Positions 1-46,710 of a stretch of DNA of 46,710 nt are shown here, piece by piece. Position numbers and translations under genes: made by a program. Every line of letters begins with the position of its first letter. The stretch's first letter is position 1. Below the pieces are notes generated by a model that was not told the origin of the DNA, made no database searches, and saw nothing but the letters and a program-made list of their open reading frames with translations. Source of the DNA: a virus. The stretch is from IMG/VR virus record IMGVR_UViG_3300042691_034972, positions 1 through 46,710 of that record. One strand, 5' to 3'.

Positions 1-210
1 GTCAGTTATTTAAGTTCAGCATGCACCATGCAGAACCCCTTTGTAATAAGGGCAAGGATGTCCGCCTACGTTCACCGACCATCGCTAGGGCTGTGTTACC
101 ACAAGCTTAACGGTGAATCTACGATGCGGCCGAGGGGATCCTTCGTTTAATGCAACGTTCCTTGTTACACCCTTAATTAGTGACCCCCTGGTTTGTGCAT
201 CATCCTGAAA

Positions 211-238
211 ACCATTTTGGTGACGTCAACAAAATGGT
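211..238. repeat. 28-bp near-perfect palindrome
   Basis: The arms ACCATTTTG and CAAAATGGT are perfectly complementary and flank the perfect octamer TGACGTCA. The only mismatched pair in 28 bp is 220/229 (G opposite A). It could be a dimeric protein binding site or, as RNA, a 13-pair hairpin with one mismatch. There is no T-run on either side, so a simple terminator is unlikely. Confidence 0.6.
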
Positions 239-359
239 CTACGTATAGGAGCTAAGCATAGGGGGTGTTGTTAATAGATGGATGCAGTGTGACTGGCGTA
301 CCGACAATCGGGCTGTGAGTTAACCAGGCGTATCCAGACAGTGACTGCACCTCTATCTT

Positions 360-403
360 GGGCTCTCCTTCTAGGCTATCTGCCTAACGAGTCACCCGAG
401 CCC
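360..403. other. Compound hairpin in gene-free region
   Basis: GGGCTC (360-365) pairs with GAGCCC (398-403) and encloses a second stem, TAGGC (372-376) with GCCTA (382-386). At 44 nt it is too short for a tRNA and lacks a T-arm. It lies about 40 nt beyond the stop of the minus-strand operon, so an RNA 3' structure is possible. Confidence 0.3.
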
Positions 404-442
404 CATCAAAAAGAGAGGGGGAACTCAAATATTATATAGACT

Positions 443-661
443 TCACTCTCGTTTCGCAAGCTGGGTGCTTAACTTTTTACGTGTAGTAAAGAAGTAAGCA
501 AAATCTCTGGACTCGGTAATGGGCTTTTCCTCGCCACAGACGTGACACTTTCCAACCCACCAACTACTGTACCTGACGCTGTGCACTCCGTATTTATCGC
601 CACAGTCAGCACATGTAACTGTGGCTTGGTCTAGTGTTTCAAGTAGTTTTTTAGCGTTCAC
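443..661 (-). CDS. Small zinc-ribbon protein
   Basis: The 72-residue product contains two Cys-x2-Cys knuckles, CADC and CHVC, about 23 residues apart, typical of a zinc ribbon that binds nucleic acid or protein. I chose the GTG at 661 because GGAG lies seven bases upstream; an upstream TTG at 682 is in frame but lacks a comparable site. The start lies inside the end of the next gene upstream (overlap 651-661), so the two are probably translationally coupled. It is the last gene of the minus-strand operon. The precise role is unknown. Confidence 0.7.
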   Translation of the reverse strand: MNAKKLLETLDQATVTCADCGDKYGVHSVRYSSWWVGKCHVCGEEKPITESRDFAYFFTTRKKLSTQLAKRE

Positions 662-818
662 TGGACTTCTCCAGTTTATCAATCTTCTGCTGCATATCCC
701 AAAGTGTTAGCGCTAAGCACTCAATGTCGATTATTTGCTCGTAGCCTCTTGTGTAAATGAATTTCGAGGCAAAATCGTAGAACTCATTAGGCATGTCCGC
801 AAAATCTCGTTCAATCAT
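651..818 (-). CDS. Hypothetical 55-residue protein
   Basis: This short frame runs from ATG at 818 to TAA at 651-653. The product begins MIERDFADMPNEFYDFASKF and ends in a basic amphipathic helix rich in Gln, Lys and Glu. Its start overlaps the stop of the upstream gene as ATGA, and its end overlaps the next start, the coupling pattern seen throughout this operon, which supports it as real despite its size. I do not recognise the family. Confidence 0.65.
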   Translation of the reverse strand: MIERDFADMPNEFYDFASKFIYTRGYEQIIDIECLALTLWDMQQKIDKLEKSSER

Positions 819-1024
819 GAGCACTTAAGGAAATAATGCCAGCGAGATGTGGGATCAGTGTAACGGATTACTGAACAACCTTCGTACTGATCAATGACCT
901 CAAACTTAGAGTTGTTCTTAGGTTCATCAGGTGACAAAAAGATTGTAGCGATTAAACCAGTAGCTGCAAAAGCAAGGATTGTTGTGCAGCAACCACGAAG
1001 AAATTGAATTTGATTTTCAGTCAT
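815..1024 (-). CDS. Small single-pass membrane protein
   Basis: The 69-residue product (start MTENQIQFLRGCC) has one membrane segment (about residues 10-30, TTILAFAATGLIATIFL). A short outer domain with two cysteines and the pattern GCSVIRYTDPTSRWHYFLKC follows. The ATG at 1024 has GGTGA six bases upstream; a more distal in-frame TTG is less likely. It sits two bases after the preceding gene's stop and overlaps the next start as ATGA. The tail resembles small phage proteins with a C-x-V-x-R-Y motif, but I can assign no function. Confidence 0.72.
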   Translation of the reverse strand: MTENQIQFLRGCCTTILAFAATGLIATIFLSPDEPKNNSKFEVIDQYEGCSVIRYTDPTSRWHYFLKCS

Positions 1025-1025
1025 G

Positions 1026-1325
1026 TCATTCACCAGGAACAAGGACTTCTTTGGTCAGACGTTCTAGCGCTGACACAGGACAGATGCGTGCAGTGGCATG
1101 TTCAGTTGGGCTAGGTAAATGATCCCAACGAACAAGTAAGAACTTTTGGGTAGCACCACGTGAGTTGTTCTTGTAGTTGATACCAACCACTTCACCATAC
1201 CGCTGGCTCCTGTACTGAGAGATACGTTCTCTTGTTTGTTGGTTGTTTGTGTAGATCCCATGGGGTTTGGGACGCTCAGCAACACGATCACCAATCTTGT
1301 AATCAAACTGTCGCTTGGTTGTCAT
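1026..1325 (-). CDS. IGDRVAERPK family protein, copy 1
   Basis: The 99-residue product has an N-terminal IGDRVAERPK motif, a central RISQYRSQRYGEVVG segment and a C-terminal LLVRWDHLPSPTEHATARI segment. It reads like a small all-beta, SH3- or KOW-like fold. A clear paralogue lies at 3340-3654 with the same three blocks in the same order, so the family was duplicated inside this genome. Function is unknown; such folds often bind nucleic acid or protein, which is inference only. Confidence 0.8.
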   Translation of the reverse strand: MTTKRQFDYKIGDRVAERPKPHGIYTNNQQTRERISQYRSQRYGEVVGINYKNNSRGATQKFLLVRWDHLPSPTEHATARICPVSALERLTKEVLVPGE

Positions 1326-1333
1326 TGTAGTAA

Positions 1334-1680
<347 letters not shown>

Positions 1681-1684
<4 letters not shown>

Positions 1685-1932
1685 GAGGAAGAATCGTGTG
1701 TAGAGCTAGTTGATTTGGTGTACATGTAACCCGTAACAAATGCCAGATGTAACCATCTGTACAACATGTCCTCACGAGTTTTCTCATCTTTAATTTTGCA
1801 GTCGCCATAAAAATACTCACTTAAGAACGTATATGGAGATGACCAAGAATTAAACCAATCCACAAACGCAGCTTCCGCGTCGTCGTCCCACTTCCAACCA
1901 TTGGTAAGTGACTTGGTTTCAATTTCTGACAT
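1681..1932 (-). CDS. Hypothetical 83-residue protein
   Basis: The product begins MSEIETKSLTNGWKWDDDAE and is acidic and aromatic-rich (WFNSWSSPYTFLSEYFYGD), ending in a Ser/Thr tail. I chose ATG 1932, which follows the thyX stop by two bases; an in-frame start further upstream at 1947 would overlap thyX. The 3' end overlaps the next gene as ATGA. Small W/D-rich proteins of this kind are common cyanophage accessory proteins. Function unknown. Confidence 0.7.
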
Positions 1933-1934
1933 TT

Positions 1935-2600
1935 TCAAAGCTCCCAATCCTGATTGAGACCGCCCAGCGCTTCCGTAATGATCGGAAACTGCTCACTGAA
2001 AATTTTCTTCGCCTGCTTGGCGATCAACATATGTTCCATTTGAGTGCCGTGTTTCTCGCGCAACGCGATGTACGTCAACCAGGAACGCAGTGTGCCGTTC
2101 ATGTAGAGACGTGTCTGTGTCGAAAGTGGCAGAATAGATCGAGCGCATTCCTTTGCAATTCCATTGCTAAGCATCTCTCGATACAGATGTTCGGCATCCT
2201 CGTACAACTGGCTGACACGACGGTAATAGCTGGCGATAATATCAGGAGATAAGTCATCGACACTGTTCTGCCGATTTTTATTATCTTGACGACGCAGATG
2301 AGGAATAATAGCTGAGCCCAGCTCTCCTGTATCTGCATAGCGCTGGCTAAATTCCTGGAATGAGAAGGAACGATGACGCAGAATTTGTGGTGAAATTGCG
2401 CGTGTTGTTTCGATTTCAACACACATGTTCGCCATTTCAAATGGCGACCAGTGCCTATTCTTAATCAGATACCGCAACAATCGTGGCGCAGTATCCATGT
2501 TGTCTTGATTTTTCGGAGCAGATACCCTCGCCATGTAGACGATCATCTGCTCTGCGTCTGGGGTTGCCCAAACTAATTTGACGCTCTGATCTTCAGTCAT
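1935..2600 (-). CDS. thyX: Flavin-dependent thymidylate synthase ThyX
   Basis: ThyX methylates dUMP to dTMP using methylenetetrahydrofolate, FAD and NADPH in the cytoplasm. The 221-residue product is normal length for the family. It shows the signature RHR-x7-S at residues 75-85 (RHRSFSFQEFS), followed by the QRYAD block of the dUMP/FAD site. A further block, NGTLRSWLTYIALR, lies near residue 170. The ATG at 2600 overlaps the upstream stop as ATGA. It is the only recognisable nucleotide-metabolism gene in the window. ThyX is a familiar cyanophage gene, thought to boost dTMP for phage DNA synthesis. Confidence 0.97.
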   Translation of the reverse strand: MTEDQSVKLVWATPDAEQMIVYMARVSAPKNQDNMDTAPRLLRYLIKNRHWSPFEMANMCVEIETTRAISPQILRHRSFSFQEFSQRYADTGELGSAIIPHLRRQDNKNRQNSVDDLSPDIIASYYRRVSQLYEDAEHLYREMLSNGIAKECARSILPLSTQTRLYMNGTLRSWLTYIALREKHGTQMEHMLIAKQAKKIFSEQFPIITEALGGLNQDWEL

Positions 2601-2773
2601 TTTTCGGTTTCATCAAAAGGGAGCATACAAGTTAGACAGGACAGAATCTCGCGAATATCATCTTCTTTTAAGAAATCAAAGCTAACAACAAGAGCACCAC
2701 AAGATATGGAGAGGATGTACTCGTTTGTTGCGCCGTCGTAGCTTCCGGTTGCTTGGATTTTTTCTTTAGTCAT
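2597..2773 (-). CDS. Hypothetical 58-residue protein
   Basis: The product starts MTKEKIQATGSYDGATNEYI and looks like a small alpha/beta protein with strands (YILSISCGALVVSFDF) and a helix (EDDIREILSCLTCML). ATG 2773 overlaps the upstream stop as ATGA; a more upstream in-frame start at 2788 would deepen the overlap and seems less likely. The 3' end overlaps the thyX start in the same way, so it is probably co-translated with thyX. No family recognised. Confidence 0.65.
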   Translation of the reverse strand: MTKEKIQATGSYDGATNEYILSISCGALVVSFDFLKEDDIREILSCLTCMLPFDETEK

Positions 2774-3117
2774 GCGACGTGTTTCCATTGTTTGTAGTTG
2801 ACAATTTTTGAAACGTACGAAGAACCTACCCCATACCTTTCGGAGATTTGCTTAAGAGTTTTACCTTCGCGATGAAGTTGCCGCATCGCCACGATATCTT
2901 TCTCGGTAAAAATCGAAGAGCCATGAGAACTGCCCCGAGCAATGTGACCGGAACGAGGTTGCCCTTTTGGTGGTCCCGGTTTACCACACTCATACATTTC
3001 GACGGTTCTGAATTTTTCACCACAGTCAAGACAGCGACAGTAGCGTTTGGTGCTCTTTTCGTAGTGCTCCGTACAAGTCACCCTTGTGTTTTTGCTAGAG
3101 CATTTACGACACTTCAT
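2770..3117 (-). CDS. Zinc-ribbon plus helix-turn-helix DNA-binding protein
   Basis: The 115-residue product has an N-terminal zinc ribbon with CRKC (residues 3-6) and CRCLDCG (about 27-33). A basic, Gly/Pro-rich linker follows, then a C-terminal helix-turn-helix: FTEKDIVAMRQLHREGKTLK then QISERYGVGSSYVSKIV, ending YKQWKHV. The last block resembles the DNA-binding module often appended to phage homing and HNH proteins, and recurs in the gene at 4206-4736. It is probably a sequence-specific DNA-binding or regulatory protein. Starts and stops overlap neighbours as ATGA. Confidence 0.8.
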   Translation of the reverse strand: MKCRKCSSKNTRVTCTEHYEKSTKRYCRCLDCGEKFRTVEMYECGKPGPPKGQPRSGHIARGSSHGSSIFTEKDIVAMRQLHREGKTLKQISERYGVGSSYVSKIVNYKQWKHVA

Positions 3118-3395
3118 TCTTCCAACTCCCTTTTCTTTTGTTCTTCATCCAAAATTCCAAGTCCTTTTTCAACTAGCTGAGCACACGAGGTGAAGGCAGC
3201 AGCTTTTCTGATGTACACTTCACTTTCTTCGACCAGAATTTCAAGAAGATCGCTTAGAAATTCTTCAACAAGTCCTTCGTCAAGGTATTCAGTTACTGCA
3301 CCAGTGAGCAACCTTTTCCGATGTTCTTCGTTTGCCATGTCAGCCGCCGATTGCCGAGCAGAATTCATTCCGAATTGTTTCCAGTTCTGATTCAT
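3114..3395 (-). CDS. Hypothetical helical protein, 93 residues
   Basis: The product is acidic and almost entirely helical (a run of LVEEFLSDLLEILVEESEV, then LVEKGLGILDEEQKKRELEE). The ATG at 3395 has GAGG seven bases upstream. It lies inside the end of the upstream gene (overlap 3340-3395, another frame), and its own 3' end overlaps the next gene as ATGA. No family recognised; a small oligomeric helical bundle is plausible. Confidence 0.65.
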   Translation of the reverse strand: MNQNWKQFGMNSARQSAADMANEEHRKRLLTGAVTEYLDEGLVEEFLSDLLEILVEESEVYIRKAAAFTSCAQLVEKGLGILDEEQKKRELEE

Positions 3396-3654
3396 GACAG
3401 ATCCTCATTTGTGCGTGTTCAGAAGGTGTTTTCATCCCGTCCCACAGGACACGAACGAACTTATGTTCGATAACGCGTCTTGTTCTGGTGACAGATTTTT
3501 TGGTAAAAAGGTCGACAACAACGCCGTAGCGTTGTACACGATAAGCTGCAACCCTGGCGTTTACCTCAGGTGAGAGGTTCGGGATTGCTGTTGCTTTCGG
3601 GCGTTCCGCTACACGGTCCCCGATCATGAACGTCTGTGGTTTCTTGGAGGGCAT
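3340..3654 (-). CDS. IGDRVAERPK family protein, copy 2
   Basis: This 104-residue paralogue of the gene at 1026-1325 shares the IGDRVAERPK, RVAAYRVQRYGVVVD and FVRVLWDGMKTPSEHAQMRI blocks in the same order. ATG 3654 is preferred over an adjacent TTG. It overlaps the upstream gene by 89 nt (3566-3654) and the downstream gene by 56 nt, both in different frames, so this part of the operon is unusually compressed. Function unknown. Confidence 0.78.
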   Translation of the reverse strand: MPSKKPQTFMIGDRVAERPKATAIPNLSPEVNARVAAYRVQRYGVVVDLFTKKSVTRTRRVIEHKFVRVLWDGMKTPSEHAQMRICHESELETIRNEFCSAIGG

Positions 3655-3829
3655 CAAGTTGTTCGCAATACTCTTTCAACATTTGAGAGAACCTCTCACT
3701 GGTTAACCTATAGAGAGCGTTGTACTGGGGATGAGTTTCCTCATCCCATTCGAACGTAATTTGGCCGGACTCCTCGTCGTATGTGATGAGGAGTCCGTCT
3801 TCTTCCATCCAACTCAACTGTTCAGACAC
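3566..3829 (-). CDS. Acidic hypothetical protein, 87 residues
   Basis: The product is strongly acidic with the run LLITYDEESGQITFEWDEET followed by HPQYNALYRLT and a helix FSQMLKEYCEQLDAL. From memory, similar beta-hairpin segments with a D/E-x-E-T-HP-x-YN pattern recur in cyanophage small proteins. The C-terminal 30 residues are low-complexity and encoded within the region shared with the downstream paralogue gene. Function unknown; ATG 3829 is used. Confidence 0.65.
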   Translation of the reverse strand: MSEQLSWMEEDGLLITYDEESGQITFEWDEETHPQYNALYRLTSERFSQMLKEYCEQLDALQETTDVHDRGPCSGTPESNSNPEPLT

Positions 3830-3859
3830 CAGATCAGAAACAACTGGCTGAATTGTAGT

Positions 3860-4213
3860 TCAGCCGTGCTGCTTCAGCCAACGTCCGATTGTTGACTTGC
3901 CAACACCGAGGTAACCAGCAATCGCTTGATGGGAATGCCCAGATTCCCGCATGAGGACACAAGTCTTCACCTTGTCTTCCTGCGTCAGCTCCTGATCCTC
4001 TTCCTCGTCTAATGGCAAAGCGTACTGCACCATCGGAACTGCTAAGGCTTTCCTATGAGAAGGAAGCCTATTGAGGAGGTAGATGTTACGAGCTGCTGGA
4101 TACTGGGCACGTGCTTGATCTTGAGCATCAATCACGTTCTTTGCTGTAATTACCGTATCAAGCGGATGGCCATCTCCGAATGAGATGCGAAGTGCGTACG
4201 TTTTTTCAGGCAT
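3860..4213 (-). CDS. Protein with C-terminal helix-turn-helix
   Basis: The 117-residue product has an N-terminal alpha/beta half (ALRISFGDGHPLDTVITAKN, then DAQDQARAQYPAARNIYLLNR). A C-terminal helix-turn-helix of the resolvase/Trp-repressor type follows: LTQEDKVKTCVLMRESGHSH then QAIAGYLGVGKSTIGRWLKQ. It is probably a DNA-binding regulator. The start overlaps the upstream gene's end by eight bases. It is one of three HTH proteins at the head of this operon, suggesting an early regulatory module. Confidence 0.75.
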   Translation of the reverse strand: MPEKTYALRISFGDGHPLDTVITAKNVIDAQDQARAQYPAARNIYLLNRLPSHRKALAVPMVQYALPLDEEEDQELTQEDKVKTCVLMRESGHSHQAIAGYLGVGKSTIGRWLKQHG

Positions 4214-4736
4214 TGTTCAGATGCTTCCAGGATTGACCGCGAACAATTTTGTACGCTGTGGTGTAATGAATGTTATAAATTTTTGCGAATTCCTCCAGAA
4301 TCTGATGATCTGATCCAAAGGATTTACGGTAAGACTTGTCATTAAATAGTTCGCGCATTTCAAGAACATCAGCCTCAGACAACTTGGCCTTGGGGTGGTC
4401 TTCACCCTTAGGAGCCCAGTCGACAAACCGACTCTTGTTCTTGACACGACGCTTGACAGGAGCAAGGGGGCCTAGAGCCACCTGGCGCCGAGTATCGGGT
4501 GCGGTGATCATGATCTGCTCACCGTTACGATTTGCGACAAGTGTCCAGGTGCCTTGCTCGAGCGTGACGCAGGGCTGGTCCTCCGCCGTGAAATGAAGTG
4601 TCTGGACTGACTGGAAGGTGATGTGGTTCACGGTCCTAAAACGTAGTGTGCGCCAGGGTTTGACCCGCTGGCTTGACCACCATAGCTGATTTTCGCTAGA
4701 TTGCAAGCGGTCGCCTCCGAGCGATCTGTGGTGCAT
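4206..4736 (-). CDS. Phage DNA-binding protein with C-terminal HTH
   Basis: The 176-residue product has an N-terminal beta-rich part (residues 20-95), a basic linker (KRRVKNKSR) and a C-terminal helix-turn-helix. The HTH starts at KLSEADVLEMRELFNDKS, continues EEFAKIYNIHYTTAYKIVRG and ends SWKHL. The end matches the YKQWKHV tail of the zinc-ribbon protein at 2770-3117, so the two share a DNA-binding module. It is the first gene of the operon; a GGAG lies 11 bases before ATG 4736, a rather long spacing. Role inferred as regulator or nuclease-associated DNA binder; no catalytic motif seen. Confidence 0.72.
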   Translation of the reverse strand: MHHRSLGGDRLQSSENQLWWSSQRVKPWRTLRFRTVNHITFQSVQTLHFTAEDQPCVTLEQGTWTLVANRNGEQIMITAPDTRRQVALGPLAPVKRRVKNKSRFVDWAPKGEDHPKAKLSEADVLEMRELFNDKSYRKSFGSDHQILEEFAKIYNIHYTTAYKIVRGQSWKHLNNA

Positions 4737-4866
4737 GGTCGGTTCGCTCCGATTGTGCGTGTGTGCAGACGGGGTCAGGAGGTGGTGCTCCTGGCCCTCT
4801 TCTGTTTTCGCAGCACCTTAAAATTGATTTCTGCGTGGTAAAAATAAGAAGAGATTCAAGACAAGC

Positions 4867-5037
4867 GTGATCGACCAAACAAACCGCCAGATCCAACAAA
4901 AGAATTTGATTTGGGCTACAGCAGTTGAATCAACGCTTCAATCACGAGAAGACCCTCTTTTGGTATACGAACGCCTTCTTAGGAAATATAACGAAGGGTT
5001 TCCTGTTGTTGATTACAATGCTGCTACTGCTGAATAG
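4867..5037 (+). CDS. Hypothetical 56-residue protein, GTG start
   Basis: This frame opens with GTG 4867 and ends with TAG 5035-5037. The product starts VIDQTNRQIQQKNLIWATAV, continues with ESTLQSREDPLLVYERLLRK and ends YNEGFPVVDYNAATAE, a normal mixed composition with an amphipathic helix. AGAAGAG lies 13 bases upstream, a little far. It is the first plus-strand gene after the divergent intergenic region and precedes the 5085 gene. No family recognised. Start choice is uncertain. Confidence 0.5.
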   Translation: MIDQTNRQIQQKNLIWATAVESTLQSREDPLLVYERLLRKYNEGFPVVDYNAATAE

Positions 5038-5058
5038 TTATTCTTGTTGTTGCTTAGG

Positions 5059-5073
5059 TTAAAATAAAAGACA
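5059..5073 (+). promoter_or_regulatory. Repeated A-rich 15-mer before plus-strand gene
   Basis: TAAAATAAAAGACAA at 5059-5073 is repeated exactly at 24938-24952, in both cases just upstream of a plus-strand gene (5085 and 24965). A related TATAAAATAAAA lies near 6153. It may be a phage-specific promoter or translation enhancer. Two copies are weak support, so this is a candidate only. Confidence 0.35.
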
Positions 5074-5084
5074 AGGTAGTTATT

Positions 5085-5828
5085 TTGTTAACTGTTATGG
5101 GTGCCAGTCCTGAAGGCAGAAACGTAGGTCAAGTGCTGAGCAGGGGTGAGGCTAAGCGCCTTTCTCGTGAGACGGGTAGGTCGGTTGCTGACATTTCTAG
5201 TCGTGCAAGCGAACGGGGCGTTGGTATTGGAGCTGCCCTTGGCAATCAGCTTGGTCGAGCCATTGCTAGCCCTTACGGGCAAGATGCGCGGCGAATGGGT
5301 ATTGGCTATTCTGACGATCCTAAGTCGCGTGCTGCTTTAGAAGGTCTGCGTGGTCTGCAAATGCAGAAAGGCCAGGCGTACTACGGTAGCTTTACAAACA
5401 CTACTCCAGGATCTTCGACTGGCTATAAAGACAACAGGAGTTATACTCCAGCCACTACGACAACCACTCCTATTGTGATGCCGCGTGGCGGCGTTCCCCG
5501 GACTCCACCCGCTGGATCGCCCGGAAGATCCCAGGACATGCGCCAGGCTGTAGTTCCGCCGCCTCCGAACATCAAACGTAGGGACATGGGATCCTACACT
5601 AATGAATCCCTGGAGAGGCGCTACACTGATGCCGCTGCTAACGCCACACGACGGGCAGACATTTTTGATGCACGTTCCAAACGAGACACTAATCAAAAAA
5701 CCGGAGCAGTTAAACCGCGTGATGTCATGATGCGTCAACAAGCGCGTGCAGAAGATCTAAGGCAGAAGTCTGCAGCCTATACGAGAGGTGCCGAGCAGAT
5801 GCGTGCTCGGATGACTCCGGCTGTGTGA
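5085..5828 (+). CDS. Low-complexity putative virion-associated protein
   Basis: The 247-residue product has a basic, Ala/Gly/Arg-rich N-terminal third (EAKRLSRETGRSVADISSRA) and a Ser/Thr/Pro-rich middle (TPATTTTTPIVMPRGG). The motif QAVVPPPP follows near residue 155, and the C-terminus is charged and helical. QAVVPPPP also occurs in the 902-residue protein at 26830, pointing to a shared partner or virion role. AAGG lies eight bases before TTG 5085; an in-frame ATG at 5097 is the alternative. It stands alone among minus-strand genes. Confidence 0.7.
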   Translation: MLTVMGASPEGRNVGQVLSRGEAKRLSRETGRSVADISSRASERGVGIGAALGNQLGRAIASPYGQDARRMGIGYSDDPKSRAALEGLRGLQMQKGQAYYGSFTNTTPGSSTGYKDNRSYTPATTTTTPIVMPRGGVPRTPPAGSPGRSQDMRQAVVPPPPNIKRRDMGSYTNESLERRYTDAAANATRRADIFDARSKRDTNQKTGAVKPRDVMMRQQARAEDLRQKSAAYTRGAEQMRARMTPAV

Positions 5829-5846
5829 AGCCACTTGGTTTTATCA

Positions 5847-5875
5847 GGGCGATGAGTCAGCTCGTCTTATCGCCC
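5847..5875. terminator. Ten-pair hairpin at convergent gene ends
   Basis: GGGCGATGAG (5847-5856) pairs with CTTATCGCCC (5866-5875), one G-U pair, nine-base loop. It lies 18 bases after the plus-strand stop at 5828 and overlaps the end of the convergent HNH gene. The T-run is weak on both sides, so it may act as a bidirectional or RNA-stabilising 3' hairpin. Confidence 0.5.
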
Positions 5876-6084
5876 CGATTTGCGCTTTTACTACGCATCC
5901 GTAAGTTACTGGGGTGACCGTTAAGTGGGTTGCCATCGCGGTGATCGACGTCTTTTCCGTCTCCTTTTCGCGCTGATCCATTTTTCTCCATGTAGCGACG
6001 AGCTTTTACACGTGCTGCACGACGCTTAATTTGGTCAGGCTTTCCGTGATATTCGTCATATTCTTTTTTGTAATCTCTTGACAT
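5857..6084 (-). CDS. Small HNH-type protein
   Basis: The 75-residue product starts MSRDYKKEYDEYHGKPDQIK, then a basic helix, then DVDHRDGNPLNGHPSNLRMR and SKSANR. The DH-x2-GNP-x6-SNL pattern is the beta-beta-alpha metal core of HNH nucleases; the family of short stand-alone proteins with this exact layout is widespread in phages. Many lie near terminase genes and may assist packaging, but here it is 24 kb away. It probably binds or nicks DNA. A TATAAT-like box lies about 70 bases upstream on the minus strand. Confidence 0.85.
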   Translation of the reverse strand: MSRDYKKEYDEYHGKPDQIKRRAARVKARRYMEKNGSARKGDGKDVDHRDGNPLNGHPSNLRMRSKSANRGDKTS

Positions 6085-6169
6085 TTGAATTCTCTTTTTT
6101 GTGTAATTTTATTTGTAGACCTTGGCTGTCGTCTACTTGAGTACATTTAATATTATAAAATAAAACTAT

Positions 6170-6367
6170 TTAGTCATGACGGACCATATCTTTACGGTAT
6201 TCATTGAGGCCACGATAAAAACAGTCCCTGATAAAAAGGCCTAGATTCGTATTTGCTGGCACTAAGCCGTGTTCACGCACTGAATCCATTAATGCAGCAG
6301 TTTCTAAACGCTCCTCGTTGGTCATCTCAATACTGAAGAAATGCCGAGTGGCTTTGTTCAGATCCAT
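6170..6367 (-). CDS. Hypothetical 65-residue protein
   Basis: The product starts MDLNKATRHFFSIEMTNEER and is helical and charged, with NLGLFIRDCFYRGLNEYRKD near the end. ATG 6367 is the best start; an in-frame TTG at 6406 is possible and no clear ribosome binding site supports either. The pattern of a short beta segment followed by two helices could be a ribbon-helix-helix-like regulator, but this is uncertain. Confidence 0.6.
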   Translation of the reverse strand: MDLNKATRHFFSIEMTNEERLETAALMDSVREHGLVPANTNLGLFIRDCFYRGLNEYRKDMVRHD

Positions 6368-6443
6368 GATTTTACTGATGGCTGATGTTATTCTACTCCG
6401 GAACAAATATCAGCCAATGTATTCTGGACGTCTTAATTAAATC

Positions 6444-6698
6444 TTAACCGCGTTCTTTTTCAAATAGGATAAAGCGCTTTACCTCGTTATCTTTTGCTTG
6501 GAGCATATCTCCAATTAGCTTTAACTTCTTCTCCGCAGACAGAGCACGGTTACTCCAGAACACAAGATGACGGTTGGTCTTATCTAGTTCTGTTTCCAGT
6601 GCTGTCTGAAATAATGCAGATGGACTAATGTCCAGTTCGGATGATTGCCAACGTTCGTACAGTGCTTCAGGAACGCTAACACTCAAAACTCGTGCCAT
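6444..6698 (-). CDS. Ribbon-helix-helix-like regulator
   Basis: The 84-residue product begins MARVLSVSVPEALYERWQSS followed by ELDISPSALFQTALETEL, the short beta strand plus two helices of a CopG/Arc-type DNA-binding domain. A C-terminal helix (AEKKLKLIGDMLQAKDNEVK) follows. ATG 6698 starts only six bases after a 15-pair hairpin (6705-6737), which leaves no room for a Shine-Dalgarno site and suggests structural or leaderless control of translation. Probably an autoregulated small repressor. Confidence 0.72.
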   Translation of the reverse strand: MARVLSVSVPEALYERWQSSELDISPSALFQTALETELDKTNRHLVFWSNRALSAEKKLKLIGDMLQAKDNEVKRFILFEKERG

Positions 6699-6704
6699 AA
6701 CTAA

Positions 6705-6737
6705 AGAGCCGTGATACCCATAGGATACCACGACTCT
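6705..6737 (-). terminator. Fifteen-pair hairpin abutting a start codon
   Basis: On the minus strand the arms at 6723-6737 and 6705-6719 form 15 pairs with G-U pairs, loop of three, followed by TTTAGTT. It lies 15 bases after the stop at 6753 and ends six bases before ATG 6698. It fits a terminator of the upstream gene, an attenuator, or a translation-blocking leader. Confidence 0.6.
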
Positions 6738-6752
6738 CAAAGTTAATAAGTT

Positions 6753-6953
6753 TTAGATGGACGGTGCCACTCTGACCGAGATTTCTTGTGTGGCGATGAC
6801 TGGATTTGGTTCACTGACCACTAGGTTGTTTGTGATCGCTCGGATTGCATTTGCAAACTCTTCGGCCGAATCGATATCCGGAAAAGCCGGAGCGAATGTA
6901 CCAATGTCTTCGTTGTAAACGAACACAACGTAGCTCGTGATCGGTAGTTTCAT
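6753..6953 (-). CDS. Hypothetical 66-residue protein
   Basis: The product starts MKLPITSYVVFVYNEDIGTF and continues PAFPDIDSAEEFANAIRAITNN with a beta-strand-rich end. I take ATG 6953; the longer in-frame extension to 7106 is a shadow of the neighbouring gene at 7030-7209 read in another frame. No ribosome binding site is obvious. The alpha/beta layout resembles small HicB-like folds, but I would not assign that. Confidence 0.6.
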   Translation of the reverse strand: MKLPITSYVVFVYNEDIGTFAPAFPDIDSAEEFANAIRAITNNLVVSEPNPVIATQEISVRVAPSI

Positions 6954-7029
6954 GAGGTTGGTTGACCAGGCACAGCTTAGCAGGTTTTTGCCCGTCGCGT
7001 TGCCGCTTGAGTACGTACTTAAGTTGAGA

Positions 7030-7209
7030 CTAAGTTGGGAGTACGAAGGGGCCGCTCTTGAAGTACAGCTCTGGGTTCTCTTGGATTGCGCGGTCTGCTT
7101 CGTCACAGTCTGTGACTTTGATCACCTCACTGCGTCCGCTTGGGGTCTGACACAGTACGGCCCAGGCCAAGCGTACGGGTGTTGGCGTGGTCTTGTTGTT
7201 TGCTGTCAT
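7030..7209 (-). CDS. Hypothetical 59-residue protein
   Basis: The frame runs from ATG 7209 to TAG 7030-7032. The product starts MTANNKTTPTPVRLAWAVLC and ends SGPFVLPT, with a middle EVIKVTDCDEADRAIQENPE that fits a small alpha/beta domain. Composition and the clean gap to the next start support a real gene. It is probably in the same transcript as 6753-6953. Family unknown. Confidence 0.65.
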   Translation of the reverse strand: MTANNKTTPTPVRLAWAVLCQTPSGRSEVIKVTDCDEADRAIQENPELYFKSGPFVLPT

Positions 7210-7280
7210 TGTCGGTATTTCCTGTCGCGTACTTCATTTTGCGAGACATAAATCTACACCAGTACGAAGCTCTGCACAAT

Positions 7281-7328
7281 AAAAAACCACTGCTACAACT
7301 GGGGTTTGGCAACCCAGAGTAGCAGTGG
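7281..7328 (-). terminator. Strong intrinsic terminator
   Basis: On the minus strand a ten-pair outer stem (7319-7328 with 7287-7296) encloses an inner CTGGG/CCCAG stem and is followed by six T (7281-7286). This is the clearest minus-strand terminator in the 5.8-16 kb block and probably ends transcription coming from 7377-7565 and genes upstream. Confidence 0.85.
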
Positions 7329-7376
7329 ATGACGAGTTAAAAAGAGAAGAGAAGATTAAATTTTCTATTCTGTGAT

Positions 7377-7565
7377 TCAAACCCAAAGGTCGTCGTCGTT
7401 CAGCCAGTTGTCCTTGACAGTTAGGTCGTTCTGACGCTGTGCTTGCTGATTCAAGATGAACAACCCGAACATTTGTTCTAGCCTGCTGGGGTTGTTGATC
7501 TGTGATTGAGCCGCTTGGTTTTCAAGCATGTTACGGAGCTGGTTCCGTGGGGTAAACATGGCCAT
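7377..7565 (-). CDS. Hypothetical Gln/Asn-rich 62-residue protein
   Basis: The product starts MAMFTPRNQLRNMLENQAAQ and is rich in Gln, Asn and Leu, helical, ending in acidic WLNDDDLWV. ATG 7565 is preceded by the A/C-rich leader CACACACCACC rather than a Shine-Dalgarno site, like many genes of this block. ATG 7559 is an alternative. It is immediately upstream of the strong terminator at 7281-7328. Function unknown. Confidence 0.65.
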   Translation of the reverse strand: MAMFTPRNQLRNMLENQAAQSQINNPSRLEQMFGLFILNQQAQRQNDLTVKDNWLNDDDLWV

Positions 7566-7681
7566 GGTGGTGTGTGCTGTGGGTCTTGTGGGCTTGCCAC
7601 GATCACAGTGTAGCGTATCCAGCGGCGCTTTACCGAAGGTTCATAAATTGTTACCCATACTGGGCCAAAGAGTGAAGGTGA

Positions 7682-7903
7682 CTACTGGGCTTCAAGCTCG
7701 TAAGCAATGTCAAGAAGTTTGTTCCTTGCAAAAGCAGCGCCTGTCATTTCTGAAACTGTGTACGGAGTTAACTGATCCGCAGCGGCACGCAGGGCGGCGG
7801 CTAAAGCTTCAATGTTGTAATGATTGTGTTTCCAGTCATGCAAAGAATTGTCCTCAGTAAAGGCATCCAGCACAGCTTGTGCAGTAGGTGAAAGTTCAGA
7901 CAT
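7682..7903 (-). CDS. Cyanophage small protein, MSELSPTAQAVLDAF type
   Basis: The 73-residue product starts MSELSPTAQAVLDAFTEDNS, then ALAAALRAAADQLTPY, then a C-terminal ARNKLLDIAYELEAQ helix. This helix-rich layout is one I recall from many short proteins of marine Synechococcus and its phages, usually near HPITPPPELV genes, exactly as here (next gene upstream at 7918). Function unknown. Confidence 0.75.
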   Translation of the reverse strand: MSELSPTAQAVLDAFTEDNSLHDWKHNHYNIEALAAALRAAADQLTPYTVSEMTGAAFARNKLLDIAYELEAQ

Positions 7904-7917
7904 AAAAGTGGAAGCGA

Positions 7918-8280
7918 CTACTCGTGATCGGGGAGTTGTTCAAGGGCGCGGCGAAGTGGTTCGACGATGCCGGGGTCTGTGGTCCGCTGTTGCAGTGCTT
8001 GTAATGCCTCCAGCGCCTGCTGCTTCAAGCTCGGCGGCTTGGGGCGGCGAGCGGACTGCAGGAAATCGCGTGCATTGCTGTCCGACAGTTCCATCAGCGC
8101 ATAGCACGCCTCCAGCTCTTGGTCTGCGCCCCACTGGGCGGCGCGGGTGGCAATGTGTAGTTCGTATGCCCAATACCCAGTTTCATCTTTGTAAGGCACA
8201 CCTGACAAGTTGGCGTCGTGTCCCCACTCTTGCACTAGCTCCGGCGGCGGGGTGATGGGATGTTGTTGTTGTTGTGTCAT
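7918..8280 (-). CDS. HPITPPPELVQEW family protein, copy 2
   Basis: This 120-residue paralogue of the gene at 1334-1684 has MT, four Gln, HPITPPPELVQEW, RAAQWGADQELEACYALM and a C-terminal RRALEQLPDHE. It differs by an insertion of about ten residues after ELVQEW and by a shorter glutamine run. The leader is A/C-rich without a clear Shine-Dalgarno site. Function unknown; the duplication 6 kb apart suggests a modular, exchangeable gene. Confidence 0.83.
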   Translation of the reverse strand: MTQQQQHPITPPPELVQEWGHDANLSGVPYKDETGYWAYELHIATRAAQWGADQELEACYALMELSDSNARDFLQSARRPKPPSLKQQALEALQALQQRTTDPGIVEPLRRALEQLPDHE

Positions 8281-8299
8281 GGGTGATTAGTGGTAATGA

Positions 8300-8632
8300 C
8301 TACTTACCCCAGCGGGCGAGAACAGCGCGAAGGGCGGCAGTGTGAACAGCACTGTTTTTGCGGATTGGATGAGTTGCGGCGGCTTCCCAGTACACGTCGT
8401 TTAGCTCTTCATCCGTTGGCACCTTTTGCTCGGGCTGAGCGGTGTTCTGCTTCAGAAACGCAACCATTAGCCGATGGGCTTCACCAGCATCAGCGATGAA
8501 CTCGCCTTTGTAGTGGAAGCCTTCTTTATCAAGACGAATTACTTCTTCCGGATTTTTCCGCAAGAAGATGAAACTGGTTGGGGTTGGGTCCACAACTGCA
8601 GTGGACCGGAACGTGTAATCTTCGTTGGTCAT
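8300..8632 (-). CDS. Hypothetical 110-residue cyanophage protein
   Basis: The product starts MTNEDYTFRSTAVVDPTPTS. It has a beta-rich first half ending EVIRLDKEGFHYKGEFIADA, a helix GEAHRLMVAFLKQN, and a C-terminal LNDVYWEAAATHP segment. The FHYKGE-x-I-x-DAGEAHRL pattern is one I recall from Synechococcus phage small proteins. GGAG lies four bases before the ATG, one of the few clear ribosome sites in this block. Function unknown. Confidence 0.75.
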   Translation of the reverse strand: MTNEDYTFRSTAVVDPTPTSFIFLRKNPEEVIRLDKEGFHYKGEFIADAGEAHRLMVAFLKQNTAQPEQKVPTDEELNDVYWEAAATHPIRKNSAVHTAALRAVLARWGK

Positions 8633-8701
8633 GGTCTCCAGGGAACTGTGGCCAGGGGCAGGAGGTGCAAACTCGCTGCCCCCACCACAATACCACGCAT
8701 T

Positions 8702-8724
8702 AAAAAGGGCGGTGTGTACCGCCC
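8702..8724 (-). terminator. Intrinsic terminator
   Basis: GGGCGGT (8707-8713) and ACCGCCC (8718-8724) form a seven-pair, four-base-loop hairpin, followed on the minus strand by five T (8702-8706). It lies 21 bases after the stop of the 46-codon gene at 8746-8886. Confidence 0.85.
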
Positions 8725-8745
8725 CAGACGTTTTAACGATTAGGA

Positions 8746-8886
8746 CTACTGGAACTGGCGTCGATAGTCTTCAAGCCATTCCTCGCCCATCAACGCCACC
8801 AGGTCTGCGTGAGTGAGGTTGCGAATCTGTTCAAGACAGGCTTTGAAGCGGCGTTCGTCCTCCTCTGGTGTAATTTCTTCCAGCAT
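8746..8886 (-). CDS. Hypothetical 46-residue protein
   Basis: ATG 8884-8886 to TAG 8746-8748. The product starts MLEEITPEEDERRFKACLEQ and ends with EEWLEDYRRQFQ, an acidic, fully helical peptide with heptad-like spacing. A good terminator follows at 8702-8724, supporting a real transcription unit. Function unknown. Confidence 0.65.
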   Translation of the reverse strand: MLEEITPEEDERRFKACLEQIRNLTHADLVALMGEEWLEDYRRQFQ

Positions 8887-9019
8887 AAAAGGGAAACTTG
8901 ATCGGTTCCGTAGCTATAAATTTCTGTATTAGTGCTGCGCTCTTGCCGGCAATTAATTGAGATTTACAACACAAAAGACCCCAGAGCCCCCCCTGTGGAC
9001 AAATTAAATGGTTAATCGA

Positions 9020-9367
9020 TCAAGAAACCCAGGGCACTCCTGCGGCGTCAGTCGGATGTAGTTTTTGTTGGATTTGATTTGCGAGGGCAGCCTCAATTTC
9101 TGCTACTTTCTCTTCACCGAAGTGATCTTTCACCCAACCCACTACGATTTCTTTTGTCAGGTTCGAGTATGGGATAAAGTCAGATTCTGGAGCTTCTAAA
9201 CCAATAGAACCGTACGCACCGGCCTGTTCACCGTCTTCAAAACGCGTAACAGTATAGTGTACAGTAAAAACAACACCATCACTGATGTGACGCTCAAGAT
9301 TAGCGACATCCCAAGAAGTGAATGGGAAATCGATTCCAGGGACTGGGGCGGGCACTGCTTCGGGCAT
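9020..9367 (-). CDS. DUF7936-like phage protein
   Basis: The 115-residue product has a beta-rich domain with GVVFTVHYTVTRFEDGEQAG, then GSIGLEAPESDFIPYSNLTK, then EIVVGWVKDHFGEEKVAEIE, ending GVPWVS. The order TVHYTV / YGSIGL / DFIPY / VVGWVK / GVPW is characteristic of a small, very common cyanophage family that I remember as DUF7936. Function unknown; it does not look membrane-bound. About 130 gene-free bases follow to 8886. Confidence 0.82.
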   Translation of the reverse strand: MPEAVPAPVPGIDFPFTSWDVANLERHISDGVVFTVHYTVTRFEDGEQAGAYGSIGLEAPESDFIPYSNLTKEIVVGWVKDHFGEEKVAEIEAALANQIQQKLHPTDAAGVPWVS

Positions 9368-9399
9368 GACGAAAAGATTTTAATTAATTGTACGATCGT

Positions 9400-9420
9400 A
9401 AATCCCTCCACAAGGAGGGA
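9400..9420 (-). terminator. Hairpin after 9458 gene
   Basis: TCCCTCC (9403-9409) and GGAGGGA (9414-9420) form a seven-pair hairpin with a four-base loop, followed on the minus strand only by TTTACG. It is a plausible weak terminator for the gene ending at 9458. Confidence 0.5.
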
Positions 9421-9457
9421 CAACCCTACAAGTCTAGGCTTTTACCACTGACTGCAG

Positions 9458-9700
9458 TCATTCTGCATCGTAACTATCATCAATTGGAAGTGGGTACTCA
9501 GTAATTTTCAACGGCACCGGCTCAAACTTAGATTTAATTTTCTCAAACATCTCCATCGTCCAGTCTAGGGCCAGCTCCTGTTCACCATCAATAGTGTCAA
9601 GAAAAATCGGCTCCTCGAGAAGGTCATCAATAGTAGTGATCACATCCGACAAGCTTTTAACGATAGCTTTCGTTTTCTTGTCAACAGCATCTTTGCTCAT
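9458..9700 (-). CDS. Hypothetical 80-residue protein
   Basis: The product starts MSKDAVDKKTKAIVKSLSDV, continues as long acidic helices (ITTIDDLLEEPIFLDTIDGE) and ends YPLPIDDSYDAE. ATG 9700 is preferred over an in-frame start at 9730. The stop overlaps a 12-bp palindrome TGACTGCAGTCA (9448-9459). Function unknown. Confidence 0.65.
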   Translation of the reverse strand: MSKDAVDKKTKAIVKSLSDVITTIDDLLEEPIFLDTIDGEQELALDWTMEMFEKIKSKFEPVPLKITEYPLPIDDSYDAE

Positions 9701-9746
9701 GGTACGGATGGCGTGCGTGTAGAGGTTCACCGCAGTTTAACGGGTG

Positions 9747-10073
9747 TCAGTGCTTGTCGCCATTGTCCGACCACGGAGCCTTGATTTGCAAGGTACCACC
9801 CAGCAGCTCCTGAGCCCTGGAGCCGTCTGGTTCGTGTTCGATGACAATCGGCTTGACGTATTTCTGCTCATGTTCGTATTGCAGCGCATCCTGGATCTCC
9901 GCCACTTGGCGATCCACACTCTTCATCGTGCGCTCCGTCTTCCACTCCACCCAGTCTGGGAAGCAGTGACGCCTGATCGGGAGCACCCACCTATTCAGTT
10001 CCCAGCGTGGGTCCTGGTTGATCAGTAGGTTCGTTATTTCATACGCGACAGCGTACCAAATGTTGTAGGACAC
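9747..10073 (-). CDS. Hypothetical 108-residue protein
   Basis: The product starts MSYNIWYAVAYEITNLLINQ and has an aromatic-rich first half (RRHCFPDWVEWKTERTMKSV), a helix VAEIQDALQYEHEQKYVKPI and a Gly-rich end. No catalytic motif, signal peptide or membrane segment is evident. Family unknown. Confidence 0.65.
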   Translation of the reverse strand: MSYNIWYAVAYEITNLLINQDPRWELNRWVLPIRRHCFPDWVEWKTERTMKSVDRQVAEIQDALQYEHEQKYVKPIVIEHEPDGSRAQELLGGTLQIKAPWSDNGDKH

Positions 10074-10113
10074 GTTACATTCCGCTTTCCAATAATCATC
10101 CTATGGGCAGTCA

Positions 10114-10488
10114 TCATTCTTCATTACTGACAATTTGAAGCTGGACACCATCTCGTGTCTCTACCAACCGAATACAACCTCCTGCTGCATCTCCTCCAAG
10201 CGGTTCGGATAGGAGATATTGAATGATGTTATCCACTTCTTCTACCCCTGGCAGGTTCGTGGCTGTGTAGTGATAACCCTCATCTGTAATAAATGTGGCG
10301 GCAAATCCCATTCCAGCGTTATCTGCAGCCTCCCGCATCTGAGCGAAGGAGTGCATCACTTTGAGATGGCGAGGACTGACGCACTGCTCACTACTCCAGC
10401 GCTTCTCTGGGTCTAACATCTGATACAGATTGTAGAGAGACTGTTCAACCAAGACGTTATTGTGGTGACGGAAGATTTGAAAAAGCAT
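10114..10488 (-). CDS. Hypothetical 124-residue protein
   Basis: The product starts MLFQIFRHHNNVLVEQSLYN. A helix-rich N-terminal half follows, then AATFITDEGYHYTATNLPGV and EEVDNIIQYLLSE, and a beta-strand C-terminus CIRLVETRDGVQLQIV. The composition is that of a folded soluble alpha/beta protein. The leader CACTGACAACTCACC lacks a Shine-Dalgarno site. No family recognised. Confidence 0.65.
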   Translation of the reverse strand: MLFQIFRHHNNVLVEQSLYNLYQMLDPEKRWSSEQCVSPRHLKVMHSFAQMREAADNAGMGFAATFITDEGYHYTATNLPGVEEVDNIIQYLLSEPLGGDAAGGCIRLVETRDGVQLQIVSNEE

Positions 10489-10559
10489 GGTGAGTTGTCA
10501 GTGAGTGGTGACGGTGTGTTGTGAGATACAAAGCCTGGCGCGAGACATAGACAGAATGA

Positions 10560-10586
10560 AGGGGTAAGTATTTCTACTTAGCCCCT
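10560..10586. repeat. Inverted repeat with AAGTA/TACTT core
   Basis: AGGGG-T-AAGTA at 10560-10570 pairs with TACTT-AG-CCCCT at 10575-10586 around TTTC. It lies at the stop of the gene at 10586. A related AAGTA..TACTT palindrome lies at 11767-11782. It could be a 3' hairpin or an operator. Confidence 0.4.
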
Positions 10587-10777
10587 CATGACTGAACTTC
10601 CGTTTGATCTGAACTTGTGGCTGTTCTGCTGTTTCTGCGCTGGCTGTCTGTATCAGTATTGGAAGATGGATCTTTGAGAACGCCGGAGGGGTTATCGCGA
10701 TTCGTTCTCGATAACCCCCAGTTGCGCTCAAACTCATCCATCCACTCTTCGCTCATCATGTCGATGGGATCGTTCAT
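10586..10777 (-). CDS. Hypothetical 63-residue disordered-tail protein
   Basis: The product starts MNDPIDMMSEEWMDEFERNW and then becomes low-complexity (Ser, Asn, Asp, Arg, Thr), probably disordered. ATG 10777 overlaps the upstream stop as ATGA, which fixes the start and implies coupling to the membrane protein at 10774-11001. Function unknown. Confidence 0.6.
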   Translation of the reverse strand: MNDPIDMMSEEWMDEFERNWGLSRTNRDNPSGVLKDPSSNTDTDSQRRNSRTATSSDQTEVQS

Positions 10778-11001
10778 CGCTTCTGTCCGTTCCTGATTGA
10801 ATCTAGGAGTTGCATCAAAACCCAACCAAGCACTAACCCCTGAGGCAGTGTCAGGTTGAAAGCGTAGACAAAGCTGCAGCCGTACACAGCGATGCCCAGG
10901 AGAAACCCTAAAATCGCTCCAATAAGACTTGCGATCGGGTGCTTCGGCTTTGGTGGCTCCATCCCGAGCACTTTGTACAGACGTTCTTCTTCGGGGGTCA
11001 T
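10774..11001 (-). CDS. Small two-pass membrane protein
   Basis: The 75-residue product starts MTPEEERLYKVLGMEPPKPK. Two hydrophobic segments follow (SLIGAILGFLLGIAVYGCSF and LTLPQGLVLGWVLMQLL) and a basic end (RNGQKR). An acidic N-terminal tail, two membrane helices and a basic C-terminus fit a small inner-membrane protein, possibly holin-like, but its position among early genes argues against a lysis role. The start overlaps nothing; the end couples to the next gene. Confidence 0.68.
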   Translation of the reverse strand: MTPEEERLYKVLGMEPPKPKHPIASLIGAILGFLLGIAVYGCSFVYAFNLTLPQGLVLGWVLMQLLDSIRNGQKR

Positions 11002-11005
11002 GGTC

Positions 11006-11173
11006 TCAGTTGTAGATGATCCGGAACGGGCGACGCTGTTCATTGAGTGTCAGTATCGCCAACCGGAAGTCCGGGCTGCTGGTGTCAAAGCCGATGAGCT
11101 GATGACGACCGGCTGCGTAGTACGATAGCCAGACTGTCTTGGGTTGCAACCCTGTTGGTGTGCTGGTGTACAT
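11006..11173 (-). CDS. Hypothetical 55-residue protein
   Basis: The product starts MYTSTPTGLQPKTVWLSYYA and continues AGRHQLIGFDTSSPDFRLAI, with a basic end RRPFRIIYN. I chose ATG 11173, which follows the A/C-rich leader CACACCACATCCACC; the longer upstream frame has unlikely composition. It precedes the membrane gene by four bases. Function unknown. Confidence 0.58.
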   Translation of the reverse strand: MYTSTPTGLQPKTVWLSYYAAGRHQLIGFDTSSPDFRLAILTLNEQRRPFRIIYN

Positions 11174-11320
11174 GGTGGATGTGGTGTGTGATGGTGATAT
11201 TGGGATATATTGGCTGTTTGGACGTGGCGGGCAATACTTGGTAGGGTAATACTTCTGTACTAGCCTCCTGCTTCTCAGTGTTACGGCGCGAACTACGGGA
11301 TGTTCCAAGGTCTGATACTG

Positions 11321-11328
11321 TATAAATA
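11321..11328 (+). promoter_or_regulatory. TATAAATA box before isolated plus-strand gene
   Basis: TATAAATA lies 16 bases upstream of ATG 11345. The octamer matches the T4-type late promoter consensus (established for T4-like phages) and could also serve as an ordinary -10 box. A single occurrence in this context makes it a candidate only. Confidence 0.4.
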
Positions 11329-11344
11329 GTTACAGAATCCACCC

Positions 11345-11485
11345 ATGAAAGCCGCATTCATCACCTACCTCGCTGCAAATCAGAAGTTTCAGAAGCGTTC
11401 CGCTAAGCAGAATGCCTTTGCTATCGCCCAGACCGCCAAAGAAGGTCGCGATCTGAATGAATCTGCTCTGGTGAATGCTCGTTGA
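11345..11485 (+). CDS. Isolated 46-residue plus-strand protein
   Basis: ATG 11345 to TGA 11483-11485. The product starts MKAAFITYLAANQKFQKRSA, continues KQNAFAIAQTAKEGRD and ends LNESALVNAR: basic, Ala/Gln-rich, two amphipathic helices. It lies on the opposite strand to all neighbours, has a TATAAATA box 16 bases upstream, and its 3' half overlaps the end of the convergent gene at 11421-11714. Function unknown; a small DNA- or RNA-binding peptide is conceivable. Confidence 0.55.
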   Translation: MKAAFITYLAANQKFQKRSAKQNAFAIAQTAKEGRDLNESALVNAR

Positions 11486-11714
11486 CCGATTCTTCCGGAC
11501 TGCGCATCACCCAGCCTGTGTAATAGAACGCAGATTCTCTATCAACAACAATAAGATTCATCTCCTCTAACCTCTGGATTGCTTTCATATACTGAGTGAG
11601 ACGTGAACTCTGCGAAGGATTCGGCGGAACATAGCAAGGTTCATTCGGAGTCTTCTCTTGGTGATTTAAGAAGTGGAGGTAGAGATTCCGTTGGGTGATC
11701 GTAAGTGCAGGCAT
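11421..11714 (-). CDS. Putative winged-helix-like protein
   Basis: The 97-residue product starts MPALTITQRNLYLHFLNHQE. A proline-rich loop (CYVPPNPSQSSRLT) is followed by QYMKAIQRLEEMNLIVVDRE, a layout resembling a winged helix: first helix, recognition helix, then the strands LIVVDRESAFYYTGW. ATG 11714 is chosen; the in-frame ATG at 11759 precedes a GC-rich hairpin. The last 20 codons overlap the convergent plus-strand gene at 11345-11485. Possibly a DNA-binding regulator. Confidence 0.62.
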   Translation of the reverse strand: MPALTITQRNLYLHFLNHQEKTPNEPCYVPPNPSQSSRLTQYMKAIQRLEEMNLIVVDRESAFYYTGWVMRSPEESVNEHSPEQIHSDRDLLWRSGR

Positions 11715-11766
11715 GGGGCTGGTTGATTTGGAGAAGAGGGGCCACTTGGACCCCTCCATTCATTCC

Positions 11767-11782
11767 GGAAGTAAATACTTCC
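11767..11782. repeat. 16-bp palindrome
   Basis: GGAAGTA and TACTTCC flank AA in the 76-bp gap between the genes at 11421-11714 and 11791-12243. It is seven pairs long, with the same AAGTA/TACTT core as the hairpin at 10560-10586, and could be an operator for a dimeric repressor. Confidence 0.4.
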
Positions 11783-11790
11783 ACTTATCT

Positions 11791-12243
11791 TCAAAAGGGT
11801 GCGTCCTCCTCCGTCTGCAGCGACACTCGCTCCCGTGGGATCGAACCCTTATTGTTGTTGAGGTGTGATGCGGCTGCATGCATGAAGGCGGTTTCGAAGT
11901 CGCGCATCGGATCGATGTCACCGATCAGCTTCAGCATCTGCACCAACTGTTTCGATGCACCGACCTGAGCGTTGATGTTCCCCGCTTCGCGAGCATCCAT
12001 CCTGTCTGCCTGGAGCGAAGCAAAGGTCTGTGCAAAGAGGAACGCCCTGTCGTGCACTGGTACAGCAGCTTTCGCTAGCTGCTCTCCTTGCGACACGTAG
12101 GTTCTGGCCTGGCGAGAAGAGACGTTGTACTTGGTGACCAACTTACGGACCACGACTCGGCCCGGCCAGCCCTCAGCCAGGAGATCGGCTGCTTCTTCGC
12201 AACGGTTCTCGAACTCTTCTTTGGTGCTGCGTGTGTTTGTCAT
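11791..12243 (-). CDS. Helix-turn-helix protein, possible regulator
   Basis: The 150-residue product has an N-terminal domain EEFENRCEEAADLLAEGWPG followed by VVVRKLVTKYNVSSRQARTY, a helix-turn-helix of the kind seen in small terminase subunits and phage regulators. A longer helical region with DIDPMRDFETAFMHAAASHL follows. The gene is far from terL, where a better small-terminase candidate lies (29535), so a transcription factor is more likely. The leader CCACCACAAACACCACA has no Shine-Dalgarno site. Confidence 0.7.
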   Translation of the reverse strand: MTNTRSTKEEFENRCEEAADLLAEGWPGRVVVRKLVTKYNVSSRQARTYVSQGEQLAKAAVPVHDRAFLFAQTFASLQADRMDAREAGNINAQVGASKQLVQMLKLIGDIDPMRDFETAFMHAAASHLNNNKGSIPRERVSLQTEEDAPF

Positions 12244-12286
12244 TGTGGTGTTTGTGGTGGTGTGTGCAGTTAGTTAGAACTTGAGA

Positions 12287-12541
12287 TCACTGAATTAAAG
12301 GAAGCGACTCAAAGACCTCTTCTAACTCTTGGTCTGTGTAGTACTGATATTCATTTCCGTTTGGATCACGATCAGCTTCTGTTTTCTTGACGGCGATGTC
12401 GTGATCAGTGAGGTAGAAACCTAAACCGTGAACAGCTAACATCGCAAAGGTATTACCCATTGTGCGATATTCACGTTGGGCCAGGGCTTTGAGAACGTCG
12501 TACTGATTCTTTGTGAGCTCAATTGAGATTGCGTAGGTCAT
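12287..12541 (-). CDS. Hypothetical protein with RHH-like start, 84 residues
   Basis: The product starts MTYAISIELTKNQYDVLKAL, continues AQREYRTMGNTFAMLAVHGL and ends in an acidic helix ELEEVFESLPLIQ. The strand-helix-helix beginning resembles a ribbon-helix-helix DNA-binding fold. ATG 12541 is chosen over an in-frame ATG at 12616. A hairpin CTTGCC/GGCAAG and a TATATCTAATAG stretch just upstream may be terminator and promoter elements. Confidence 0.65.
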   Translation of the reverse strand: MTYAISIELTKNQYDVLKALAQREYRTMGNTFAMLAVHGLGFYLTDHDIAVKKTEADRDPNGNEYQYYTDQELEEVFESLPLIQ

Positions 12542-12646
12542 GATTGGTTCAGGGTGTGGATGTGTGTAGCAATCTGCTACATCTATTAGATATAGGCTTG
12601 CCGTGGTGGCGGGCAAGTTCTCGTCAAATCTTGTCGTCTGTCACGA

Positions 12647-12973
12647 CTAGAAGAAGAGGCGACCACCTTTGTTCGGCTTGTCACCTCGATCCGATTCAAG
12701 CTCTAGGGGAGCAGGCTTCCACTCTTGATTGAGGAACAGTTTGTAGTCCTCGATCAGCTGCACCAGTTGCTGCTGTGTTGCACCCTTAAAGGTTCGCCCT
12801 GGTGGTAGAGCCGATTTGCGGATGAAGGCCTTGGCGCGGATCGGAGCGACCTCTGGTGCCATGTCGATGTAGGACATACCTTTGCGACTGCCTTCATTCT
12901 CGAGGATTGCTATGACCTCGAGATCTCCTTTTGATGTAATGTTGAACTGTTCAATGTAGATGATTGCGTGCAT
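12647..12973 (-). CDS. Hypothetical 108-residue protein
   Basis: The product starts MHAIIYIEQFNITSKGDLEV and continues with IAILENEGSRKGMSYIDMAP, then AKAFIRKSALPPGRTFKGAT, then a helix LVQLIEDYKLFLNQEW and a basic tail NKGGRLFF. ATG 12973 overlaps the end of the upstream gene (12951-13211) by 23 bases. The longer in-frame start at 13108 is a shadow of that gene. Function unknown. Confidence 0.65.
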   Translation of the reverse strand: MHAIIYIEQFNITSKGDLEVIAILENEGSRKGMSYIDMAPEVAPIRAKAFIRKSALPPGRTFKGATQQQLVQLIEDYKLFLNQEWKPAPLELESDRGDKPNKGGRLFF

Positions 12974-13211
12974 CGGTTGGAATGGGTGGTGTGTACGTCC
13001 AGTGTGTGCAGCCGTTCTCGTGAAAAGCTTCTTCAACCTCATCGAAAGACGTGACCATCCATCCATGAGTCGGAGTATAAAGGAGAAGATTTCCATGAGG
13101 ATCAGCATCGCGTTGATCGGGTGGGTGTTTTAAATCAAGGATATAGATGTTTTCAGGTAGTGGCGTTGGCTTACTCCAGAAAGCTTTGGCAGCGTAGTGA
13201 TGACGGTTCAA
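12951..13211 (-). CDS. Hypothetical 86-residue protein
   Basis: The product starts MNRHHYAAKAFWSKPTPLPE, then NIYILDLKHPPDQRDADPHG and NLLLYTPTHGWMVTSFDEVE. It is a His/Pro/aromatic-rich alpha/beta protein with no obvious motif. It overlaps the downstream gene by 23 bases. Family unknown. Confidence 0.62.
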   Translation of the reverse strand: MNRHHYAAKAFWSKPTPLPENIYILDLKHPPDQRDADPHGNLLLYTPTHGWMVTSFDEVEEAFHENGCTHWTYTPPIPTDARNHLH

Positions 13212-13250
13212 CTGAATCGCGTGGGTAATCTAAAGAGAATCTAAAGATCG

Positions 13251-13313
13251 TTAGAGGCAGAGGAGAAGCATCACAATTGTGAGTAGTGATGCACTGATGA
13301 TGACGGCGATCAC
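13251..13313 (-). CDS. Predicted 20-residue transmembrane peptide
   Basis: GTG 13311-13313 opens a 20-codon frame ending TAA 13251-13253; the product is one uninterrupted hydrophobic helix (MIAVIISASLLTIVMLLLCL). Its GTG overlaps the stop of the upstream membrane-protein gene (13310-13585) in the GTGA arrangement typical of translational coupling. It may be an accessory subunit of that protein or just a remnant of a longer frame. Confidence is limited by the tiny size. Confidence 0.4.
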   Translation of the reverse strand: MIAVIISASLLTIVMLLLCL

Positions 13314-13585
13314 GGTTTGAGTGACTGGGGTGGACCATAGAGCTGCAACTTAGGAACGCAGGCGTACGATTCACCGATTGCAGTTGGGTAGGTGATGATC
13401 GTACTAATGCCTGTTGGACAGTTATAAATAGTCTGTTGGTTGATGATCTTCTGCACTCCTACGATGCAGAGAAGAGTGATGCCTGAACAGATGATGAAAG
13501 GTGTCTGCTTCGCTACGCACTCAGCAGCATTCAGCACTGTGTCCACTGCTTTCTGTCTGGCGGTGTAGTTGCGCTTGGAGATCAT
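13310..13585 (-). CDS. Small membrane protein with Cys-rich outer domain
   Basis: The 91-residue product starts MISKRNYTARQKAVDTVLNA. A membrane segment TPFIICSGITLLCIVGVQKI (about 28-47) follows, then a 40-residue domain with two cysteines (YNCPTGI and YACVPKL) that could form a disulfide outside the membrane. It neighbours a predicted one-helix peptide, so the pair may act together at the envelope. Function unknown. Confidence 0.65.
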   Translation of the reverse strand: MISKRNYTARQKAVDTVLNAAECVAKQTPFIICSGITLLCIVGVQKIINQQTIYNCPTGISTIITYPTAIGESYACVPKLQLYGPPQSLKP

Positions 13586-13589
13586 GGTG

Positions 13590-13841
13590 TCACTCAGCGA
13601 GATGGACGAGGTGGGCTTCGAGATAATCGATCACGCAGTTGATCTTGTTCTGCATCTCCTCCCGTTCTTGACAGGCTTTGCTCCAGGCGTCGGGTTCAGC
13701 CACGTAGTAGTCCCTGGCGTTGAACTCGATCTCTCGGAATGCCCGTCTGAACTTGAGCAGTTTCCTGTACGCTGCATCGTAACCCTCGAGCAGCATCTCG
13801 CGGCTGGTGCCGTTCAGGTGGATGGTTGGGAGTGATGTCAT
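13590..13841 (-). CDS. Conserved phage protein, IHLNGTS family
   Basis: The 83-residue product starts MTSLPTIHLNGTSREMLLEG. It continues YDAAYRKLLKFRRAFREIEF, NARDYYVAEPDAWSKACQER and a final helix. The order IHLNGTS / LL-x-GY-x-AA / RDYY / V-x2-YLEAH is one I know from many unrelated tailed phages, so it is a conserved small phage family of unknown function. The start overlaps the upstream stop as ATGA. Confidence 0.8.
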   Translation of the reverse strand: MTSLPTIHLNGTSREMLLEGYDAAYRKLLKFRRAFREIEFNARDYYVAEPDAWSKACQEREEMQNKINCVIDYLEAHLVHLAE

Positions 13842-14089
13842 GAGTAGTGGGTGACGCGTTGACGGTAGCTCAGGACGTCGCGCTTCCAGGTGCTCTCCGG
13901 ATGGTTTAGGACAGCCTCGAAGGCCTGGTCGACACGGATCTTTGGGCCTCCGTGGTTGAGCATCGCGATGGTGGCGTTGTCGAGCTCCTGGAGCAGATCA
14001 CTGACGGGGCTGGCCTTGTGTTGCGGGAGATCGCGACCCTTCTCTTTGTAGTAGTCTTTCCAGTCGTCAGGCATTTCAGCGGTAGGCAT
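13838..14089 (-). CDS. Hypothetical 83-residue protein
   Basis: The product starts MPTAEMPDDWKDYYKEKGRD, then DLLQELDNATIAMLNHGGPK and a basic helical end. It is charged, helical and soluble. Its ATG follows the A/C-rich leader CACACCAAGACC with no Shine-Dalgarno site, and its stop overlaps the IHLNGTS gene as ATGA. No family recognised. Confidence 0.62.
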   Translation of the reverse strand: MPTAEMPDDWKDYYKEKGRDLPQHKASPVSDLLQELDNATIAMLNHGGPKIRVDQAFEAVLNHPESTWKRDVLSYRQRVTHYS

Positions 14090-14129
14090 GGTCTTGGTGT
14101 GATGGTGGGGGTTGTGGTTCGGTTACGGG

Positions 14130-14561
14130 TTACCAGCTACTGTCGTAGAAGACCCGTAGACCGTTCTTGATGGCGTTCTTGGCTTTCTTGCAGAACTGTA
14201 GATCTTGGTACTTGTATTCTTCGTCGCTGTTATCACCGAAGAAGAATCCTGTCGTATCACCCAGACCTCCGTTCAAGGTGCCAGCATTGACATCCTTTTC
14301 GAGTTGAGCTATGTCTTCGAGCGTGAGTTCGAACTCTACTCCGTTGAATGGATCAGTGATTAAGGTGTTGGCTTCGTAGGAATCAATGTTGCCAGTCTTC
14401 TTCCTCCAGCAGCGCTCCATCCATCCTTGTAAGTTTGGGTGCTTGCGCCACTCCTGGAGAAGAATCCAGCAATTGTCATACTCGTAGTCGAACTTGTCGA
14501 CGCCTTCGAGATTGCCAGGTGCACAACCTACTTTGATGTAGGCCCATTGATCGAGTCCCAT
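14130..14561 (-). CDS. GLDQW-type phage protein
   Basis: The 143-residue product starts MGLDQWAYIKVGCAPGNLEG, then ILLQEWRKHPNLQGWMERCW, an acidic beta-rich middle, and a C-terminal LQFCKKAKNAIKNGLRVFYD. Proteins beginning MGLD[QM][YW] with an EWRKH-x2-LQ-x-WM block are widespread in phages and some bacteria; they have been misannotated as phosphoglycerate kinase, but no kinase motif is visible here. Leader: GAACACCACC, no Shine-Dalgarno site. Confidence 0.78.
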   Translation of the reverse strand: MGLDQWAYIKVGCAPGNLEGVDKFDYEYDNCWILLQEWRKHPNLQGWMERCWRKKTGNIDSYEANTLITDPFNGVEFELTLEDIAQLEKDVNAGTLNGGLGDTTGFFFGDNSDEEYKYQDLQFCKKAKNAIKNGLRVFYDSSW

Positions 14562-14569
14562 GGTGGTGT

Positions 14570-14791
14570 TCAGGATGCAGGTGTGGCTGCGGTCTGGCAG
14601 ATCGCTTCATGGGTGAGAAGTCGTGCGGCTTCTTCAGCTTTAATCTCTGCTCCGCCACGCATCTCTGGTCGATCCATGAAGTAGAAGATCAGACCTTCTG
14701 CCAGGAGAAGCGATAGCATCTGTTCTGGTGGCCGAAGTTCGGCATTGGCTGCGAGCTGTACCACGCGTGATTGGGTTGCAGTGAGTTCCAT
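14570..14791 (-). CDS. Hypothetical 73-residue protein
   Basis: The product starts MELTATQSRVVQLAANAELR, then PPEQMLSLLLAEGLIFYFMD, then an Ala/Glu-rich helix. The start fits a short strand plus helices, reminiscent of small ribbon-helix-helix or toxin-antitoxin regulators, but no clear signature. It sits eight bases before the GLDQW gene in a same-strand run. Function unknown. Confidence 0.6.
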   Translation of the reverse strand: MELTATQSRVVQLAANAELRPPEQMLSLLLAEGLIFYFMDRPEMRGGAEIKAEEAARLLTHEAICQTAATPAS

Positions 14792-14816
14792 TGTGTTGGC
14801 GGGATGGCGTGTGTAG

Positions 14817-15221
14817 TCAGGAGGCTACAGAGCGGCCATCGATGTAGATGGTTGGGTTGTTGATCGCGATCCCTTTACGCTGTTCGATCTGCTGTTTGGC
14901 CTTCAGCATGTCCAGCTCATCCTGCAGGGTGTCGCTGTATGTCCAGCTGGCACGCTCACGGAGAGAGATGACGAAAGCTTTATCGGTTGTGTACATGCAA
15001 CGGGTCTGGCCAGACTGCATGGTGTGGAGCAGTCGACCACGAACAGCCTCGAGTTCATCACGCAGCTCCTTCATCTGCAGGGAGAGACGACGGAACGTCT
15101 CCACATCTGATTCGATTTGAGAGGTGAAGGCAGCCGCACGGATTGACTCCTTCGTTACGATGCGGCGACCGACGTTAGGAAGGCCAGGGATGTTGCGCTT
15201 GCTTGTCTTGGCGGTGGTCAT
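14817..15221 (-). CDS. Hypothetical coiled-coil protein, 134 residues
   Basis: The product starts MTTAKTSKRNIPGLPNVGRR and has a long helical middle (FRRLSLQMKELRDELEAVRG) suited to a coiled coil. A strand-rich part (AFVISLRERASWTYSDTLQD) and a Lys/Gln helix before NNPTIYIDGRSVAS follow. The leader CACCCACCAACACCACACC has no Shine-Dalgarno site. I do not recognise the family. Confidence 0.65.
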   Translation of the reverse strand: MTTAKTSKRNIPGLPNVGRRIVTKESIRAAAFTSQIESDVETFRRLSLQMKELRDELEAVRGRLLHTMQSGQTRCMYTTDKAFVISLRERASWTYSDTLQDELDMLKAKQQIEQRKGIAINNPTIYIDGRSVAS

Positions 15222-15320
15222 GGTGTGGTGTTGGTGGGTGGTGCGGTTGCGGGCCTCGGATGAGACCCGCTGAGAGTGTTCTAGGTCATCCCCTGAGGAA
15301 TGGCTGTATATGAGAACACA

Positions 15321-15638
15321 CTATTTGCAAAGCTTCACAGGCGTCGGCTCGAAATATCGATCCCTCTCAATGGGGAGACCGAGAGGCCCACGCAGTTCCT
15401 GGAGCTCATCGATGTTGAAGTAGCCGAGCTCACACTCCAGCCCGCAAACCAGGCCGAAGCATTCGTTAGTCTCGGGGTCGCGCTCGGTGACGTACCACGT
15501 CTTGTTGGAATCAGGTGTGAAGAGCTTTACGAAAGCTATGGCTTCATCACCGAGACCATCTTGTGAGTAGAGCGCCGGCAACTTCTTCTCGAGTGCTTTG
15601 GTGAGTAGCTTCACTGGTTTGAAATAGTTAGTGGTCAC
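15321..15638 (-). CDS. DUF2958 protein
   Basis: The 105-residue product starts MTTNYFKPVKLLTKALEKKL and continues with PALYSQDGLGDEAIAFVKLF, TPDSNKTWYVTERDPETNEC, FGLVCGLECELGYFNIDELQ and ELRGPLGLPIERD. These blocks, in this order, are the whole DUF2958 domain. DUF2958 proteins occur on plasmids, conjugative elements and phages; their biochemical role is not established. The start overlaps the stop of the upstream gene as ATGA. Confidence 0.93.
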   Translation of the reverse strand: MTTNYFKPVKLLTKALEKKLPALYSQDGLGDEAIAFVKLFTPDSNKTWYVTERDPETNECFGLVCGLECELGYFNIDELQELRGPLGLPIERDRYFEPTPVKLCK

Positions 15639-15904
15639 GATTGAGGTGCTTCGTAAACTTCAAGTGCTTTCGCGACTTCCTTCTGCATCCCCTTCAAGAA
15701 ATCGAGGAAAGACTCCCTGTCTTTACGCATGGTCGTGTTGTTCACGTAGTTGATCATGGCACCATGCAGATCCCTTTGGTTGATCCCTTCAATCCCGATG
15801 GTTTCACCACCTGCATGATCTCTGATCACGATCTCACCATCGTAAGTGCAGAAGTGAATGCTGGCGTTGTACGCCGTGAAGCTGTACGTAGTTTGCTTAT
15901 CCAT
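15635..15904 (-). CDS. Hypothetical 89-residue protein
   Basis: The product starts MDKQTTYSFTAYNASIHFCT, then EIVIRDHAGGETIGIEGINQ and a helix FLDFLKGMQKEVAKALEVYE. The beta-rich first half plus a long C-terminal helix suggest a small folded protein. ATG 15904 is chosen; the longer in-frame start at 16018 is a shadow of the gene at 15912-16073. The stop overlaps the DUF2958 start as ATGA, so the two are probably coupled. Confidence 0.68.
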   Translation of the reverse strand: MDKQTTYSFTAYNASIHFCTYDGEIVIRDHAGGETIGIEGINQRDLHGAMINYVNNTTMRKDRESFLDFLKGMQKEVAKALEVYEAPQS

Positions 15905-15911
15905 GGTGTAA

Positions 15912-16073
15912 TCAGAATGCAATGTAAGGTGTAGCGTCGCGACCGTTCGGTGTGTCAATGTCGAGCACTTCGATCCGTTGGATGTTGGTACCACCCTCAA
16001 TGCGAGGGATGATGTCATTGGGATCGAGACCTTCGCGGTGTTCGATCTGGACTAAGACGTAAGCAGTGGCCAT
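15912..16073 (-). CDS. Hypothetical 53-residue protein
   Basis: ATG 16071-16073 to TGA 15912-15914. The product starts MATAYVLVQIEHREGLDPND, then IIPRIEGGTNIQRIEVLDID and ends TPYIAF. The strand-helix-strand pattern reads as a compact folded domain. The leader CACACCACAACCACC is a clear example of the Shine-Dalgarno-less type in this block. It fills what would otherwise be a 180-base gap. Family unknown. Confidence 0.68.
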   Translation of the reverse strand: MATAYVLVQIEHREGLDPNDIIPRIEGGTNIQRIEVLDIDTPNGRDATPYIAF

Positions 16074-16088
16074 GGTGGTTGTGGTGTG

Positions 16089-16295
16089 TCAGTTGACTGA
16101 TTCGATGAAGCCGAGTTCGAGATCATGGAGAGGACCGTGATCACCACGTCGTTCGAGGCGATACCAGTTGAGCTCCCAGCCACACTCCTGGCGGTCGTCG
16201 CGGATGAGGGACTCGAGATCTTTGAGATCTTCCAGACCACCGGATAGTTTGATCCGTACCTTGTGTGGATCTCGATTGCGGCGGGCGTCAGACAT
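16089..16295 (-). CDS. Hypothetical 68-residue protein
   Basis: The product starts MSDARRNRDPHKVRIKLSGG, then LEDLKDLESLIRDDRQECGW, ELNWYRLERRGDHGPLHDLE and LGFIESVN. It is charged, with a strand-helix-strand-strand layout similar to small ferredoxin-like folds. ATG 16295 is chosen; the upstream extension to 16391 has signal-like but implausible composition and overlaps the RlpA-like gene's 3' end. Function unknown. Confidence 0.62.
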   Translation of the reverse strand: MSDARRNRDPHKVRIKLSGGLEDLKDLESLIRDDRQECGWELNWYRLERRGDHGPLHDLELGFIESVN

Positions 16296-16323
16296 TGCAG
16301 GGCAGGTTAAGAGAAGGTTAAGG

Positions 16324-16653
16324 TCAGTAGGAGATGCGAACCTCAGCGATACCATCAAGTGGCACACCAAGGCGATAGGCAGCCCCAGCACTTAGATCGA
16401 TCGAGTTGCAGTCACAGCGATCGGTGATGGTCACACGCAATCGACGTGAGCCGTTCCGGACGGTGACCTGTGTGCCGCAACCGAGCCATGGATGCGCTGC
16501 GCTGACTTCCCAGTGCTGATACGTGTCCCCACAGAATGTGGTTCTGCCGTGGTACCAGGAGTCGTACACCGTGGCGGTAACGGGTCGACCTGTGTGGTGC
16601 GCGAACACCGGCTGATTGAGCAGCGCGATGGCGAGCAGGGTGCGTTTGAACAT
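16324..16653 (-). CDS. Secreted RlpA-like double-psi beta-barrel protein
   Basis: The 109-residue product has a signal peptide (MFKRTLLAIALLNQPVFA, cleavage near residue 18). An RlpA-type double-psi beta-barrel follows: ATVYDSWYHGRTTFCGDTYQ, AAHPWLGCGTQVTVRNGSRR, VTITDRCDCNSIDLSAGAAY. The DRC-D-x4-DLS-x2-A block carries the conserved aspartate of the fold. RlpA relatives bind or cleave peptidoglycan; small cyanobacterial versions are frequent, so this looks host-derived. A phage copy could remodel the wall. Its 5' side carries the structured cassette at 16654-16716. Confidence 0.85.
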   Translation of the reverse strand: MFKRTLLAIALLNQPVFAHHTGRPVTATVYDSWYHGRTTFCGDTYQHWEVSAAHPWLGCGTQVTVRNGSRRLRVTITDRCDCNSIDLSAGAAYRLGVPLDGIAEVRISY

Positions 16654-16716
16654 GTGAGGCTCCTTGCTAAGTGGAGTGTTCCGGCATCCTGGCCCGGGCC
16701 GGGGTTGGGCATGTGA
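16654..16716 (-). promoter_or_regulatory. Intergenic structured cassette, copy 1
   Basis: Reading on the minus strand, the cassette starts after a gene's stop with CATGCCCAACCCCGG, folds a CCGGC/GCCGG stem around a 12-base CCGGGCCAGGAT loop, and ends with TAGCAAGGAGCC close to the next ATG. Copies lie in at least five gaps of this block, with compensatory stem changes. The loop contains a TANNNT-like box in most copies. Probably promoter plus leader. Confidence 0.65.
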
Positions 16717-17256
16717 TCAGAACAGCTCGAGAAGCTCCTCCATAGGTTTGTTCGCGTCCGTTACCCGACCACCAGGGAATGCGGAATCGGGCATGTAGCG
16801 CTCCTGGGGTGCAGAACCATACATCGCGGATTGCCACCGAGCACGGCCGGCAGACTTGTGGCCAGTCAGCCGCTCGGCGAGCATCTCAGCCACCAGCTCC
16901 AGCATGTCACGGTATGGATCGCCTGCGACTTCCATCTGTGCGGTCATCGGCAGGCAGACATCAGCACCAGTGTGGAACCGTGCCATGCGCCAGATGAAGT
17001 AGGCGCGGCTGTCATCAGGCCGCTTCGAGCGCAGCGTGCCAGCTTTGCGTCCCTTCACTGCTTTGACCAGTGCGGCCAGATCAGGCTTGGTGAAGTGGCC
17101 CAGGCTGTCACACCACAGGCAAGGCTTCTCCTTCCTGGGGTAGACCGTGCCATCGACAGCGGTGAAGCCCTCGTAGACGTTGATCATGGTGCCATTGCAG
17201 CGGCCGCAAGGCAGCGTATCGGACTTGAATTGATCCTGCAGCGTGTCGGTGTTCAT
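16717..17256 (-). CDS. Zinc-knuckle protein, 179 residues
   Basis: The product carries CGRCNGT (about residues 17-23) and CLWCDSLG (about 47-54), a DnaJ-like pair of Cys-x2-Cys motifs. A basic helical region (ALVKAVKGRKAGTLRSKRPD), RAYFIWRMARFHTGADVCLP and MLELVAEMLAERL follow. Such zinc-ribbon proteins of unknown function are common in cyanobacterial phages and plasmids. The Cys pairs suggest nucleic-acid or protein binding. Start lies behind the AAAGGATCACC ribosome site of cassette copy 2. Confidence 0.75.
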   Translation of the reverse strand: MNTDTLQDQFKSDTLPCGRCNGTMINVYEGFTAVDGTVYPRKEKPCLWCDSLGHFTKPDLAALVKAVKGRKAGTLRSKRPDDSRAYFIWRMARFHTGADVCLPMTAQMEVAGDPYRDMLELVAEMLAERLTGHKSAGRARWQSAMYGSAPQERYMPDSAFPGGRVTDANKPMEELLELF

Positions 17257-17316
17257 GGTGATCCTTTCTAAGAGGTGATGCCAGCATCCAAGCCCAGGCT
17301 GGTGTTGGGCAGTTGA
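17257..17316 (-). promoter_or_regulatory. Intergenic structured cassette, copy 2
   Basis: Minus strand: CTGCCCAACACCAGC, loop CTGGGCTTGGAT, GCTGG, then TTAGAAAGGATCACC before ATG 17256. The stem is CCAGC/GCTGG, a compensated change relative to CCGGC/GCCGG in copies 1 and 4. Confidence 0.65.
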
Positions 17317-17502
17317 TCAGTCAGCTTCGATGAAGCGGTAGGAGCCACTGGTGTGGATGCGATATTTGGTCCACAAACGCGCAGTTCCATACTCATCCTC
17401 AAACCTAACCCGATCCCGTACGGAAGCTGCAATAGCTCGCTGCACGGCGCAGTTGGCGAGGTTGATCCTATCGAACAGGGTGAGGCTGCGATCGCGGGTC
17501 AT
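17317..17502 (-). CDS. Hypothetical 61-residue basic protein
   Basis: The product starts MTRDRSLTLFDRINLANCAV, then QRAIAASVRDRVRFEDEYGT and ends RIHTSGSYRFIEAD. It is basic and helix-rich. The ATG is preceded by AAAGGATCACCACC, a clear ribosome site provided by the cassette at 17503-17565. Small proteins like this occur in picocyanobacterial accessory regions. Function unknown. Confidence 0.68.
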   Translation of the reverse strand: MTRDRSLTLFDRINLANCAVQRAIAASVRDRVRFEDEYGTARLWTKYRIHTSGSYRFIEAD

Positions 17503-17565
17503 GGTGGTGATCCTTTCTAAGAGGTGGAACCGGCATCCTAGCCCAGGCTGGTGTTGGGCAGTTGA
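17503..17565 (-). promoter_or_regulatory. Intergenic structured cassette, copy 3
   Basis: Minus strand: CTGCCCAACACCAGC, loop CTGGGCTAGGAT, GCCGG, then CTTAGAAAGGATCACCACC before ATG 17502. One stem pair is A-C, so this copy is slightly weakened. The loop contains TAGGAT, a possible -10 box. Confidence 0.6.
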
Positions 17566-17760
17566 TCAGCGGAAGAGGCGCGAACCAGGCCCGAAGTCCT
17601 GCAGGAGCTCTGGGAATGCCTGTTCGATCCTAGCTTTGTTGCGAGGGTCTGCTGCAAACCAGGCGCGTGCCAGCTTCGAGCAGAACCCGCCGCCGTTGCG
17701 CTCCATAGCCTCAAAGGTCTGATGCAGTTGTATGCGATCAAGCGCGGTGGTGGTGGACAT
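17566..17760 (-). CDS. Hypothetical 64-residue cyanobacterial-type protein
   Basis: The product starts MSTTTALDRIQLHQTFEAME, then RNGGGFCSKLARAWFAADPR, NKARIEQAFPELLQDFGPGS. The FCSKLARAW-x-ADP-x-NKARIE-x-AFP-x-LL pattern occurs in many bacterial and phage small proteins of unknown function. ATG 17760 is chosen over an upstream in-frame start at 17793 that would fall inside cassette copy 4. High GC and neighbours suggest host-like ancestry. Confidence 0.75.
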   Translation of the reverse strand: MSTTTALDRIQLHQTFEAMERNGGGFCSKLARAWFAADPRNKARIEQAFPELLQDFGPGSRLFR

Positions 17761-17828
17761 GGCGTGGCTCCGTACTAAGTGGAAGACCGGCATTCTGGCC
17801 CAGGCCGGGGTTGGGCATGTGATCAGAA
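17761..17828 (-). promoter_or_regulatory. Intergenic structured cassette, copy 4
   Basis: Minus strand: CATGCCCAACCCCGGC, loop CTGGGCCAGAAT, GCCGG, then CCACTTAGTACGGAGCCACGCC before ATG 17760. TACGGAG supplies the ribosome site. Same CCGGC/GCCGG stem as copy 1. Confidence 0.65.
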
Positions 17829-17978
17829 CTATACCCGCTGGATCTGCTCGATGTCGAACCCAGGGTGCTCCCGGTGGACGTGGTCGATGCAGTCATCCAT
17901 ATCGATGCATTCCTCGATGGTGAGGAACACCAGCTTATGGGTGATGGGATGTTCGAGAATGACTTTAAAGGTCAGCAT
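17829..17978 (-). CDS. Hypothetical 49-residue protein
   Basis: The product starts MLTFKVILEHPITHKLVFLT, then IEECIDMDDCIDHVHREHPG and ends FDIEQIQRV. It is acidic, with a beta-hairpin-like start and a helix. ATG 17978 is used because TACGGAG lies just upstream; the longer frame to 18119 runs through a degenerate cassette. It is the last gene before the 0.5-kb gene-free stretch at 18.1-18.6 kb. Confidence 0.62.
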   Translation of the reverse strand: MLTFKVILEHPITHKLVFLTIEECIDMDDCIDHVHREHPGFDIEQIQRV

Positions 17979-18060
17979 GGCTGGCTCCGTACTAGGTGGA
18001 GGTGAGCGGTGTTCCCGTTCGGTATTGAACCTAGCGCATCGGGGTTGGCTGTCGCCGGGT
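17979..18060 (-). promoter_or_regulatory. Degenerate cassette and leader before 17829 gene
   Basis: Minus strand: the cassette's start CAACCCCG and its end CCTAGTACGGAGCCAGCC before ATG 17978 are conserved, but the middle stem is replaced by GCGCTAGGTTCAATACCGAA. A TAGGTT hexamer sits where copy 3 has TAGGAT. It supports TANNNT as the functional part. Confidence 0.4.
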
Positions 18061-18085
18061 GTTAACGAATCAACACAGTTCCCGA

Positions 18086-18355
18086 TTAAGTGCAGAGGTT
18101 TGCACAGGGACAGTAGCACGTGCAGTGCGGATCGCGTGAGCCATACAGAGCGTATGGACCATCTGAACCACGTGGACTACTCGGACCACGAAATCCTACC
18201 CAAAAGTTTTCCACACCCTCACGTTAAGTACAAAGCCTTACCCCCACGAATCGTCAGGCGCGAGGCTTGACATCCGTTGCGGCGCAAGGGTTTTCAAGGG
18301 AGGGGTCGTGAGGTCCTTAGGTTATATAAGCCTATTAAGTGCAAAGAATTGCATC
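18086..18355. repeat. Three spaced TTAAGTGCA repeats in gene-free DNA
   Basis: TTAAGTGCAGAGG at 18086, TTAAGTACAAAGC at 18224 and TTAAGTGCAAAGA at 18335 share the core TTAAGTRCARAG, spaced 138 and 111 bp apart on the same strand; two are followed by TTGCA. They may bind a replication or regulatory protein. Chance similarity is not excluded. Confidence 0.4.
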
Positions 18356-18634
18356 AAAAAAGCCTAAATAACCATATAACAGTACCGTTATACGACCCAT
18401 TTCGGGCGCATTTCGGGCCTGTACAGGGCCTTGCACTCTGTCCAGCGTACCTGCACGAGTGACAGGTACTCAGGAAACGTGAAAAACACGCAAAAACGAC
18501 TGCTTTGGTCGCTCTGATCCATCCTACCGCACCGTCAGAACCGCTTAAAACTCAGTTATATTGCGAAAAAGTGTAAATTACGCCGTATTGCGCACTATCA
18601 ACAACAATTTGCTGCTCACTATCAACTATCAACA
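18120..18634. other. 0.5-kb gene-free regulatory or replication candidate region
   Basis: No frame here has convincing composition or a ribosome site on either strand. The region holds TTAAGTGCA repeats, an inverted repeat GTACCTG/CAGGTAC, doubled CATTTCGGG, CCTGTACAGG, and three CTATCAAC octamers near the right end. On the plus strand TTGACA occurs at about 18268. The density of repeats and lack of genes suggest an origin, a packaging site or a long leader; none is proved. Confidence 0.4.
18595..18633. repeat. CTATCAAC repeats, cluster 1
   Basis: Three CTATCAAC octamers lie at 18595-18602, 18619-18626 and 18626-18633 (the last two share one C). The same octamer is repeated at 19686-19703 and 20103-20117, always directly beside a minus-strand terminator, so it is a conserved part of a recurring intergenic cassette and looks iteron-like. 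Confidence 0.75.
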
Positions 18635-18657
18635 CAAAAAATGCCCCTTTCGGGGCA
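18635..18657 (-). terminator. Intrinsic terminator 1
   Basis: TGCCCC (18642-18647) and GGGGCA (18652-18657) form a six-pair stem with a four-base loop, followed on the minus strand by six T (18635-18640). It lies just after the stop of the 44-codon gene at 18665-18799. Confidence 0.88.
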
Positions 18658-18664
18658 AATTCTG

Positions 18665-18799
18665 TCAATTTGTGTCGATCAGGTAGCCTTCGGCGTCGCA
18701 ATCCTCAGGGTAGTCGTCTGATTCGGGCTCACCGTCGAGCCATTCGGGCGATTCCTGCCACTTGTAGGGCACGATCCAGCCGAGATAGGGTGAATGCAT
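18665..18799 (-). CDS. Acidic 44-residue protein
   Basis: The product starts MHSPYLGWIVPYKWQESPEW and ends in a very acidic tail (GEPESDDYPEDCDAEGYLID). ATG 18799 is chosen; the longer in-frame start at 18892 would read through a GC-rich hairpin. A strong terminator follows. It is probably co-transcribed with the 237-residue gene upstream unless the weak hairpin at 18828-18843 stops transcription. Function unknown; DNA-mimic-like acidity is noted only. Confidence 0.6.
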   Translation of the reverse strand: MHSPYLGWIVPYKWQESPEWLDGEPESDDYPEDCDAEGYLIDTN

Positions 18800-18827
18800 T
18801 GTGCGATCCTCAGAATTTGGGTGAAAT

Positions 18828-18843
18828 GGGGGCCGCAGCCCCT
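18828..18843 (-). terminator. Weak hairpin after 18852 gene
   Basis: GGGGC (18829-18833) and GCCCC (18838-18842) form a short GC hairpin between the genes at 18852-19565 and 18665-18799; the T-run on the minus strand is only CATTT. Partial terminator or RNA-processing site. Confidence 0.4.
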
Positions 18844-18851
18844 GTATTTGA

Positions 18852-19565
18852 TCAGGCAGCGACAAAACGGCCGCCTTTTGCCCCATGGGCATTGATCACG
18901 ACGTCAGCGCTGGCCCCATCGCACAAGGTGCAACGCTCGCAAGTCGTCTTGGCTCCCCTTTCAACGCTAGCCGCGCAGTGCACGAGACCTGCTGGATCAG
19001 ACTCACCGGCGGGTTTCACCAGAAAGGTGCGCCAACCGTGAGCCGTAGCTTCCAGGTAATCGGCAAAGCCATCACAGGATGCCTGGCAGACGCCCTTCAG
19101 GTGCTGAGCCCAGGGTTGGCGCCATTGGTGGGTGTAGCCGGTGTGAGCCCCAACGCGATGTAGGAACCGCTCCCACACCTCATTCGGCACCATGGCGGGA
19201 TCCCCTGCAGCACCAAGACGGACAATTTCACCGTCGAAAAAATGCCAATCCGAGCCGATGTGGGGATAGCCGCCGCGCTGATAGCAGTCCCATATTGATC
19301 GTGGGGCCTGGCCCCAGTTGACGTAGCAAGAGCCCAGATTAAGCCCGTGGTGGGGGCAATCTCCGCAGTTAGCACGTCCGTCTTCAGTATTAAAAGCCTC
19401 TACCGGGTGCCGATCCTGGCGCAGGATCCAAACCTGCAGCATGCTGCCAGTCTTGCCATTGGCCGACCGTTTGCGAAGCCCCGTCACGACGCAGACAAGC
19501 GGAGAGCCGTCTACAGGGCTGGGGCCTTCCCATAGGATGCGGCCGTTTAGATTCGGTTTCGTCAT
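18852..19565 (-). CDS. Cysteine-rich conserved phage protein (DUF7227-like)
   Basis: The 237-residue product has GSMLQVWILRQDRHPVEAFN, then CGDCPHHG and CYVNWGQAPRSIWDCYQRGG. RLGAAGDPAMVPNEVWERFL, TGYTHQWR and a C-terminal TTCERCTLCDG cluster follow. The order CGDCPH / CYVN-x-GQAP / RLG-x-GDPA-x-VP / TGYTHQWR is a conserved phage/plasmid family I recall as DUF7227. The cysteine clusters suggest metal or Fe-S binding; the reaction is unknown. It is driven by its own promoter (19614-19664). Confidence 0.82.
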   Translation of the reverse strand: MTKPNLNGRILWEGPSPVDGSPLVCVVTGLRKRSANGKTGSMLQVWILRQDRHPVEAFNTEDGRANCGDCPHHGLNLGSCYVNWGQAPRSIWDCYQRGGYPHIGSDWHFFDGEIVRLGAAGDPAMVPNEVWERFLHRVGAHTGYTHQWRQPWAQHLKGVCQASCDGFADYLEATAHGWRTFLVKPAGESDPAGLVHCAASVERGAKTTCERCTLCDGASADVVINAHGAKGGRFVAA

Positions 19566-19613
19566 CGCGTTCTAAGTGCGAGTGAATGAATCGGGTTTGA
19601 TCCCGATGAGCAA

Positions 19614-19664
19614 ATCCTAGGCCACCGGCGCCCACCGAAACCGAAAAGTTATAACTCTTCACAT
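19614..19664 (-). promoter_or_regulatory. Promoter P1 with upstream 13-mer
   Basis: On the minus strand, GAAGAGTTATAAC (19648-19660, preceded by ATGT) is followed after exactly 28 bases by TAGGAT (19614-19619), 48 bases before ATG 19565. The same motif, spacing and TANNNT box occur at P2 (20031-20081) and P3 (20913-20963). The upstream motif lies too far for a sigma-70 -35 box, so an activator site is inferred. Confidence 0.65.
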
Positions 19665-19685
19665 GTAACATTCCTTCGTTAATCA

Positions 19686-19703
19686 CTATCAACAACTATC
19701 AAC
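19686..19703. repeat. CTATCAAC repeats, cluster 2
   Basis: Two CTATCAAC octamers at 19686-19693 and 19696-19703, with an inverted GTTGATA at about 19713, between terminator 2 and promoter P1. Same unit as clusters at 18595 and 20103. Confidence 0.75.
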
Positions 19704-19718
19704 TTTATAAAAGTTGAT

Positions 19719-19739
19719 AAAAAAGGGGCCGAAGCCCCT
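19719..19739 (-). terminator. Intrinsic terminator 2
   Basis: AGGGGC (19724-19729) pairs with GCCCCT (19734-19739), four-base loop, and six T follow on the minus strand (19719-19724). It ends the 19745-20005 transcript. Confidence 0.88.
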
Positions 19740-19744
19740 GGTAG

Positions 19745-20005
19745 TCAACCGTACGCTGCAACGATCTCATCGTGGCAATTGTCACAGGCCAGATCCTTGT
19801 CTTCATAGTTGACGGCAAGCCAAACTACGTTCCAGCCGTCGGACCCTGTAGTGGTACCGATCAGATCGCGTTCAGTCTTACAGCAGTTGCTGCAAAGGCA
19901 GCCGCCATCGGACGTGACAGCGTAGCGAGGGTAACCGCCTGGCCACGTGAACGGTTCACGGGCCAAGGTGTCGGCGAGGCGGAGTGATTTGGATGCAGTG
20001 GTCAT
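19745..20005 (-). CDS. Phage zinc-binding protein, CSNCC...CDNCH
   Basis: The 86-residue product starts MTTASKSLRLADTLAREPFT, then WPGGYPRYAVTSDGGCLCSN with CLCSNCC, and near the end DLACDNCHDEIVAAYG. The AREPF-x-WPGGYPRYA-x-TSDG followed by two Cys pairs is a common phage and bacterial small protein of unknown function; the four cysteines probably bind zinc. It is a one-gene unit with its own promoter (P2) and terminator. Confidence 0.83.
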   Translation of the reverse strand: MTTASKSLRLADTLAREPFTWPGGYPRYAVTSDGGCLCSNCCKTERDLIGTTTGSDGWNVVWLAVNYEDKDLACDNCHDEIVAAYG

Positions 20006-20030
20006 CGCTTCTAGGGCGAACTACCCCATC

Positions 20031-20081
20031 ACTGTAGGCCATCGGCTGCCCCTGGCGCCGAAAAGTTATAACTCTTCATAT
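20031..20081 (-). promoter_or_regulatory. Promoter P2 with upstream 13-mer
   Basis: Minus strand: GAAGAGTTATAAC (20065-20077, preceded by ATAT) then exactly 28 bases then TACAGT (20031-20036), 25 bases before ATG 20005. The first seven spacer bases TTTTCGG are also shared with P1. Confidence 0.65.
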
Positions 20082-20102
20082 GTCACAAAACTTCGTTAAT
20101 CA

Positions 20103-20117
20103 CTATCAACTATCAAC
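20103..20117. repeat. CTATCAAC repeats, cluster 3
   Basis: Two CTATCAAC octamers at 20103-20110 and 20110-20117 sharing one C, between terminator 3 and promoter P2. The downstream sequence GATTAACGAAG (minus strand) is also shared with cluster 2. Confidence 0.75.
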
Positions 20118-20118
20118 T

Positions 20119-20140
20119 TAAAAAAGGGGCCGAGGCCCCT
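20119..20140 (-). terminator. Intrinsic terminator 3
   Basis: AGGGGCC (20125-20131) pairs with GGCCCCT (20134-20140) around GA; a shorter pairing with a four-base loop is likelier in RNA. Six A at 20120-20125 give a T-run on the minus strand. It ends the 20146-20412 transcript. Confidence 0.88.
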
Positions 20141-20145
20141 ACTTA

Positions 20146-20412
20146 TCACACTCCCTGGCTGTCCAGCCAGTCCCGGATGTCAGCGGGGTGCGTTGCCCAG
20201 GCCTCCAGCGCAGCGGCCAGGAGTGAGCACTCCAGGTAGCCGCAGGGTGTGGCCCATACGGTGCCGCCTTCCATGTTGTCGGTCAAGCTGAGAAACTTAG
20301 CGAACGTGCTGGTATTGGGGTTGCGGCCCTCGTTGTCCTGCCAGCTCAGCAGTCGGTCGACCGCGTAGATGGCCTGCTCAACAGTCAGGCGGTGCTTGTT
20401 TGCAGTGGTCAT
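20146..20412 (-). CDS. Hypothetical 88-residue protein
   Basis: The product starts MTTANKHRLTVEQAIYAVDR, then LLSWQDNEGRNPNTSTFAKF, LSLTDNMEGGTVWATPCGYL and ends AWATHPADIRDWLDSQGV. It is a helical soluble protein of host-like composition. ATG 20412 follows TACGGAGACAACCA from cassette copy 5. Function unknown. Confidence 0.68.
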   Translation of the reverse strand: MTTANKHRLTVEQAIYAVDRLLSWQDNEGRNPNTSTFAKFLSLTDNMEGGTVWATPCGYLECSLLAAALEAWATHPADIRDWLDSQGV

Positions 20413-20478
20413 TGGTTGTCTCCGTACTAGGTGGGTGGACTCCGTCATTCTAACCCAGGACGGTATTGGGTTGCGATC
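20413..20478 (-). promoter_or_regulatory. Intergenic structured cassette, copy 5
   Basis: Minus strand: CAACCCAATACCGTC, loop CTGGGTTAGAAT, GACGG, then CCTAGTACGGAGACAACCA before ATG 20412. The CCGTC/GACGG stem is a second compensated change relative to copies 1 and 4, and the loop contains TAGAAT. Confidence 0.65.
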
Positions 20479-20865
20479 TCAGGCTAGCACCATGGCGATC
20501 AGCTCAGCCTTGCGCGCCTTGCGCTTTGTGCCGGCCAGGCTGCGCAGTTGAGCACAGGTCAGTGTCTCCAGGTCGGCGGCCAGGTCAGCCAGCGGGTGCA
20601 CCTGTGGCTGCAGCTTTGCCGCGAGCCTGATGGGCGCAGGCTTGACCGTGATCGGGGCGTCTGACACCCACAAGCGGCGCCACATTGCAGCGAGCTGATC
20701 GTTGCGGGTGTGCACTGCAGTGCCGAGCTGGAAGCCCAGGTCGTAAGCCAGCTCAGCCAGCAGGCCTGTGCACGTGATCACCAGCGCGATGGCTGGCGCA
20801 ACCACGCGTGCGGTGCGTTCGAGGTTCTGCGCGATCTGCGCAGCGGTGGGGACTGTGAGGGTCAT
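20479..20865 (-). CDS. Membrane protein with C-terminal SAP/Rho-N-like segment
   Basis: The 128-residue product has an N-terminal hydrophobic segment (ARVVAPAIALVITCTGLLAE), a middle helix DQLAAMWRRLWVSDAPI and a C-terminal ETLTCAQLRSLAGTKRKARK followed by AELIAMVLA. The latter resembles the helix-loop-helix of SAP/HeH/Rho N-terminal domains that bind nucleic acid. From memory, similar short proteins occur in picocyanobacterial genomes, supporting a host origin. TACGGAG lies just upstream of the ATG. Confidence 0.72.
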   Translation of the reverse strand: MTLTVPTAAQIAQNLERTARVVAPAIALVITCTGLLAELAYDLGFQLGTAVHTRNDQLAAMWRRLWVSDAPITVKPAPIRLAAKLQPQVHPLADLAADLETLTCAQLRSLAGTKRKARKAELIAMVLA

Positions 20866-20912
20866 GGTTCTCCGTACTAAGTGGATGCGCGGCTTCTATG
20901 GCCGCTTCTCTC

Positions 20913-20963
20913 ACATTAGACCATCACCGGCCCATCCGGCCAGAATGTAGCAACTCTTCACAT
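20913..20963 (-). promoter_or_regulatory. Promoter P3 with upstream 13-mer
   Basis: Minus strand: GAAGAGTTGCTAC (20947-20959, preceded by ATGT) then exactly 28 bases then TAATGT (20913-20918), 47 bases before ATG 20865. It differs from P1/P2 at three positions in the 13-mer and has no CTATCAAC cluster, but the spacing is identical. It reads away from the divergent plus-strand late genes that begin at 21128. Confidence 0.6.
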
Positions 20964-21127
20964 ACAGCTTCTTTTTTTCCTGGTATGTAAACTTTTGTGA
21001 CAAGCCGGCCAGATAGTAGCCGGAAAATTTCCCCCAAATTGACCTTTTTATTGAGCAGGTAGGGGGACAAATTTAACGTATTTAGTCACCCTAAAATCAC
21101 TTATATCTAGATAATGTGTGTATAAAA

Positions 21128-22741
21128 ATGCCTGTATCTCCGCAGGACTACGCGCTCTGGTCTGACCTTACAGGCAACCCTTATCCGCAAACGCCTGCTG
21201 AGCGAATGGCGTTGGCTCCAGAGGTTTATAGTTTTACGCGGGATGTAAATCAAGGTAAGCGCCCTCCTGGAGCAATCCGACGTGCAGTCGATGTTATCGG
21301 TAAGACTGCACTTGCTGCTGGTGCGATTGCGGGTGGCGTCTATCTTGCAAAGAATTTTGGCACTCTTGAACTTGATGATGAACCTCATATTGGCACTCCT
21401 CCGCAACCTCAAGGCTTTGCTACCGCAAGTACGGATGTAACACCACCTACAACTTCTGATCGTTACGGACAAGATATTGTTCCACATCAGACGGCAGTCA
21501 TGGGCTTGTTGCGTGGCACGTCTCCTGGAAAACCTACTGTTGTTGATTCCGAAGAAAAACCAGCAACTCAAAGCCACGTAATTACCTCAAGCCAATCATT
21601 TGGTCCTGGCTCAGAGATTGCACAACTTGCTGCAAGTACTACTCCGCATTCACCTGTTCGTGATCGTGCAGATGATTTAATTTCAGAGTACCTTGGTGGA
21701 GTTGCTGCCGAACAACGTGCTCAAAAACGGATTGATCAGTCTGTTGCTGAATACGGCGCTATGGTTGCAGGTAAAGCTGCACCTGTTCTTAAGCAAGTAT
21801 TAAAAGAAGGTCGAGAAGAGGGTATTAGTCCAATTGGACGTAGTTCTGTTACTGCAGCAGAACGTTTCCGTGGAACGCCTGCTTATACTGCAATGATGCA
21901 GGCAGCAGGCGCAAGCATGGAGCCAGACGAGCTGGTTGGTGCGCCTGGTACGACCCCTGTATTTACTGAAGTTCGCGCAACTCCGCAAACACGAATTGCG
22001 CCCATAACATCCGCACCTGCGTCTGTCCCTACGCCCGCACCTACACGGGAAGTCGTAACTGCTGCTGTTCCTGCAGCCTTTTCGGCCCCGCCGCGCCGTT
22101 CCTCAGAATCTGAAGAAGCGTCGGCATTTGCCGCCAAGGCTCTCGCACTGTTGCCTAGGGCGCAACGTGAAGCTCTTCTTAGTGGACAGGCTGATGCTCC
22201 AATTGTCACGCAGCAGCCAGAAGCTGTTCGTGTAGGCAAGCCGGTTAAAGTAAGGACAAACGAATTTCTCAGTGCCATGAGCCAAGATCAGGGTCCTCTC
22301 GCCAGTTACGAGATCGCCCCAGAACGGAGTAAAGCTGTTTCGGGTCTGACCTTTTATCCTGGCGGCGAACTTGGCGTAGAAATGAGGAGTCGCAATAAAC
22401 CGGTCGAATATGCATACGCTACGACTGACCCCTATCGCTTAGCGATGCGTGACTATGCTGATGCAGGCTTTCCCGATGAAATGGGTAATATCGCTGGCAT
22501 TGCTGCTAATAATGCTCTCGCTCACCAAATGGGGCTTCAGAAAGCAGTCGAACGTGGTGGCACCATCCGGGAAAAGCGTCAACCTATTTATACAGGTTTG
22601 ATGAGCGAATCTGACATTGTTGCAGCCGGAATGGGTAAAAATGCCCGCGCTAAAGAGCAAGCTGAACGTCACTTCGAGACCAGGGAAATTATGGAAGAAT
22701 TAGAACAACGCGCGGCTGCTCGTCGCACAGGCTTACTTTAA
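21128..22741 (+). CDS. Putative virion protein, 537 residues
   Basis: The product starts MPVSPQDYALWSDLTGNPYP, then TPAERMALAPEVYSFTRDVN and a short hydrophobic stretch (TALAAGAIAGGVYLAKNFGT). A long low-complexity middle rich in Pro, Thr, Ala and Val follows, then a folded end containing DPYRLAMRDYADAGFPDEMG. The DYALWSDLTGN-x-YP-x-TPAERMALAPEVY start resembles cyanophage structural proteins I recall. It is the first plus-strand late gene. ATG 21128 is chosen over GTG 21116. Role inferred, possibly an internal or ejected virion protein. Confidence 0.72.
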   Translation: MPVSPQDYALWSDLTGNPYPQTPAERMALAPEVYSFTRDVNQGKRPPGAIRRAVDVIGKTALAAGAIAGGVYLAKNFGTLELDDEPHIGTPPQPQGFATASTDVTPPTTSDRYGQDIVPHQTAVMGLLRGTSPGKPTVVDSEEKPATQSHVITSSQSFGPGSEIAQLAASTTPHSPVRDRADDLISEYLGGVAAEQRAQKRIDQSVAEYGAMVAGKAAPVLKQVLKEGREEGISPIGRSSVTAAERFRGTPAYTAMMQAAGASMEPDELVGAPGTTPVFTEVRATPQTRIAPITSAPASVPTPAPTREVVTAAVPAAFSAPPRRSSESEEASAFAAKALALLPRAQREALLSGQADAPIVTQQPEAVRVGKPVKVRTNEFLSAMSQDQGPLASYEIAPERSKAVSGLTFYPGGELGVEMRSRNKPVEYAYATTDPYRLAMRDYADAGFPDEMGNIAGIAANNALAHQMGLQKAVERGGTIREKRQPIYTGLMSESDIVAAGMGKNARAKEQAERHFETREIMEELEQRAAARRTGLL

Positions 22742-22774
22742 GTAAAGTAAAAACATTGTGACGTGGAGTAAGCG

Positions 22775-23164
22775 ATGACCTTCCTGGAACCCATCATTGC
22801 TAGCTTGATTGGTGCAGCTACTGTTGCAGTTGCTGTCTTTTTAAAAAAGAACTTAACAGTTCAAACTTTTTTAAAATACGGACCAATCATTAAAAAAGCT
22901 TACGACATTATTGATCCTGTCCTTGACCAAAATCTTAGTCGCTGGGACGGATCAAAGATTGATAAGGCATTCGAACTTTCAGTAGAATCCGTTGCTGACG
23001 GTAAGCTTTCTCCGGAAGAGATTAAGCATCTTGCTTTTGAAATGGCTAAACACTGGCTGCCCCAGAAAGCTGCCGATAAAGTCCGTGCGTTTCAGGCATC
23101 TTCTCCTGAGCTTCGGTCCGCTGCAATTGTTGCAGCTAAAGTAGAGGCTATGAGTGCAAATTAA
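22775..23164 (+). CDS. Membrane-anchored protein, 129 residues
   Basis: The product starts MTFLEPIIASLIGAATVAVA with one membrane segment (residues 5-22) followed by a basic stretch KKNLTVQTFLKYG and a helical soluble domain (FELSVESVADGKLSPEEIKH). GGAG lies eight bases before ATG 22775. One N-terminal helix plus a cytoplasmic domain could be a holin-like or membrane-docking virion protein. Its position among late genes favours a virion or lysis role, unproved. Confidence 0.65.
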   Translation: MTFLEPIIASLIGAATVAVAVFLKKNLTVQTFLKYGPIIKKAYDIIDPVLDQNLSRWDGSKIDKAFELSVESVADGKLSPEEIKHLAFEMAKHWLPQKAADKVRAFQASSPELRSAAIVAAKVEAMSAN

Positions 23165-23179
23165 ATCGAGCTGAGTTAA

Positions 23180-23380
23180 ATGCCTGGCGACAATTGGATT
23201 CAAGAAGCTGTCAGTAAGAACCCAGGTGCTTTTTCTCGTAAAGCAGAAAAGCGCGATATGAGTGCGTCTCAGTTTGCTTCAAAAGTTACAGCAAATCCAG
23301 ACGAGTACTCTGATAAAACTGTCAAACAGGCAAACTTGGCAAAGACACTTGCAAAACTTCGTAATCGTCGCAACAAGTAA
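23180..23380 (+). CDS. Conserved small phage protein, KNPGAFSRKA type
   Basis: The 66-residue basic product has the pattern NWIQEAVSKNPGAFSRKAEK, then MSASQFASKVTANPDEYSDK and TVKQANLAKTLAKL. The W-I-x-A-x3-PGAF-x2-KA / ASKV / T-x-KQA-x-LAKTL arrangement is a widespread small protein of large phages and cyanophages, possibly DNA-binding and packaged. It overlaps the next gene by one base (TAATG). Confidence 0.8.
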   Translation: MPGDNWIQEAVSKNPGAFSRKAEKRDMSASQFASKVTANPDEYSDKTVKQANLAKTLAKLRNRRNK

Positions 23381-23847
23381 TGTCAGAGCCGTTATTCAAC
23401 TCAAATTTCACTAAACCTTTCGATAAAGCTTTTCGAGAAGGTAAGCGTCCAGATAGCGGCACCCTTGGAGTATATCCGAGATCGGCGTCTGAGGACCCGA
23501 GGGGTAACATGTGGCGTTCGCAGCTTTTGGATAATCCAAACGCTCCTGATTTTTTTACACGCGCACAGTTTGGTAATGAGAGTGCGGCCGAAGCTTACGA
23601 CAGTCTTCGCGATTTAAGCGTAAATCCTTATTCATCTTTTCAAAATCCCAACGTTCGGAATCAAGCGGATAGTTTTCTCGACAAGTACGCTCTTGGTGTA
23701 GGGCGTATAATTGATCCTAAGACAGCGGTATTACCAGAAAATATTGCTCTTCGCTATGGAATTGATTCGTCCGGCGATTATTTCATTGAAGATGCAAAAA
23801 AAGGTAACGCGAACATCTTCCCAAGCCGTGGACCCGGAGTAGCTTAA
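23380..23847 (+). CDS. Hypothetical late protein, 155 residues
   Basis: The product starts MSEPLFNSNFTKPFDKAFRE, contains DNPNAPDFFTRAQFGNESAA and YSSFQNPNVRNQADSFLDKY, and ends NIFPSRGPGVA. It is soluble, Asn/Asp/Phe-rich. It overlaps both neighbours by one base (TAATG), so the 23180-24422 genes form a coupled late operon. Probably virion-associated; no family recognised. Confidence 0.65.
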   Translation: MSEPLFNSNFTKPFDKAFREGKRPDSGTLGVYPRSASEDPRGNMWRSQLLDNPNAPDFFTRAQFGNESAAEAYDSLRDLSVNPYSSFQNPNVRNQADSFLDKYALGVGRIIDPKTAVLPENIALRYGIDSSGDYFIEDAKKGNANIFPSRGPGVA

Positions 23848-24422
23848 TGAATCCCGCAGCAGGTAAATTAGCGCAAGAGCTACTAAAAAAGTACGCATCT
23901 GCGGTAATGTCTGGTGGTGGAACCGGTGTTAAAGCCGCGCTTGAGAATAGCGCGAGACTCGGAACCATTGCTCAAGGTACACCTGAAGTAGCCGCTAAGG
24001 CGCTTTCACAAATCCCAGGGATTGGTAGAGCCGCTATGGGCCTGCCTTTAAGCATGGATACTATTCAAGCAGGTGCACGCGCACTACCAGCTGTCGCGGG
24101 TGGTGCAACCACACTTGGACTTGGGGCCGGTTCTGTTATTGCTTCCAACATGCTTGCTAACGCTGTGACTAATCCTGTGAGGCCGACTGCTTTTAGCACT
24201 CAACAATATACTCCAGGTCGTTCGCCACTTACAAATGAAATGGCGGCGGAAGCGATTTTAGATCAGCAGCGCTTCATGCACCAGATGCAATTGATTGAAG
24301 CACGGAATGCTGCAGCTGCTGGATCCGGATCACTACAAAGTGGAATGTCGAGTAACTTTGATATGATGAAGATGGCGAACCAAGCCGCGAATCAAATGTT
24401 TACTACTCCTAATTACGCTTGA
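23847..24422 (+). CDS. Ala/Gly-rich putative internal virion protein
   Basis: The 191-residue product has two amphipathic/hydrophobic stretches (AALENSARLGTIAQGTPEVA and GGATTLGLGAGSVIASNMLA) and a Met/Gln/Ala-rich end (EAILDQQRFMHQMQLIEARN). Short hydrophobic Gly/Ala segments and Gln-rich helices recur in podovirus ejection proteins that enter the cell envelope with DNA. That role is inferred from composition and location. Confidence 0.6.
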   Translation: MNPAAGKLAQELLKKYASAVMSGGGTGVKAALENSARLGTIAQGTPEVAAKALSQIPGIGRAAMGLPLSMDTIQAGARALPAVAGGATTLGLGAGSVIASNMLANAVTNPVRPTAFSTQQYTPGRSPLTNEMAAEAILDQQRFMHQMQLIEARNAAAAGSGSLQSGMSSNFDMMKMANQAANQMFTTPNYA

Positions 24423-24428
24423 TACGCC

Positions 24429-24920
24429 ATGTCTTCTTATTACGGTACTGGGCCTGATATTGATGACATTTCAGATGCCATGCGCAGTGGCAGGTACTAT
24501 GCTGCGGAAGATAGCCCAAATCCCCTTGCTCCTGGCTCAAACATTGGTGATCCAGATGAAGAACGTAGGGGTGGTGGATTTGGCGAGGCTCTTGTAAAAG
24601 GTCTTGATTTTCTGAACAAATACACTGAGAAAAATTTCGGTCAAAGCGGAAAATATACGCAAGCTGCTCAAGATGCAGCACAGCGTCGTCGCGAAAGTAG
24701 CAGCCCCTACGGAACAAAAGAAGTATTTGATAACTTTGCTATTTACACCCCGCCACTACCTCAAATGGGTGCTCAAACAGCATCAGGCAGTAGTGGTAGC
24801 GGTTTGTTTAAGGATATAGGCGGACTTGCTGGAAGTCTTGGAGCTGCGGCGGGTGTATTTGGTCCTCTTGGAGTACCAATTGGCATGGGTGTTGGTTCAC
24901 TTATCGATAGGTTTGCTTAA
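24429..24920 (+). CDS. Hypothetical virion protein, 163 residues
   Basis: The product starts MSSYYGTGPDIDDISDAMRS, has a helical middle (GFGEALVKGLDFLNKYTEKN) and a Gly-rich hydrophobic end (DIGGLAGSLGAAAGVFGPLG, then VPIGMGVGSLIDRFA). The end resembles membrane-inserting segments of internal virion proteins. It belongs to the same late cluster, with a candidate promoter just after its stop. Confidence 0.6.
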   Translation: MSSYYGTGPDIDDISDAMRSGRYYAAEDSPNPLAPGSNIGDPDEERRGGGFGEALVKGLDFLNKYTEKNFGQSGKYTQAAQDAAQRRRESSSPYGTKEVFDNFAIYTPPLPQMGAQTASGSSGSGLFKDIGGLAGSLGAAAGVFGPLGVPIGMGVGSLIDRFA

Positions 24921-24937
24921 TTTGATTTACAACCTAT

Positions 24938-24952
24938 AAAATAAAAGACAAA
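24938..24952 (+). promoter_or_regulatory. Repeated A-rich 15-mer before 24965 gene
   Basis: TAAAATAAAAGACAA is an exact copy of the sequence at 5059-5073 and lies 12 bases upstream of ATG 24965. The preceding CCTA gives CTATAAAATAAAAG, close to T4-type late boxes. GAG in AAAGAGTAAAGAATT provides a weak ribosome site. Confidence 0.35.
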
Positions 24953-24964
24953 GAGTAAAGAATT

Positions 24965-25684
24965 ATGTTGCTGCCACTTATCGGCGCCGCCACTGGGGGC
25001 TACACAGCATATCAGAAGAGTGGTGGCAACCTAGGTGCTACCGCACTTGGAGCAGGTTTAGGTGCACTTGCCCCAGGGGCTTTCCGCATGGCGGGAACTG
25101 CCCTGGCAGGCACCCCTGTTGGCGCAGCAGGCTTGTCCGCGTTAAACCAAGCTTTAGGTAAAGTTGGAGTTGAAGCCACCGCCAAAGGAATTGGTAATAT
25201 CGCTGCTCTTGGCGGTACCACACTCCTTGGCGGACTTCCTGGTACTCTCGCAGCCTCTGCTGCTCCTGTCGCCTCACGAGGAGCTGGCGGTGCAGCTAAT
25301 TTAGCTGTATCGGCAAGTCAGCCTGGCCAAGCAATCTATGACGCAGGTGGTGCTGTCCCGCAGACACCATATCGCCAAACGCCTTATGATTCGCTTTCAG
25401 TTGCCGATCCCAGTGGTCAAATCGGCGCCGCTCGTCTTAACGAATTGTTAATGCAAGATGTGCAGCTCGCTGGCATCCGTAAACTGATGCCCGAACTGTT
25501 TAAATCCGCTGAAGCACGTTCTAAGACTGAGTTCCAACGTCAGATGGCTGCCGCTGGCATCCGGCAGAACATTGCAACTGCTGCAAACATGTTAGAGCGT
25601 AGCCAGCAAGCAGCGCAGCAAATGGGTCAGACCGCTGCCCAGCAAATGGGTAACGCTCTTACCAGTCAGTATCAGTATTCGTAA
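24965..25684 (+). CDS. Ala/Gly-rich putative internal virion protein
   Basis: The 239-residue product is hydrophobic and Gly/Ala-rich in its first half (MLLPLIGAATGGYTAYQKSG and LGAGLGALAPGAFRMAGTAL). It ends in a Gln/Ala-rich helix (NMLERSQQAAQQMGQTAAQQ then MGNALTSQYQYS). The composition matches ejection-type proteins that form pores. A Y-R-Q-T-P-Y-x-S stretch lies mid-sequence. The next gene follows by one base. Role inferred. Confidence 0.62.
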   Translation: MLLPLIGAATGGYTAYQKSGGNLGATALGAGLGALAPGAFRMAGTALAGTPVGAAGLSALNQALGKVGVEATAKGIGNIAALGGTTLLGGLPGTLAASAAPVASRGAGGAANLAVSASQPGQAIYDAGGAVPQTPYRQTPYDSLSVADPSGQIGAARLNELLMQDVQLAGIRKLMPELFKSAEARSKTEFQRQMAAAGIRQNIATAANMLERSQQAAQQMGQTAAQQMGNALTSQYQYS

Positions 25685-25685
25685 G

Positions 25686-26264
25686 ATGTTCAACCCCAAC
25701 GCGTCCTTCTACCAGTTACCTAAAACTGGTACATTCTCATATCAACCGTTCGCCGTTGGGGCCGACTATAAGTTTCCAGATTATTTTAGCTCTGTCTTTA
25801 AACCGACAGAAGCTCAAATGCAAGCAAAAGGCGTAAACCTCACATCCGGTGGGAGGGATCAGCCTGCGTTTGAATATCAGTCAAAAAGTGGTGCTGTACC
25901 AGGTATCGATCCAACTATTCAACAGTGGATTGATTTTACTCGCGCCATTTCTCCGATTCGTATGCAAGAACAGGCTCAAGCGGCCCAGCTTAGCCAGCAA
26001 CTAACAGAGCAGCAGTTAGCTTCTGCGTATCCATTTTTGAGTCAAGCTGCACGTGAGGCTACCGAGCGTAACTTACTGGCTAGTCAGACCTATGCTGATT
26101 TCAAAGAGCGGCTTCCCTCCAGCATGCAAAATATTGCTGCATCTCAACAGGCACAGGCTGGTGCTGCCGCCTCAGGTGAAGCCGGAATGATTAACGCCTT
26201 GGCAAATTTGCAGAACGCGCAGAGGCGGATGAATTATCGTGGCAGCACTTTTGCCGTTGGTTGA
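25686..26264 (+). CDS. Hypothetical virion protein, 192 residues
   Basis: The product starts MFNPNASFYQLPKTGTFSYQ, then VFKPTEAQMQAKGVNLTSGG, GAVPGIDPTIQQWIDFTRAI, and a Gln/Ala-rich helical second half (RMQEQAQAAQLSQQLTEQQL). Such Gln-rich helical proteins are frequent among virion components. It starts one base after the preceding stop. No family recognised. Confidence 0.62.
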   Translation: MFNPNASFYQLPKTGTFSYQPFAVGADYKFPDYFSSVFKPTEAQMQAKGVNLTSGGRDQPAFEYQSKSGAVPGIDPTIQQWIDFTRAISPIRMQEQAQAAQLSQQLTEQQLASAYPFLSQAAREATERNLLASQTYADFKERLPSSMQNIAASQQAQAGAAASGEAGMINALANLQNAQRRMNYRGSTFAVG

Positions 26265-26336
26265 TTTGCAACTGTATTCAGAAGCGGTAAGTTAGGGCAT
26301 CTTGAGTTACAGGTCGTGTACGCGTCCCTATTTTTG

Positions 26337-26717
26337 ATGCCCGTTGAAGAGCTGTTCAAAAGCAACAAAATTTGTGTGCGGCGCTCTGAAATTCATCGTT
26401 GGGGCGTGTTTGCCTTGGAGCCGATTAAAAAATTTGAGGTAATAGAAGAATCTCCGTATATCTCCATTACTTTTGAAGAGCTCGGTAATGCACCTTCTTG
26501 CAAGCCCTATGCTTATTGGTTAGAAGATGATCGCAGCTTGATTGGAATGGGGTATGCCGGTCTTTACAATCACTGTTTCGACTCCAACGTTGATTATCAA
26601 GTGGATAAAGTTAGTGAGTTGATTCGTCATTATGCCACAAAAGATATTGCAGAGGGAGAAGAGCTGCTCCTCAACTACGGTAAAGACAACGTCAAATCTA
26701 TTGAGAATTTGAAGTAA
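26337..26717 (+). CDS. SET-domain methyltransferase-like protein
   Basis: The 126-residue product reads as a compact SET domain: RRSEIHRWGVFALEPIKKFE (the x-G-WG-x-F-A entry motif), GLYNHCFDSNVDYQVDKV (the NH[SC]-x3-N block) and RHYATKDIAEGEELLLNYGK (the GEEL-x3-YG block). SET domains transfer methyl groups from S-adenosylmethionine to lysines. Pre- and post-SET cysteines are absent, as in minimal bacterial forms. ATG 26337 is chosen over GTG 26316; ribosome site unclear. Placement among virion genes suggests it modifies a virion or host protein, unproved. Confidence 0.85.
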   Translation: MPVEELFKSNKICVRRSEIHRWGVFALEPIKKFEVIEESPYISITFEELGNAPSCKPYAYWLEDDRSLIGMGYAGLYNHCFDSNVDYQVDKVSELIRHYATKDIAEGEELLLNYGKDNVKSIENLK

Positions 26718-26747
26718 GTATAATGTAATCACAGAAATTTTAATCTT

Positions 26748-26777
26748 CCTACTTTGACGTGTGTCGCTTTGAGTAGG
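26748..26777. repeat. Inverted repeat before the 902-residue gene
   Basis: CCTACT (26748-26753) pairs with AGTAGG (26772-26777), enclosing GAC-GTGT-GTC. It sits in the 112-bp gap between the SET gene and ATG 26830, 53 bases before the start, without a T-run. Possible operator or leader hairpin. Confidence 0.4.
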
Positions 26778-26829
26778 TCAATTAAACTGGAATCAACAAG
26801 CTATCCACTTAGTCTAAGGAGTTAAAAGA

Positions 26830-29538
26830 ATGGGCGGCGGAATGGGCGGCGACGGCGGAATGGGCGGCGGCGGTGGCGGCGGCGGTGCAATGGGTGGTGG
26901 CGGTGGCGGCGGATCAGCAGGTGGCGGTGGCAGTAGCGGCAGTGCAATGGGCGGTGGCGGCGGCGGTGGAGCAGCAGGTGGCGGCGGTGCAATGGGTGGT
27001 GGTGGCGGAATGGTCCAAGCGGTTGTTCCGCCGCCACCGATCATTGGAATGGGTGGTGGCGCAGTATCCCGACCGACTGTTCAACCGACGCCGAGCATTG
27101 GAATGGGTGGTAGCCGTATGGCCGGAGATGCTGTACAGCAAATCGTAGGAACTGGCAAAATTTCTGGTCAAGATATCCGAGATCTCCGTGATGCAGGGAT
27201 TAGTAACCAAAGAATTGGAAATTTAATCGAGAATCGTGGGGCTGGTAATAATGCATCTACCGTAGCCAATCAATTTGGAATAAATATTCCAGGTAGTGGA
27301 ATGGGCGGTGGGATGAGTGGTGGAGCAGCAGGTAGTGGAGCAGCAGGCGGTGGGGCAGCAGGTGGTGGAGGAGGTGGCGGCGGAGCAGCGGGCAGCAACA
27401 TTGTCACAAATATCCCAACTCAAAGTCTCGATTTACAAACACTTCTTTCTGCTCTTAACACGCAGCAAAGTCAACAAGATCTTCTTTTTGCATCTCAACT
27501 AGATAGACAAAATTCTGAATACTTTACTGGGCAAAGTCTGCGCCAGATTGAGGCGCTTGGCGCAGAGAATCGCCTAACAGAAAGGGTTCAAGGTGAAGAG
27601 CAACGTGCTGGGTTTGCCGCACAAGGTGCGCAACAGCGTCTAGGAATCGAAGCCACTGGGGCGCAAGAACGCAAAACACAGCAAGAACGCTTTATTGGTG
27701 AGGCAGGCCTTATTGGTGCACGCGGTTTTGAAGAACGCCTAGGAATTGAAACGACAGGAGCTCAGCAGCGCCTCACACAAGCTGATTTATTAGCTGGACA
27801 AAGAGAGCAAATTATTGAAACAGGAGCTCAGCAGCGCCTGACACAAGAAGAGCTCCTTGCGGGTCAAGAACGGCAAATTGGATTAACTGGAGCACAAGAA
27901 CGTCAGACGCAAACAGAACGTTTTGCTGGTGAAACAGGACTTATTGGTGCACGCGGCATCGAAGAACGTCTTGGGATTGAGACCACTGGAGCACAACAAC
28001 GTCGAACACAAGAAGAGCTCCTTGCTGGACAAGAACGGCAGATTGGTTTAACTGGCCGAGAACAGCGGGCCACTCAAGCTGAACTTCTTGCCGGACAAGA
28101 ACGACAAATTGATTTAACTGGAGCACAAGAACGTCAAACCCAGCAAGAACGTTTTGCGGGTGAGACAGGACTTATCGGTGCACGTGGGATTCAAGAACGT
28201 CTTGGGATTGAAACCACTGGGGCGCAACAGCGCCTAGGAATTGAAGCTACTGGAGCACAGGAACGTCAAACCCAGCAAGAACGTTTTGCTGGCGAAACAG
28301 GACTTATTGGCGCACGCGGAATTCAAGAACGTCTAGGCATCGAATCCACTGGTTTACAACAGCGTTTAGGTATTGAAGCTGCTGGTTTACAGGAACGTCA
28401 GACACAGACAGAGCGTTTTGCAGGTGAAACAGGGCTTGCTCGTATTCGCGGTGAAGAAGAGCGGCGTGGGATTGAGACTACCGGAGAACAACAACGCCGG
28501 ACACAAGCCGATTTACTTACAGGTCAAGAACGGCAGATTGGTTTAACCGGCGAACAGCAGCGTCTTGGGATTGCAGCTACAGGCCGTGAAGAAAGAGCTA
28601 CACAGCAAGAACGTTTTGCAGGTGAAACAGGTTTAACTCGTGTTCGCGGTGAAGAAGAGCGTGCAGGAATTGCGGCCACTGGCCGAGAGCAACGCGCCAC
28701 ACAGGCAGAACTGCTTGCTGGACAAGAGCGACAAATTGGGCTAACCGGACGTGAAGAACGCCTAGGTATTGCAGCACGTGGACTTGAAGAGCGTTTAGGT
28801 ATCGCTACTACTGGGCAAGAACAACGTGCTACTCAAGCCGAACTTCTTGCCGGACAAGAACGGCAGATAGGCTTAACAGGCCGAGAGCAGCGGGCCACTC
28901 AAGCTGAACTTCTTGCTGGACAGGAACGGCAGATTGGTTTAACTGGACGAGAGCAACGTGCTACCCAAGCTGAACTACTTGCCGGACAAGAGCGACAGAT
29001 CGGTCTAACCGGACAAGAAGAACGTCTGGGCATTGCAGCACGTGGACTTGAAGAGCGTTTAGGTATTACCACTACAGGCCGAGAGCAGCGGGCCACTCAA
29101 GCTGAACTTCTTGCCGGACAAGAACGTCAGATTGGTTTAACCGGTGAGCAACAACGACTCGGAATTGCAGCTACTGGAGCACAAGAACGTCAGACGCAAA
29201 CAGAACGTTTTGCTGGTGAAACAGGACTTATTGGTGCACGCGGTGTTGAAGAGCGCCTAGGCATCGAAACTACTGGAGCTCAACAGCGGCAAACACAAGC
29301 TGATTTACTTGCCGGACAAGAACGTCAGATTGGCTTGACGGGAGAGCAAGAGCGTGCAACACAGCGTGAACGGTTCGCTGGCGAAACAGGTCTCACTCGT
29401 GCTCGCGGCGAAGAAGAGCGTGCTGGAATTCGTGAAACCGGCAGTGAGCAGCGGCAAACCGGCTTGCAGCAAGAGATGTTCAGGCGCTATAAAGAAGAGC
29501 GTGATTATGAGCAGGCTCAGCGCCAGTACCGAGTATGA
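26830..29538 (+). CDS. Glycine-rich, 11-residue-repeat filamentous protein, 902 residues
   Basis: Residues 1-60 are nearly pure Gly with Met, Ala and Ser. Next come QAVVPPPP (about 65), a short folded stretch (ISGQDIRDLRDAGISNQRIG), a second Gly/Ala-rich linker (about 160-190) and a Gln-rich helix. From about 250 to 880 the chain is an uninterrupted 11-residue repeat, consensus TG-x2-QR-x-TQ-x-E / LLAGQERQIGL and GIETTGAQQRL. The hendecad period fits long right-handed coiled coils. AAGGAG lies eight bases before ATG. Probably a long virion filament or tail spacer; its stop overlaps terS. Confidence 0.85.
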   Translation: MGGGMGGDGGMGGGGGGGGAMGGGGGGGSAGGGGSSGSAMGGGGGGGAAGGGGAMGGGGGMVQAVVPPPPIIGMGGGAVSRPTVQPTPSIGMGGSRMAGDAVQQIVGTGKISGQDIRDLRDAGISNQRIGNLIENRGAGNNASTVANQFGINIPGSGMGGGMSGGAAGSGAAGGGAAGGGGGGGGAAGSNIVTNIPTQSLDLQTLLSALNTQQSQQDLLFASQLDRQNSEYFTGQSLRQIEALGAENRLTERVQGEEQRAGFAAQGAQQRLGIEATGAQERKTQQERFIGEAGLIGARGFEERLGIETTGAQQRLTQADLLAGQREQIIETGAQQRLTQEELLAGQERQIGLTGAQERQTQTERFAGETGLIGARGIEERLGIETTGAQQRRTQEELLAGQERQIGLTGREQRATQAELLAGQERQIDLTGAQERQTQQERFAGETGLIGARGIQERLGIETTGAQQRLGIEATGAQERQTQQERFAGETGLIGARGIQERLGIESTGLQQRLGIEAAGLQERQTQTERFAGETGLARIRGEEERRGIETTGEQQRRTQADLLTGQERQIGLTGEQQRLGIAATGREERATQQERFAGETGLTRVRGEEERAGIAATGREQRATQAELLAGQERQIGLTGREERLGIAARGLEERLGIATTGQEQRATQAELLAGQERQIGLTGREQRATQAELLAGQERQIGLTGREQRATQAELLAGQERQIGLTGQEERLGIAARGLEERLGITTTGREQRATQAELLAGQERQIGLTGEQQRLGIAATGAQERQTQTERFAGETGLIGARGVEERLGIETTGAQQRQTQADLLAGQERQIGLTGEQERATQRERFAGETGLTRARGEEERAGIRETGSEQRQTGLQQEMFRRYKEERDYEQAQRQYRV
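27586..29460 (+). repeat. Tandem 33-bp (11-codon) repeat region
   Basis: About 1.9 kb encodes roughly 57 consecutive 11-residue units. Two unit types alternate in parts to give a 66-bp period (GREQRATQAELLAGQERQIGLT). Adjacent units differ mostly by synonymous changes, which suggests repeated duplication and gene conversion. Copy number may vary between isolates. Confidence 0.88.
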
Positions 29539-30020
29539 TTTCGTGGCTTGAAACCCTAACCGATAAAGATCGGGAGGTTTTTCTTAACTTCTGCAAAAGG
29601 ACGAACTCACCCGTTCAGATGTACCTGTATGCCAGATTTCTTGGTTTTACAGGAGGCATTATTGAGTGCGACGAATGGGCAAATCGCAAGCATAAAAAAC
29701 GCGATTTCAGTGCTCTATTGGAGGACGAGATCGATTCTATGCAACAGGATATTTTAAAATTACGCGAAGCCATTGACATGGGGATGGTTAAGCAAGATAT
29801 GGGCACTGCTCGAATTGCTATGTTGCAGAAGGAATTACGCGGAACTATTAAACAACTAAGTGACGAGCGCGTCTTGTTAGATAAACAAGGTTTGATTCTC
29901 GCTGGTGCCGATAGAGCTTTGCGTGAAATGTTATCGATTTTCCGTGATGATCCTATTGAAGGGCCGCTCACTGAAGCCTCTATGGGCGTCTGGACTAAAA
30001 TCCTACAAGAAGAGTCGTAA
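29535..30020 (+). CDS. terS: Candidate terminase small subunit
   Basis: The 161-residue product starts MISWLETLTDKDREVFLNFC, has an N-terminal helical domain (SPVQMYLYARFLGFTGGIIE then CDEWANRKHKK), a central coiled coil (LLEDEIDSMQQDILKLREAI and ARIAMLQKELRGTIKQLSDE) and a short end. N-terminal DNA-binding helices plus an oligomerising coil, directly before terL, is the standard terS arrangement. The assignment rests on context, not on a signature. ATG 29535 overlaps the stop of the 902-residue gene as ATGA. Confidence 0.72.
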   Translation: MISWLETLTDKDREVFLNFCKRTNSPVQMYLYARFLGFTGGIIECDEWANRKHKKRDFSALLEDEIDSMQQDILKLREAIDMGMVKQDMGTARIAMLQKELRGTIKQLSDERVLLDKQGLILAGADRALREMLSIFRDDPIEGPLTEASMGVWTKILQEES

Positions 30021-30061
30021 GCTGAGTGCGCTAAGCTACGGCTTAGTGATGTTGAAAGGAC

Positions 30062-31585
30062 GTGGCCGGAACAAGTCTTTATTCAGTTTATAGGCGTACG
30101 GCGCGAGCAGCAGCTCAAAAGCGAGTAGTTAAACAAACTAGTAGCGTCGATATTGCGCGGGCACGTACGGATTTTGCTTATTTTTGTGATGTAGTCGGAG
30201 ACAAACCGCCGGCAGCCCATCACCTTGAATGGCACAAGCACTTATGTACTGATGAAGACTCGGTCTGCCTAAAAGGTATTGCTGGCCCAAACATAGATAT
30301 TCTTGCCCCACGTGGTAGCGCAAAATCCAGTGTTTTAGGTTTATTCACTGCCTGGACTATTGGCGTGCACGCGCTGCATAAAATGCCGTTGAAGATTCTT
30401 TATATTTCGTACACAATTGATGTTGCACGCCCAAAAAGTGCAGCGATCAAAAGAATTATTGAAGAGAGTAAAACTTATAACGAAATTTTCCCAATGGTTA
30501 AAATTGCCAAAGGGATTAACTCTAACGAGTATTGGAGCATTGATTGGAAATTCGCTGGAATTAAATCAACCGGTGAAGAGGAATTTACTGTTTGTTGTGC
30601 AGGCTTGAAAGGCGCTGTGACCTCTAAGCGTTCACATCTTTGTATTATTGACGACATCTGTAAATCTGCTGACGAAATTAAAAATAGAGATATTCGAACA
30701 GCAATGGAAGATAACTGGAATTCCGTTATTGTTCCAACTATGTTCGAAGGTGGTCGCGCTATCTGCTTAGGTACGCGTTTCCGGCATGATGATATGCACG
30801 GCACCACCTTTATTCCAGCTAATGATTGGGTCCAACTGGTGCAGTCGGCGATTGTTGTTGATCAGGAAGGTGAAGAAATCTCCTATTGGCCCGACATGTG
30901 GTCTTTAGAGTATCTGCAAGATCGACGACGACAAGCGCCAATTGCTTTTAGTTTCCAGTACCAAAACCAAATTGTACAAACTAGTGAGCTGTCGCTCTCA
31001 CCTGACTTAATTGTGAAGGGCACAATTGCCACACAATTTGATGCCATGGGGGTTGGTGTTGATCTTTCTGCTGGTGTTCGAGAGCAGAATGATTACACCG
31101 CGTTCGTGATGGGTGGTCGCGTCAAAGATAAAATTCACATCATCGACTGTAAACGAATCCGTATTATGGGTAACCTAGAAAAGCTGGAAGCCCTTATGGA
31201 GATGATGGAGGAGTGGGGCGTCATCCATAAGGATGGCGGGCGGTATTTCCCCACTGGAAGCAATATCGATATCTGGTCAGAGGCTGTTGCCTACCAAGCC
31301 TCGTTAGAAGCTGATTTTAAACGAATCTGTCTTGGTGACCACGGACTTTATAATATGCACTGGCATGCGGTCAAAGGTTTTCGGGGAGATAAGGTTGCAC
31401 GCTTCCGTGGAATCATGGGCTTGTTCGAGCAGCGTAAGTTAATTTTCAATAAATATCGACGGTTCGGGCCGTTAACAGATGAGATCATTAATTTTGGTGT
31501 TAGCTCCCATGATGACACAGTCGACGCATTGGTATGGCTTTGCAACGGTCTGATGACACGTGGCAAATTGGAGCTAGCGTTTTAA
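30062..31585 (+). CDS. terL: Terminase large subunit
   Basis: TerL is the ATP-driven motor and nuclease that packages phage DNA into the prohead. The 507-residue product has Walker A APRGSAKS (82-89), Walker B LCIIDD (193-198), the C-motif region CLGTRFRHDD (235-244), and nuclease-domain acidic residues in GVDLSAG (332-338) and HDDTVDAL (483-490). Length is normal. GTG 30062 is the only early start before an in-frame TGA; AAAGGA is unusually close (one base). It follows the candidate terS by 41 bases. Confidence 0.96.
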   Translation: MAGTSLYSVYRRTARAAAQKRVVKQTSSVDIARARTDFAYFCDVVGDKPPAAHHLEWHKHLCTDEDSVCLKGIAGPNIDILAPRGSAKSSVLGLFTAWTIGVHALHKMPLKILYISYTIDVARPKSAAIKRIIEESKTYNEIFPMVKIAKGINSNEYWSIDWKFAGIKSTGEEEFTVCCAGLKGAVTSKRSHLCIIDDICKSADEIKNRDIRTAMEDNWNSVIVPTMFEGGRAICLGTRFRHDDMHGTTFIPANDWVQLVQSAIVVDQEGEEISYWPDMWSLEYLQDRRRQAPIAFSFQYQNQIVQTSELSLSPDLIVKGTIATQFDAMGVGVDLSAGVREQNDYTAFVMGGRVKDKIHIIDCKRIRIMGNLEKLEALMEMMEEWGVIHKDGGRYFPTGSNIDIWSEAVAYQASLEADFKRICLGDHGLYNMHWHAVKGFRGDKVARFRGIMGLFEQRKLIFNKYRRFGPLTDEIINFGVSSHDDTVDALVWLCNGLMTRGKLELAF

Positions 31586-31644
31586 CTCTGGATATGAACA
31601 GAGATAAAGTATTTTGGATCTAAACTAAAAAGGTCCTATTCCCA

Positions 31645-31827
31645 ATGTCCACCAGCTATTACACCTTAGAGCTTGAGCAGGATGCCTACGGCTCTGCCGT
31701 CATTCCTCTGCCAGACGAACTGTGTCACGACATGGCGCTCCAACCTAATGAGCGATTTGAAGTCGAAGTGGAGGATGACACCATCACGCTCAAACGCGTT
31801 GCTGCTGGCTACGATATTGAACAATAA
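31645..31827 (+). CDS. AbrB/MazE-like small protein
   Basis: The 60-residue product starts MSTSYYTLELEQDAYGSAVI, then PLPDELCHDMALQPNERFEV, then EVEDDTITLKRVAAG. This is the swapped-hairpin beta-barrel layout of AbrB/SpoVT/MazE DNA-binding domains (IPLP-x-E-x-G/A-L-x-P-x-D/E). It could be a transcription regulator or an antitoxin without its toxin. AAGG lies about ten bases upstream of ATG. Its position between terL and portal is unusual for a regulator. Confidence 0.75.
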   Translation: MSTSYYTLELEQDAYGSAVIPLPDELCHDMALQPNERFEVEVEDDTITLKRVAAGYDIEQ

Positions 31828-31847
31828 GCTGAATTCCCAGATTGACC

Positions 31848-34106
31848 ATGAGCGATAGTAAAAACGTTCTAGATTCTATGCTCAAGGCGGTCATTTCCCG
31901 CGATGGTAGCGATCAAACCGATACCATGCTGGTAAATGCCCACCTCTCCCAAATGAAGATGTTTGGGGTGCGTCAGGGTGTTGAGTTCTACCCAGCCCAA
32001 GATAACTTGGGCACACAGCGATCTGATTTTATTCAGCAGGTCATCAAGTTTAATAAACTGGATGCTCGTCTGGACTCGATCTGGGATCGCTTTTTGGCCT
32101 ATGGTAAAGGTCTTTTTTATATTCGACCGACTAAGAAAACATATCGACTCTACTGGTTCGATAAAGATGCGTATCGAACTTACTACTCTACAGAGGGAGA
32201 TTTAGAAGAAGTCATCATTATTTATCCGTACAAAGTAAAGTCTACGAAAGGCTTTCAAGGTGTTGGTTTAAGTACGGATAAACGTTATATGCGTCTTCGT
32301 ATTACAGCGACTGAAATTGAAGAGTTCCACAGCGAACAAGAAATTTCTTTCGACATGCCGTCACTGGAAGCTGGCGCTTTCGAAAAGAAGACCGTTGTCA
32401 ACAGCATGGAATTTATTCCATGTGTGGAAGTATTTAACAATCCAGATGCTTTTGGCACCGAAGGTAGCGGTGAATTTGATTGGATGGCTAACCAGATCAT
32501 CGCTCACGATGAAATGGTTAAAAACATTCGAGCAAACCTTTCATTTTTCGGCAATCCCACATTACTCTCTTCCAGGCCAAAGCAAGATATTGTCGAGAGT
32601 AACGACACCGATGTAGCACAGCGCCCCAGTATTTCCAGTCAGTCTGGATTCCAGTCTGAGTTTTTCTTATCCAGTTCAACCTTTAAGCAGGATAACGTCA
32701 CACGGCAGCCTCCAGGCTATATCGGAAAGCCTGGCTCCGGCATGCGCGTACCTCGAGTCATCGCGAACCTGGAGCCAACAGATCGTGTCGGTTTTATCAC
32801 CCCAAACGCAGTTAGCACAGATCAGGCGCGGTATGCAGAACAGCTTCGTAGTGAAATTCGCTTAGCACTTGGTGGCATTGATGATTTAAGCATCACCAAC
32901 GTAACTGCAACCGAGATCAAATCGGCTTATGGACGTGTCAGTGCTACAGCCAAGAAGAAATGCTTGATGCTCTATACATACGGCATTTGCCGTTGCTTCG
33001 AATTAATGATCTTCCAGGAAGAGCAAATCTTCCGTAAATCATTGGCATACTCACTGGGTATTAAGTATCCAATTCCTCCCGAAGATACAGAGGACGAGGC
33101 TGCTGTAACTAAGTACGAAAAACAGTTGGTAACTTATGAGAAGAAACTTCAAAAAGCTCTAGATGCTGTTATCGAGAACCGCGAGATTCCCAGTGGCGTT
33201 TTAGGTCTTGCCCCAGACGGTGATCGTGCTGTTATGTGGCGCTGGATGGGACCTGTATACGAAGATACGGCACAAGATAAACTTAACCAATCTATCTTCA
33301 CGAGGAACCTACAGGAATTAGGGGTTGATAGCATTGAAGCACTGAAGTATTTATTCCCTTCTAAAACGGATGATGAAATCGCGGGGATGCTCTCCGGTTT
33401 CCCATTCCGAATGGTAGGGGAAGTACAGAGGGCCTACTCAGCATTTATTGATCTAATCAATCAAGAAATGCGAACACCACATCCACAGCAACCGAATTTA
33501 CCGATGGCTGCGGATCCGAGATTAGATCTCACTCCCTTCCTTTACCGAACACTCGAAAGCCTACAAAAAGAGGTAACTTATGCAGGCCGATACCGCAATG
33601 CCGACCCAATCGGCACCCCAAGCATCCCCGATCCAGCCGAGCAGCTACGGGGCTCCGGTGGCGCAGACGGCGGCACAAGCGCCAACGGTTTCAACGACGT
33701 CCCAATGGGTGGCGCCCTACCAGCAAGCGGTGGCCCCAGCCCCGCAAATGCAGGCCCAGATGGGGGTCAATCCGTACCTGTCAACCCCTACAGCGTCATA
33801 CCCCCAAGCGTACCAGGCAGCCCCACAAGCGGAGAACCCTTACAAGGAGGCGTTCAACAAGGTAGTGGGGCTCCTGAGTTCGCCCGTCCAATTCCCGTTC
33901 CAGGGTCAACAGTACAGTCAGAACCAAGCCTACGACCAGGCCAATTACGCTTCCCAACAGGGTCTCCAGTACAACAATTTGGCGACGGAGACCTATACGC
34001 CTTCGAACAACAGCAGCCAGGCGTATTACAACGACTATTCCCAAACTTCTCCGGTAATAACGGAGGAAATGCTGCTGGACAACGGGGTAAGCGAGCAAAG
34101 TCTTGA
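31848..34106 (+). CDS. Portal protein
   Basis: The portal forms the dodecameric DNA-entry ring at one capsid vertex. The 752-residue product has a head-tail connector-like core: DFIQQVIKFNKLDARLDSIW, FLAYGKGLFYIRPTKKTYRL, WMANQIIAHDEMVKNIRANL, EIRLALGGIDDLSITNVTAT, LYTYGICRCFELMIFQEEQI. The last 170 residues are Pro/Gly/Gln-rich and probably disordered, and coincide with the overprinted gene at 33580. ATG 31848 is chosen over TTG 31842. Location directly after terL supports the call. Confidence 0.85.
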   Translation: MSDSKNVLDSMLKAVISRDGSDQTDTMLVNAHLSQMKMFGVRQGVEFYPAQDNLGTQRSDFIQQVIKFNKLDARLDSIWDRFLAYGKGLFYIRPTKKTYRLYWFDKDAYRTYYSTEGDLEEVIIIYPYKVKSTKGFQGVGLSTDKRYMRLRITATEIEEFHSEQEISFDMPSLEAGAFEKKTVVNSMEFIPCVEVFNNPDAFGTEGSGEFDWMANQIIAHDEMVKNIRANLSFFGNPTLLSSRPKQDIVESNDTDVAQRPSISSQSGFQSEFFLSSSTFKQDNVTRQPPGYIGKPGSGMRVPRVIANLEPTDRVGFITPNAVSTDQARYAEQLRSEIRLALGGIDDLSITNVTATEIKSAYGRVSATAKKKCLMLYTYGICRCFELMIFQEEQIFRKSLAYSLGIKYPIPPEDTEDEAAVTKYEKQLVTYEKKLQKALDAVIENREIPSGVLGLAPDGDRAVMWRWMGPVYEDTAQDKLNQSIFTRNLQELGVDSIEALKYLFPSKTDDEIAGMLSGFPFRMVGEVQRAYSAFIDLINQEMRTPHPQQPNLPMAADPRLDLTPFLYRTLESLQKEVTYAGRYRNADPIGTPSIPDPAEQLRGSGGADGGTSANGFNDVPMGGALPASGGPSPANAGPDGGQSVPVNPYSVIPPSVPGSPTSGEPLQGGVQQGSGAPEFARPIPVPGSTVQSEPSLRPGQLRFPTGSPVQQFGDGDLYAFEQQQPGVLQRLFPNFSGNNGGNAAGQRGKRAKS

Positions 34107-34578
34107 TGTCATCAACCACTTCGGTGCTGATGCTCCAGCCCTTCTGAACCAGTACGCTTGTTCTGTAGAAGACACGCTGCTCGCTACCAATGCGCAGCTT
34201 CAAGAGGCCATCGGTCTGCTTCAGGAGCTTTCTCATGAGCACCGCGCTTATGAGGCTATCCTGACGGATCCAGATATCCTGGCCGATTACACCTGCGAAT
34301 TCTTTGGCGAGAACGGTCCTTATCCAATCCCCGATTCGGAAATTGGTTACGGCCGTCCCCAGGGGCAGGCAATTGGTACTCAGTATCAGCGCCCCACTGC
34401 TCCTGAGCGTCCTCAGATGCCTGTTCCTCCTCAACCCCAGATGCAAGGCAACCCCGCCGCCTTCTGGAACAATTTTGGAGCCCTGGCTGAGCGTGATCCC
34501 GCCAACGCCTGGCGTTATCTGAACTCTGCACAACAGAACCCTGACGTGTTCCGCCAGAAAATGCTGGTGATGGAGTGA
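33580..34578 (+). CDS. Scaffold-like protein overprinted on portal 3' end
   Basis: The 332-residue product has a Pro/Gln/Tyr-rich first half (MQADTAMPTQSAPQASPIQP). A helical middle (ALLNQYACSVEDTLLATNAQ then LQEAIGLLQELSHEHRAYEA) and an end with NPAAFWNNFGALAERDPANA follow. The gene starts inside portal with AGAGG six bases before ATG 33580 and shares 527 nt with it in another frame. Position between portal and capsid and its composition fit a scaffolding/assembly protein; that function is inferred. The last part has strong codon bias like the capsid gene. Confidence 0.75.
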   Translation: MQADTAMPTQSAPQASPIQPSSYGAPVAQTAAQAPTVSTTSQWVAPYQQAVAPAPQMQAQMGVNPYLSTPTASYPQAYQAAPQAENPYKEAFNKVVGLLSSPVQFPFQGQQYSQNQAYDQANYASQQGLQYNNLATETYTPSNNSSQAYYNDYSQTSPVITEEMLLDNGVSEQSLDVINHFGADAPALLNQYACSVEDTLLATNAQLQEAIGLLQELSHEHRAYEAILTDPDILADYTCEFFGENGPYPIPDSEIGYGRPQGQAIGTQYQRPTAPERPQMPVPPQPQMQGNPAAFWNNFGALAERDPANAWRYLNSAQQNPDVFRQKMLVME

Positions 34579-34588
34579 TACTCGTAAT

Positions 34589-34611
34589 CCTAATAAACGT
34601 CGTTTATTAGG
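34589..34611 (+). terminator. Eleven-pair hairpin after scaffold gene
   Basis: CCTAATAAACG (34589-34599) and CGTTTATTAGG (34601-34611) are perfectly complementary; the real RNA loop would be about three bases. It lies ten bases after the scaffold stop and is followed by AAAATGAG, so it may protect or process RNA rather than terminate. A true terminator follows at 34633-34660. Confidence 0.55.
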
Positions 34612-34632
34612 AAAATGAGTAATTGTAAAATA

Positions 34633-34660
34633 AGGGGTAGCAATGCTACCTCTTTTATTT
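34633..34660 (+). terminator. Intrinsic terminator after scaffold gene
   Basis: AGGGGTAGC pairs with GCTACCTCT around AAT (nine pairs, one G-U), then TTTATTT. Together with the hairpin at 34589 it separates the scaffold from the next gene. Confidence 0.8.
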
Positions 34661-34673
34661 AGCGGATTTTATT

Positions 34674-35105
34674 ATGGCAGCCCAAAAGAGTAGTGCTAGA
34701 GCACGAGCTGAGCAATTTCTGATTAATGTAGGAACTGCAGGTGGGCCGGTCGGATCAGCAGCTCTGTATACTTTTGGCGCTGCTAACTTAGCCTCTCAAG
34801 CGCAGGCTGGTAGAGTTGACCAGTATGCAGCAATGCGTGACGCTACTGCCGGTCGTGTGATTGGCACGACAAATGCACCCGCACCTGCGATGCCGCGAGA
34901 CCTCGATAGTGCTTACTTGAAGTTAAATCTTCCAGGATCTCCGTTACCGGGCAATGCGTTGCTTTCGGCTCAAAATCAAAGTGCTGCTGAAGTGACGCAG
35001 AATAATATCCTCACAAATGAGCAATATGCACGTTTGCAGGGAATGCCAGCGCTTGGAATGTTATCTATGGGTTTGTTAGCCGCCAACAACTCTAAAAAAG
35101 GTTAA
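34674..35105 (+). CDS. Hypothetical virion protein, 143 residues
   Basis: The product starts MAAQKSSARARAEQFLINVG. An Ala/Gly-rich stretch (GSAALYTFGAANLASQAQAG), LNLPGSPLPGNALLSAQNQS and a hydrophobic segment LQGMPALGMLSMGLLAANNS follow. One possible membrane-interacting segment near the end and an Ala-rich composition suit an internal virion protein. Family unknown. Confidence 0.6.
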   Translation: MAAQKSSARARAEQFLINVGTAGGPVGSAALYTFGAANLASQAQAGRVDQYAAMRDATAGRVIGTTNAPAPAMPRDLDSAYLKLNLPGSPLPGNALLSAQNQSAAEVTQNNILTNEQYARLQGMPALGMLSMGLLAANNSKKG

Positions 35106-35110
35106 AAGTA

Positions 35111-35374
35111 ATGAAAAAAGAAAAAGCCGTTAAGAAAGCTAAGGCGCGTAAACAGCAGGCTGGGGCACGCACTCTTGAGCTTGAGGCTGCTCTTCAGATG
35201 GCGCAAGCGCAACTAATTGATCCTGAAATCCAAGCAGAACGAGTGGATATGCAGCCAGCAGATGGCTACGTCAATCCATATCGTGCACTTGGTTACATGG
35301 CTCCAATGGCTTATTCCCCTGGCAACATGATCAGTGGCTATAACTTTGGTCAGATGGTGAATCCGGAAGCTTAA
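35111..35374 (+). CDS. Hypothetical virion protein, 87 residues
   Basis: The product starts MKKEKAVKKAKARKQQAGAR (very basic), then an acidic helix (TLELEAALQMAQAQLIDPEI), then a Tyr/Pro/Met-rich end (YRALGYMAPMAYSPGNMISG). The basic N-terminus could bind DNA or capsid. It lies five bases after the preceding gene and before the small leader gene of the capsid. Function unknown. Confidence 0.62.
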   Translation: MKKEKAVKKAKARKQQAGARTLELEAALQMAQAQLIDPEIQAERVDMQPADGYVNPYRALGYMAPMAYSPGNMISGYNFGQMVNPEA

Positions 35375-35411
35375 TAATCCGGATTGATAAAGTCTTGCTA
35401 TAATTTTCTTA

Positions 35412-35495
35412 ATGGAACCAACAGTTCCAGAGTTAACAGCTTTGGCTGTTGAGTTTGAGGCTTACCGTCTCAGGTATCAGCTTACTCTACGCTGA
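35412..35495 (+). CDS. Predicted 27-residue peptide before capsid gene
   Basis: ATG 35412 to TGA 35493-35495 gives MEPTVPELTALAVEFEAYRL followed by RYQLTLR, an amphipathic helix of normal composition. It lies nine bases before the capsid ATG and just downstream of CTATAATTTT (about 35398-35407). The internal AACAGC-TTTG-GCTGTT forms a hairpin. It could be a real peptide or a leader coupling translation to the capsid gene. Confidence 0.45.
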   Translation: MEPTVPELTALAVEFEAYRLRYQLTLR

Positions 35496-35504
35496 GAAAC
35501 CAAC

Positions 35505-36650
35505 ATGTTTATTGATAACGATTTTCCCAAGCTGTTGGGTGCGGAGCTGTACCGCCCCCATCCAGCTTATATCGTGGAAATGGCTTGCGAGCCTGTTGTT
35601 GTCCACGACTTCACCAAACAGCCGGGTCAAACCGTTCAACTTGACCGCTATCGTTTCTGGGGTAGCCCTGGAACGAAGACTAGCCGTGAGCGTACCCAGG
35701 ATCAAACCATCGGTACTGCTAACAGCCGGTCTATCGTAAAGGACAAGGTGCTGGTGTCTCTGCGTGAGTACACCGGTCCCGCTGACCCGAACAACACCAA
35801 CCTCCCGAGCACCTTTAAAATTGCTCGTGAGACTCTGATGACCGCTCAGCGTCTGCTGCTGGACACCGGGAACCTTAACATGTTCCACCAGTCCATCGGT
35901 TCGCTGACCCTCCTGGACGACTATCGCCGCTGGCGCGACCGTGTGTTCCTGGACGAGCTGTTCAAGGCTGAGTCTCGCGGTGCCGCTTCTGATAGCCAGG
36001 GTGGTTACTACTACCCCAACGGTAAGACCAAATCTTCCGCGACTGCTCTCAACAACTACACCGCTACCGAGTACGCTTCTGAGCGGTTCAAGTTCAACGT
36101 CAAGACCGACCTTCTTGAGGTTGTGAAGCAGCTGCGTAAGCGTAACACCCCCGTGTTCGCTGACGGCTACTACCGTTGTATCGCCGATCCCTCTTTCATG
36201 AAGGATCTGCGTGCTGACCAGGGCTTCCGCGAAGTGGCCCGCTATCCTGGCACTGGTGTTCCTAATCCCCTGATGGGAATGATGGCCCCCAACGCTGCTC
36301 TGTACGGTGGCGGTCAGTTCGGTCAAGCTCAGTTCGTGGCTGGTGAACCCGTCATGCCTTCTGGCTTCGTGTTTGAAGGTGTGCGTTTCTTCGAATCCAC
36401 CAACTTCCCCGACAAGAGTATCTCCGTCGACATCGGCAGTGGCGGCGGCTCTGCAACTCGCACTACTCCTGCTGGTCTGTTCTTCGGTCCTCAGGCTGTC
36501 GGTGTAGGTATTGGCGGTCCCAATGCTCAGGTTCTCATCAATAACAATGATGACTTCAGCCGCTTTATCATCCTGATTTGGCAGCTGTACGCCGGTTTTG
36601 CTAACCTGAATAAGGACTTCATTACCACTGCCTTCACCATCGTTGAGTGA
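35505..36650 (+). CDS. Major capsid protein (N4 gp56-like)
   Basis: The 381-residue product shows the order seen in N4-gp56-type capsid proteins of the HK97 fold: FTKQPGQTVQLDRYRFWGSP, REYTGPADPNNTNLPSTFKI, LLDDYRRWRDRVFLDELFKA, TPVFADGYYRCIADPSFMKD, GEPVMPSGFVFEGVRFFEST and a Gly-rich loop before FAGFANLN. Codon use is strongly biased to C-ending codons, so strongly that long open frames appear on the opposite strand, a mark of very high expression. It sits after the scaffold. Capsid role is by similarity plus context. Confidence 0.88.
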   Translation: MFIDNDFPKLLGAELYRPHPAYIVEMACEPVVVHDFTKQPGQTVQLDRYRFWGSPGTKTSRERTQDQTIGTANSRSIVKDKVLVSLREYTGPADPNNTNLPSTFKIARETLMTAQRLLLDTGNLNMFHQSIGSLTLLDDYRRWRDRVFLDELFKAESRGAASDSQGGYYYPNGKTKSSATALNNYTATEYASERFKFNVKTDLLEVVKQLRKRNTPVFADGYYRCIADPSFMKDLRADQGFREVARYPGTGVPNPLMGMMAPNAALYGGGQFGQAQFVAGEPVMPSGFVFEGVRFFESTNFPDKSISVDIGSGGGSATRTTPAGLFFGPQAVGVGIGGPNAQVLINNNDDFSRFIILIWQLYAGFANLNKDFITTAFTIVE

Positions 36651-36669
36651 TAAAGGAGGTACTTAACCA

Positions 36670-37488
36670 ATGGCTGCTTACAAAGAAGAAGCCGGTGCAA
36701 TCCTGCAACCCGGTAACCAAATCAACCGCCTGTCCTCCTATAACACCGAAGGTGTATACGGCTGGCCTGGCGTAGAAGCTTTCGAGCTGATTGGCTACGT
36801 CAAGATTGATAACCTTGCCGCAGACAAAGCTTCGTTTAAGAGCTTCGATATTATTGTTCCCTCGCCTGATCGTCGTCCTGATGACCGGGTGCGCGACAAT
36901 CGCACCTCCCTGGTGGTGCAAGCCTCCTCTGCTCGTCCTGCTTATGTTTACGGCGCTTCTATCGCCGTGGCTCAGGACCTGCCCGCTGGTGGTCTGGCTG
37001 GTTTCCCTGCCTCCCCTGTGACCGCTGACATCGGTGGTACTTCTACCGAAGGTCTGCTGCTTGGTCCTAACAACGCTGGCGCTCCTTTCGGCGTGCCTTC
37101 GACTCAAGCCAACGGTCTTGCTGCTGCTAGCGCCATTGTGAGCGCTACTAGCTCGCTGTTTGCTCAGGGTCTGAGTGATACTGCCGTTGCTGACCTGCCC
37201 TTCACCTCTAGTGTGACCACTGGTGGTATTGTGGCGGCCGACTTCGCCAACGCGATGTTCTACCGCGTCACTGCGGACACCACCTTCAAGGTGTTCAACG
37301 TGAACGGCGTGACCTCCACCTCCGCGGATGGCGACGGTGTGTTCATTAGCTCTACCGATAAGGATGCCGGCAAGGCTGGCTACCTGGTGTGCCGTGTGAA
37401 CTACCTCCGTCCCGCCGCTGCGGCCACTTGGGAGTCCATCAACGAGTACATCGACTTCGTCTCGCAGGTGGGCGGAGACGACATCTGA
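36670..37488 (+). CDS. Second abundant capsid protein, decoration-like
   Basis: The 272-residue product starts MAAYKEEAGAILQPGNQINR and is beta-rich with many Ala, Gly, Ser and Val: FKSFDIIVPSPDRRPDDRVR, QASSARPAYVYGASIAVAQD, GYLVCRVNYLRPAAAATWES. Codon bias equals that of the capsid gene, so it is made in large amounts. Such a protein right after the capsid gene is typically a decoration or second shell protein. AAAGGAGG lies before ATG 36670. A strong terminator follows. Confidence 0.72.
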   Translation: MAAYKEEAGAILQPGNQINRLSSYNTEGVYGWPGVEAFELIGYVKIDNLAADKASFKSFDIIVPSPDRRPDDRVRDNRTSLVVQASSARPAYVYGASIAVAQDLPAGGLAGFPASPVTADIGGTSTEGLLLGPNNAGAPFGVPSTQANGLAAASAIVSATSSLFAQGLSDTAVADLPFTSSVTTGGIVAADFANAMFYRVTADTTFKVFNVNGVTSTSADGDGVFISSTDKDAGKAGYLVCRVNYLRPAAAATWESINEYIDFVSQVGGDDI

Positions 37489-37510
37489 TCGTAACTCCAA
37501 GATGCAACGA

Positions 37511-37536
37511 ACGGACCTTTCGGGGTCCGTTTTTTG
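37511..37536 (+). terminator. Strong intrinsic terminator after capsid genes
   Basis: ACGGACC (37511-37517) pairs with GGTCCGT (37524-37530) and five further T follow (37531-37535). It lies 22 bases after the stop of the second capsid gene and separates the highly expressed pair from the connector genes. Confidence 0.92.
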
Positions 37537-37592
37537 TGTCTAGGCATCTAGGATTTATTTTGATAAGCTAAGCGAAGGTTCAACTAACAAAA

Positions 37593-38033
37593 ATGCTGTA
37601 TCAATACCGCCTGACTGGGGGTCTTGTAGAGATGATCTCCAAACATGGTGAAGACATTGTGATGTGCATCGACTCGCAAGATGAGGTTCTATACGTCAAT
37701 GAAGCCGATTTGACACCACATCTGGAGGCTACCAATGAAAAAATTCGCACCGAAGAGCGCCTGACCGTTCAACTTGAATCGGAAGGAGTCAAGCCGCCGA
37801 AACCCACTCAACGGGAAACGTTCCCTCTTGATACGCGTATCAATATCAATACTGCAAGCGCTCGACAGATTGCTGATGCCCTTCCAGGTGTTGGACTTAA
37901 AACAGCGCGTGATATTAAAGATTTACAGCTTTCTCTCCCTGGTGAGAAATTCACTCGATTGGATCAACTGAAATCGATCAAGCGAATTGACTGGGACGAG
38001 ATGTTCAAAGATAGTCTTGTTCGCGTTGAGTGA
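37593..38033 (+). CDS. Helix-hairpin-helix protein in the connector region
   Basis: The 146-residue product has a beta-rich N-terminal half (LYQYRLTGGLVEMISKHGED, then LYVNEADLTPHLEA) and a C-terminal ComEA-like helix-hairpin-helix: RININTASARQIADALPGVG, LKTARDIKDLQLSLPGEKFT, LDQLKSIKRIDWD. HhH domains bind DNA through the GVG-type hairpin. Between capsid and connector genes it may sit at the neck and touch the DNA end, which is inference. Confidence 0.8.
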   Translation: MLYQYRLTGGLVEMISKHGEDIVMCIDSQDEVLYVNEADLTPHLEATNEKIRTEERLTVQLESEGVKPPKPTQRETFPLDTRININTASARQIADALPGVGLKTARDIKDLQLSLPGEKFTRLDQLKSIKRIDWDEMFKDSLVRVE

Positions 38034-38053
38034 TAATTTGCGCGTGCTAGTGT

Positions 38054-38100
38054 GTTATTGGGTATAACTAGAGAGTTGTATCCAATAACGCATTTCTTTT
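38054..38100 (+). terminator. Fifteen-pair hairpin terminator
   Basis: GTTATTGGGTATAAC (38054-38068) pairs with GTTGTATCCAATAAC (38075-38089) with two G-U pairs and a six-base loop, followed by TTTCTTTT. It ends the HhH gene transcript just before ATG 38106. Confidence 0.88.
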
Positions 38101-38105
38101 GAGTA

Positions 38106-38585
38106 ATGCAACTCGATAACTTCCTCAAGTCTAAAGTTCGCTGGCACCTTGGTTATAACACCACGTCTATTCCGGCAGGTGACTTAGCGCGTCTTGAAGA
38201 AGCTGTCAACAACATCCCAGATTCGTTCTGGTATTCGAAAATTGTCGAACAAGTCAGTCGGTGCGACGAAGCTGAAAAGCGCACTGACATGACTGGAAGT
38301 GTGAACAACAATACTGTTCCCAGGAGTCGTATCGAAAGCATAGCCGGTGACGTCGATCGTACGATTGCAACCTCTGATTTTAGAGACACGCTGAAAACCT
38401 GGACGGCAATTTACCTATACGAGACGGATCGATTAGCCCTACATTTGTATGTTCCGAATTACCGAAACCCCGAGCAAGCCCGGTATCGGTTTAATCGCGA
38501 AGGTGCTGAATTTATTCAAGCCCTTCCAGGCCCTGCCGACGTCGCTGTTGGCACTCGCCTTATGCTCTCAAACGATTTCCGTTAA
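38106..38585 (+). CDS. Probable head-tail connector protein
   Basis: The 159-residue product starts MQLDNFLKSKVRWHLGYNTT, then SIPAGDLARLEEAVNNIPDS, a Cys/Arg stretch, and SDFRDTLKTWTAIYLYETDR. A strand-rich end with LHLYVPNYRNPEQARYRFNR follows. An N-terminal helical bundle with a short C-terminal part is typical of adaptor proteins under the portal. The call depends on position and size; no signature is visible. Confidence 0.55.
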   Translation: MQLDNFLKSKVRWHLGYNTTSIPAGDLARLEEAVNNIPDSFWYSKIVEQVSRCDEAEKRTDMTGSVNNNTVPRSRIESIAGDVDRTIATSDFRDTLKTWTAIYLYETDRLALHLYVPNYRNPEQARYRFNREGAEFIQALPGPADVAVGTRLMLSNDFR

Positions 38586-38607
38586 CGCCAAGCAGTCTAG
38601 TTCTGTC

Positions 38608-39204
38608 ATGTCGCAGTTAAATCCACAGCAAATTGCGGACCTGTTAAAACAACAAGGATTCCCGCAGGACAAGATACCGACGATGACTGCCATTGCAATG
38701 GCGGAATCAGGAGGACGCACGCAGGCATTCAATCCCGAAGGACTTGACAAATCTTATGGATTGTTTCAAGTCAACATGCACGGTGGACTTGGACCTGCAC
38801 GGATGAAGCAGTTTGGCCTTCAAAAAGAGAGCCAGTTATTTGACCCAACAACTAACGTCAAGGCTGCTAAACAAATTTTAGGTAGTCAGGGTCTTGGCGC
38901 TTGGTCAGTTTATAAAAGCGGCAAGTACAAAGAATTTTTACCCCAAGCACAGCAAGCCGCACAGGCTACACAAGCTACGCCGCAGCAACCACAGCAACAA
39001 CCACAAGATGTAGCAGCTGTACCAGGTGGCCGCACTTTTATTTTGTTTGGAGGCGTGCAACCACAGGTCGACCCCAAAGAGAATTTAGATCGATTCATTT
39101 TAAAGACTATTCTTAATCCAGATACACCAAAAATAGATGCAGGTCTGAATTCTCTTGCTCTGCTAACTAAAGCTTTTGGTTTAGACCAAGCACCGCAGTA
39201 TTAA
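38608..39204 (+). CDS. Lytic-transglycosylase-like virion protein
   Basis: The 198-residue product contains a goose-lysozyme-type domain: PTMTAIAMAESGGRTQAFNP (likely catalytic Glu 33), SYGLFQVNMHGGLGPARMKQ, FDPTTNVKAAKQILGSQGLG, AWSVYKSGKY. A Gln/Pro linker and a C-terminal module (RTFILFGGVQPQ ... LNSLALLTKAFGLDQAPQY) follow. Enzymes of this type cut peptidoglycan glycan strands. The C-terminal module recurs in the next gene, so it probably docks both enzymes in the virion. ATG 38608 is chosen; longer frames overlap the connector gene. Confidence 0.82.
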   Translation: MSQLNPQQIADLLKQQGFPQDKIPTMTAIAMAESGGRTQAFNPEGLDKSYGLFQVNMHGGLGPARMKQFGLQKESQLFDPTTNVKAAKQILGSQGLGAWSVYKSGKYKEFLPQAQQAAQATQATPQQPQQQPQDVAAVPGGRTFILFGGVQPQVDPKENLDRFILKTILNPDTPKIDAGLNSLALLTKAFGLDQAPQY

Positions 39205-39213
39205 CTACGTACT

Positions 39214-39900
39214 ATGGCGAAAACAGCAGCACAAGACTACTTGGACGTCGGCCGTATTGCCACCACTGCGGAAGATATTTATCCGACTACAGGAGCGCAC
39301 CTAGATGTGCGGGTTCTGAAAGACGGACAATATATTGACCCAGGTACAATCCGCTCGCTTTTAACTCGCCTAAAAGTAGATAAAGACCGTAAAGCTTTGT
39401 GGCAACAACAAGGCGAACAATGGAATCCTGCATATCCAATCACTTCTGGTTATGGTAAACGTGTCGCACCCACCAAGGGTGCATCGACTTTTCACTTGGG
39501 CCAGGATTATGGTATTGGCGCAGGAGTACCTTTAGCCTGGGAAGGTCCAGGAACATTCACTCCTGGTCGTGGTTACGGCAGCATCAAAACAACTGATGCT
39601 CAGGGCACTCCATATGAGATTCGTCTTCTTCATACGGTCGGGGGTAAGCAAGGGGAACAGGCTGCAATGCAGCCACAAGCTGTGCAACCTCCCACACAAC
39701 AACAACAACAACCAAAACAGGGAGACACTTATATCATTCTCCCTGGCATTGGAGAAACTCAAAAACAAGGTGGTGATGATTTTCTGGCCGCGTATGCAAA
39801 ACAGCTAATGTCTGGAGAAACATCGCAAATTAAATCGTCAATTAATCCATTGCAGCTTTTAATGGGTGCATTTAACCAGACTCCAAACTATTTAGCGTAA
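39214..39900 (+). CDS. M23-like virion protein with motifs in permuted order
   Basis: The 228-residue product has, near the N-terminus, GAHLDVRVLKDGQYIDP (27-43), resembling the usually C-terminal HLH-F-E-V..DP block of M23/LytM peptidases. ITSGYGKRVAPTKGASTFHL with H-x3-D (94-98), GIGAGVPLAWEGPG and IRLLHT (136-141) follow. Typical M23 order is reversed, and HLH is HLD. A Gln-rich linker leads to a C-terminal module (DTYIILPGIGE ... INPLQLLMGAFNQTPNYLA) shared with the preceding gene. Activity is uncertain. Confidence 0.72.
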   Translation: MAKTAAQDYLDVGRIATTAEDIYPTTGAHLDVRVLKDGQYIDPGTIRSLLTRLKVDKDRKALWQQQGEQWNPAYPITSGYGKRVAPTKGASTFHLGQDYGIGAGVPLAWEGPGTFTPGRGYGSIKTTDAQGTPYEIRLLHTVGGKQGEQAAMQPQAVQPPTQQQQQPKQGDTYIILPGIGETQKQGGDDFLAAYAKQLMSGETSQIKSSINPLQLLMGAFNQTPNYLA

Positions 39901-40178
39901 TGCGTTTTGCCGCTGTTCCTGGTTATTCGCCCTCTTTCCCTGTTACATACGAAAATATGTATCGGGATTATAGCTTGACGACTTCAAGTTTTAGCGACCC
40001 TTTCAATAGTAAACGTAAGGAGCAGCATAGCAAGTGTGATTTTGTTGTTGCGTATAATGGAGAAGATGATCCTAGGTTCCAGTTGAACAATCCTGCTTAC
40101 ATGCGCGAGGTGGTGCGTAGTAGAGCAGATAATATTCCACCTGTTATTTTAAATAAACAGCCTTCGCAAGGTTTCTAA
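39900..40178 (+). CDS. Hypothetical late protein, 92 residues
   Basis: The product starts MRFAAVPGYSPSFPVTYENM, then DYSLTTSSFSDPFNSKRKEQ and DDPRFQLNNPAYMREVVRSR. It overlaps both neighbours by one base (TAATG), so it is coupled to the M23-like gene and the DUF5872 gene. Aromatic- and Asn-rich, probably a structural protein. No family recognised. Confidence 0.62.
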   Translation: MRFAAVPGYSPSFPVTYENMYRDYSLTTSSFSDPFNSKRKEQHSKCDFVVAYNGEDDPRFQLNNPAYMREVVRSRADNIPPVILNKQPSQGF

Positions 40179-40411
40179 TGAGCTACACCAAACCAGAATT
40201 ACGCGAAAATCTTAAAGATCGGATTATGGCTGGCTCAAAAGGAGGTAAGCCTGGCCAGTGGTCTGCTCGCAAGGCCCAGCTTTTAGCACAAGCTTACAAA
40301 AATAAAGGTGGTGGTTATTCTGGCGGTAAGACGGAGTCACAAAAATCTTTGGATCGCTGGGGAGAACAGAAATGGATGACTCGTAAAGAATATGAGAAAG
40401 GTAAAGGTTAG
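40178..40411 (+). CDS. DUF5872 protein
   Basis: The 77-residue basic product reads MSYTKPELRENLKDRIMAGS, then GGKPGQWSARKAQLLAQAYK, GGGYSGGKTESQKSLDRWGE, QKWMTRKEYEKGKG. The KGGKPGQWSARKAQL-x-Y..GG-Y..S-x-SL-x-W-x-QKW pattern is the DUF5872 domain found in phages and large DNA viruses. It is very basic and could bind DNA in the capsid. Overlaps the upstream stop by one base. Confidence 0.88.
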   Translation: MSYTKPELRENLKDRIMAGSKGGKPGQWSARKAQLLAQAYKNKGGGYSGGKTESQKSLDRWGEQKWMTRKEYEKGKG

Positions 40412-40436
40412 ACTGTTTTTATAGATAGGTGACACT

Positions 40437-40781
40437 ATGGCATTAACTTACGTGCAGGATACAATCTTTGATACCAGTCCGACGCTATCCGCGCCTGGTA
40501 ATGGAAACCTGCTTCAGGTAGCTGTAAATGATCTATTTCGTACACGAGATTATACGGTAATCGTTACAGTATCAAATATCAACACCAATGTTGTGGTGCG
40601 TTTAGATGGAAGCATTGATGGCACTAATTTTGCGGAAATTATCGCAGCGCAGACGATTTCTGGTAACGGGACGTTTGTGTACAGTGTAAGTGGGCGTCCG
40701 GTTAAATGGATCCGCCCCGTATTTGTTAGCGAATCAGGCGGCACTGCTGCTCTGGTTACTTTTAATGTGGCTGCAGCATGA
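40437..40781 (+). CDS. Beta-rich structural protein, 114 residues
   Basis: The product starts MALTYVQDTIFDTSPTLSAP, then VAVNDLFRTRDYTVIVTVSN, TNVVVRLDGSIDGTNFAEII, FVYSVSGRPVKWIRPVFVSE. The alternating strand pattern with a DGS-x-DG-x-NF turn suggests an Ig-like or jelly-roll fold, typical of capsid decoration or tail appendage proteins. It overlaps the next gene by four bases. Confidence 0.68.
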   Translation: MALTYVQDTIFDTSPTLSAPGNGNLLQVAVNDLFRTRDYTVIVTVSNINTNVVVRLDGSIDGTNFAEIIAAQTISGNGTFVYSVSGRPVKWIRPVFVSESGGTAALVTFNVAAA

Positions 40782-41197
40782 TGGATCCCAAAGTCACCAT
40801 TCTTCTCAATAAGAAAGTAGCAGAAGTTGGAGACTCTTGTCCGCGTGCTACAACTGATATCAAAGAAAATATCAAAAATCGCAATTGGACTATTAAGAAC
40901 TTTGGCTATGGTCCATTAAATCCTGATGCGCCAGATCCAGGCTTCTGGGAAAAGAAGGCTGAACTTTGGAGTAGTGATCTCGATACTGTACAAACAGCTC
41001 TTTGTTGTAATTGTGCGGCTTTTGATCAGTCCGATAAAATTTTATCTTGCATTATTGAAGGTATAAATGAGCAAGGCGCAGCAGATCCTTACGATGTACA
41101 ATGCCGAGCTGATTTAGGATACTGTCAGCTATTTAAATTCAAGTGTGCAGGCTCCCGCACCTGCGATGCTTGGCTACATGGCGGACCGATTCAGTAG
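40778..41197 (+). CDS. Cysteine-rich conserved phage protein
   Basis: The 139-residue product has a motif run CCNCAAFDQSDKILSCI, then GYCQLFKFKCAGSRTCDAW, ending LHGGPIQ. The order C-x-NCAAF..C..GYC..F-x-FKC-x2-RTCDAW..GGPI is a conserved phage family whose cysteines could bind metal or an Fe-S cluster, by pattern only. It may be virion-associated. ATG 40778 overlaps the upstream stop. Confidence 0.82.
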   Translation: MMDPKVTILLNKKVAEVGDSCPRATTDIKENIKNRNWTIKNFGYGPLNPDAPDPGFWEKKAELWSSDLDTVQTALCCNCAAFDQSDKILSCIIEGINEQGAADPYDVQCRADLGYCQLFKFKCAGSRTCDAWLHGGPIQ

Positions 41198-41201
41198 TCC
41201 G

Positions 41202-41417
41202 ATGAGCGACAAAGCAATCGAGCCTGGACAAAAAAGTACCGAACGTTACTTACCAAAAGAAGCGTGGGCGCGGTTGAGTCCCGAGGAACGTAAGCGTACA
41301 GATGAGAAGAAGCAACGGGCTTCTCGAGCAGGTCGTCAGTTTGTACCGAATACAGAACGTGCAAGCAAAGCTCGCCGTGCCGTCGAATTAGCTTCGAGGA
41401 GAAAGAACAATGGCTAG
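41202..41417 (+). CDS. Small basic phage protein, LPKEAWARLSPEER type
   Basis: The 71-residue product starts MSDKAIEPGQKSTERYLPKE, then AWARLSPEERKRTDEKKQRA, SRAGRQFVPNTERASKARRA and a basic tail. The LP-x-AWA-x-LSP-x-ER..T-x-KK...QFV-x-NT pattern recurs in cyanophage small proteins I recall. ATG 41202 lies five bases after the preceding stop; the longer frame from 41145 overlaps it. Function unknown. Confidence 0.72.
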   Translation: MSDKAIEPGQKSTERYLPKEAWARLSPEERKRTDEKKQRASRAGRQFVPNTERASKARRAVELASRRKNNG

Positions 41418-41700
41418 ACGCGCTGGAGAAAGAATGGGATATACGCTTGGTATCACCACCAGGCGCGAACCCCATGAGTTCCCTCTCCGGACCAATGCTG
41501 GCGATTTTCAGGCGATGCTTGCTACCGAAGGCGGTTACTACGCGATAGGTAGTCGACTACCACGCAGAGATTCAGGACGTTCCCGCCTTGCTGGAGAAGC
41601 GTTTAATGTGGATTTAAATAACCTTGCTGAGGAACCAATTCTTGAAGATCCCTACGCAGCTGGTGGTGAGGTAAGCGATCTCGAAGAAAGCTTGTATTAG
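41410..41700 (+). CDS. Hypothetical late protein, 96 residues
   Basis: The product starts MARRAGERMGYTLGITTRRE, then PHEFPLRTNAGDFQAMLATE, GGYYAIGSRLPRRDSGRSRL and an acidic end. It overlaps the upstream gene by eight bases with GAGGAGAAAG before the ATG. No family recognised; probably a minor virion component by location. Confidence 0.62.
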   Translation: MARRAGERMGYTLGITTRREPHEFPLRTNAGDFQAMLATEGGYYAIGSRLPRRDSGRSRLAGEAFNVDLNNLAEEPILEDPYAAGGEVSDLEESLY

Positions 41701-41754
41701 ATAGCTTAGGCACGTATTAGAATATGCCTATACGTGTTTTCAGTACTCAATACG

Positions 41755-41931
41755 ATGCCTGCTAAAGGTAAGATGCCTCCCGAGCTGCTGGCCCATTTTA
41801 AGAAAAAAGGCGGTCAGGAGTCTGAAAAGGAATCTGATAAGAAGTCAGATAAGGAACCTACTGACAAAGAGCGTCGTAAAGAGGCTGTGAAAAAAGCGCG
41901 GATGCGGATGGAGAAAAAGAAGGCATCCTGA
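41755..41931 (+). CDS. Conserved MPPELLAHFKKK peptide
   Basis: The 58-residue product starts MPAKGKMPPELLAHFKKKGG and then is almost all charged (ESEKESDKKSDKEPTDKERR then KEAVKKARMRMEKKKAS). The MPPELL-x-HFKKK start is conserved among cyanophage proteins I recall. ATG 41755 is preferred to GTG 41734. It is probably disordered or a coil, and possibly a packaged or assembly-related peptide. Confidence 0.72.
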   Translation: MPAKGKMPPELLAHFKKKGGQESEKESDKKSDKEPTDKERRKEAVKKARMRMEKKKAS

Positions 41932-41993
41932 TTAAGGTTGTCTGCATTAGAATTTACCCAACAAAACGCATCGTACAGGGAGAGTAGCGTCAA

Positions 41994-42782
41994 TTGTCAT
42001 CGTCTAGCTCAAACAAGCAGCCGCTTCTCGTTGATCGCCCGGCGACTACTTCTAGCTTAGTTACTGTGGCGTCAGGCCAGGCGTTTTCAACCAGTTTGGT
42101 GCCGACTGCGGTTGGAAATGCGACCAAAATTTTTGACGTGGATTCTGCACAGACAGATACGTCGATTAGTGGTGCTTATATTGATGAGATTTGGTTTCAG
42201 TATTCGAAACGTAATACCGAATTTATTGATGCGACTTCTGCTGTTGTTGGTACTTACTCAGCCAACGGCACAAATGTTGTAGTCACTATTAGTGGTGGCC
42301 ATAATGTGCAGGTTGGACAGCAAGTCTATTTGAACTTCACTTCGTACAGTAGTGGAACCACTCCAATTGACCAGGCCGTTAACATCACTGCGGTAACACC
42401 AACCACGTTTACTGGCACTATTCCAAGCATCTCTGGACCGATTACAGGTAACGTTGAGTGCAGACTGCCTTTGGATTTCTGTGTCTACCTTGTTGAAGCT
42501 GGGGCAGTTACAAACACTAACCAATTTTTTCCCTTATTTACAGTCAGTATTCCAGCTACTTACGAACACCAGTATTACAGTCTTACTGAATATAATGTTC
42601 TTCCTTTGATTAATCACCCAACCGTACAGGCGGGTTCAAATTTTTACACAGCTAACAGCGCAACTGCACCTAAAATTCGTGGCATGATGTTGAAGCGTGG
42701 ACAGGCTTTATACGCTGCTTATAGCGGGACAACTGCACTTACTAACGGATTTTATGTCACTGCGCAAGGCGGTTACTATTGA
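41994..42782 (+). CDS. Beta-rich tail or appendage protein, 262 residues
   Basis: The product starts MSSSSSNKQPLLVDRPATTS and is dominated by beta strands. It contains one copy (about residues 85-150) of a module YSANGTNVVVTISGGHNVQV .. GQQVYLNFTSYSSGT that occurs three more times in the next protein. TTG 41994 is the only start before an in-frame TAG; AGGGAGAG lies about ten bases upstream. Probably a tail component assembled with the 765-residue protein. Confidence 0.68.
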   Translation: MSSSSSNKQPLLVDRPATTSSLVTVASGQAFSTSLVPTAVGNATKIFDVDSAQTDTSISGAYIDEIWFQYSKRNTEFIDATSAVVGTYSANGTNVVVTISGGHNVQVGQQVYLNFTSYSSGTTPIDQAVNITAVTPTTFTGTIPSISGPITGNVECRLPLDFCVYLVEAGAVTNTNQFFPLFTVSIPATYEHQYYSLTEYNVLPLINHPTVQAGSNFYTANSATAPKIRGMMLKRGQALYAAYSGTTALTNGFYVTAQGGYY

Positions 42783-42791
42783 TTATTAAAG

Positions 42792-45089
42792 ATGCCCTTT
42801 GGTGTAGGCGGATTCTCTAAATCAAAGGGCAGCCCTTTTAGTGGGAAGCTCGATAAGAAATTTTCTAGTCTCACAAAATTTAACGGAACAGATAAAAGAG
42901 CGGAAATTGAAAATCCGTTTGACCCGTCACTTTCTCCAGATATTGAGAGTGAAGTGCGGTTTTACAACCATGATTCATTGTGGGCTCGCTGGCGGCGCGG
43001 TTACGAGCTTTATTCAATCACACAAAGTGCTTTGGGTTCAAGTGATGTTGAGCGGCCTGTTAGAGGCGACTATCGACTTTATTTCTCTTTTCAGCAATAT
43101 CCAGGAGTTTTTGTTCCAGCACGTTTATTCACCTATCCGTCAACAAATCAAGACATTGGAGAGCAACTTGTTGGTATGCGCGATACCAATTCGTTCACTT
43201 TCTATGATTATGGGCTTCCAATTCTTAGTGTACGTTATTTAGGCGTCGCAGCACAAGCAACATACGTTCAGAGCGGTACTACAATCACTGTTACCAGTCC
43301 TGATCATGGCCTGTTCCCAGGAGATGACGTTTATTTAGCATTTTTATCAGGCACTTCCGTAAACGATACGCTTACAATCACCGAAAGAACACAAAATACC
43401 TTCACGATCACTGCTGTAGCTTCGCTGACAACAAGTGGAAACGTTGCTTATGCCATTTCGACAGCATTTACAGACACACGCTGGCGCTTTATTCGAGTTG
43501 CATTAAGGTTTTTACCTGCTGAAACAGCATTATTGCCTGGTGAACGAATGACAGATCGTGTAATTGAGCGCGATCTAGGTATTACAGCTACTTACAGCCG
43601 TACAGGGTCAACTGTAACCATTACCTGCGCCGAAAATCACGGTCTTTCCACTGGCAATACAATTTATTTAGACATTGAGACAGGACTTGTTTCCTCTGGA
43701 CGCTACGAAGTCACTGTTATTAGCGCGACCGTACTCGAAATTACAACAATTACGAGTGGCTCAACTTCAGGTGCTGCTACAGTCAGCCGTCTTCTCCGTG
43801 GATTCAATTATTTAGATTATGTTGGCTATACCGTCACTGGATCGGACGCTACTACAAATGAATTAATTTTTCAAAGAGACGATAGTTACGCAGCAAAAAC
43901 TACAGATGGAATTACAGCAACAGTTGTCCCTGCACACAGAGGATTTCAAGTCGGCAGGTATCTGACAACTGAATTACGTTGGCAGTGTTCTTGTGAAGAT
44001 TTCAGTAAGCGAGATAATTACAACTTATATAGTCAACTTAGGCAGCGTAGGTTCCCTCAGACACAACTAGCAAATTTAAAGCCAGGGCGCATCTTAAATC
44101 CTGATGGTACTTTTACAGAGACTCGCGATTCTCCCGGCGTTTTTCAAGATATTGGCTATACGACAATAAATAACTTTTACCAGCTGCCTGAATATGAAGA
44201 TGTCGAGCGGTTTTCATTCCAAAACTTGCTTTACTACCAGATGCGCTGGTGTAAGCACATTTACGCTTCAATGTGGGCATTGATCCATGACGAAGGTGGC
44301 GGGACCATCTCAATTAACGCACGCTACGAACAATCCGGGCCAAATATTACTGTTACTGCGCCTAATCACGGACTTTTGGCTAATAGGCGTATTCAGATCG
44401 ACTTTACAAGCGGCAATGCAATTGAGGGAGAGTACACGATAACAAGTGTGCCATCTAAAGATACATTTACAATTGTCTATCCATTTGCCGATACAACATC
44501 AGGGTACTGCACGGTATCTAATTTAAAACCACACGAATATGTAAACACTTGGTTGTTAGAACCTAGTGACCAACCTGTAGGAACTGGATTAGAAACGTTC
44601 TATAAAAATTTTGATCGTGAGAGTCAACGTTTGAAAGAAGTGACCGAGCGTTATGTTTTTGATTCGCAAAATTTAGGCTGGGCTGGAAGTCAAGTAGTTA
44701 TCGGTGCGGGCAATAATCCAGAACAGGCTGCAAACTTTGGTCCAGCACTGACAACAATGGTCTTAACTGACAATATTCGACGCGATGGGGAAGGTAAATT
44801 AAGTCGGATAGGTATTGTAGCAAATAGTACAAACCGTTTTACAGGTTTAGTCAATAAGTTATTTAATCTAGATCCTAAAATTATTCAGGGAGCTAAATTC
44901 GGTTTTCTTGATAAGCCGTTAAGTGAATATACTAGTGAATTTGAGTTTGGATTTGTTGACGGTGGGGAGTACCGTAACGGCGTTCCGCTCGAGAATGTAG
45001 ATACACTTGTCCAAATCGAGGCAGAAACGTACAGTCCTGTAACAGTCTTGGATACAATAGTCGATGCGAGCCTTTACATTAATAGTTAA
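42792..45089 (+). CDS. Large beta-rich tail protein, nozzle-like
   Basis: The 765-residue product starts MPFGVGGFSKSKGSPFSGKL. It carries three copies of a strand module, near residues 155 (TYVQSGTTITVTSPDHGLFP), 260 (TYSRTGSTVTITCAENHGLS) and 510 (RYEQSGPNITVTAPNHGLLA). Between them are FRDT-like loops and CSCEDFSKRDNYNLYSQLRQ. Size and position before the fibre genes match podovirus tail nozzle or tube proteins; this is inference from context. The module's HGL-x2-G-x2-IYLD signature is repeated in the preceding gene. Confidence 0.68.
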   Translation: MPFGVGGFSKSKGSPFSGKLDKKFSSLTKFNGTDKRAEIENPFDPSLSPDIESEVRFYNHDSLWARWRRGYELYSITQSALGSSDVERPVRGDYRLYFSFQQYPGVFVPARLFTYPSTNQDIGEQLVGMRDTNSFTFYDYGLPILSVRYLGVAAQATYVQSGTTITVTSPDHGLFPGDDVYLAFLSGTSVNDTLTITERTQNTFTITAVASLTTSGNVAYAISTAFTDTRWRFIRVALRFLPAETALLPGERMTDRVIERDLGITATYSRTGSTVTITCAENHGLSTGNTIYLDIETGLVSSGRYEVTVISATVLEITTITSGSTSGAATVSRLLRGFNYLDYVGYTVTGSDATTNELIFQRDDSYAAKTTDGITATVVPAHRGFQVGRYLTTELRWQCSCEDFSKRDNYNLYSQLRQRRFPQTQLANLKPGRILNPDGTFTETRDSPGVFQDIGYTTINNFYQLPEYEDVERFSFQNLLYYQMRWCKHIYASMWALIHDEGGGTISINARYEQSGPNITVTAPNHGLLANRRIQIDFTSGNAIEGEYTITSVPSKDTFTIVYPFADTTSGYCTVSNLKPHEYVNTWLLEPSDQPVGTGLETFYKNFDRESQRLKEVTERYVFDSQNLGWAGSQVVIGAGNNPEQAANFGPALTTMVLTDNIRRDGEGKLSRIGIVANSTNRFTGLVNKLFNLDPKIIQGAKFGFLDKPLSEYTSEFEFGFVDGGEYRNGVPLENVDTLVQIEAETYSPVTVLDTIVDASLYINS

Positions 45090-45091
45090 CG

Positions 45092-45517
45092 ATGGCTGTT
45101 CAGATTCTTTCAAGACGTTCATCTATTGCCTTTGACAGGCCTTTTCCGATTCGCCTAGGTAATGCAGAACTAGCAATTAATTTCAATTCTGCTGATCCTG
45201 GCCTTTATTTTGCGGATAACGTAGCGGCACCTTCCACAAATTTAATAAAAGTTGGGCCTACTTTTATCGGTGCTACAGCGCCCAATACTCCAGCTACTGG
45301 CTTTAGCTTATTCAGTAAAGGCGAATCTTGGCTAGATACATCAAGTACACACATTCAAAAACTGTATGATGGGAGTACGTGGCAAACGCCAAAAGCTGTT
45401 TCTTCTATTGGTGACGGTAAACCGGTTAACCCTGTTGACGGGCAACTTCATTACGACAAACTAATTCCTGGACTTTTCATATACGACTTAACGACGGCTT
45501 CTTGGATTGCTACTTAA
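45092..45517 (+). CDS. Tail-associated protein, 141 residues
   Basis: The product starts MAVQILSRRSSIAFDRPFPI, then RLGNAELAINFNSADPGLYF, SLFSKGESWLDTSSTHIQKL, GKPVNPVDGQLHYDKLIPGL and ends FIYDLTTASWIAT. The F-DRPFP-x-R-LGNAELAIN-x-N..GLYFAD pattern resembles short fibre-adaptor proteins of cyanophages and the start of the next fibre gene. It ends next to the convergent gene at 45518. Confidence 0.72.
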   Translation: MAVQILSRRSSIAFDRPFPIRLGNAELAINFNSADPGLYFADNVAAPSTNLIKVGPTFIGATAPNTPATGFSLFSKGESWLDTSSTHIQKLYDGSTWQTPKAVSSIGDGKPVNPVDGQLHYDKLIPGLFIYDLTTASWIAT

Positions 45518-45766
45518 TTAGCGGCCGTGATTTAAGATGTGATCTAATATACGATCTAATTTTAAATGGACAGCTTGGACCTCGCGCAGAAAATCTTCCT
45601 TCAGTACATAGTTTTGTATTACACGGTCTTGCAAACTGTCAATCTCTCTTTCTAAATTGCCAAAACGTGTTTCTATCTTTTTATTGAAGTTTGACAACGC
45701 TCTCGAAAGGCCAGCAAAAGCGCCTGCGCTTCCGGATAATACAGCTACAATCAGTTCTGGAGTCAC
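45518..45766 (-). CDS. Reversed membrane/coiled-coil protein
   Basis: The 82-residue product starts MTPELIVAVLSGSAGAFAGL with one membrane segment. A coiled coil (NFNKKIETRFGNLEREIDSL and QDRVIQNYVLKEDFLREVQA) and VHLKLDRILDHILNHGR follow. It is the only minus-strand gene in the 25-kb late region, and its stop abuts the preceding gene's stop. One helix plus a coil resembles small cyanobacterial and phage envelope proteins; holin or spanin-like roles are possible but unproved. Confidence 0.78.
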   Translation of the reverse strand: MTPELIVAVLSGSAGAFAGLSRALSNFNKKIETRFGNLEREIDSLQDRVIQNYVLKEDFLREVQAVHLKLDRILDHILNHGR

Positions 45767-46039
45767 TGGCGCATTTTAACTTCTTCTTCTATTTTAAGGT
45801 AAAAAAGCACTACAATTCAAACTTGTTCTGTTTGATGCTGCTGAAATTAGTACACGCAGTAGGCACCTAACGCAGTAAGTGTGGGCAGTGGGACCCGGTC
45901 AGTCATCACGATGGCGAATTTGGTGGAACAGCCTAGGCTTTTTTAGGGCGAAGCACCTAATGGATAGGAAAAGTATGCAGTGCAGCCTAAAAATTCAGTG
46001 AGGGTTTAGGCGTAGAATATGTAAATAGTTAAAGCAGTT
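45767..46039. other. Gap between reversed gene and fibre gene
   Basis: No convincing gene is seen; the longest frame starting with a possible ATG codes for about 11 residues. The stretch includes AGCCTAGGCT followed by TTTTTT (about 45947-45962), repeated CACCTAA segments and GTAAATAGTTAAAG close to ATG 46040. It must hold the promoters of the divergent genes at 45766 and 46040. No known RNA motif was recognised. Confidence 0.4.
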
Positions 46040-46710
46040 ATGGCTACACAAGTACAGTTTCGCCGTGGTACTACAGCTGACATCTCCACATTTATAGGTG
46101 CTGATGGAGAAGTTGTTGTTGACACTACAAAAAAAACTTGCGTTGTTCATGACGGTGTTAAGATAGCTGGTTATCCACTGCTGCGTGAAGATGGGTCTAA
46201 CAGCGCTCTGAATGTGGGTAGTCTATCCAGCTGCGCGTTAAAATTTATTAATGATCCAAATACCGGCATCATTAGCCCCGGAGCAGATCAGATTGCGTTA
46301 GTTACAGGAGGAGCTTCTCGGCTTAGTGTTGATTCTTCGGGTTCTGTAACAATCCCTGGCAACTTGCTGGTCGCTGGCGCTTTTACTGGTACCATTACTT
46401 TGGATAATGGTAGTGCTGCAGTTCCAGCGCTCCGTTTTACTAATGATCCAGACACAGGAATATACTTAGCCGGTACAAACGAAGTAGCCATCAGCACTGG
46501 CGGCACGCAACGGCTGACTACAACCACAACAGAAGTCACATCAACGTTACCTGTACTTCATCCACTCGGAGCCGCAGCTACTCCAAGTCTTAGTTTTGTC
46601 GGCGACACAAATACCGGCATGTACTCCCCCGGTGCAGATCAAGTAGCCATCAGCACTGGCGGCACGCAACGGCTGACTACAACCACAACAGAAGTCACAT
46701 CAACGTTACC
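46040..46710 (+). CDS. Tail fibre protein, 5' part (runs off window)
   Basis: ATG 46040 opens a frame without a stop to the end (223 complete codons). The product starts MATQVQFRRGTTADISTFIG and then carries repeats of the type DPDTGIYLAGTNEVAISTGG, TQRLTTTTTEVTSTLP and DTNTGMYSPGADQVAISTGG. Repeats of NTGIYSPGADQ[VI]A..GG-x-RL are characteristic of cyanophage tail fibres and receptor-binding proteins. The protein is partial; its C-terminal receptor-binding or chaperone part lies outside the window. Confidence 0.85.
   Translation, partial: MATQVQFRRGTTADISTFIGADGEVVVDTTKKTCVVHDGVKIAGYPLLREDGSNSALNVGSLSSCALKFINDPNTGIISPGADQIALVTGGASRLSVDSSGSVTIPGNLLVAGAFTGTITLDNGSAAVPALRFTNDPDTGIYLAGTNEVAISTGGTQRLTTTTTEVTSTLPVLHPLGAAATPSLSFVGDTNTGMYSPGADQVAISTGGTQRLTTTTTEVTSTL
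46482..46710 (+). repeat. Exact 70-bp direct repeat in fibre gene
   Basis: Positions 46482-46551 and 46641-46710 are identical over 70 bp, offset 159 bp (53 codons). The second copy runs to the window edge, so the match may continue. Exact nucleotide identity in a repeat that is otherwise diverged indicates recent duplication or gene conversion. Confidence 0.9.

Follow-up and report, generated by a model that had tools for sequence, protein, structure and literature searches.

Probable dual coding of a portal tail and an internally started scaffold-like protein in phages related to Synechococcus phage S-EIV1

In phage lambda the Nu3 scaffold gene lies nested in the C gene; Nu3 is translated from an internal start there, in frame with C, and its sequence is common to both proteins. 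The locus described here resembles Nu3 in that a scaffold-like gene starts inside an upstream head gene, but differs in that the two reading frames are not the same. The small phage phiX174 is under genome-size pressure. Its out-of-frame dual coding (cited in PMC8227390) is a further likeness to our locus, although the genome of the relative Synechococcus phage S-EIV1 (KJ410740) is 79 kb. The Rz/Rz1 spanins of lambda and its relatives, as presented in PMC6139136, resemble our pair in belonging to one pathway, in overlapping out of frame and in that the second gene is often missed; the survey of 677 phages in that source counts 182 embedded and 228 overlapped pairs, with o-spanins often unannotated. 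Those are lysis genes whereas ours are presumed head-assembly genes, and no homology is claimed. Across 12,609 virus reference genomes, overlaps in +1 are given a median length of 14 nt (IQR 8-26) when overlaps of 1 or 4 nt are excluded (PMC8903798). One account of P22 makes portal incorporation dependent on the scaffold and does not define which part of the portal is involved (PMC9320234); in that light it is fair to ask what the two overprinted segments do, and no more than that. Overprinting in phages is thus already known, and it is the portal-scaffold pair and the depth of the overlap that look new; a search of the open-licence literature by titles and abstract openings found no report of a portal-scaffold overprint.

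The window analysed here is a whole stretch of 46,710 nt of viral DNA (IMG/VR record IMGVR_UViG_3300042691_034972) from a phage lineage related to the freshwater cyanobacterial virus S-EIV1. A portal-like gene sits between the terminase and capsid genes, and the scaffold-like gene sits between the portal and major capsid protein (MCP) genes (Table 1). The portal-like ORF (31842-34106) encodes 754 aa from its TTG, or 752 aa from the ATG, and is laid out as a core to about 33579 followed by a Gly/Pro/Ser-rich tail of about 175 aa. The initial annotation had pointed out the deep out-of-frame overlap of the two genes and an internal start with a Shine-Dalgarno sequence in the portal gene. The coordinates and the frame offset were reproduced, and both the Shine-Dalgarno sequence and the ATG were found again and are kept in relatives; its suggestion of overprinting is now backed by conservation, by the codon-position pattern and by dual-frame substitution ratios, all of them sequence evidence.

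Table 1. Features of the portal-scaffold region, in window coordinates.
Feature	Position	Strand	Basis or remark
Terminase large subunit	30062..31585	+	profile matches; context
TTG	31842	+	alternative portal start
Portal-like gene	31848..34106	+	ORF call, phrog_20475 match, terL-portal-scaffold-MCP order, identity to S-EIV1 AHV82224
Frozen block	33318..33350	+	portal-only region; synonymous sites almost unchanged between clades A and B
Shine-Dalgarno AAAAAGAGG	33565..33573	+	6-nt spacer to scaffold ATG 33580
TAA in scaffold frame	33574..33576	+	two codons 5' of ATG 33580; shuts the frame there
Scaffold-like gene	33580..34578	+	332 aa, +1 frame relative to portal; ORF, start and frame kept in relatives
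Probable dual-coding overlap	33580..34106	+	527 nt including portal stop; conservation, dual-frame selection, re-draws
Conserved segment	33838..33909	+	scaffold frame NPYKEAFNKVVGLLSSPVQFPFQGQ, strong; portal frame GVQQGSGAPEFARPIPVPGS, moderate
Major capsid protein	35505..36650	+	phrog_1357, E 5.2e-16; 71.7% identity to S-EIV1; context

The product of the upstream gene is a putative portal. Nearly its full length matches phrog_20475 ('virion structural protein') with an E-value of 2.4e-208, its match to the portal family phrog_64 is weak (E 2.2e-4), and Pfam SPP1_portal scores 15.6 bits, under the cut-off of 25.5. All 45 portal-like proteins scanned match phrog_20475, while 12 match phrog_64 (best E 3.9e-5) and 3 match phrog_104, another portal family. 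An AlphaFold2 model of the window portal had a mean pLDDT of 42, too poor for fold comparison, and PDB sequence-profile searches gave one irrelevant match apiece (E 1.1 and 1.3). The second protein is a putative scaffold, so called from its gene position and a low-confidence predicted shape. It matched no Pfam or PHROG family, and when 50 scaffold-like members were compared with PHROGs the best E-value was 0.08 (one member), none of the eight listed families being described as scaffold; since scaffolds are diverse, the missing family match is a weak argument against a scaffold function, but we do not count the protein among the known scaffold families. Its AlphaFold2 model is of low confidence (mean pLDDT 47.9). 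Residues 1-160 are of very low confidence and mostly without structure, with a short helix at 87-100 that is also poorly supported, and long helices are predicted at 185-242 and C-terminal helices at 292-331, with pLDDT blocks of 66-80 over residues 181-250 and 55-74 over 291-330.

We consider it highly probable that these S-EIV1-like phages carry a dual-coding region for a tailed portal and an internally started scaffold-like protein, both of which would be translated. Ribosomes on the portal gene would produce a portal extended at its C-terminus by a low-complexity tail that is probably disordered, while other ribosomes would start at the strong Shine-Dalgarno-ATG within the same gene and read the +1 frame to give the scaffold-like protein. 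The first half of the latter would be an arm rich in Pro, Gln and Ala in which one short segment is conserved, and the second half is predicted to contain the long and C-terminal helices. Portal C-termini generally face the capsid interior, and the portal tail and scaffold arm may meet inside the procapsid. Because the scaffold has its own ribosome-binding site, the scaffold-to-portal ratio need not be fixed by the overlap. A more elaborate version would make the tail and the arm binding partners whose interface evolves as one unit, with structured RNA and the frozen block upstream tuning internal starts and thereby setting the scaffold-to-portal ratio; we regard it as rather unlikely.

Relatives were mostly IMG/VR contigs, together with one cultured phage, S-EIV1. 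Each portal-query scan of viral contigs was limited to its best 80 loci, so that more distant relatives may have been missed. From the first two of these scans came 162 sequences, including the window and S-EIV1; 157 reach the second gene, all in the +1 arrangement, and 5 end before it. In the next 145 loci 124 more reach the second gene, again all in +1, and 21 end before it. The pooled set of 451 sequences consisted of 153 duplicates, 36 contigs that stop short of the overlap or early within it, and 262 unique sequences, many of which are close relatives of one another. Among the matches listed, all 262 unique sequences reaching the second gene have the +1 arrangement. Every one carries AAAAAGAG or AAAAGGAG 5' of an ATGCAG and a scaffold-frame stop two codons 5' of that start (TAA in 71, TGA in 191), and the scaffold frame is open as far as each sequence extends. 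The portal frame is closed in 241 of them and cut by the contig end in the remaining 21, and the overlap measures 506-644 nt in 240 of the 241. In the exception (L171) the portal frame stops at 185 nt, some ten bases away from the contig end; we take this stop for a sequence error, though unproven. A homologue with a stop inside the shared part, which the initial annotation had named as evidence against two coding frames, was therefore encountered once, beside a contig end, and the other 240 closed portal frames have no such stop. The same annotation had also envisaged portals ending near residue 580, or scaffolds lacking the N-terminal part. None appeared among the matches listed: no relative without the overlap was found in viral contigs (portal queries, best 80 loci per scan), in genome contigs (four relatives among 100 stretches) or in phage records (E limit 1e-5, S-EIV1 being the sole match). 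The overlap is found in both main clades, that of the window and that of S-EIV1, and so most likely predates their split.

S-EIV1 is the only one of 50,697 phage records to match the portal, scaffold and MCP under the limits applied; the window terminase matches 137 of them. It has the same gene order as the window, the same overlap (554 nt in S-EIV1) and the same ATGCAG start (at 59287 of KJ410740), with identities of 51.5% for the portal (AHV82224), 41% over 73% of the length for the scaffold, 72% for the MCP and 64% for the terminase large subunit (TerL). Its second ORF encodes 325 aa and overlaps the portal gene, but the GenBank entry AHV82225 covers the last 133 aa only and the overlap is not annotated.

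Conservation, taken together with position-specific substitution, is the decisive evidence. Codon positions were analysed in 86 sequences (37 of clade A, 49 of clade B) at less than 98% identity, out of 135 complete ones. In clade A the pairwise differences at portal positions 1/2/3 are 0.086/0.041/0.468 upstream and 0.190/0.081/0.175 in the overlap; the corresponding clade B values are 0.140/0.079/0.472 and 0.249/0.107/0.148. Third-position diversity thus goes down about threefold and first-position diversity goes up. The scaffold-only part is ordinary in its own frame, with 0.117/0.083/0.445 (A) and 0.133/0.091/0.423 (B). Dual-frame ratios were estimated for 116 representatives (27 A, 89 B) from pairs at 85-97% and 60-85% identity, using 600 of 3,580 pairs in the 60-85% class of clade B for the overlap and portal-dummy estimates. 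Portal dNN/dSN in the overlap was 0.37 (0.24-0.55) and 0.41 (0.28-0.55) for the two identity classes in clade A, and 0.52 (0.36-0.73) and 0.70 (0.53-0.91) in clade B. Scaffold dNN/dNS was 0.23 (0.15-0.33) and 0.33 (0.23-0.45) in clade A, and 0.21 (0.16-0.26) and 0.32 (0.25-0.41) in clade B. A dummy scaffold frame placed in the portal-only part gave 0.68 (0.56-0.84) and 0.86 (0.74-0.99), from 600 of 665 and 600 of 1,174 pairs, and a dummy portal frame in the scaffold-only part gave 1.43 (1.02-2.20), 1.53 (1.09-2.17), 1.35 (0.92-2.04) and 1.56 (1.17-2.18). Since the dummy frames are not exactly 1 the estimator is biased, and it is against these dummy values that the overlap ratios are clearly lower in both frames. 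Within clades both frames are thus under purifying selection, and dual coding of the shared DNA is well supported by these comparisons.

If the scaffold alone were encoded in the overlap, the portal frame past about residue 580 would be accidental. The portal tail is indeed the less constrained of the two frames, with a ratio of 0.70 in the more diverged clade B pairs, its length varies with the overlap, and L171 has its stop there. Yet when the scaffold protein was held fixed, not one of 23,200 synonymous re-draws (200 for each of 116 sequences) left the portal frame open, its closed frames in relatives run the full 506-644 nt into the scaffold gene with the one exception, and its ratios of 0.37-0.70 lie well away from those of the dummy (1.35-1.56). 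We therefore hold an accidental portal frame to be very improbable.

The converse, that the portal alone is encoded in the overlap and the scaffold-like protein starts downstream, is how the S-EIV1 record reads, with its product of 133 aa. It also draws on the ease with which the +1 frame opens: with the portal protein fixed, the scaffold frame was open in 11% of re-draws on average, in 25% for the window and in up to 82% for one sequence, while in 7 of the 116 it was open in 0 of 200. Because it is so often open in these re-draws, openness of the scaffold frame is by itself weak evidence. Against a downstream start stand the Shine-Dalgarno sequence, the ATGCAG and the upstream stop, kept in 262 of 262 sequences, the fall in portal third-position diversity and rise at the first position, the scaffold-frame ratios of 0.21-0.33 compared with 0.68-0.86 for the dummy, and a conserved AFNKVV segment in the arm. 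We find this alternative barely credible.

A third alternative would attribute the loss of synonymous variation to RNA structure or to recombination within clades instead of to two proteins. Within-clade synonymous variation is in fact low from 33318 to 33580; the drop comes 260 nt ahead of the overlap, in DNA that has no second frame conserved open. Synonymous divergence between clades A and B in the portal frame of the overlap is uneven, with intervals between 0.015 and 1.0, many of them at the upstream level. The synonymous-site suppression foreseen in the initial annotation hence holds within clades, but it sets in before the overlap and is not uniform between them. Because of this early onset and uneven divergence, we let the two-frame case rest on the within-clade codon-position pattern, on the dummy controls and the re-draws, and on the conserved start. 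It is the codon-position pattern and not just the level of variation that changes in the overlap, and the dual-frame ratios there are unlike those of both dummy regions. RNA folding just before the start is a further point in favour of this alternative, as 120-nt intervals lying within 180 nt of the ATG on its 5' side beat local synonymous shuffles in all 16 sequences folded, whereas no convincing shared structure was seen there. On balance an origin in RNA structure or recombination is about as hard to credit as a portal-only overlap. The least probable alternative is a programmed frameshift fusing the portal core to the scaffold frame, in place of or besides a separate scaffold, which the +1 direction common to all 262 sequences would suit; the scaffold-frame stop two codons before the ATG, beside the conserved Shine-Dalgarno sequence in every one of them, would terminate any upstream shift and leave room only for one after the ATG.

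The stretch upstream of the overlap has features of its own. At 33318-33341 synonymous divergence between clades A and B is 0.117, compared with 0.456-0.906 in intervals over 32139-33317; from 33342 to 33581 seven of ten intervals fall within the range seen upstream, and the other three lie below it (0.424, 0.355, 0.322). By manual count, 129 of 200 unique sequences have the frozen block as TTAGGNGTTGATAGCATTGAAGCACTGAARTA, the others differing at few sites, and the block is present as a single copy in the window and in S-EIV1. A hidden third ORF at 33318-33580 was rejected, as stops are conserved in both other forward frames in 86 sequences, and so was one on the minus strand, where no frame is open throughout in all 86. 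A sigma-70 promoter was likewise discarded: the window has TTGATA-17-TATTTA at the block but S-EIV1 has TACCTC at the second place (manual reading), and a promoter scan gave no site there. At 33400-33580, just 5' of the internal start, the mRNA of all 16 sequences folded gave better folds than their local synonymous shuffles. For these 16 of the 116 representatives, two 120-nt intervals within the last 180 nt before the ATG have mean z-scores of -2.56 and -1.48, and intervals ending at least 240 nt before it have means from -0.15 to -1.39. With dinucleotide shuffles of single sequences the z-scores were -1.57 for the window (15 of 200 shuffles folding as well), -2.71 for a relative (L242) and -2.50 for S-EIV1. 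RNAalifold on 20 sequences showed no convincing covariation in the stretch before the ATG; in alignments made by clade (all 27 of A, 45 of the 89 of B) the majority of intervals fold somewhat better than shuffles, but two clade B intervals fold worse than all 40. A shared RNA structure before the ATG was set aside, neither approach giving a convincing common fold, and an Rfam search gave no matches.

Turning back to the dual-coding reading, composition over the 116 representatives agrees with the low-complexity sequence noticed at the outset in both frames. The portal tail has 17.5% Gly, 13.5% Pro and 13.3% Ser, and the N-terminal part of the scaffold has 15.3% Ala, 14.2% Gln, 13.3% Ser and 12.6% Pro; the very low confidence of the scaffold model over residues 1-160 suggests that this part may be disordered. 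Within the arm AFNKVV forms a conserved segment, where the scaffold blocks at 33850 and 33880 (NPYKEAFNKVVGLL onward) have mean conservation of 0.91 and 0.86, with an overall mean of 0.66-0.67. The portal blocks at 33849 and 33879 (GVQQGS...PIPVPG) reach 0.72 and 0.74, and within-clade synonymous variation in the portal frame is 0.00-0.09 over intervals 33840-33894. Portal and scaffold conservation along the overlap correlate at 0.57, as expected for two proteins sharing nucleotides.

From an evolutionary point of view we lean, weakly, towards an older portal tail and a scaffold that acquired its N-terminal arm through a start further upstream, but the lines of evidence disagree. Phylogeny gives no order of origin, because no relative without the overlap was found among the matches listed. 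Codon usage compared with the other genes has z-scores of -2.1 (window) and -2.2 (S-EIV1) for the portal frame, -5.3 and -4.3 for the scaffold frame and -5.0 and -5.35 for the third frame, and this more native usage of the portal frame favours an older portal tail. So does the readier opening of the scaffold frame by chance. The AT of a Tyr codon (TAT) and the G after it make up the scaffold ATG, and NAT codons are named in PMC2542354 as a source of phase-1 starts when an upstream extension of a gene creates same-strand overlaps in bacteria; a start of this class again favours the tail. An older scaffold arm is favoured by the stronger constraint on the scaffold frame and by pooled RSCU, which matches the scaffold frame to the rest of its gene at 0.391 and the portal tail to the portal core at 0.128, the opposite answer to that of the z-scores. 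It is also favoured by the short length of the weakly related portal profiles phrog_64 and phrog_104, whose 547 and 550 positions give the tail the look of an addition.

Clades with portals only about half identical have kept an overlap of 506-644 nt that joins two presumed head-assembly genes, with low-complexity segments packed into one stretch of DNA where genome size offers no obvious reason. The overlap is well suited to testing how long overprints last. Gene annotation misses such overprinted pairs; as the S-EIV1 record is without the N-terminal part of the second protein, a proteomic search on the annotated proteins would miss those peptides.

A few observations were made beside these. 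In one relative (L165:6001-8402) the portal core ORF is split in two, the overlap itself being intact; its contig is binned as a Bacteroidetes MAG, yet it bears genes of the S-EIV1-like phage lineage. The MCP ORF of S-EIV1 at 60859-62010 (within L309:15784-17010, which is S-EIV1 60784-62010) is annotated as an antisense hypothetical protein, AHV82227, and a C-terminal fragment, AHV82228. The TerL of S-EIV1 (L309:9080-11620) contains an intein-like insert (Pfam Intein_splicing, residues 202-526, E 1.4e-11), and a Pfam scan detected no intein in the 507-aa TerL of the window. A terminator-like hairpin of 10 pairs followed by a T-rich stretch lies at 34632-34654, 3' of the scaffold gene and 5' of a 143-aa gene; the region has seven terminator-like sites compared with 5.4 (sd 2.7) in shuffles, near the number expected by chance.
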